Below, piece after piece: positions 1-30,155 of a stretch of 30,155 nucleotides of DNA. The DNA lies in IMG/VR virus record IMGVR_UViG_3300047550_001356, positions 1 through 30,155 of that record; one strand, given 5' to 3'. How positions within the stretch are numbered: position 1 is the first letter of the stretch; each line of letters opens with the position of its first letter. The stretch comes from a virus. The notes below the pieces were generated by a model that was not told where the DNA came from, did no database searches, and was given only the letters and a program-made list of their open reading frames with translations. The translations under genes were made by a program, and so were the position numbers.

Positions 1-861
1 GCTATAGCAAGATCAATGATTGCTGTAAGTCATGATGGAAATCAAGTTAAAATAGCACCAATCACATTAGATCTTGCTAGAAAATGCAAAATAGATATTG
101 CCTCTAGAATCAAATCAAATTCAGCAGCATCGAAGCAACAAGAAGAAGAATGGGATCAACTACAAGAGCAAGCAAAGAAATCTGGTAAAAAGTTAACAGA
201 TCTTGATGATTTTAGACCATATTCGTTGAGGAATACAATTAGAGTAGTTATAAATGAAATTGCTCTAGATCAACTAAAAGAATATGTTGGTCCAATATCT
301 TCGTTAGATGGAGTGAAGTTACTACAACTTATTTTAGAAAAAACAGATAAAATTCCTCCACCAGAATTGACTGATGACGAAAAAAATCAAAATTTAGAAG
401 AAATCAAATCATTATCTGAAAATAATCCAATAGACTTTTTTAAAATAATATTACCATTATTCGAATATGATGATCTATCTCCACAAACAGATTGGTTAGA
501 TGTATTACCAGTTGATGGATACACAATAAATAGAGTGTATATAAATGGAAAAGAACATAGAATTCCAGTAGAGAAACCAGTAGATACACCAGTACCTGGT
601 ATGCAAGTCAGTGCTTTGGGAGAAGGATACATAGAAGAAAAAAGAAACTATCGTAAAGAATACGATAACTACCATGGAAAACCAGAGCAAAGAAAAAATC
701 GTGCTGGAAGAGTCAAGGCAAGAAGACTACTTATGAAACTTGGAAAAGTTCGTAAAGGTGATGGAAAAGATGTAGATCACAAAGACGGAAATCCAAGAAA
801 TAACGGAAAACATAACTTAAGAGTCAGAGATAAATCATCAAACAGGGCAGATAATGATTAA
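1..861 (+). CDS. HNH endonuclease-like protein, 5'-partial
   Basis: The reading frame is open from base 1, and the first ATG (position 16) has no ribosome binding site, so the gene most likely begins left of the window. The C-terminal ~80 residues are basic and carry an HNH-like core: a DVDHKDGNPRNN stretch, then HNLRV and a final SSNRADND. This D-H-x-D-x-N pattern is typical of phage HNH/NUMOD-associated endonucleases. The N-terminal ~200 residues are helical and acidic-to-mixed with no motif I recognise. An HNH nickase or packaging-associated nuclease is possible, but the long N-terminal region suggests the HNH unit is appended to another protein. The stop overlaps the next start by 8 nt, so the two are probably co-translated. 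The HNH assignment is fairly secure; the biological role is not. Confidence 0.7.
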   Translation, partial: AIARSMIAVSHDGNQVKIAPITLDLARKCKIDIASRIKSNSAASKQQEEEWDQLQEQAKKSGKKLTDLDDFRPYSLRNTIRVVINEIALDQLKEYVGPISSLDGVKLLQLILEKTDKIPPPELTDDEKNQNLEEIKSLSENNPIDFFKIILPLFEYDDLSPQTDWLDVLPVDGYTINRVYINGKEHRIPVEKPVDTPVPGMQVSALGEGYIEEKRNYRKEYDNYHGKPEQRKNRAGRVKARRLLMKLGKVRKGDGKDVDHKDGNPRNNGKHNLRVRDKSSNRADND

Positions 862-2437
862 GTTATCAGAAGATCTTCGTCGTTGGTTTAAAGAAAAATG
901 GACTGCACAAGATGGTTCAGAATGTGGTGATTATAAAGGTCGTGGAAGAGTAAAATGTCGTCCATCTCGTCGTGTTTCAGATAAGAGTCCACAGACATGG
1001 GGAGAGATGACTCCAGAAGAAAAGAAAAAAGCAGTAAGGAAAAAGCAAGAAGCACATCGTAAAGGAAAACAGTGGAGTTCACACAAAACTGGAAAGACTT
1101 GGGATGGTCCTAAAAATAAATATAGACCCAAAAAGAAAAAAATGAATGAATCACTAATCACAGAAGATGATGCACAAGATAGTGGTGAATCGCTTGCAGA
1201 TTATCATTCAAGATTACTTAGACAAATTAATAACAATAACATATCATCAATGGATCATCATGATAGACTCCATGGTGCTATAGCATTTTTAAATTCGCTA
1301 AAAACACATCCAGATTATAAAGGAAAAAGCATACCACCACTAATTCTTAGAGTAAAAGACTCAGCAAGTAACGCACCACATGCTAGAGGTATTCGTGTTA
1401 CTGGTATTGGTGGAAAACCACATAAAGCAGTTGTAACTGGTATTCCTGCTTCTGCTGGTGGTCATAGATCATACCATGGAGATAGACCAGAAGAGCAGGA
1501 TGTTAGAAAGATAACAGGTATAATGACAAGCAATTACGCTTTTATGCGTCCAGAGCATATAAACACACTTCAGAGATTAATAGATTTTAGAGGAATACGA
1601 GAAATGTTTGAACAATTAAAACAACTATTGGCAGAGGCAAAGAAAGAAAAACCATACAAAGGATTCAAGAAAGGAAAGAACCATCCAGAAGGTGGTCTTT
1701 CTCGCGCAGAAGCACGCAGACAAGGAATTCATGCTGGCATTGAAACCAAGGATGAAGCAAAACGCAAAGGTGGATTTGGTAAACTTTCTGGTAAAACACA
1801 AAAGCGTAGAAAGTCATTCTGTGCTCGTATGTGTGGAATGAAGAAAAGAAGAACAAGTTCAAAAACTGCAAATGACCCCAAATCAAAAATAAACGCTGCT
1901 TTACGAGTCTGGGGATGTCGTTGTGGCACAAACGAATCAACAGAAATGACTGGACAATTACTTTTAGAAAAAAATAAACCAACAAATAAAAAACTATGGT
2001 CAAAAGCAAAAGCACTTGCTCGTCAAAAGTTTGATGTATATCCATCAGCATATGCAAATGGATGGGCAGCAAAATGGTACAAAAAGAAAGGTGGAGGATG
2101 GATGACCGAAAATTTAAATCACATTCAAACCAAAGTAAAAGATAAGTTTTTAACAGAAGGATGTGGTTGTGGCAAAGATAAACCAACACCAAAACCAAAT
2201 CCTAAAATTATAAAACCAAAACCAAAAGCAAATAATTTAACCGAAGAAGTTGTAAATCAAGAGCATAAAGGCAAAATGTCTAGGTCTATGATAAAAAATA
2301 GAGATAAGACAAGAAAACAATTAAGAGGCAAGGTCAGAGTAGTCAGAGATGGAGATACTATAGAAAATGCAGAATATAGACTTGCCACTTATATTGAATG
2401 GGTCAAAAAACATGGAAAGAAAAATAAGAAAAAATAA
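854..2437 (+). CDS. long basic multi-module phage protein (DUF5872/DUF6321-like segments)
   Basis: A 527-residue, strongly lysine-rich protein that looks like a string of small modules. Residues 1-70 (LSEDLRRWFKEKW, then a GxxxCxPSRRVS stretch) resemble the DUF5872 N-terminal part. Residues ~265-350 contain GLSRAEARRQGIHAG and then SFCARMCGMKKRRTSSKTAN ending in WGCRCG, like the Cys-containing DUF6321-type region of cyanophage and algal-virus proteins. Residues ~380-415 (KALARQKFDVYPSAYANGWA, then KWYKKKGGGW) match the C-terminal DUF5872 motif. Residues ~110-250 and the C-terminal tail (~455-527) are not recognised. A GCGCG cluster lies near residue 436. Such proteins are usually short and separate in related phages, so this could be a fusion. 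The charge suggests nucleic-acid binding. Family names are from memory and the function is unknown. Confidence 0.65.
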   Translation: MIKLSEDLRRWFKEKWTAQDGSECGDYKGRGRVKCRPSRRVSDKSPQTWGEMTPEEKKKAVRKKQEAHRKGKQWSSHKTGKTWDGPKNKYRPKKKKMNESLITEDDAQDSGESLADYHSRLLRQINNNNISSMDHHDRLHGAIAFLNSLKTHPDYKGKSIPPLILRVKDSASNAPHARGIRVTGIGGKPHKAVVTGIPASAGGHRSYHGDRPEEQDVRKITGIMTSNYAFMRPEHINTLQRLIDFRGIREMFEQLKQLLAEAKKEKPYKGFKKGKNHPEGGLSRAEARRQGIHAGIETKDEAKRKGGFGKLSGKTQKRRKSFCARMCGMKKRRTSSKTANDPKSKINAALRVWGCRCGTNESTEMTGQLLLEKNKPTNKKLWSKAKALARQKFDVYPSAYANGWAAKWYKKKGGGWMTENLNHIQTKVKDKFLTEGCGCGKDKPTPKPNPKIIKPKPKANNLTEEVVNQEHKGKMSRSMIKNRDKTRKQLRGKVRVVRDGDTIENAEYRLATYIEWVKKHGKKNKKK

Positions 2438-2447
2438 AGGATAAATC

Positions 2448-2969
2448 ATGTCAAGACAAACAGAATATACAAGCGTATTCTCCCCAGTTGATGCAGAATC
2501 AGTACAGGGAAAGGATAGAATGAATCCACTCACAAGTGAGGGATTACACAGAATCAATTCATTAATAAACAACCATTTAGCAAAAGGCGTTCTAAATCCA
2601 CACGCTACAATCGCTGAATTAAAAGTAAAATTAAATCATATGAATTTAGATTTTCCATTTGATAACAATACAGAAGTAACTCCATCAAATACATATAGTG
2701 TAAGTCATGGAGATGTATTTGGTGTAACTCCAACTACAAATTTAATGGCAGGATTTGATCGTGGTCAGGATTTACCAAAATATAAATTAACCATAAACAT
2801 GGGAAAAAATGAATATGGTTATTCTTTAAATGGTAAACTAGAACCCGCAGATTCAACAATTGCCGAAGCAGTGGAATATAAAATAAAGAAGAAAAAAAGA
2901 ATAGAAAAAGCAAAGAAGATGCTAAAAGAGAAAAAAATGAAAGCATCAAAAAAGTCAAAAAAGTGCTGA
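2448..2969 (+). CDS. hypothetical protein with lysine-rich C-terminal tail
   Basis: A 173-residue protein preceded by a good ribosome binding site (AAAGGATAAATC before the ATG) and 10 nt after the previous stop. The N-terminal ~145 residues are mixed and apparently globular. The last ~30 are almost all K/E/M (IKKKKRIEKAKKM and beyond), giving a very basic helix. I recognise no family. The position between a basic structural-like protein and the DUF6267-like gene suggests the same late or virion-associated set, but that is inference only. Confidence 0.6.
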   Translation: MSRQTEYTSVFSPVDAESVQGKDRMNPLTSEGLHRINSLINNHLAKGVLNPHATIAELKVKLNHMNLDFPFDNNTEVTPSNTYSVSHGDVFGVTPTTNLMAGFDRGQDLPKYKLTINMGKNEYGYSLNGKLEPADSTIAEAVEYKIKKKKRIEKAKKMLKEKKMKASKKSKKC

Positions 2970-2972
2970 TAA

Positions 2973-3347
2973 ATGTTAAAGTTAAATAGTGATAATTTTA
3001 TACTATATGCAATGAAGATGTATAACAGTACATCTTCAATCGGATTACATGAATTCTATGATGATATGAATAGAATTAAATATGTTAAACGATTGCTTAT
3101 AAAGTATAAAAAAAATCACGATTTAAAGGAAAGATTAATATTAAATCACATAATAATATTGCAAAATGTATTTGGTGCTGAAGCATGTACAAGAATTTTA
3201 TTTTATAAAATACACAAAGATCTTCACTCCTATTTAAAATCATTTTTAGCATATCTTCAATATTTACCAAAATATATTCCAGAAGTAGACATAAACACAA
3301 TAAACACTGACCATAGGATTGATAAAATATTAAGAGAATTAAAATGA
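2973..3347 (+). CDS. hypothetical small helical protein
   Basis: A 124-residue protein, start 3 nt after the preceding stop. No clear Shine-Dalgarno sequence is present, so reinitiation after the upstream gene is likely. The sequence is mainly helical and rich in K, I, L and Y, with no signal peptide and no motif I know. Its stop forms an ATGA overlap with the next gene, so all + strand genes here look translationally coupled. Function unknown. Confidence 0.55.
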   Translation: MLKLNSDNFILYAMKMYNSTSSIGLHEFYDDMNRIKYVKRLLIKYKKNHDLKERLILNHIIILQNVFGAEACTRILFYKIHKDLHSYLKSFLAYLQYLPKYIPEVDINTINTDHRIDKILRELK

Positions 3348-4771
3348 TACATGTTATAGATCTTATAAGAAAAGTTAATTACATAACAGAAGCAACAGAA
3401 GCAGAAACTACTGGCCATATGACACACATTTCTGATTGGAAACTGTATGGCAATTCTATGGAAGATCTAGAACACGCAGAAGCAATGCATAAATTTATGA
3501 ATGGTCATGAAACACCAGGACACACCGTGTCCTGGAAAATAGATGGAGAGACTAGTTTAACCTTTGGTAAAAAACATGATGGTAGACACTTTGTTGCATA
3601 TAAAAGTGCAAAGAATCATTTCCACACACCAGAAGAAATAGATGCAGCAGGAGTGCCTTGGGCAGAAGCTGGTAAAAAATTGTTAAAATATGTAACAGAA
3701 ATGAACATCAAACCAGGTCATGTATTTCAAGGCGATCTACTATGGACTAATCGTGATAAAGAAATTCACGATGGAACACATATTAAACCAAATACTATTC
3801 CATATAAACCAACTCATCATGATGTTGGTATTGCTGTTCATAGTCAATATGAAATGGATCACGATGGAACATTAAATAGAATCACGAATGCACCAGATGT
3901 TTCGCAAATTCAACATCCAAAAGTATTTGCACCCGATCTACAAATCAAACCTGGTCAAGTCATGCTTACCAGAGAACGAAACAAGGCAGTCGGGGAATCA
4001 CTTGCAAAAGCAAGAGAATTGATGACTCCCGAAGTTCAAGAATATACAAATTCACTTGCAAATAACAAAAATATGCAAAAGTTTATGCAAGAGTATACGA
4101 ATGAAGTGGTTGCAACAACAGGTAAAAGAGATCTTGAATCTTTAAAAACATATCTTCATAGACCAATCATAGGTGCAAAAACATCATATGGTTACATGGA
4201 AAAAGCAACTCAAAGAAATAAATCAGATAAGAGCAAAGCAGCACTTGTAAAAGAAATAGAAGATCATATCAATCAACATGGTAACAAAATATCAGCAATG
4301 TTCCAATCAATGCAACATGTTGCTGATGCAAAACATCAAATGCTGGATCAATTCAAAGCACATGGACACACAGCACCAATTCAAGTTCATGGTGGTGGGG
4401 AACATGAAGGCGTTGTATCGGCATTTGCAAAACCAAAACCAGGTTTAATTCGTGGAATTATTGGTCGTCTTGCAAAACTTACAAGAGAGGGAATATCTGG
4501 ATTCAGTGCAAGAAATCGCAGAAGAGGTGTAGAAAGAGGGTTCACAAAAGAACGCGAAGTACCTCATCCAGAAGTTCCTTTCGTTGATCATACCGAAAAT
4601 ATTAAAGAAGAAATGGCAGTTGGATCTGGTGCTGGTCTTGCAGGACTTGGTGGACCAAAAGATGTTGCAGTTCCTGTTGAAGCACAGAAGCGTTATACTC
4701 GCTCTGGTCCAATGAGAAGAAAAAGAAACATCGTTGAATCGTTTTTAAACTCCAAGAATCTCATGATATAA
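3344..4771 (+). CDS. DUF6267-like protein with nucleotidyltransferase/ligase-like motif
   Basis: A 475-residue protein. Residues 59-75 contain VSWKIDGETS, fitting the covalent nucleotidyltransferase motif I (K-x-D-G; candidate lysine K65). It is followed by a YKSAKN segment (~residue 86) and then FQGDLLW (128-134), in the place where ligase-fold enzymes carry a beta-strand acidic motif. IKPNTIPY (147-154) comes next. This order is shared with a widespread T4-like cyanophage family that I know as DUF6267. The C-terminal ~200 residues are helical, Gly-rich and basic, and unrecognised. The start is set by the ATGA overlap with the previous stop (AAGAGAA upstream). The 3' end overlaps the convergent RuvC-like gene by 27 nt. 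A DNA/RNA ligase or capping-like activity is inference; the known family has no assigned reaction that I am aware of. Confidence 0.6.
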   Translation: MIHVIDLIRKVNYITEATEAETTGHMTHISDWKLYGNSMEDLEHAEAMHKFMNGHETPGHTVSWKIDGETSLTFGKKHDGRHFVAYKSAKNHFHTPEEIDAAGVPWAEAGKKLLKYVTEMNIKPGHVFQGDLLWTNRDKEIHDGTHIKPNTIPYKPTHHDVGIAVHSQYEMDHDGTLNRITNAPDVSQIQHPKVFAPDLQIKPGQVMLTRERNKAVGESLAKARELMTPEVQEYTNSLANNKNMQKFMQEYTNEVVATTGKRDLESLKTYLHRPIIGAKTSYGYMEKATQRNKSDKSKAALVKEIEDHINQHGNKISAMFQSMQHVADAKHQMLDQFKAHGHTAPIQVHGGGEHEGVVSAFAKPKPGLIRGIIGRLAKLTREGISGFSARNRRRGVERGFTKEREVPHPEVPFVDHTENIKEEMAVGSGAGLAGLGGPKDVAVPVEAQKRYTRSGPMRRKRNIVESFLNSKNLMI

Positions 4772-5299
4772 TTGTTTGCATATATAAAAACAATCTACTA
4801 TATCACTGACTGGACTTCCAATCAAAGTTTTATTTGGTGTTATCATTGTTTGCAAATCCATGCCAGTTTCTTTATAAAATGAATTAAACATCATTTGCTT
4901 ATCTGCATTTCCTTTTCCAGTTGCCAATTTCTTTACAACTGTTGGTTCTATTATATCAACTGGTATTGATGCTTGATAGAGTTTATATTTTAATACTCCA
5001 GTATTTTCAGCAATATTAAATACTCTACCAGTTGCATTATAAGCATAACCCTCTAGAGCAATTCGTGAGCAACCTATAGCGGTTCTCATCACCCAATCAG
5101 ATATTGATCCATATCTTTCACAATCTCCGTCATAATCATCAAACAACTCCCCGTGTATATTTCCATGAAAAGTAGTAGCATATTTTTTTGTATCTGTTAA
5201 ATAGTAAAAAGAACAATTATTAAAATTAAATTTATTATTTGTATTGAATACACAAATTGCTGGACCATTCAGAGAGTAATCTATTCCTGCTATATGCAT
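4745..5299 (-). CDS. RuvC-like Holliday-junction resolvase
   Basis: A 184-residue protein with the RNase H/RuvC fold signature. An N-terminal GIDYSLNG strand carries the first Asp (D7). IALEGYAY (~residue 80) carries the Glu, followed by the RVFNIAENTGVLK helix typical of RuvC. A C-terminal SPVSDIVDCFYI provides the last Asp residues. Length fits bacterial and phage RuvC-like resolvases. It would cut branched replication or recombination intermediates before packaging, the job done by endonuclease VII in T4; gp49 is not seen in this window. The gene stands alone downstream of a strong terminator, so it needs its own promoter. A CTAAATAG box 5 nt upstream of the ATG resembles a T4-type late element but is very close. 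The 3' end overlaps the convergent + strand gene. Confidence 0.8.
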   Translation of the reverse strand: MHIAGIDYSLNGPAICVFNTNNKFNFNNCSFYYLTDTKKYATTFHGNIHGELFDDYDGDCERYGSISDWVMRTAIGCSRIALEGYAYNATGRVFNIAENTGVLKYKLYQASIPVDIIEPTVVKKLATGKGNADKQMMFNSFYKETGMDLQTMITPNKTLIGSPVSDIVDCFYICKQLYHEILGV

Positions 5300-5316
5300 A
5301 TGACTATTTAGGAAAG

Positions 5317-5342
5317 AAAAAGGGGTCTTTCGACCCCTTTTT
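5317..5342 (-). terminator. rho-independent terminator after the FtsZ-like gene
   Basis: A perfect 11-bp stem (AAAAAGGGGTC paired with GACCCCTTTTT) with a 4-nt loop that reads GAAA on the minus strand. A T-rich run follows on the minus strand. It starts 3 nt past the stop codon of the FtsZ-like gene and separates it from the RuvC-like gene. The A/T flanks make it potentially bidirectional. Confidence 0.9.
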
Positions 5343-5344
5343 TA

Positions 5345-6535
5345 TCACTCAAATGGATGTTTTTCATCAAAATATTTTTCACTTATATTCATCTTTAATT
5401 GTTCTAATCGTTTAATTGGAACTTTAAGACCAGAAACTAGTGTGTACAATCTCAATGATGGTTTATCATCCTCGTATATGCCTCTGTGAAGGGTTGCCTT
5501 TGGACATAATGACGATAGGGTGTCAAATCCATAAGATAGGTTATCCATCAATCCTGGTGTATTTTCCATGATTGCTTTTCCACCAACTGCGCAACATGCA
5601 GCAAAAGTTGCTTCTGATATATCAAGTTCAGCAAGAAGAGTTTTATCCATATTACTTTTTACTGATTTTGAAATTTCTGTCTCATTAGCAGATTTTGGTG
5701 CTGGTTTATTTTCTTGTATATTTAATTTAGAAACTCCCATAACCATCACCCCACCACAACGAATAGTTGTTGCGTAATCAGTAGGATCAAAAGATGTATA
5801 TTGTGATGGATGTTTTGACAGCACATTAAAGATATGAAATAATCCAGAAACTGTATTATTGATTGTTGACCAGAATTCTTTTACTGTAAGATTTGTATAC
5901 ATTTTTTCAATTCTGGCATTATCAAGTATAACAAGTGGAGATATTTCTTTTCGTTCTGCTTGTCCACCAATTTGCTTTAATACTCTATATGCATTATATG
6001 AAACTTTTGGAGATGTTGCTTCTCCTCTAGTTGGAAGTGACATAATAACTCCGACACGCTCTTCTGGTCTATCATGCCCTATAAATTTCATATATTTTTT
6101 AGCAATATCAACAAGAACTAACGAAGATCCAGAACCACTACCACCACCAGCACCTATACAAACCATTATATGATCTATCTTAGTGCCATAGACTCTACGC
6201 ATCATATCAAATATCTCTTGCTTATATTTAATTGCAGCATTTGCCCCGCGCTCCATATCTTTACCAGCACCCTCTTCTCCTATATCAAGAAGAAGTTTTT
6301 GTATATCTGGAATATCAAGAAGCGCAAGATCTTGTTTTGATGTATTCACTGCAATGCATTTTTTATAACCACGATCATAGAATGCTTTCGCAAGTCTTCC
6401 ACCACCTTGACCAGATCCTATCCAAGCAAACACATGAGATCCACCACTTTCATCAGCAATCTCTTCCTGTACCGATTCTGGTTCTTTATAATCTTCTAAT
6501 TCTAAATCTGGTATTTCTAAATCTGGAATATCCAT
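5345..6535 (-). CDS. tubulin/FtsZ-like GTPase
   Basis: A 396-residue protein with the FtsZ/tubulin GTPase landmarks in order. A Gly-rich GSGQGGGR loop is at 40-47, and NTSKQDL (64-70) fits the FtsZ NTDAQAL position. The tubulin signature is GAGGGSGSGS (128-137). PLVILDNARI (~200-209) lies at the FtsZ NDRL site. SFDPTDYATTI (248-258) is at the T7 synergy loop, with both acidic residues spaced as in FtsZ NxDFAD but Ser replacing the Asn. Expected role: a polymerising GTPase that positions or transports phage DNA or virions, or interferes with host division. It differs from PhuZ-type proteins: the acidic segment is at the N terminus (first ~30 residues, with an IPDLEIPDLE repeat) rather than in a C-terminal tail. 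A strong AAGGAG ribosome binding site overlaps the stop of the upstream cohesin-like gene. The family is secure; the role is inference. Confidence 0.85.
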   Translation of the reverse strand: MDIPDLEIPDLELEDYKEPESVQEEIADESGGSHVFAWIGSGQGGGRLAKAFYDRGYKKCIAVNTSKQDLALLDIPDIQKLLLDIGEEGAGKDMERGANAAIKYKQEIFDMMRRVYGTKIDHIMVCIGAGGGSGSGSSLVLVDIAKKYMKFIGHDRPEERVGVIMSLPTRGEATSPKVSYNAYRVLKQIGGQAERKEISPLVILDNARIEKMYTNLTVKEFWSTINNTVSGLFHIFNVLSKHPSQYTSFDPTDYATTIRCGGVMVMGVSKLNIQENKPAPKSANETEISKSVKSNMDKTLLAELDISEATFAACCAVGGKAIMENTPGLMDNLSYGFDTLSSLCPKATLHRGIYEDDKPSLRLYTLVSGLKVPIKRLEQLKMNISEKYFDEKHPFE

Positions 6536-6544
6536 TTTATCTCC

Positions 6545-7903
6545 TTATGGTAATGTACCATTTATAGTTACACCACTTTGTGTTCCAAGAACACTCGACC
6601 CAGGAATATTGCTTCCTAGTGGTTGTGATTCGTCAGATACCCAAAGTCCAGCAAGACGAGGATCGTTCTTCTTTACGATATCAATCTTGGTAGTGTTGAA
6701 GTCATTTAGTACCTTGAAATTCAATGTAACGATCAACACCTCTCCAGTTCTATACGATCTGTCTCCAAGTTGGCACAACCAGTTGTGCATGGCATTTCCA
6801 TCTTTGGGTAGTGCTGCTTCATTGATTGCAGTTGGACCCACAAGCGGGAATCCATTTTCCATGCTTTTAGGTGCTCCTGTCTTGTCAATACTTACGAGTT
6901 CAAGAACCGTATTGTCCCATACAAAACTGGTAGCAACAGAAGCAATATACTGTGGTTTAGTCTCTGGTTTGACCATTATCTTTACAGGAACAGTATCTCC
7001 TGCCTTGAACTTGGTCACTGGTGCAGTCAGATAATGCGCAACTTTGTATATGGGTGGAGCACCGAACATAATCTGCTCACCCTCGGATCGTGTTTCACCA
7101 AGCACATTTGTACCAACAGTTGGACTACCATCAACTTTGGTTGTGATGGTTGTGCCTTGATATGTTGTGAGAGGAAGAATACGAATGAACGCTCTTTGCG
7201 ATCCCCAAGTAGGAAGATAATAGTCATCCTTGACTTTGAATTGCAGAGTACCTAACAAGCGATATCCACCCTGCCATAAGTATCCATCAAAATTCCATTG
7301 GTAATATTGTGGTTTGAGTGCTGGTGTACGGAGTTCTGGTGCAGGAAGAATCTGTGCGTGATATAGAACCAAACCATCACCAAGTGGCGTAATTTTTGTT
7401 TTGCTTGCATCCATTACAGCAGGATCAAATCCAATTCCATTTGCTCCAACGGGCAACAGTTCAAGACGAGTATGATCGTACTGAACAACCACATCAGAAC
7501 TGCGATACACGCTCCATTTGTATACCTGTCTCTGAACTCCATTAAGAGTCATCGTCATTGGTGGAGGAGTCAGTGGCATCGCAAGAATGTTTGCCGTGAT
7601 GATTGAGTCCTTGAAACCATACTGTCCGTTCTTCACTCCACCATTCCATGCAACTTGCGCCCATCCCGACTCCAAAAACAGACGATACTTGATCGCAGGA
7701 TCAATGAAGTATGGAGTATATACAAATGCTGGTGGCACAGGAACCAACTGAATTGTCCCATCTGGTTGAGAAACCTTTGTTGGTGGCACTGGAGCTGAAT
7801 TTACTGGACTTGTAGTTGGTGTCGTACCTGGCACTGTTTGCGCTAACGCTGAAAATGAAATAATAAATGTAAATAATAAACTAAATAAATTTTTAATTTT
7901 CAT
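6545..7903 (-). CDS. exported protein with two cohesin-like domains
   Basis: A 452-residue protein with a clear signal peptide: MKIKN, a hydrophobic core to about residue 20, and likely cleavage after SALA. A Pro/Thr/Ser-rich linker (~22-60) follows. I see two beta-rich domains, roughly 95-275 and 285-452. Each contains a cohesin-type strand (VVVQYDHTRLELL at ~138-150; SFVWDNTVLELVS at ~326-338). Each ends in a similar VLG-plus-Gly/Thr segment, consistent with an internal duplication. Cohesin-like folds bind protein or carbohydrate partners at cell surfaces or in the periplasm. Base composition is clearly richer in G+C than the flanking genes (sampled lines ~40% against ~17-33%), which suggests separate acquisition. 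It sits between the nuclease (11-nt overlap) and the FtsZ-like gene. Export is well supported; the cohesin assignment is moderate, and an Ig-like or other beta-sandwich is an alternative. Confidence 0.6.
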   Translation of the reverse strand: MKIKNLFSLLFTFIISFSALAQTVPGTTPTTSPVNSAPVPPTKVSQPDGTIQLVPVPPAFVYTPYFIDPAIKYRLFLESGWAQVAWNGGVKNGQYGFKDSIITANILAMPLTPPPMTMTLNGVQRQVYKWSVYRSSDVVVQYDHTRLELLPVGANGIGFDPAVMDASKTKITPLGDGLVLYHAQILPAPELRTPALKPQYYQWNFDGYLWQGGYRLLGTLQFKVKDDYYLPTWGSQRAFIRILPLTTYQGTTITTKVDGSPTVGTNVLGETRSEGEQIMFGAPPIYKVAHYLTAPVTKFKAGDTVPVKIMVKPETKPQYIASVATSFVWDNTVLELVSIDKTGAPKSMENGFPLVGPTAINEAALPKDGNAMHNWLCQLGDRSYRTGEVLIVTLNFKVLNDFNTTKIDIVKKNDPRLAGLWVSDESQPLGSNIPGSSVLGTQSGVTINGTLP

Positions 7904-8291
7904 GTGATTTCCTTTTTTCTAATAATAACTTAAAATCTTTATTTTTTGCATCACCGTTATACTCCCAAGCATAACCATTATCAATCAGTAACTTGTTAAT
8001 GCAAATATTGTTGTCGCCATAAATTTCTCCAAGCATTCTTCCATACTTGTCGTCTTTTGTGGTTTTAATTTTTAATTGATTTTGATTGACTAACCAAACA
8101 GAAAGAAAAGTTTTTGCATCTTCTGCTAAAATTCTTTCCTGTAAATCTTTACTATTTGATTCTGGTGTGTCAATACCAGCAAGTCTTATTCTCTCTTTAT
8201 GAAAAACATTAAAACCCAAGTCGAATAAGAGATCAACTGTATCTCCATCTATCACTTTAAGTACATCTTTAATTATATATTCGTACATCAT
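7893..8291 (-). CDS. staphylococcal (thermo)nuclease-like protein
   Basis: A 132-residue SNase-fold protein. All key positions of the family are visible: VIDGDTV (D17 at the calcium-site Asp), RIRLAGIDTPE (R36, D41, T42, E44 matching Arg35/Asp40/Thr41/Glu43 of the staphylococcal enzyme) and DKYGRMLG (R85 matching Arg87). Catalysis of single-strand-preferring phosphodiester cleavage is therefore expected. There is no signal peptide, so it would act in the cytoplasm, possibly on host DNA or RNA. Start is ambiguous between two adjacent Met codons. The first forms an ATGA overlap with the glycosyltransferase stop, and AAGGATAG lies just upstream. Confidence 0.85.
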   Translation of the reverse strand: MMYEYIIKDVLKVIDGDTVDLLFDLGFNVFHKERIRLAGIDTPESNSKDLQERILAEDAKTFLSVWLVNQNQLKIKTTKDDKYGRMLGEIYGDNNICINKLLIDNGYAWEYNGDAKNKDFKLLLEKRKSHEN

Positions 8292-9361
8292 CTATCCTTA
8301 AACTGCAAAACTTTGTTCCATTGCTTCAGTGCTTTTTCATTCCATTTATTTAATAACATTTTATTAATTTTATTAAGTCCAAACTTAGAAAATGTAATTG
8401 CAATTTTCATTGCATTTAATGCTTCTTCTGAGGAATTTGTATTAATCTTGCAAAGAGGATTTATAAATGGTATTTCACTTGACACCACAATTGGAACATT
8501 AACATACACAAAATCAGCAGCAGTTATATTGAATGTCTCGCTAAATGAAACTTGCATTCCCAAATCCATTTGTTTAACAATACCTAAAAAATCATCGTGC
8601 GGATACCAAGGATGTTCAACTAATCTACCGTTGCACCCTGGACTATTAAATAAATTTCTAATATTTGTTAAAATATTTCCAACACCGTGAGAACTTGCAT
8701 ATGATTCATGTTCACTTACATTTATATGCACTACTGCTTTTTTATTAATAGTTCTTGCAAATTCTAAAGACCATATTGCTTGCTGTAGATGGTTCTTCAA
8801 TGGTCTTAATGCACCAAAAATTCCAATATGAATTTCATTATCATTCAGTCTTAAATTTGGAACATTGCATCCAATTTTGTCACTTGGATAATAAATGTTT
8901 GGAGTATATGAAATATGATGATTATATACTTGCATTAAATTATTACAAAATTCTTGACTATTTGCAGTAAGTTCTATATCAATACCTTGGCATTTTAAAT
9001 TAATATATTGATTTAACCAACTAAAAGTTATAGATTCAGTTGCAATAAATGGTGTTTTAGAATGTAATCGAATGTGCCATTTAACTTTAGGATGTAGTTT
9101 TGATAAAATCTTAAATTTATCAGGAACAACCCACAATGCTTCAATAAAAACATCAGTTGGTTTAAATATAGAAACTTCCCTATCGATACAGTTATTATCT
9201 ACTACTTGTACTACCTTAGATTCAATTCCAATTTCATTTAATTTTCTAGAAATAAAATCGCAAGAATTATAAAGACCATATGCCTTGGTTATTTGCCCAT
9301 AGGTATATCTTTCTTTAATAATGAAAAGAACTTTTCTTTTCTTTTTTGAATCTTTGCACAT
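8288..9361 (-). CDS. GT-B fold glycosyltransferase (GT4-like)
   Basis: The ATG at 9361 is preferred over an upstream one. It is preceded by AAAAGGGGATTGT, whereas the upstream alternative (9421) would place the first codons inside the terminator hairpin. That gives 357 residues. An N-terminal KVLFIIKERY strand and a IGIFGALRPLKN segment (~180-190) fit the second Rossmann domain. SFSETFNITAADFVYVNVPIV (~272 onward) fits the nucleotide-sugar site of GT4-like enzymes. Possible substrates are modified phage DNA bases, a virion protein, or host surface glycans. No adjacent base-modification gene settles this. The gene is AT-rich. It is the first gene after a terminator and needs its own promoter; TATTAT/TATAAA boxes lie about 10-20 nt upstream of the ATG. 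Confidence 0.7.
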   Translation of the reverse strand: MCKDSKKKRKVLFIIKERYTYGQITKAYGLYNSCDFISRKLNEIGIESKVVQVVDNNCIDREVSIFKPTDVFIEALWVVPDKFKILSKLHPKVKWHIRLHSKTPFIATESITFSWLNQYINLKCQGIDIELTANSQEFCNNLMQVYNHHISYTPNIYYPSDKIGCNVPNLRLNDNEIHIGIFGALRPLKNHLQQAIWSLEFARTINKKAVVHINVSEHESYASSHGVGNILTNIRNLFNSPGCNGRLVEHPWYPHDDFLGIVKQMDLGMQVSFSETFNITAADFVYVNVPIVVSSEIPFINPLCKINTNSSEEALNAMKIAITFSKFGLNKINKMLLNKWNEKALKQWNKVLQFKDR

Positions 9362-9391
9362 ACAATCCCCTTTTATAATAGTATGTATAAA

Positions 9392-9419
9392 GAAAACCCC
9401 CACTTTCGTGAGGGTTTTC
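9392..9419 (-). terminator. rho-independent terminator after the beta-barrel gene
   Basis: A 12-bp stem with a GAAA tetraloop in the minus-strand RNA. One interior pair is a G·U wobble in that RNA but would be a C·A mismatch if transcribed from the + strand, which supports minus-strand use. It is followed on the minus strand by TTTATAC and lies about 27 nt past the stop of the barrel gene. It ends the long operon entering from the right. Confidence 0.85.
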
Positions 9420-9445
9420 ATTAAATGTGACTGGGGTTTAGTTAA

Positions 9446-10189
9446 TTAGAACTTAAATCCGACACCGAAAGAAACTACAGTGTCCATATCCTCAGCATCT
9501 AGATCATCATTAAGAATGAAGTCAACTCCACCATGAAGATCAATATTATTTGCTAGTTTGTATGCAACTGCTGGACCTGCAGTGATTGTGCTTTCGCCAT
9601 CAGTGTAATATTGACCAACATTTGCTGCTACAGTGAATACATCACTCGCCTTGTACTTCAGGGTAGTGATTCCTTCAAAAATATTGTCAGAAACAAATCC
9701 ACCAAGGACTGGAACATAAGTGTAATCATCAACAAGATCATACTTTACAGTCTGTGAAAGTGAGAACGAATCCCATTCATATCCGATGTTTCCACCAAAA
9801 GTAAAGACTGTTTCGCTTGATGAGTAATCCCCGCCGAGAGGAATTCCAACACCAGCAATTAGATCCACAGAAAGTTTACCAAATGTTGCAACATTTTGAA
9901 GAGTAAAAGTTACATCAACATCGCCAACTCCAGTTGCAGAATTAATAAAAGTTGCTTGATTATAGACTGGAAGTGCAACATCTACCTTAATGTTATCATC
10001 TAGTTTAAAATCAAGGTTCGTGTTCCATTGAACAATTTGACCATTATCAAAATTATAAAAAGATACATTCTCCACAAGATTCATCTTGAATGTATCACAC
10101 TTTGTTGGTTGAACTTCCTGCGCAACAACAAAAGTGTTTGTGAAAAGTGCTACAAATGCTACTAACGCTGTCTTAATTGAATTTTTCAT
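9446..10189 (-). CDS. outer-membrane beta-barrel protein with signal peptide
   Basis: A 247-residue protein starting MKNSIKTALVAF, with a hydrophobic core and an AxA-like cleavage site near residue 23 (VVAQ). The mature part alternates polar and hydrophobic residues in strand-like runs with Asp/Asn/Gly-rich turns. It ends VVSFGVGFKF, a terminal Phe with aromatic/hydrophobic alternation as in BAM-recognised barrels. This implies export to the outer membrane of a Gram-negative host. Possible roles are changing host permeability for nutrients, blocking a receptor (superinfection exclusion), or mimicking a host porin. A strong AAGGAG ribosome binding site is present, 9 nt from the NrdJ stop. A strong terminator follows. 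Localisation is well supported; the role is open. Confidence 0.75.
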   Translation of the reverse strand: MKNSIKTALVAFVALFTNTFVVAQEVQPTKCDTFKMNLVENVSFYNFDNGQIVQWNTNLDFKLDDNIKVDVALPVYNQATFINSATGVGDVDVTFTLQNVATFGKLSVDLIAGVGIPLGGDYSSSETVFTFGGNIGYEWDSFSLSQTVKYDLVDDYTYVPVLGGFVSDNIFEGITTLKYKASDVFTVAANVGQYYTDGESTITAGPAVAYKLANNIDLHGGVDFILNDDLDAEDMDTVVSFGVGFKF

Positions 10190-10198
10190 TTATACTCC

Positions 10199-12124
10199 TT
10201 AATTAGTTAAATCTACCAGTTCACACTTATCTCCGCTACAAGCGAATGTCTGTGTTCCAACTGTCTTGTCTTCTTTCTCATAATTAATTATTAAACCCCA
10301 ATCTACATTCTTAGGCATCTTCTCCAATGCCTTAAGATATTCTTCTTTAGTGCAATCCTGATATGGTGCTTGACGATATGAATGGTCAGAGTGTGGGAGG
10401 AATGAAATACCACTGATTTCATCGAAATGCTTATATACCCATGCTCCAACTTCCATCCATTCGTGTTCCTTTACAGTGACAGTTATCGATGGTTTATGTT
10501 CACACCAATAACGCTGATATGCCAACCACAATTCGAGATGTTGAATTGCTGTCATGTCGTTACGAGTAACGGAACCCTCTGCTTTCATCGGGAACGAGAA
10601 GACCATAGTATGATCTGGTTTCATTACACATGGTTCAACGGGGAATCCCATATCAACCATCATCTGACACAACGGATCTTTACGATCTGCACGAACTGTG
10701 CGAATATAATATTCATTATGGCGAGCATGAATGCCAGATGCTGCATCTGTCAATTGTGATACTGTTCCTGATGGTTTTACACAAGTAATTGCTGCTGCTG
10801 GATTAATTCCAATTTTTCCTGCCCATTCTTTGTTAGTATCAATAGCAATTTGTTTAAGATCTAGAAGTGTATCTTTTAGTTCTTCTGAAATTCTTCCTCG
10901 CATAATAGGATTGTCCATAATTCCCGTCAATGAAACTCCAAGCAATGCTTCTTCTTGGCAATTCTTTTTCCAATCAGATGAAAGATATGGAAAATGAGTA
11001 AGAGATGCTTGCCATGTTCCTAGAATAGTAGCAAGACGAACTTTACGGCGAAGTGATTTAGCATTGTCTTCTACTCTAACTACAACCTCAGTGAGATTGC
11101 AAAATTCACGGTCGCGTAAAATAATTTCACTGCAAGGATTTGTGCCAAACTCATAAGTTGAATTGCGGCGATCTCCAAGTTTATCCACTGTTCTACGGCA
11201 AGCATCACGATTGAATATACCGCGTTCTCCACTCTTTGATTTATATAATGCCACCCACTCATCCATGAATACTCCTATTTCTGGTTTTTCTTTGTAGGCA
11301 ACTGAGTTGTTTGCAAGTGCGCGCTGTGGATTATCATTCCACCACGCTCCCGACTTGGCATCTCGCATTCTTTCATCTGTAAGATTGGAGAGACTAATAA
11401 GAGCAGATCTACGGACTCCTCCAACCACGACAATTTCTGCAACTTTGCATACGATATCGTGACATTCAATTGATGTAAGTTTTCTCCCTGCTGCTCTCTT
11501 AAAAGTATCAACGGTGAATTTAAATAAATCCTCAAGCGGTCTTGGTCCAGACGCTCTACCACCGAATGTTTTGAGGCGGGCCCCAGCAGGACGAACTTTT
11601 GATACATCCCATTTTGGAATCTGACCTCCAATGAGTAAGGAGATAAGTTCTTTATAAGCCTTAGCCCAACCAGTCTTGCTATCTTCCACAATGATCGTGG
11701 TGTCAGAATCCGTAAACTGTTCAGCAATTGTTGGAAGTTTTTCAACATATTGACGCTCCACACTAAATCCTACTCCAGTACCACACATCAAGATATAAAG
11801 TATTTCATCAAATGCTCTAATTCTATTCACAGCAACATAAGAACAATTATATCCCGCTGTATTATCTCGTTTAAGTGCTTCACCAGCAGTCATTAATGCT
11901 CTCATACTTGGCATTATTTCTAGATTCAATACAGCATCTTCTAATTCACAACGAAGTTCTGGAGTAACAGTATAATTTTTATTTTCCTTGAGATGTGACT
12001 CAAAAAAATCAAAATATCGCTTTACAGTTTCTCCCCAAGTTTCTCGTCTTTTTTCCTTTTCTAACCAACGAGCATATCTAGAGGTGTGAATAAATTTCTG
12101 ATAATCAGAAGGCAAATCTTTCAT
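10199..12124 (-). CDS. nrdJ: class II (adenosylcobalamin-dependent) ribonucleotide reductase
   Basis: The start at 12124 is chosen because AAAGGAGA lies upstream and the ATG forms an ATGA overlap with the ThyX stop; a GTG at 12151 is less likely. The 641-residue protein carries the RTPR-type catalytic set: NCSYVAV (C94), FGTNPCSEI (C331 radical cysteine, E333), FCNL (C342), and a C-terminal CSGDKC pair (C629, C634) for re-reduction. A CGTGVGFSVE loop follows the first cysteine. It is shorter than the ~739-residue Lactobacillus enzyme but complete at the active site. It reduces ribonucleotides using B12, so it needs no oxygen-dependent subunit but does need host cobalamin. No NrdA/NrdB or thioredoxin gene is visible nearby. 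With ThyX and dUTPase it feeds dNTP supply. Confidence 0.93.
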   Translation of the reverse strand: MKDLPSDYQKFIHTSRYARWLEKEKRRETWGETVKRYFDFFESHLKENKNYTVTPELRCELEDAVLNLEIMPSMRALMTAGEALKRDNTAGYNCSYVAVNRIRAFDEILYILMCGTGVGFSVERQYVEKLPTIAEQFTDSDTTIIVEDSKTGWAKAYKELISLLIGGQIPKWDVSKVRPAGARLKTFGGRASGPRPLEDLFKFTVDTFKRAAGRKLTSIECHDIVCKVAEIVVVGGVRRSALISLSNLTDERMRDAKSGAWWNDNPQRALANNSVAYKEKPEIGVFMDEWVALYKSKSGERGIFNRDACRRTVDKLGDRRNSTYEFGTNPCSEIILRDREFCNLTEVVVRVEDNAKSLRRKVRLATILGTWQASLTHFPYLSSDWKKNCQEEALLGVSLTGIMDNPIMRGRISEELKDTLLDLKQIAIDTNKEWAGKIGINPAAAITCVKPSGTVSQLTDAASGIHARHNEYYIRTVRADRKDPLCQMMVDMGFPVEPCVMKPDHTMVFSFPMKAEGSVTRNDMTAIQHLELWLAYQRYWCEHKPSITVTVKEHEWMEVGAWVYKHFDEISGISFLPHSDHSYRQAPYQDCTKEEYLKALEKMPKNVDWGLIINYEKEDKTVGTQTFACSGDKCELVDLTN

Positions 12125-12828
12125 GTAGTCTCCTTTGTCAGCACATACCACGATTCAGGGAAAAGAGATTCAATAATTTTACCAATTGCTTTTGCATATT
12201 CTCTAACCTCCCACTGTGCGTGTGGATCAGATCTTTGTCTGTAGACCCTTGCATACGCAGCAAGCGATCCTGTCCACCACCATTCAGTATAGGTTCCCTG
12301 TGGAAGAACAAATCTTGCTTGTTCTGGGGCGACTCCTTTATCTATAAGAGAATTATAGACATCTATACACGCATCGACTGCATTCTGATATGTTCTTTGA
12401 TAATGCATCTTATTTTGTTCATCTTTCACAAAATCTTCAGAACCTTGTTTTGCATTTCCTGTTGGTTTTTCTCTCCAAAATGGTCTATAGACATCAGGAG
12501 TATACGAAACATATCTTCTTGAAATTTCATTTTCTACAAAACCAACCTTATGTTTAAACAACTGTGTTCGAATTGAAATTGGTGCTTTAATTCGTAGAGT
12601 AATTTGTGGATGTGCAAATGGTGTCCAGTGGTTATGTTCTGCAAGATAGTTAATTAATTTTGAATCTTTTGCAGTAAGATGACCAACTCCTTCGTGATCT
12701 ATTTCTTCCCATTCGCTTTCTTTATTAAAAGAAACTCTAGCGGCATTTACAATTGTTAGATCACATCCCATATGATCTACATATTCCACAAATCCAGTAT
12801 CAAGAACAAGAACTCTATTTTCCATCAT
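12121..12828 (-). CDS. thyX: flavin-dependent thymidylate synthase
   Basis: A 235-residue ThyX. Recognisable parts are AARVSF (29-34), HNHWTPFAHP (65-74), the QLFKHKVGFVENEISRRYV signature (~89-107) and ARFVLPQGTYTEWWW (~167 onward). The canonical RHRx7S motif is altered: KHK/HKV replaces RHR, while the Ser and following RRY are kept. This variant probably belongs to a phage-rich branch. It makes dTMP from dUMP with methylene-THF, FAD and NADPH. Start is one of two adjacent Met codons; AAAGAGG is better spaced for the second (12825). The 3' end has an ATGA overlap with nrdJ and the 5' end overlaps the unknown upstream gene by 14 nt or less. Confidence 0.92.
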   Translation of the reverse strand: MMENRVLVLDTGFVEYVDHMGCDLTIVNAARVSFNKESEWEEIDHEGVGHLTAKDSKLINYLAEHNHWTPFAHPQITLRIKAPISIRTQLFKHKVGFVENEISRRYVSYTPDVYRPFWREKPTGNAKQGSEDFVKDEQNKMHYQRTYQNAVDACIDVYNSLIDKGVAPEQARFVLPQGTYTEWWWTGSLAAYARVYRQRSDPHAQWEVREYAKAIGKIIESLFPESWYVLTKETT

Positions 12829-13345
12829 TAAACCTCTTTAGCATATCGCTATCTGCACCAAACATATTCTCAACTAATTTTTTACTAAAGTTGATAAATC
12901 CATCATTCTTTATAAATTTGCAAATATTGAAAAAATATTCCCAGTCATCTTCATCAAAAGAATTATAATCTAATTCCTTCGAGTGCCGAATGAAATTTTC
13001 TACATAATTTTTAATACAATACAAATCTTCTTTATTTGTTTTCTTCTTCTTGATCCACTTATTATTTGCTGTCTCTTCATCATCACCTAGAGAAATACGA
13101 GAATCTATAAATTTTTCATAGTTAGTTTTATTTTTTAAAAGTGTTTCATATAACTCTTGAAGAAATTGCTTGTTATTTTCATGCCAATATTCAAATGCTA
13201 CACCTTTTGTTTCGGTGTATGTTCGGGCATAATCTACTGCACGAAAAAACATCTCTTGATCTTGTTCTCTAATATATTCAGCAAATTTAAAATGAAACTC
13301 TACAAGACCAACCAATAAATTATAATCTTTTTCTGGAATTTTCAT
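12815..13345 (-). CDS. hypothetical helical protein in the replication operon
   Basis: The start at 13345 is chosen because its ATG overlaps the primase stop as ATGA and GGAG lies 9 nt upstream; Met codons at 13351 and 13360 are alternatives. The 176-residue product is charged and predicted mainly helical, with a KKKK segment mid-protein and no Cys or metal motif. I recognise no family. Its place between primase and ThyX suggests a replication or nucleotide-metabolism accessory, but nothing in the sequence shows an activity. Confidence 0.55.
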   Translation of the reverse strand: MKIPEKDYNLLVGLVEFHFKFAEYIREQDQEMFFRAVDYARTYTETKGVAFEYWHENNKQFLQELYETLLKNKTNYEKFIDSRISLGDDEETANNKWIKKKKTNKEDLYCIKNYVENFIRHSKELDYNSFDEDDWEYFFNICKFIKNDGFINFSKKLVENMFGADSDMLKRFNDGK

Positions 13346-14334
13346 TGACATTTTCTCCATGAATTAAATGCTAGTAATGCTGCTGCTCCACTAAATATGT
13401 TTGCTTCAATTATATCACAAGGATTTAATCCAGACAACACCATATCATTTATATCTTTTTCTTTTATATCATTTGGAAATATACAAATTTTTTCACCAGA
13501 TTCAATTAAAGACTTAATAATATTTGAAACTGTTCTACTTCTTGGTTCATTGTCAACAACAAAGACAAGATCTTGATTTATAAATGTTTTCCTGATCTCT
13601 AAGAAATTTCCAATTCCAAGACATGCAATTGAATTTGGTAAAAATAAACTGTCTATTGGACCTTCAACAACATATATGCGTTTGCTTTTATCTATTGTAT
13701 CCAATCCATATGTTAATTTTATTTTATCAGTTTTCTTTAGGGTTATATATTTTGGTTTTATATTTCCCACAGATCTTCCTTGTACGCCAATACATTGATT
13801 GTGTTCATCAAAAATCGGAATGATTATTCTTTCATCTTCTTGTAGTAAATTTTTATATTCAGAATTAAATTTTTCAGCAAAAATACCAAACTGTTTTGTG
13901 AACCCAAATTTATCCCATTTATCTTCTGGAATTTTTCTATCTTTAAGAAATTTAATTGCAACATGATCTGGTGGCAATTCTTCAATCATCTGATATGGAG
14001 GATTGGAAGAAACTATAGTATAGGATTCCTCTATATTTGTTTCCTCAATTATAGTGTTTTTTTCTTTGAATGTTTCCAGACAATATTCTTTAAATAACAT
14101 TGGCGAAACAATTTCTAAAAATTTATAAATATTATAAGATACACCACAGTTATGGCATTTATAAAAATAACTATCGGTATTGCTAAAAAAATATCCTCTT
14201 GCTTTATTTTTATTTAATTCGGAATCTCCACAAATTGGACATCTGCAATTAGCAAGATTTACTTTTTTCCACTTGAATTTTTCAAGAGAAGAAGAAACCA
14301 AATTTACATATTTTTTATCTACATACAAAGACAT
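13342..14334 (-). CDS. DNA primase (T4 gp61 / DnaG-type)
   Basis: A 330-residue primase. The N-terminal zinc ribbon is CPICGD (C32, C35) plus CHNCG (C60, C63). The TOPRIM core shows YVVEGPID (222-228) with the catalytic Glu and FVVDNEPRS (258-266) with the metal-binding Asp residues. A mid-region IIPIFDEHNQCIGVQGR fits the strand preceding TOPRIM in phage primases. Length matches gp61-like proteins, without a fused helicase. The helicase is the immediately upstream gene (1-nt TAATG overlap), so the two should form the primosome. The stop is overlapped by the next gene. Confidence 0.92.
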   Translation of the reverse strand: MSLYVDKKYVNLVSSSLEKFKWKKVNLANCRCPICGDSELNKNKARGYFFSNTDSYFYKCHNCGVSYNIYKFLEIVSPMLFKEYCLETFKEKNTIIEETNIEESYTIVSSNPPYQMIEELPPDHVAIKFLKDRKIPEDKWDKFGFTKQFGIFAEKFNSEYKNLLQEDERIIIPIFDEHNQCIGVQGRSVGNIKPKYITLKKTDKIKLTYGLDTIDKSKRIYVVEGPIDSLFLPNSIACLGIGNFLEIRKTFINQDLVFVVDNEPRSRTVSNIIKSLIESGEKICIFPNDIKEKDINDMVLSGLNPCDIIEANIFSGAAALLAFNSWRKCQ

Positions 14335-15719
14335 TAAAATTTCCAGTTATCAACACTTGTTTTTGTAGTTGTTTTAATTTGTGAAGTTTGCTGTAATGTT
14401 TGTTTATTTGAAGCAGGAATAATTGCTGCTTCTTCTTTTTTAACATCAAATACTTTCATCTTTGCACGATTAATTCCGAGAATAAATTTACGATTTGCTG
14501 CTGTATCGTTATATCTGTTTTTTAATTGTTTTACCATTATTTGATTAAGTTCTGCAAGTTCATCTGTTGTAATCAATGCAAACATAAAATCAGCAGTTGC
14601 AGGAAGACCAAATGATTCTGATGTATCTTCAAGACCAACATCGGTGCTCGAATATCCTGATCGTGTTGTCTGTGTGGCACTAAAGAGAGGAACGCCATAT
14701 TCAACTGCAAGACCACGAAGTTCCTCTGCAATTGATTTGACATACATGTATGAATTTACATTATTTCCATTCTTTAAGCGTGCGGAAGCACAAATATTAA
14801 GATAATCAACAAATATAATATCAGGTTTAAACTTACGCTTAAGTGCAAGTTCATCTAGAAGAAATCTAAAATGATTAACATTTGCTGTCGCAGTTGGATA
14901 CTCTTTAATAATAAGTTTACCCTTTACACCAGCACTTAGATTATTCATCTTCTTTTCATATACAGACTTTGGCAGTTGTCGCAAATTATCAAGAGTAACA
15001 TCAAGAAGATTTGCATCAATTCTTTCTGCAATTCTTTCTTCTGCCATCTCACAAGTAATGTATAGAACATTTTGATTTTGTTTCAAACAATTTGCTGCGT
15101 GATGGCAAAGGAACATAGACTTACCAACACCAGTTCCTGCCATTACAATATTTAAAGTTTTAGTAGGAGTTCCACCATTTGTAATCTGATTGAAAAAATC
15201 AAGATCAAATGGTATACGCTTCTCTACAGCATGATAAAAATCAAAACGCTTTTCATAGTCTTCTATGTAATCATGACCAATATGAACATCAAAAGAGACA
15301 GCAAGTGCCTTTGATAAAATATCAGGAATTGAACCTTGCGCTTGTTGAGACTTGCCATCAATAATTTGAATGGATTCCATAATTGCATTATAGACTGCTT
15401 TTTCTTTACAGAAATTTTCTGTTTCATTGAGCAACCATTCATTATCACATGTCTCTTTATGATTTGATATTTCTTCAATGATCGTTGAGACACGCTTCAT
15501 TTCCTCCTGTGTTATGCTTTTATTTTTGTCAAGTATAATATATAGTGCTTCTTTTGTTGGAAGATTATTATACTTGATTATAAAATCATGAATGGTTTCA
15601 AAAACAAATCGTAATGCTCTGTCATGAAAATACTCCCTTTTGATAAAGGGAGTTGCTTTTCGAGAATAAGTTTCGTTTTTAATTAGATTGTGAAGTATCA
15701 GTTTTTCGATGTCTGTCAT
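14334..15719 (-). CDS. replicative DNA helicase (T4 gp41 / DnaB-type)
   Basis: A 461-residue RecA-fold hexameric helicase. Walker A is GTGVGKS (195-201) and [12 protein letters not shown] follows (~223). Walker B is IIFVDYLNI (301-309, D305). [11 protein letters not shown] segment fits motif H3 with its sensor Gln. KQLKNRYND and INRAKMK near the C terminus give the arginine-finger region. It unwinds the fork 5' to 3' with the primase. The start overlaps the UvsX stop as ATGA. A perfect 9-bp hairpin lies in codons ~23-29 (see that entry). The C-terminal ~35 residues are Gln/Thr/Lys-rich and probably disordered. Confidence 0.92.
15632..15653 (-). other. perfect hairpin inside the start of the helicase gene
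   Basis: ACTCCCTTT and AAAGGGAGT form a perfect 9-bp stem with a 4-nt loop, about 66-87 nt into the helicase coding sequence. On the minus strand it is followed by ATTTTC. It could act as an attenuator, an mRNA-stability element or nothing at all. The structure is seen; the role is a guess. Confidence 0.4.
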
Positions 15720-16759
15720 TCTTCATCCTCTGGTGTTTGTTCACCACCATAACTAAACTTATTGTACACTGCCTTTTCAATCTGGTCAAGGACATCCTTT
15801 GTGAAATATTTTTCAGGATTATCATAGATTGTTTTTTCAAACACTTTTGATCCGTCAGGTAGTTCAATACGAGTAGAATTCTTTTTAAAGATTCCACTCT
15901 CAACAGCAATATCTACAAGACCATAATAAGGATCAAGACCGCTATCGTAATTCAAGCGCAGATCTACCATACTATTTTCCTTAGTAAATCTTCCCTTGTA
16001 TAGTTTAGCATGGATAATATTGCCAATAACTTCACCATCAGCATTTTTATCTTTCTTCTTTGAAAGATATACAATAGTTGATGCTGCATACTTAAGACCA
16101 GTACCACCACCCATCTCTGACATTGGAACATATGCACCAACGACTTGATAAGTGTGATTAGTCATAATCATTGGAATCTTTGCGATACCCAACTTAACTG
16201 TAAGTACACGAAATGTTGACTTGACAATTTGCGCGCGAGTCATGTCGCGTGTTTCCTTGCCTTCAGCAGTATCATTCATCTCTTTAGATGTTGACAACAT
16301 ACCAAGAGAATCAAGAACAATCATTGTTGGTTTACGATCTTCCTCTGCAAGTTCAAGATACTTATCAACAATTGTAATTGCTTGATGACGAAACTCTTCA
16401 ATTGTCGCCACGGGAAATACTGCTACACGCTTTGGATCAATACCACGCTTCTTGAACATCTCTGATGTAACTGCTTGTTCTGAGTCAAAATAAAGAACGA
16501 CAGCATCAGGATTGTCAGTCAAAAACTTAGAGACAATACCAAGAGTAAAATAAGTCTTACCAGTAGAAGACTCTCCAGCAAGAGCAAGAATTTTATTGTT
16601 GGGAAGACCACCATAAATGCTTGCAGATAATAGACCATTAAAAATATAACAACCAGTATTAACGAATCCATTGACATCTGATCCATCTAACCCATCTGCT
16701 ACTAGCGATGCGTATTTATTTCCAGAAGATTTAACCATTGACGATAAAAAATCACTCAT
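15716..16759 (-). CDS. uvsX: RecA-like recombinase UvsX
   Basis: The ATG at 16759, preceded by GAAAGGAATATT, is preferred over a TTG at 16777. The 347-residue protein has Walker A GESSTGKT (62-69), the YFDSEQAVT segment after it, Walker [12 protein letters not shown] (~145-155) and an MTNHTYQ sensor. [11 protein letters not shown] (~217) fits loop L2 of UvsX/RecA. The acidic tail (TPEDEE) is typical of RecA and UvsX. It catalyses strand exchange for recombination-dependent replication and repair. It is directly downstream of the polymerase C-terminal half and coupled to the helicase by an ATGA overlap, matching T4 order. Confidence 0.92.
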
Positions 16760-16769
16760 AATATTCCTT

Positions 16770-17921
16770 TCAACCAAATAGGTTTTCTAGTGTAGACTTT
16801 CGCTCTGTTGACCACCCAATAGTATCTAGAATAGTTGTCAGAGGATCAATAAAAGATTTCTCAAATTGAACTTTAGAATCAATATAATCTTTTAGATCAA
16901 ATTCTTTGGGAAGAGTATTTGGAAAAGAAATTACCTGATCTTCTCCCCGTGATCCACCAAGAGGATTTGGTTTCTTGAGAATAAGATATTTGATTTTATC
17001 CCCCTCTCCAATCTTCTTGTACTTCTTTCCCAACTTAAGTTTATCAAGATAATGATTGTAGATCAAAGCACCCTTGACTGCAATGGGTGTTGACTTCTTA
17101 TATATTGTATTAGCATCAAAATATTTCTTCATGCCATTAACACTGCGAGGAAATGCCATTTGATCTGGAGGTAGTGCATAGAATTCTTCCCTGCACTTCT
17201 CAACAAAATCAATCAGTTCACTCTCAGTGCCATTCATGGTGATATTGATTGCTGTCTTCAAATGTTTACGAACAAACTCAGGAGTTGAACTGCGTGTTGT
17301 TTCAATGCCCTTAATCTTGAGTTTTGGTTCATTATAACGAACGCCTTCAGAGTCAAGCACATTGAGCATGTATCTTTTCTTTGCAGTCCATATTCCACGG
17401 TCAGCAATGACCTCTCTGCCCATCTGCATACGGTTTTCGTATGCATTCATCTTTGTTGCAAGTTCTTTAAACTTCTTATCAATGAACGGTAGTATAATTT
17501 CCTCTGCTGCTTTGTTCAAAAAATCAACAATTGTTTTTGTTTCTGGTTTTGATACTTTTGTTTCACCATCAAACATCGAAACAGATGGATATACCTTCTC
17601 AACAAGACCATTCAAACAAAGATAAACAGAGTCTGTATCTGATGCGATAACATAATCAACATCATTAGTTCCTACTGCTTTGTTAAGATACTTATTAAGT
17701 TCCTGACCAATCCATTGAATTGACAACTGACCCGACAGAGTAATTGCCTCTGCGAGTTCAGTTGAATAATATCTAAAGTATTGATTGCCTATCGCACCAT
17801 ATGCAGAATTTAGTTGAATCTTTCTTACAAGTTGAAAGTTATGATACTTAGAAATATCATTCTCTGTTTGCTTCTTCAACTCAATCAATTCTGCATTTGA
17901 TAATTTAGATAGGTCTTTCAT
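16770..17921 (-). CDS. family B DNA polymerase, C-terminal half (gp43B)
   Basis: A 383-residue protein starting at the ATG that overlaps the previous stop as ATGA; an upstream GTG (17936) is less likely. It begins just before polymerase motif [14 protein letters not shown] (K34, N38-S39). It continues with [10 protein letters not shown] (catalytic DTDS at 95-98) and the AKKRYMLN thumb-side motif (~180-187). It ends KSTLENLFG, matching the gp43 C-terminal sliding-clamp-binding tail. It lacks any exonuclease domain and motif A, both of which are on the other half at 20634-22115. The two must assemble to make an active polymerase. This is a split gene rather than decay, because both pieces have their own starts and intact motifs and together cover the family's length. 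Confidence 0.93.
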
Positions 17922-18163
17922 AGTTTTTGTTTCCACACTCCATCTATAATTATACCGTAAGATGGAACATCGTCAACGGTTATCTTCTGCACTGAATAAC
18001 ATTGAGATGCTTTCATTCTCTTGCGAAGTTCATTTAATTCTTCTGCTGCAGCAACAGCATTTGTTTTCTTTTTGAATAGCAAAAGACCCTTGCGGGCTTC
18101 ACCCGAAGAGTCCTTAATATTATCCATTACAAACTGTTTAGTCTCTGTGATAATTCCGTACAT
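17918..18163 (-). CDS. small hypothetical protein
   Basis: An 81-residue protein using the ATG at 18163, which overlaps the upstream stop (TAATG) with an AAGGG about 9 nt upstream; an ATG at 18172 is the alternative. The sequence looks like alpha/beta, with a basic helix (AEELNELRKRMKAS) and strands around it (YGIIT, SYGIIIDGVW). No family recognised. It lies just upstream of gp43B and is coupled to it by ATGA. Confidence 0.55.
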   Translation of the reverse strand: MYGIITETKQFVMDNIKDSSGEARKGLLLFKKKTNAVAAAEELNELRKRMKASQCYSVQKITVDDVPSYGIIIDGVWKQKL

Positions 18164-18426
18164 TAAAACCATCCCTTCTTCTTCTCAGGACAATTAAAGA
18201 CGATACAAGAAGGTCGAGTCCATTCGTAGCGCATTACCCCATAGTAGTCGAGAACCACTACGCGACACACATACTTTGGCATGACGATTGTTCCACTTTC
18301 CCATTGCTGCTTGAAGAGTTCAGACAACTTACTGATCTCCTCCTCGTCATCCCCTGTATAGTCAGAATCGACATGGATGAGGAACTTTAGATTGCTCATT
18401 TCTTTTTGCTTTTGTGCTTCAGTCAT
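18163..18426 (-). CDS. small hypothetical protein (GC-richer island)
   Basis: An 87-residue protein with GGGAGAAC upstream of its ATG. It has an acidic DSDYTGDDEEE segment, several aromatic residues, and two Cys (residues 54 and 79), the second in a FNCPEKKKGWF tail. No known motif. Two sampled 60-nt lines are 45-47% G+C, well above the surrounding phage genes, which points to a different origin. The 5' end overlaps the upstream stop by 8 nt. Confidence 0.5.
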   Translation of the reverse strand: MTEAQKQKEMSNLKFLIHVDSDYTGDDEEEISKLSELFKQQWESGTIVMPKYVCRVVVLDYYGVMRYEWTRPSCIVFNCPEKKKGWF

Positions 18427-18733
18427 TCTTGTTCTCCCTCAGTTGCCTGTTCTCTTCCCAAAGTCGCTCAATAGTTTTGAGATCTTCCTCTGAACTAGCC
18501 TTTAGGAACTCCTTGAATTCCTTGACCGATTGTGGAAATCCTTCTCCCGAATAATTCTCGTAGCAATCCCAACCACGGGAGATGGCATAGTCTCCTGCTA
18601 GGAATCCCGTCAGATGATGAAAGCCACAGACCTCACGCCGTGCTTCATCACGCTCACGGGTCAGTTCCTCACACTTTGCAACAAGTGATTCAACATGGTC
18701 GATGAGTTCTTGCTTTGTAGGTTTCTTATTCAT
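18419..18733 (-). CDS. small coiled-coil protein directly after tRNA-Leu(CAA)
   Basis: The start is the ATG at 18733. A longer frame to 18859 reads through the tRNA-Leu gene and is not real. The 104-residue product has heptad-like helices at both ends (HVESLVAKCEELTRERDEAR; TIERLWEENRQLRE) around a Gly/aromatic-rich centre with two Cys and a FHHLTGF segment. The ATG lies 2 nt beyond the tRNA 3' end, leaving no room for a Shine-Dalgarno sequence. Sampled lines are 50-58% G+C, the highest in the window. Function unknown. Confidence 0.55.
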   Translation of the reverse strand: MNKKPTKQELIDHVESLVAKCEELTRERDEARREVCGFHHLTGFLAGDYAISRGWDCYENYSGEGFPQSVKEFKEFLKASSEEDLKTIERLWEENRQLRENKND

Positions 18734-18735
18734 AA

Positions 18736-18817
18736 TACCAAAGGTGGGAATCGAACCCACATGCCGTAAGGCAACGGATTTTGAATCCGCCGCGTCTGCC
18801 AGTTCCGCCACTATGGT
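18736..18817 (-). tRNA. tRNA-Leu(CAA)
   Basis: An 82-nt class II tRNA. Acceptor ACCATAG pairs with CTTTGGT except for a T5·T68 mismatch. D arm contains GGCGGAACTGG. The anticodon loop is TTCAAAA (anticodon CAA, reads UUG; A36-A37-A38). A variable stem TGCC/GGCA is present. T arm is GTGGG/CCCAC with a TTCGATT loop. CCA is not encoded. Small ORFs abut it on both sides. Confidence 0.93.
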
Positions 18818-18818
18818 G

Positions 18819-19064
18819 TCATCTTCCGCGCAATTGAAATTCAAGTGCAGCAATATCACTATTTGCAGTAAATAATTTTTGTTTTAATAAATTATTTTCA
18901 TTTACTAATTGCTCAATATAAGATTCCAACTCTCTAACTCTAGATTCAACTTCACTTCTATTTACATATATTCGATTATGTAATCGCTGCCAACTAGGAT
19001 GATCCCAAGTTGGAATTCGTAATTCGTTTTTGATTTGTTCTAAATTTAATTGATCTTCTGACAT
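18819..19064 (-). CDS. small coiled-coil protein directly after tRNA-Leu(TAA)
   Basis: The start is the ATG at 19064, 2 nt after the tRNA-Leu(TAA) 3' end; an upstream extension would lie in the tRNA. The 81-residue product ends in a clear coiled coil (VESRVRELESYIEQLVNEN, then LLKQKL and AALEFQL). An N-terminal TWDHPSWQRLHNRIY segment is aromatic-rich. There is no Shine-Dalgarno sequence. It is AT-rich, unlike the next small ORF, but has the same position relative to its tRNA-Leu. Its stop lies 1 nt from the 5' end of tRNA-Leu(CAA). Function unknown. Confidence 0.55.
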   Translation of the reverse strand: MSEDQLNLEQIKNELRIPTWDHPSWQRLHNRIYVNRSEVESRVRELESYIEQLVNENNLLKQKLFTANSDIAALEFQLRGR

Positions 19065-19066
19065 AA

Positions 19067-19150
19067 TGGGAATGGTGGGAATCGAACCCACACGGTCAAA
19101 TGACCGACAGATTTTAAGTCTGTTGCGTCTGCCTGTTCCGCCACAATCCC
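19067..19150 (-). tRNA. tRNA-Leu(TAA)
   Basis: An 84-nt class II tRNA. Acceptor GGGATTG pairs with CATTCCC except for a T5·T68 mismatch, the same position as in the other tRNA-Leu. The anticodon loop is CTTAAAA (anticodon TAA, reads UUA/UUG). The long variable stem is CGGTCA/TGACCG. The T arm is identical to that of tRNA-Leu(CAA), and the D arm differs by one base. No encoded CCA. Confidence 0.93.
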
Positions 19151-19153
19151 GAA

Positions 19154-19224
19154 CTACCCCGCCTAGATTCGAACTAGGAAAAAGAGATCCAAAGTCTCCT
19201 GTGATACCGTTTCACCACGGGGTA
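19154..19224 (-). tRNA. tRNA-Gln(TTG)
   Basis: A 71-nt tRNA. Acceptor TACCCCG pairs perfectly with CGGGGTA, discriminator G73. The anticodon loop is CTTTGGA (anticodon TTG, reads CAA/CAG). T arm is CCTAG/CTAGG with a TTCGAAT loop. No encoded CCA. The stop codon of the SpoU gene is immediately next to its 5' end, and tRNA-Leu(TAA) follows 3 nt later, so all are likely on one precursor. Confidence 0.93.
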
Positions 19225-19764
19225 TTAAAACACATTACTTGCGAGTGCGTACATTGCAATACCACTTGCAGTTCCCACATTCAAACTTCTCACGCTTCCA
19301 TACTGCTTAATATACAGTATGTCGTCACAAATGTCAATGAGTTCCTGGGGAAGTCCAACCTGTTCTTGTCCAAAGACAAGAATATGATGTGTATGTGAAT
19401 CCCAAATATAATTATTGATTGGACTTGCCCCAGGAATATTGTCAATACCAATGATCTTCACATTGGCATTGGAATCCCGTATAGACTTGATTTCATCATC
19501 AAGTTCAGATAGGGACTTGGTATGCTTGAAATGTGTGTAATGATGCGTACCTACTGTTCCTCGTCGGTCGTATTGCTTTGCACCATACAAGACTACCTTC
19601 TTAGCAAGAAACGCATTCGCATTACGAATAACTGTAGCAATATTGAAGTCATTATATAGATTACTGCAAATAACGGTAAAATTATTCCGCTTTGCATCAA
19701 GATCAGCAATAATTGCTTCATGCTTCCAATAATGGTAGTGGTCAATCACATTCCTCGTTTCCAT
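19225..19764 (-). CDS. SpoU-family RNA 2'-O-methyltransferase
   Basis: A 179-residue SPOUT (SpoU/TrmH-like) protein. Motif 1 is NDFNIATVIRNANAF (38-52, with N41 and R47). Motif 2 is VFGQEQVGLP (130-139). Motif 3 is YGSVRSLNVGTASGIAMYAL (155-174, with the knot Ser-Leu-Asn). It should transfer a methyl from SAM to a ribose 2'-OH in tRNA or rRNA. Its size is between TrmL (~157) and TrmH (~229). The gene is followed with no gap by tRNA-Gln and two tRNA-Leu genes, so phage tRNAs are the likely substrate. An ATG at 19785 would add 7 residues. I favour 19764, because the promoter -10 box lies between the two; the transcript would then be almost leaderless. Confidence 0.85.
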   Translation of the reverse strand: METRNVIDHYHYWKHEAIIADLDAKRNNFTVICSNLYNDFNIATVIRNANAFLAKKVVLYGAKQYDRRGTVGTHHYTHFKHTKSLSELDDEIKSIRDSNANVKIIGIDNIPGASPINNYIWDSHTHHILVFGQEQVGLPQELIDICDDILYIKQYGSVRSLNVGTASGIAMYALASNVF

Positions 19765-19770
19765 GTGTGT

Positions 19771-19799
19771 ATTATACCATAACATAAGTCATTCTGCAA
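19771..19799 (-). promoter_or_regulatory. extended -10 promoter for the SpoU/tRNA island
   Basis: On the minus strand TTGCAG is followed after 17 nt by TATAAT, with TG one base upstream of the -10 (TGGTATAAT). This is a near-ideal sigma70 extended -10 with a weak -35. The expected start of transcription is at or next to the SpoU ATG at 19764. It overlaps the 3' end of the upstream gene. Confidence 0.55.
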
Positions 19800-20637
19800 G
19801 AGGATTCCCATCAGATCTTACTTTTGCTCGTTCTTTATAAAAATGTTTTGGTTGCTTCTCTCCCTTTTCTACAAATTTCTCATACCAATATTTATTTCTT
19901 TGCAAATAAAGTTCATTATCAAATGATGGATATGTATCTTTTAATTCCCAATCCCCATGAACAGAATGTATATGCATTGGAATTATTTGAGCGAGAGGTG
20001 GCCACATATCTTTTCTAAATTCAAATTTTTCATTTGGTCTGTGAAATAAAATATTGGTCCATATGTCACCTGGAAACCAATCAGATTCTATGAATCCGCT
20101 TTGAATGTGCCATGGTCTATTATGGTGTTCATAACAATTTATAGGATTTGTTATAAATAAACACCAATTTTTTGGAGTTCTAAAAGATCTACCAGTCCAT
20201 AATTGCAACATGTTTATTTCAGTAAGTCCAAAATCATATTTTGATTGTGGTCGATCATAATTAAACACATTAGCATCTTTATCTTTATCTTTTAGTTCTT
20301 TAAAGATACATGCATCATCATCATAATATTTTTCATGAAAAGTGTATTCAAATTTTTTATCACCCAGATATGTGACATCAAAATCAAGTGCTGGATATAC
20401 CCACCATCCAATAGAATTTGCTGAAGTAAATGGTCCACAATATTTGTATGCTTGATCGTTCCATAATTTTTCATCTGATCCATTTTCTGATTTTAATTTT
20501 TTATTTGCTTTTTCTAATCGTATTCCTTGCGATGGATGAACATGCAGAACTTCAATAATCCGTTTTTCATCTAACTTTTGTTCTTCATTTATTTCATCTG
20601 GTTTTGCAAAAAATCCGCTAAATGGACATCCACTCAT
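19789..20637 (-). CDS. DUF6065-like protein (paralogue 2)
   Basis: A 282-residue protein that aligns by eye with the 259-residue protein at 22112-22891. Shared landmarks are an AYKYCGPFTSAN–IGWWV segment, a GRSFRTPKNW–LFITNP segment, IQSGFIESDWFPGDIWTNI (matching VETDWLPFTFTMNW), and WPPLAQIIPM (matching GEPICTFFPI). The C-terminal tail is basic (KHFYKERAKVRS). The family (known to me as DUF6065) has no assigned function. The N-terminal ~60 residues are an extra charged segment. It is coupled to gp43A by an ATGA overlap and separates that half from the SpoU/tRNA island. Confidence 0.6.
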   Translation of the reverse strand: MSGCPFSGFFAKPDEINEEQKLDEKRIIEVLHVHPSQGIRLEKANKKLKSENGSDEKLWNDQAYKYCGPFTSANSIGWWVYPALDFDVTYLGDKKFEYTFHEKYYDDDACIFKELKDKDKDANVFNYDRPQSKYDFGLTEINMLQLWTGRSFRTPKNWCLFITNPINCYEHHNRPWHIQSGFIESDWFPGDIWTNILFHRPNEKFEFRKDMWPPLAQIIPMHIHSVHGDWELKDTYPSFDNELYLQRNKYWYEKFVEKGEKQPKHFYKERAKVRSDGNPLAE

Positions 20638-22115
20638 AATAAACCTCTTTTCTTCATTTCCGCGTTAATGTCTTCTAGATTCTTTTCAGATTCAATCATC
20701 TTCTTTTTAAACATCTTACGATCTTTATACATCTTATCCATAAGTTCTGGAAGGAATCCACGAATATCTTTTCTGTATGTAGTTCCATTTGCAGCAACTG
20801 AGAGATTCTTTGATTTATATTTTTCTAATGCTTTTGTTGTGACTTCTCCACCTTTAAGAACTCCTTCTGGTGCTACAACTCCACGAAGACCATCTTCTGT
20901 CAAAGTCTCTGGAGAAATATTATACTGCATGATAAGATGTGGATATAGGGAATTTAAATCAAAACTAACAACCCAATTATATTTTCCTGGAACTGGTTCT
21001 TTCACATAAGCACCAGCATACTGCTCATCTTTTCTTCCTTTTCTCTTTGGTGGAATCATTATTCCACGATTTTTAAGATATTTGTAGATAATCACATCCC
21101 ATGTACGAACTTGAGAAAATACATCACTAAAATTAACACCTGCTGAATATGCAAGTGCCACTGCAAGTTCAATGAGTCTTAGTTTTTCTTCAAGTTTCTG
21201 AACAAGTTCAACATCTCGGATGTTATACTCAACAAACTTTTGAAAGTCTTTGCGATAAAACTCTGTAATGTTTTCATATTCGGAATAAGATAACTTTCGT
21301 TCTCCTAGTTCAACATATGCAATATGGTTCAATGCATATGATTCTTGATTTACATATGTAAATGTTTGATACACTTCATAATAATCAAGCATTGAAACAC
21401 CGACAATATCATATACTTGCTCTTCTTTGCCTGAGTTGCGTGTAATTTGACGATCCTTAAGTTTGCCCCAAGGAGACAATTTCTTTGCTGCTTTTGTTCC
21501 AAGCAATACCTTGATTCGATTTATAAGATAAGGAAAATCAAAAAATCTAATGTTCCATCCAGATACAATATCAGGATAATTTGCTGCAAAATAGTCAATA
21601 AATGTTTGCAGCATATCACTCTCATCTTCAAATTCAAAAACACGAACATCTTGTGTAGTTTTAAATCTACCAAGACAAAAAGTTGCTTTACCAGTTTTTG
21701 TGGATGAAATAGAAATTACATTGATACTCTCTTCTGGATTTTCAATTACAGGCCATCCTTTTTCAGAAGTTGTTTCAATGTCTATGTACATTATATCAAT
21801 CTTTGAAAAATCATAAAGCATATCACTCCCATATGTTTCATGTATAAAATGATACTCTGCTTGTATATCTCCATAGATATCAAAATTTTTAACTTCAGAA
21901 TAATTTTTGATAAATTCTTTATATGAATCAAATGAATCAAATTTTAATTCCGAGAGATATTCTCCAGAAATTGAAATTTGATCTGTTTTTGATTTGGAAG
22001 GTAAAAATACTGTCTGAACGAATGGACTCTCTAGATATTTTTTATTGCCATGATCATCAATTTCAGCATAAAGAATGCTGGAATAATCATAGTATACATT
22101 TGTGTAGAATTTCAT
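20634..22115 (-). CDS. family B DNA polymerase, N-terminal half (gp43A)
   Basis: The start is the ATG at 22115, overlapping the previous stop as ATGA; a TTG at 22136 is unlikely. The 493-residue protein contains the 3'-5' exonuclease: Exo I YIDIETT (D112, E114), Exo II NIRFFDFPYL (~188-197) and Exo III YNIRDVEL (D301). It then has polymerase motif A SFDLNSLYPHL (D386). It stops in a charged helical stretch (KKKMIESEKN, ending MKKRGLL), in the fingers region before motif B. Motifs B and C are in the gene at 16770-17921, about 2.7 kb downstream. The split falls between catalytic motifs, so this half alone can at most be an exonuclease. Confidence 0.93.
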   Translation of the reverse strand: MKFYTNVYYDYSSILYAEIDDHGNKKYLESPFVQTVFLPSKSKTDQISISGEYLSELKFDSFDSYKEFIKNYSEVKNFDIYGDIQAEYHFIHETYGSDMLYDFSKIDIMYIDIETTSEKGWPVIENPEESINVISISSTKTGKATFCLGRFKTTQDVRVFEFEDESDMLQTFIDYFAANYPDIVSGWNIRFFDFPYLINRIKVLLGTKAAKKLSPWGKLKDRQITRNSGKEEQVYDIVGVSMLDYYEVYQTFTYVNQESYALNHIAYVELGERKLSYSEYENITEFYRKDFQKFVEYNIRDVELVQKLEEKLRLIELAVALAYSAGVNFSDVFSQVRTWDVIIYKYLKNRGIMIPPKRKGRKDEQYAGAYVKEPVPGKYNWVVSFDLNSLYPHLIMQYNISPETLTEDGLRGVVAPEGVLKGGEVTTKALEKYKSKNLSVAANGTTYRKDIRGFLPELMDKMYKDRKMFKKKMIESEKNLEDINAEMKKRGLL

Positions 22116-22891
22116 TTGTTTGGATCCAAGCAACAATTATCATAACATGGTTCATATTCTATCGGAGATGAATTAATATATTCAAACTCACTTGCCTTTA
22201 TAATATTTTGATGTCTTTCAAATTTAGTACCATTTTTATACTGTCCACGAAGATAATCTCTTTGTCCTTTATTTCCATTTGTCTTTAAATTAGCATTATA
22301 CTGCTGTCTTGAATTTGCCCATTGACCATACTGTGAATGTAGTTCTTCATTATCCTTTATGGATCGTGATTCTGCTTTCCATTGTTCTAAATATCCTCTT
22401 TCTATAGGAAAGAATGTACAAATTGGTTCCCCTTCTTCAAATTTAACTTCATAGTTTTCTTCTGTTATTTTCCAATTCATGGTAAATGTAAAAGGTAACC
22501 AATCAGTTTCTACTATTCCCTCTAATGCAGTTATTCCTCTCTTTGGATTATTTGCTGGACCCTTTACATATAAGTTATGATTCTCTTCAGTTTGTATCAA
22601 AAAACCAAGACTGAATGTAATAACTCCACTTCCAAAGTGAGATGTAACAATATGCTGATTGTATGGAGAATTGCTGTTTAGTTTTATGGAAATGTCACTT
22701 AGATTTCTTCCTCCATTCCAAATTGCACTAAAAGAAAATGGTATGTTTACTGTCCAACCATATCCATTTGCAACTGTCAATGGAAGACATCTGTATGCAA
22801 AAGCATCATGAGTCTCATCCATCCATTTTCTCTTTTTATTTGGAATAGAAATTGGAAGTGGATTATAAATCCTATATTGTGTAATTTTCAT
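22112..22891 (-). CDS. DUF6065-like protein (paralogue 1)
   Basis: A 259-residue protein with the features of the family I know as DUF6065. CLPLTVANGYGWTV is near residue 36. HFGSGVITFSLGFLIQT is in the middle, followed by LYVKGPANNPKRGI. ALEGIVETDWLPFTFTMNW comes next, then EEGEPICTFFPI. The C terminus has a basic RQQYNANLK–RDYLRGQYK region and ends in a CYDNCC cluster. No catalytic motif is evident; it may bind a ligand or assist an enzyme. It is 2 nt from the Nmad1-like gene and coupled to gp43A by ATGA. A paralogue lies on the other side of gp43A. Confidence 0.7.
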   Translation of the reverse strand: MKITQYRIYNPLPISIPNKKRKWMDETHDAFAYRCLPLTVANGYGWTVNIPFSFSAIWNGGRNLSDISIKLNSNSPYNQHIVTSHFGSGVITFSLGFLIQTEENHNLYVKGPANNPKRGITALEGIVETDWLPFTFTMNWKITEENYEVKFEEGEPICTFFPIERGYLEQWKAESRSIKDNEELHSQYGQWANSRQQYNANLKTNGNKGQRDYLRGQYKNGTKFERHQNIIKASEFEYINSSPIEYEPCYDNCCLDPNK

Positions 22892-22893
22892 GA

Positions 22894-23205
22894 TTATTTT
22901 GATTTTAGATATGCAGCAAGCAAAATAGAATAATTAATCATGTCTATAAGAGTATCATGAACACTTTCATCATCTACAACTAGTTTTCCCTTTGCTGAAT
23001 ATGATGAAAGTCTAGACATTTTATCAGTCATTCTAACCAGAAATGCTTGTTCGGTTGTACAAATTCCCAATGCCTCTGCTCTTTTAAAGTTAGCAAATGG
23101 ATTTACTCCATCGCTACCAGCATAATCAGCATTTTTCTTTTTCATCAACTCAAGTGCATACTTACACATTTCTTCATGTATTTTAAAAAGTTCTTCACGG
23201 GTCAT
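22894..23205 (-). CDS. DUF1599 / Nmad1-like protein
   Basis: A 103-residue protein with the DUF1599 pattern: KNADYAGSDGVNPFANFKRA (24-43), an RMTDKMSRLSSY helix (~58-69), and VHDTLIDMINYSILLAAYL (~82-100). The family is described as nucleotide-modification-associated domain 1 and is often found in phages. The all-helical, acidic metal-site-like pattern is reminiscent of MazG-type nucleotide pyrophosphohydrolases. The likely role is control of a nucleotide pool or support of base modification. GGAG lies 8 nt before the ATG. Neighbours are a DNA-methyltransferase-like gene and dUTPase. Confidence 0.75.
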   Translation of the reverse strand: MTREELFKIHEEMCKYALELMKKKNADYAGSDGVNPFANFKRAEALGICTTEQAFLVRMTDKMSRLSSYSAKGKLVVDDESVHDTLIDMINYSILLAAYLKSK

Positions 23206-23208
23206 GTG

Positions 23209-24546
23209 TCATTCTCCAAAAAGTAGTTCAAGTGTAGCAGTTTTATATGATAAGTCAAAACCTTTTTTTGAAAAGCACCAAATATTCTCTATAAAAGTAT
23301 TATCTAAATGTTTCTTAAGTGCTTGTGTGTCCATTTTTTTTGGTCTTTGTTTAATTCTCATTCCTATCTGACCATCAAAATTTCCACCCAAGGAAATGAC
23401 ATGATCTACCATCTGATCGCATGTTCTATATCGTTTTCCATTTATTGTTGGATCCATGATGTTAATCATCATTATTCCTTCAGATGATAATGATTCATAG
23501 CAAGCAGTAATTACTGGTTTGTAAAACTTATTCCACCAATTATCATATTCTGGATATCTTGCCCATGATTGTTTCCAACTGTCACCACCCTCATCATATA
23601 ATTCTGTTGAGAAATATGGAGGCGATGTAAATATAACATCATATTTATTGGATTTAATTGTTGGAAGAATATCTTCTGCTGGAGCATTATAAAATACTAC
23701 TTCTTTTCCAGATGAACCAACTATTCTAAATGCATCGTAGTAGTGATCCTTGACTTGAATTTGAAATTTATTTACTATTGGTTCTTTTCCAGAAAGTAAT
23801 TTTTCATATTCAATGCATTGAGTTACATATACAGTAAACACATTTGGATTTGGATCTGTTCCCATATATGTCAATGCAGATGATGCATAAAATCCAGCAA
23901 GTCTATCCCCCCATCCCATGCTAAAATCTAATATAGATTTTATTTTACTACTAATTTTAGAAAAAGCAAAATCATATATTGTCTTTGCAACATGTGGTTT
24001 GAATTGAGTTGCAACATATGCTCCAAGTCTAAAAGATCCACGAATCTTATCTTTACTTATTCCTCTATTATCTAATCTCCAGAATGTCCAATTCATTTTA
24101 TTTAAAAGATCTGGAGAATACCAGTATTCATTTGGAGAGACAAAGGAATATGAACTACAGTCATAACGATTTCTCTGCTGAAAATAATTGCTAATATCAT
24201 TATGATAATGCCCAAAAGATATAACAAATTTACCATATTTACTAAATGGATATTTGTAATCAGAATATTTTTCAACGACATTTCCAGTATTAGTCATTAT
24301 AAATTCAGAAAAATCTGTTTTTCTTAAATTATTAAATTTAAAAACAACATCATCTTTTGGTATTTCTCTAAATGGAAACATCACAGAATGTCTAGAAACA
24401 TATTCTGCAAATCCATCTTTTATTTCTTGTTTGCTATATTGTTTATTAAATTCATCCCAATTATCTCCAACAATATATGGGATCCCATCATTATCTGCAT
24501 ATTTTATCAGATAATTAACAATTTCATCAATTTTTGTTTTAGTCAT
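23209..24546 (-). CDS. SAM-dependent DNA methyltransferase-like protein (TSPPY)
   Basis: A 445-residue protein. A SAM-binding motif I, ILDFSMGWGDRLAGF, is at ~205-219. The catalytic motif IV, FTSPPYFS, is at 306-313, as in N4-cytosine/N6-adenine amino methyltransferases. A TDPNP acidic turn follows motif I. The N-terminal ~190 residues are unusual for a simple methyltransferase and may bind DNA or a partner. The TSPPY form slightly favours N4-C or a beta-class enzyme, but target base and site cannot be read from sequence. No restriction nuclease is adjacent, so it is an orphan methyltransferase. It is coupled to dUTPase by ATGA and ends 3 nt before the Nmad1-like gene. Confidence 0.8.
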   Translation of the reverse strand: MTKTKIDEIVNYLIKYADNDGIPYIVGDNWDEFNKQYSKQEIKDGFAEYVSRHSVMFPFREIPKDDVVFKFNNLRKTDFSEFIMTNTGNVVEKYSDYKYPFSKYGKFVISFGHYHNDISNYFQQRNRYDCSSYSFVSPNEYWYSPDLLNKMNWTFWRLDNRGISKDKIRGSFRLGAYVATQFKPHVAKTIYDFAFSKISSKIKSILDFSMGWGDRLAGFYASSALTYMGTDPNPNVFTVYVTQCIEYEKLLSGKEPIVNKFQIQVKDHYYDAFRIVGSSGKEVVFYNAPAEDILPTIKSNKYDVIFTSPPYFSTELYDEGGDSWKQSWARYPEYDNWWNKFYKPVITACYESLSSEGIMMINIMDPTINGKRYRTCDQMVDHVISLGGNFDGQIGMRIKQRPKKMDTQALKKHLDNTFIENIWCFSKKGFDLSYKTATLELLFGE

Positions 24547-25064
24547 GATATACCTGTAGAACCAAATCCACCAGATCGTTCTGTTTTCTTATTTGGTCTT
24601 TCGCTCAAACATTCAAAAGATAATTTAATATTTGAAACCAATTCACCTTGCGCTATTCTGTCACCATTACATATTTTTATTCTCTCTTGTGAATTATTAT
24701 ATAATGGAACAAATACTTGCTCAACATAATCTGAGTCTATTATACCAACACAATTTATTAGATTCAATCCTTTTTTTGTTGATAATCCAGATCTAGAATA
24801 TATTCTAACTGAATAATTTTCTTGAATATCAAATATGATACCAGTAGGTATTAAAATTCTCCATTCGGCAGGAACTTCTATATGATTTTTGCCATCTATA
24901 TCTTGTATGGAAAGCATCTCTACTAATTTATTATCTTTAGTAATTGCTTTTATAGACGATTGATATGGCATATACGCAGATATATCAAAACATGCTGATT
25001 GTTCTGATCCATACATCAGATCGTTTACATCATTTTTCATTTTATAATATTTTAAATTTATCAT
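24543..25064 (-). CDS. dut: trimeric dUTPase
   Basis: A 173-residue trimeric dUTPase with all five motifs: ACFDISAY (24-31), YSRSGLSTKKG (89-99), GIIDSDY with the catalytic Asp (107-113), GDRIAQ (134-139) and the Gly-rich TERSGGFGSTG (161-171). A ~25-residue segment between motifs 1 and 2 (around residues 36-60) is longer than in the bacterial enzyme. It hydrolyses dUTP to dUMP, which keeps uracil out of DNA and feeds ThyX. The gene overlaps the stop of a tail-fibre gene as ATGA, tying a metabolic gene to structural genes. Confidence 0.93.
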   Translation of the reverse strand: MINLKYYKMKNDVNDLMYGSEQSACFDISAYMPYQSSIKAITKDNKLVEMLSIQDIDGKNHIEVPAEWRILIPTGIIFDIQENYSVRIYSRSGLSTKKGLNLINCVGIIDSDYVEQVFVPLYNNSQERIKICNGDRIAQGELVSNIKLSFECLSERPNKKTERSGGFGSTGIS

Positions 25065-25933
25065 AGTTTTATTGCCGAAAATCTAGTTGCATTTAATTGC
25101 AATGTAACTGGAGTCGTTCCTGTAGGAACATGTAAAGAAGTTGTAACAACATCTCCACCACCTTGTATGAAAGTAGTAGGAGCATAGTTACGACACATTA
25201 TAGAAAAGGATTCTCCATTTGCAAGTCTAAAAACAGAAGATCCAGATTGCGATCCAGACATAGCACCCGCTAATCCAGTTGCTAATATTGGCAGTTGTGT
25301 ATTTGTAAACCCATATTTTGTAGAATTTAAATCATCAACAACTGTAGAGTCTGGATTTTTTTGAATCCATGCTGCTCTACAAATATTTCTACTACCATAT
25401 GCTTGAGTTGCTGTAAAAAGACTCCAAGCAATTTGATATGTAACTAAAACTGTAATGGCAGTTCCTGTGCTATTTGTAAATGTATTATTTGTAGCATTTG
25501 CTGTTAAAAATGCCGTCCCATTAGAATTTGCAGTATCAGCAGTAGAGAATGTTATTTTATAACCAGTTGCACCAGTTAATCCAGTTGGAGAAACTGTGGT
25601 ATTGGTTCCCGCAATTCTTGATTGAACTGGATATGCCGATCCAGATGTTAAAGTTGATGCAAAGTCTTTTATTGCTTTTTGTGTTGGTATTTTTGCATCA
25701 CTTGGTGTCGCACCACCTAATGTTGCATCAGTCGAAATTTCGCAACCATATGTAATTGCTTGCCCAAGAGTATTTCCAATATATAAATTATAATTTCCTG
25801 GCGTTAAAATTACACCAAGTTCCCCAGCAGTTAATCCAGTTGTACCAACAACTATTCCATTCTGTACAGTTTGTGAATAGTTTGCTGGTTTAGTTGATCC
25901 CTTTTTAATTTTAATAATTGGATTTACACCCAT
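25061..25933 (-). CDS. short tail-fibre/adhesin protein A
   Basis: A 290-residue protein starting MGVNPIIKIKKGST, a common N-terminal motif of T4-like phage fibre-associated proteins. It is followed by AGELGV and NLYIGN. SDAKIPTQKAIKDF (~78-91) is shared with the next gene. The C-terminal ~160 residues are beta-rich with a VLVTYQIAW strand, consistent with a C1q/TNF-like or jelly-roll head for receptor binding. GGAG lies 8 nt upstream of the ATG. The upstream paralogue ends 13 nt before. Structural role is well supported; receptor unknown. Confidence 0.7.
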   Translation of the reverse strand: MGVNPIIKIKKGSTKPANYSQTVQNGIVVGTTGLTAGELGVILTPGNYNLYIGNTLGQAITYGCEISTDATLGGATPSDAKIPTQKAIKDFASTLTSGSAYPVQSRIAGTNTTVSPTGLTGATGYKITFSTADTANSNGTAFLTANATNNTFTNSTGTAITVLVTYQIAWSLFTATQAYGSRNICRAAWIQKNPDSTVVDDLNSTKYGFTNTQLPILATGLAGAMSGSQSGSSVFRLANGESFSIMCRNYAPTTFIQGGGDVVTTSLHVPTGTTPVTLQLNATRFSAIKL

Positions 25934-25946
25934 TGTTTAAACTCCA

Positions 25947-26879
25947 TTATGCTAATCTTAACATTTCCAATTTCACCCCAACTTGCCCGACTAATGTTTG
26001 ATTTGTCATTTGTGGATCATTAATTCCAACAGCACCATTTGCAAATCCAAGATTAGCAGACAATACTCCATCTGGATCACCAGCAAATAAATTTTGACCA
26101 GCAGGTTCTGTTGTTCTTACATCAGTAAATAATCCAACTTCCCATTGAATAGCACCTGTGCTTGGTGGAACTCTTACAATTGCACTTCCATTCAGTAATG
26201 TTGGCAATCCTCTTCCAATATTGTATTCAATTTGTTGCGTACAAAATATAGGATATTGAGATTGTATTCCAAAATATTCTGTAGATACTACTGTACTTGT
26301 TGACAAATTATATTGTTTTAAAAATATTCCACTTCTTCTATATGTGTAATTTGCATTCGCTTCAGACGAAACATAGTCTATTGGTGTTCCAGGAGGCCAT
26401 CCATAATCTGGAGATTGAATGTGTATACTATATGTAATTGCTAGTGTCATTGTCGAACCACTAGTTTGATATATACCAGTTTGAAACGGAGTTATAAAAA
26501 AAGTATCTACAGGATTTTGATCATAGATCGAATCAAAACTCAATTCAACAAAATCTCTTTGATTTGCTCCAAAACTTATTCTTTCGCCAACACCCCTGAC
26601 TAAAACATATCCATTAACTGAAGTTGGTGGCGGGGGTGCTATACCAGTGATATAAGTTCTAACTGCTCTTTGAGTAGTTATAAAATTATCATCCGATGCA
26701 ACTGATGCACCAGAAAGAGTATTTCTAACTTGAGCAGCGATTGGAATTGGAGTAGTTGAGTCATCTCCAACATATATTCTATTATTTAAATAAGAAACAG
26801 CAAGTTCTCCTGGTTGTAATACCGTAGGAGTAACTGTGCTGTTTCGTTTTAATTTAATTATAGGATTTGGTCTTGGCAT
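25947..26879 (-). CDS. short tail-fibre/adhesin protein B (paralogue of A)
   Basis: A 310-residue protein beginning MPRPNPIIKLKRNST, then LQPGELAVSYLNNRIYVGDD and SDDNFITTQRAVRTYI. The N-terminal ~90 residues correspond to those of the adjacent 290-residue protein. The C-terminal ~220 residues have a different beta-rich sequence with a TMTLAITYSIHI strand, so the pair shares an attachment end but differs in the tip. No Shine-Dalgarno sequence is visible in the 18-nt gap after the large fibre gene, so reinitiation is likely. It probably binds a different receptor or oligomerises with protein A. Confidence 0.7.
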   Translation of the reverse strand: MPRPNPIIKLKRNSTVTPTVLQPGELAVSYLNNRIYVGDDSTTPIPIAAQVRNTLSGASVASDDNFITTQRAVRTYITGIAPPPPTSVNGYVLVRGVGERISFGANQRDFVELSFDSIYDQNPVDTFFITPFQTGIYQTSGSTMTLAITYSIHIQSPDYGWPPGTPIDYVSSEANANYTYRRSGIFLKQYNLSTSTVVSTEYFGIQSQYPIFCTQQIEYNIGRGLPTLLNGSAIVRVPPSTGAIQWEVGLFTDVRTTEPAGQNLFAGDPDGVLSANLGFANGAVGINDPQMTNQTLVGQVGVKLEMLRLA

Positions 26880-26897
26880 AATATAAACATTTTAATT

Positions 26898-29800
26898 TTA
26901 ATATGTTCCACAATCAATTATTGTACCTTCTGATAGTGTCTTATTATATAGTGTTTGTTGTGGTAGTTCAAAATAATCAACATTAACAGTCTTGGTGTGA
27001 TATGATGAATCATTTGCTGCAACTGCTGATGATCTTGCTGATCTACCAGTATCAACAACAACTATTCCATTTCCTCCAGTTATACCAGAGTTTAATCCAG
27101 TGTATCCTGGATCTCTAAATGAAATCAATCTTCCAAATCCATCTTGACCAGCAGAGTCATTATATCCGATAATAAATGGATTTGGAGATCCAGAATATGT
27201 TATTGTGTTAGTTCCTGCATTAAATGTAACACCAGTCTTGAATCCTACAGTTCTGTTTATAGCACTAGTATTGGGTTCGACTCTTAGTGCTGCATTTGCA
27301 CCAAGAACTATAGTTGGCGTTATTCCTGAATTTGGTCCACTTATATCAAATTGACCACTGAATCTAGCATTTGTTACAGGAGTAGTGGTTGATGGTGAAC
27401 TTGTTTGAGAAGATCTAAGAGATACAACAGGGGTAGTAGCATTATCAGATGTAATACCAACATTATTAATTGCCTCAAACTTAGCATGACCAAGAACTCC
27501 ACCATCAATTACATTATTTGTAATACTAGTAATATTTCTAATGTATTTAAGTGTTCCACCATCAGATGCATCTATTCCAAAAAATCCTATTTTATCGCTT
27601 GTTACACCTTCAGCAGCAGTTTGCTGAATAGGACTATTATATGCCGTATCTCTATGGAATAATATAAAACCTTTATCAAAGTTGTTTGAGGATTGATTAT
27701 GACCTACAGCATTCGGTCCAGAAGCACCACCAATATAAACTAAAGGACTCTCAGTAGAAAGATTATCTACATTGAAGAATGCTGTCTTTCCATGAACATA
27801 AATACTGCCAGTTACAATCAAATCTCCACTTACTCCACCTGGAGGAGAACCACCTGGAGGAGAACCACCTGGAGTAGTGTACAAGCAACCCGTGCTTGCG
27901 TCAAATATATTTCCTCTCAACCATATATCTTTATGCACATAAACATTATCATGCGCAAGGATGTTTCCTTTCATTATAATAGAACCATCTTTGCTTATTC
28001 TTTCTCCAAATTCTCCTGTATCTTGAAGAGTTAGAAGATTGAATTCGTTGTTTGTGCCAAGTAAAGCACATCCTGGAAGACCTGGTTCTGCCATATTATC
28101 AACGCAGTTACCATTTACGCATCCATATACTTGAGTTTGATCAACTCCTGCTGATCTTTTTCCATCAATTAATACCTGTAGATAAGAAGAAAGAGTTTCA
28201 TATGTTGGGAATGCATGTAGTCTTATTTGAGTATTAGATGCAGTATTTCCACTAAATGGATTTAATACCACAGGAACGCCAGGAGGTCCACCACCACCAG
28301 TGTTAGTGACCTTTCCAGGACGAGTTTGAAGAACTAAAACATTTCCAGGCTCAGAATTTGCTTTATTTATATTAGCATATCCATTACCAAAATTTGCCCT
28401 CCAAAGACCACTACCAGCCCATGGTGTATTAGTTGGATTACCGTTTAATGGTGCGGGAATATATCCTCCACCAAGATCCCACATCAATGTCATACCACTT
28501 TCAATTACATCAGCAACAACTCTATTGTATTCTGGATATGGATATTCTTGGGTTAAGAAAGAACTTCGGTCAAATGGTCCTAATGGATATGGATATGGAA
28601 CATATGTGCCCAAACCAGAATCTGATTTTGTTCTTGCCAGAGTTGGTAATACTATTTCTGATCTTGGGAATGACTTACCATATAGATCTGTTGCTGGATA
28701 TCTATTCGGAAAGAATTTTGCTGTTGGTAAATATATTTTACTAGTTGGACCAATATATATTGTTCCATCTTTTGTTCCTTGTCCAGTTGTCTGTGATGAA
28801 GCAAATCCATATGCGGTTATACCAGTAATATTAACAAGACCAGTAACACCTTCTGCACTATATGCAGTTGAATAATCTTCATATGCATAATCTGCTTGCG
28901 CATGAACTATGGTTCCAGAACCTGCTACTATATTGGAAGAAATAAGAATATCTTGAGGATTTGGTCTAGTAATTACTATACCAGATCCAGATTTAATATT
29001 AACAGGACCAGACAATCCTCCTAAACTACTTCCACCAGATCCGAATGGTGTAAGTAAGTTGATACCAGTATTCCATATTAATAGTGTATCATTTCCAGAG
29101 CCCAACAATCCACCACACAAACCAATACCTCTACCAGCAAACATAGTCAAATTATCTGTATTAGATTGTGCTGATACTACCTGTGTTGCTGCTATATGTC
29201 CAGGCAATCCAGTAGAACCACCAAAATAAATATCTCCATCTACTGGTACTTGAGTGTATGTATTGTTAAATCCAGCATTTTTAATGGTAATATCTCTAAA
29301 TTGCTTACCAATATAACTAATATTAATATTGTTTGGATTTGATCCATCATGTAGAATTGATATATCGGTAGTAGCAGCAAGTTTAACTGGACCACTTAAC
29401 CCATTTGGAAGACCACTACTGCCAACTATACCAAAACTAGTAACACCACGATTTATAAATCTAAATGTATTACTCTGCGTGGCGGATGGATTTACTAGAC
29501 CTGGAGGTGCGGTCGGCATTCCAAATCCACTATCATTATATAATATTTCAATATTATATGCAGTAGATCCAGAACTAGCAAAAAAGTTTGAACTATTTTG
29601 CTCAAATGCTTGAGCAAGTGAATCTTGTGCCGCTTCTGTGAGTCCTTGTAGTTGAATAGCACCAACAGTAACTGTGCTGGGAACAGCATTAATCAAATGA
29701 CCATATGGATCAAAACTAAATCCCCACATTTGAAATCTATTGCTTGAATCAACTACATCATATCCACCAGCAGCATATATTGGAGAAGCGCCATGTCCTA

Positions 29801-30155
29801 TACTAACGGCATTTCTATTATCTAAATCTGTAAATGTGCTAGGGCTCTGACCAACTACTAGTGGACCGCTTCCAGCGACTATACCGATTAAATTTATGTC
29901 CTGTACCGCTCCACTAAATCCTTTGAGATTTTTAATTGGATTAATTAAAGTAATTCCGCCAGTAGCACCACCAATACCAGTAACACCGATATTTCTCAAC
30001 AACAAAGTTCTATTTGCATTATCAGCAGATACTAGAATACCACTATCGGCATTTAAAGTTAATCCATCTATTGCGCTATTTGCAAATATTCTTGTATTGC
30101 CAAACCAGTTACCAGTAACACCAATAGCAGTGAATCCCTTGATAACACCAGTATT
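26898..30155 (-). CDS. very large tail-fibre/structural protein, 5'-partial
   Basis: The frame is open to the right edge of the window (at least 1085 residues). The apparent start near 30005 is only a TTG, and in-frame coding continues past it (TRIFANSAIDGL and GILVSADNA upstream), so the true start is outside. The protein is Gly/Ser/Thr/Asn-rich. It contains repeats of the phage G(L/F)SG(P/A)V module (GFSGAV, GLSGPV twice). Further on are an SGDLIVTGSIYVHG segment, typical of T4-like structural fibre proteins, and a GGSPPGGSPPGG hinge. Several Cys-containing loops occur mid-protein. Expected to be a long fibre or baseplate-attached host-recognition protein. No catalytic motif seen. Confidence 0.75.
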   Translation of the reverse strand, partial: NTGVIKGFTAIGVTGNWFGNTRIFANSAIDGLTLNADSGILVSADNANRTLLLRNIGVTGIGGATGGITLINPIKNLKGFSGAVQDINLIGIVAGSGPLVVGQSPSTFTDLDNRNAVSIGHGASPIYAAGGYDVVDSSNRFQMWGFSFDPYGHLINAVPSTVTVGAIQLQGLTEAAQDSLAQAFEQNSSNFFASSGSTAYNIEILYNDSGFGMPTAPPGLVNPSATQSNTFRFINRGVTSFGIVGSSGLPNGLSGPVKLAATTDISILHDGSNPNNINISYIGKQFRDITIKNAGFNNTYTQVPVDGDIYFGGSTGLPGHIAATQVVSAQSNTDNLTMFAGRGIGLCGGLLGSGNDTLLIWNTGINLLTPFGSGGSSLGGLSGPVNIKSGSGIVITRPNPQDILISSNIVAGSGTIVHAQADYAYEDYSTAYSAEGVTGLVNITGITAYGFASSQTTGQGTKDGTIYIGPTSKIYLPTAKFFPNRYPATDLYGKSFPRSEIVLPTLARTKSDSGLGTYVPYPYPLGPFDRSSFLTQEYPYPEYNRVVADVIESGMTLMWDLGGGYIPAPLNGNPTNTPWAGSGLWRANFGNGYANINKANSEPGNVLVLQTRPGKVTNTGGGGPPGVPVVLNPFSGNTASNTQIRLHAFPTYETLSSYLQVLIDGKRSAGVDQTQVYGCVNGNCVDNMAEPGLPGCALLGTNNEFNLLTLQDTGEFGERISKDGSIIMKGNILAHDNVYVHKDIWLRGNIFDASTGCLYTTPGGSPPGGSPPGGVSGDLIVTGSIYVHGKTAFFNVDNLSTESPLVYIGGASGPNAVGHNQSSNNFDKGFILFHRDTAYNSPIQQTAAEGVTSDKIGFFGIDASDGGTLKYIRNITSITNNVIDGGVLGHAKFEAINNVGITSDNATTPVVSLRSSQTSSPSTTTPVTNARFSGQFDISGPNSGITPTIVLGANAALRVEPNTSAINRTVGFKTGVTFNAGTNTITYSGSPNPFIIGYNDSAGQDGFGRLISFRDPGYTGLNSGITGGNGIVVVDTGRSARSSAVAANDSSYHTKTVNVDYFELPQQTLYNKTLSEGTIIDCGTY
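27835..27874 (-). repeat. 15-nt tandem repeat coding a PPGGS hinge
   Basis: Two exact copies of a 15-nt unit (CCACCTGGAGGAGAA on the + strand) and a 10-nt partial third. It encodes GGSPPGGSPPGG in the large fibre protein. Each unit adds five residues, so slippage would change hinge length without a frameshift. Confidence 0.8.

Follow-up and report, generated by a model that had tools for sequence, protein, structure and literature searches.

A tubulin of T4-like phages with an acidic N-terminal tail, most likely a separate branch beside TubZ

Work on phage tubulins has so far concerned two groups, i.e., PhuZ, which is linked to the nucleus that jumbo phages form, and TubZ, which serves plasmid-like partition. 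TubZ belongs to the type III partition system TubZRC of Bacillus-type plasmids and some phages, and its members move DNA (PMC5322520). Its flexible C-terminal tail extends about 20 or more residues past the C-terminal helix; this tail touches the upper subunit and binds both TubR and TubY (PMC5322520). PhuZ carries an acidic C-terminal knuckle that supports protofilament stability (PMC3678025). It acts as a capsid carrier and in DNA centring, and it is not essential but raises the yield (PMC13282480). Bacillus phage G encodes a further such protein, gp138, which is annotated as FtsZ-like. No description of tubulins in T4-like phages was found in the literature searched, with subscription journals and preprints outside its range.

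Here, we analyse a tubulin gene in a 30,155-nt stretch of viral DNA (IMG/VR record IMGVR_UViG_3300047550_001356, positions 1 to 30,155; the window) together with its relatives (the family). TubZ is the closest match of the family in both fold and sequence and its likely sister branch, FtsZ and CetZ have superfamily, GTP-binding loops and general fold in common with it, and PhuZ, also a phage tubulin with an acidic tail, is a plausible functional parallel. A tubulin that is widespread in T4-superfamily phages of medium size and for which no partition locus was found would separate the 'phage cytoskeleton' from both PhuZ and TubZ.

The tubulin gene and its surroundings in the window

The open reading frame at 5345-6535 (minus strand) has an ATG start with an AAGGAG ribosome-binding site 5' of it and encodes 396 amino acids. 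The initial annotation took the product for an FtsZ/tubulin-like GTPase of a T4-like phage with recognisable GTP-binding and synergy-loop positions, and this holds on all points. The protein matches the Pfam Tubulin domain PF00091 (E=3.5e-11, 44.2 bits, cut-off 33), and its T1, T3, T4, T6 and T7 positions align with those of known tubulin families. In the alignment with TubZ, FtsZ and PhuZ, we find the T1 loop GSGQGGGR (aa 40-47, 6395-6418), T3 as GEEGAGKD, the T4 tubulin signature GAGGGSGSGS (aa 128-137, 6125-6154) and the T7 or synergy loop SFDPTD (aa 248-253, 5777-5794), with D250 and D253 of the latter invariant among 66 family sequences. A sequence search of the PDB returns B. cereus TubZ/RepX (4ei7) as top match, with 5e-16 for the single protein and 1e-20 for the family profile. 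This is also reflected in the AlphaFold2 models of the window protein (66-sequence alignment, pLDDT 87.3, pTM 0.87) and of a separately modelled clade B member (pLDDT 89.0, pTM 0.89): for both, Foldseek lists TubZ first, followed by CetZ and FtsZ, with 4ei7 as best match of the window protein. The gene is under purifying selection, i.e., dN/dS is 0.01-0.07 in those tubulin pairs where it could be computed, and the frame is thus more than a chance one. That is, the window encodes a genuine GTPase of the tubulin/FtsZ superfamily, and polymerisation is plausible given its loops.

With regard to the T7 loop, the Ser that had been noted in place of Asn is real, and throughout the family Ser or Thr occupies this position, which lies two residues ahead of the first Asp of T7. 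It is not distinctive, since the Asn is also lost in some TubZ, PhuZ and CetZ proteins. Read by eye in the alignment, Asn is present in Alicyclobacillus TubZ and phage G, while its place is taken by His in Planococcus TubZ, by Ser in Brevibacillus TubZ, by Arg in 201phi2-1 PhuZ and by Val in one CetZ.

PHROG matches to T4-type replication genes (DnaB-like helicase, primase, UvsX and a split gp43) confirm a T4-like phage as source of the window; the helicase is 61% identical to that of Methylophilales phage Melnitz and also matches cyanophages. The tubulin gene shares its strand with the replication genes, and no obvious late promoter is seen at it. Its upstream neighbour (6545-7903, minus strand) ends 9 nt before the tubulin start, and both probably belong to the same transcription unit. 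It encodes a 452-aa protein whose start resembles a signal peptide and which contains a cohesin domain (PF00963, 25.5 bits, cut-off 24.1). Directly after the tubulin stop, the sequence reads as a hairpin (GGGGTC-TTTC-GACCCC, 5322-5343) with an A run before and a T run after it, i.e., terminator-like on both strands. Beyond this hairpin follows a RuvC-like resolvase gene (4745-5299, minus strand; phrog_159, E=1e-24).

Some further features of the window were recorded. A cohesin domain, here just above its cut-off, is unusual for a T4-like phage. The gp43 DNA polymerase (16770-22136) is split into two ORFs, 20634-22136 and 16770-17936, and the roughly 2.7 kb that separate them contain other small ORFs. 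Proteins matching phrog_7084 (unknown function) occur three times, at 22112-22891, 19789-20637 and 9446-10189 (E of 3e-11, 5e-4 and 0.06, respectively), and two of them flank the split polymerase. Finally, a 1035-aa ORF with TTG start at 26898-30005 has no PHROG match.

Relatives and placement among tubulins

Three successive scans of IMG/VR, with the best 80 matches listed per scan, raised the set of contigs with relatives from 17 to 91 and then to at least 216. Among 84,980 bacterial and archaeal genomes (GTDB), 415 stretches fitted the search pattern and no relative was among them; the search thus gives no hint of a host. The 50,697 phage records of INPHARED yielded gp138 of Bacillus phage G as sole match, at 22% identity, for clade A and clade B queries alike. 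We distinguish clade A, which includes the window, clade B (most of L028-L081, on contigs that reach 190 kb), clade C (L073/L077) and clade D (L082/L199); between clades A and B, identity is about 50%. The largest clade B contig (G001, L084-L093, 190 kb) encodes a T4-type portal, an S77 prohead protease, a Pol III alpha polymerase, a Cpn60 chaperonin and RecA. The carrier phages are probably marine, since their nearest cultured phages are methylophage Melnitz and marine cyanophages.

To place the family, we computed a tree of 37 sequences (LG+C20 PMSF) that comprised FtsZ, CetZ, TubZ and PhuZ, the check that the initial annotation had proposed. The family forms one clade (100/99) and is placed inside none of the known families, host FtsZ included. 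It is sister to TubZ plus gp138 (98/95) and not inside the TubZ clade (98/95 and 96/94), with CetZ, PhuZ and FtsZ further out; PhuZ and FtsZ form one clade each (100/99), the latter without the family. In AU tests, grouping the family with phage G alone is rejected (p 0.003) and grouping it with PhuZ (p 0.031) or CetZ (p 0.037) weakly so, while a branch that has both the family and FtsZ on one side is not rejected (p 0.137). Given the long branches in the tree, TubZ is a likely but not a settled sister group. The suggestion that this phage tubulin forms a new branch is thereby upheld: the family most likely represents a separate branch, sister to TubZ and phage G, whereas a placement within FtsZ or PhuZ is not supported by the tree. 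It extends the FtsZ/tubulin tree by a deep branch, which in the collections searched was found only in viruses.

Profile and structure comparisons separate the family from each known group. The TubZ-type C-terminal domain PF22453 is matched by a clade B protein (L051, 27.9 bits, cut-off 26) and approached by a clade D protein (L082, 22.4 bits), and the window protein gives no match. No TubZRC locus was found: there is no TubR gene beside the tubulin, whose upstream neighbour encodes the cohesin-domain protein in the window and a protein with one transmembrane segment (TM) in clade B, and neither tubC iterons nor any other repeat array was found at the tubulin loci. Phage G gp138 shares the TubZ-side branch with the family, but its partner in the tree is a Pontibacillus plasmid protein (100/99), and it has no acidic N-terminal tail. 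Membership in PhuZ is rejected by the separate clade, by the PhuZ-type C-terminal domain PF22334, which 201phi2-1 PhuZ matches and the window protein does not, and by low structural similarity (TM only 0.49-0.56 for PhuZ-type proteins among the viral models in Foldseek). Moreover, PhuZ occurs in jumbo phages and the family in contigs of 190 kb or less. A host FtsZ acquired by a phage finds no support either, because the family lies outside the FtsZ clade and scores 46 bits against the FtsZ equivalog TIGR00065 (cut-off 295.2). For CetZ, the domain CetZ_C (PF21011) is matched by Halorussus CetZ and not by the window protein. The best viral model, A0A6J5RW92 ('FtsZ Cell division GTPase' of an uncultured Caudovirales phage; TM 0.79, 29% identity), is with 452 aa longer than the window protein, and the match is a structural one only.

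As a side observation, a tubulin-like protein of a Klebsiella grimontii plasmid (L213:1495-2943), i.e., from a Gram-negative host, falls into the TubZ group, where its branch is long.

The N-terminal tail and the C-terminal end

The first 19 codons of the window gene (6479-6535, minus strand) encode the acidic segment MDIPDLEIPDLELEDYKEP. The initial annotation had described it as an acidic IPDLE repeat at the N terminus. Its position and the two copies in the window are correct; the repeat as such is not conserved, as IPDLE occurs once in the other clades. The conserved unit is thus approximately [DE]IPxLx[IL]EDY..P. P9, E14 and P19 are the same in all 66 sequences, I8, D15 and Y16 reach at least 90% conservation, and the segment has a median of 12 acidic residues and 1 basic residue across the family. 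Residues 1-22 of the window model and 1-21 of the clade B model show pLDDT below 50, i.e., the tail is predicted to be disordered yet conserved family-wide. Between the window and contig L001, codons 1-19 differ by eight synonymous changes and no non-synonymous one, a count that is clean only in pairs without N-terminal extensions, since otherwise the extension is included and non-synonymous changes appear. A search for [IVL]Px[LIV]x[LIV][ED][DE] in the window and three contigs found the motif in no protein besides the tubulin.

The opposite end differs strongly. Both models show one helix of 9-10 residues beyond the last strand, and across the family a median of 15 residues follows that strand. 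This end is short and variable, basic in clade B (KRPAKRIEGLKKFLK) and mixed in the window. A long C-terminal helix or tail as in TubZ and PhuZ is absent from both models. That is, in contrast to TubZ with its flexible C-terminal tail and to PhuZ with its acidic C-terminal knuckle, the family carries its conserved acidic tail at the N terminus and, for clade B, a late-operon context. The FtsZ C-terminal peptide [DE]IPxF[LI]R is absent; DIPx-type similarity is seen only at the family's N terminus.

Gene context in clade B and possible functions

In clade B, the gene order is a 61-aa holin-like gene, fam4 (one TM), tubulin, fam6 (signal peptide and C-terminal TM), a Zn-ribbon-like gene, fam2, TerL and portal. 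Terminase, portal and prohead protease are part of the operon. The label holin-like is our assumption from a sequence pattern; no library match supports a holin or spanin identity of the clade B membrane proteins. An ACTA[CAT]TTATATCTAC-like element precedes the operon start in 30 of 38 distinct upstream regions (script count; mean 0.4 after shuffling), and several of the remaining eight show a displaced element by eye. In G001, its core CTATTTA is found 5' of 10 genes (1.2 expected), structural genes among them, and an ACTTGAC-type element is present at other genes, which are probably early. As the operon-start element also lies upstream of structural genes, we infer that the clade B tubulin is expressed late. 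G001 carries two distinct upstream elements, ACTTGAC-type and ACTATTTA-type, which suggests early and late gene classes. The T4 late box TATAAATA was considered for clade B and dropped: it is missing from nearly all upstream regions, which carry the different conserved element instead. Elsewhere, a T4 late-box-like candidate, AATAAATA or TATAAATA, is located 14-21 nt before the tubulin start in L013, L014, L015, L017, L026 and L073; its presence in three separate subgroups is suggestive.

Upstream sequence of at least 2.3 kb was available at 37 TerL loci, of which 28 contain the tubulin. The TerL of the other nine is at most 74% identical to the query. Three of these nine (L251, L253 and L255) have the holin-like gene, fam4, fam6, the Zn-ribbon-like gene, fam2 and TerL in order, with fam6 directly after fam4. 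The tubulin is therefore optional at the clade B site, i.e., gained or lost, and its membrane-protein neighbours are independent of it, which rules out fam4 and fam6 as obligate tubulin partners.

The reading we tentatively favour, and hold to be nearly an even call, is a cytomotive filament that forms late and acts on phage DNA or capsids. GTP-bound subunits would join head to tail into a dynamic filament, in which the T7 loop (D250, D253) of each subunit would complete the GTPase site of its neighbour. The acidic N-terminal tail may do the job of the TubZ and PhuZ C-terminal tails, i.e., contact the neighbouring subunit or dock cargo. Made late in clade B, together with terminase, portal and prohead protease, the filament would most likely position phage DNA or capsids inside the infected cell. 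A filament is made plausible by the intact tubulin domain and loops, the invariant T7 acidic residues and the TubZ filament structures that two divergent members' models both match best. The cargo is suggested by the sister TubZ, which moves DNA, and by PhuZ as precedent for capsid carriage and DNA centring; low dN/dS, strong tail conservation and the late-type operon of clade B fit as well. Against it stand the lack of a TubR-type adaptor, of iterons and of a long C-terminal helix or tail, the close relatives without the gene, and the location of the window gene on the replication strand with no obvious late promoter. It is possible, if somewhat doubtful, that the family stands next to PhuZ and TubZ as a third phage tubulin class, one that forms late filaments in T4-superfamily phages with contacts or docking via the acidic N-terminal tail.

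The initial annotation had also offered a host FtsZ inhibitor, and this was not borne out; we consider it unlikely. Such a protein would co-assemble with or poison FtsZ, or its [DE]IPxL tail would compete with the FtsZ C-terminal peptide for FtsA/ZipA/SepF-type partners, which would keep the cell from dividing before lysis. FtsZ is of the same superfamily, the tail (DIPTL/EIPDL) has the DIPx start in common with the FtsZ peptide (DIPAFLR/DIPTFLR), and division block is frequent among phages (PMC3961180, PMC10714956, PMC11897509). However, Leu and acidic residues stand in place of the key F[LI]R of that peptide, the published phage inhibitors found are small proteins, such as Icd of P1 with 73 aa (PMC11897509), and not full GTPases, and clade B places the gene in a presumably late structural operon. 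Use of the protein like TubZ in DNA partition, with the phage persisting plasmid-like, is very unlikely: TubZ is the nearest branch and its C-terminal domain is partially matched in clade B, but neither TubR gene nor iteron array is found and the clade B operon is shared with packaging genes.

Two more readings concern assembly and lysis. A non-polymerising or merely oligomeric GTPase, serving as switch or scaffold in assembly or packaging, appears quite improbable, as the acidic residues of T7 do not vary in the family, and in known tubulins these residues work across the polymer interface; moreover, FtsZ polymerises without a tubulin-type C-terminal helix. What speaks for it is that the C-terminal extensions stabilising TubZ and PhuZ filaments are missing (PMC5322520, PMC3678025). 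A filament that organises or times co-encoded lysis proteins would explain why the clade B tubulin lies between two membrane-protein genes and near the 61-aa gene, and small membrane-protein genes are found near the tubulin in L008 and L013, too. We judge this improbable as well, given that L251, L253 and L255 have these genes without a tubulin, that no holin or spanin was matched, and that none of these genes adjoins the tubulin in the window.

The question raised by the favoured late filament is its benefit to such a mid-sized phage, which the conserved N-terminal tail and the relatives with and without the gene at one site make directly testable. As a minor observation, a small CxxCH protein that looks like a cytochrome c is encoded at L028:3993-4364, in the cluster upstream of the tubulin.
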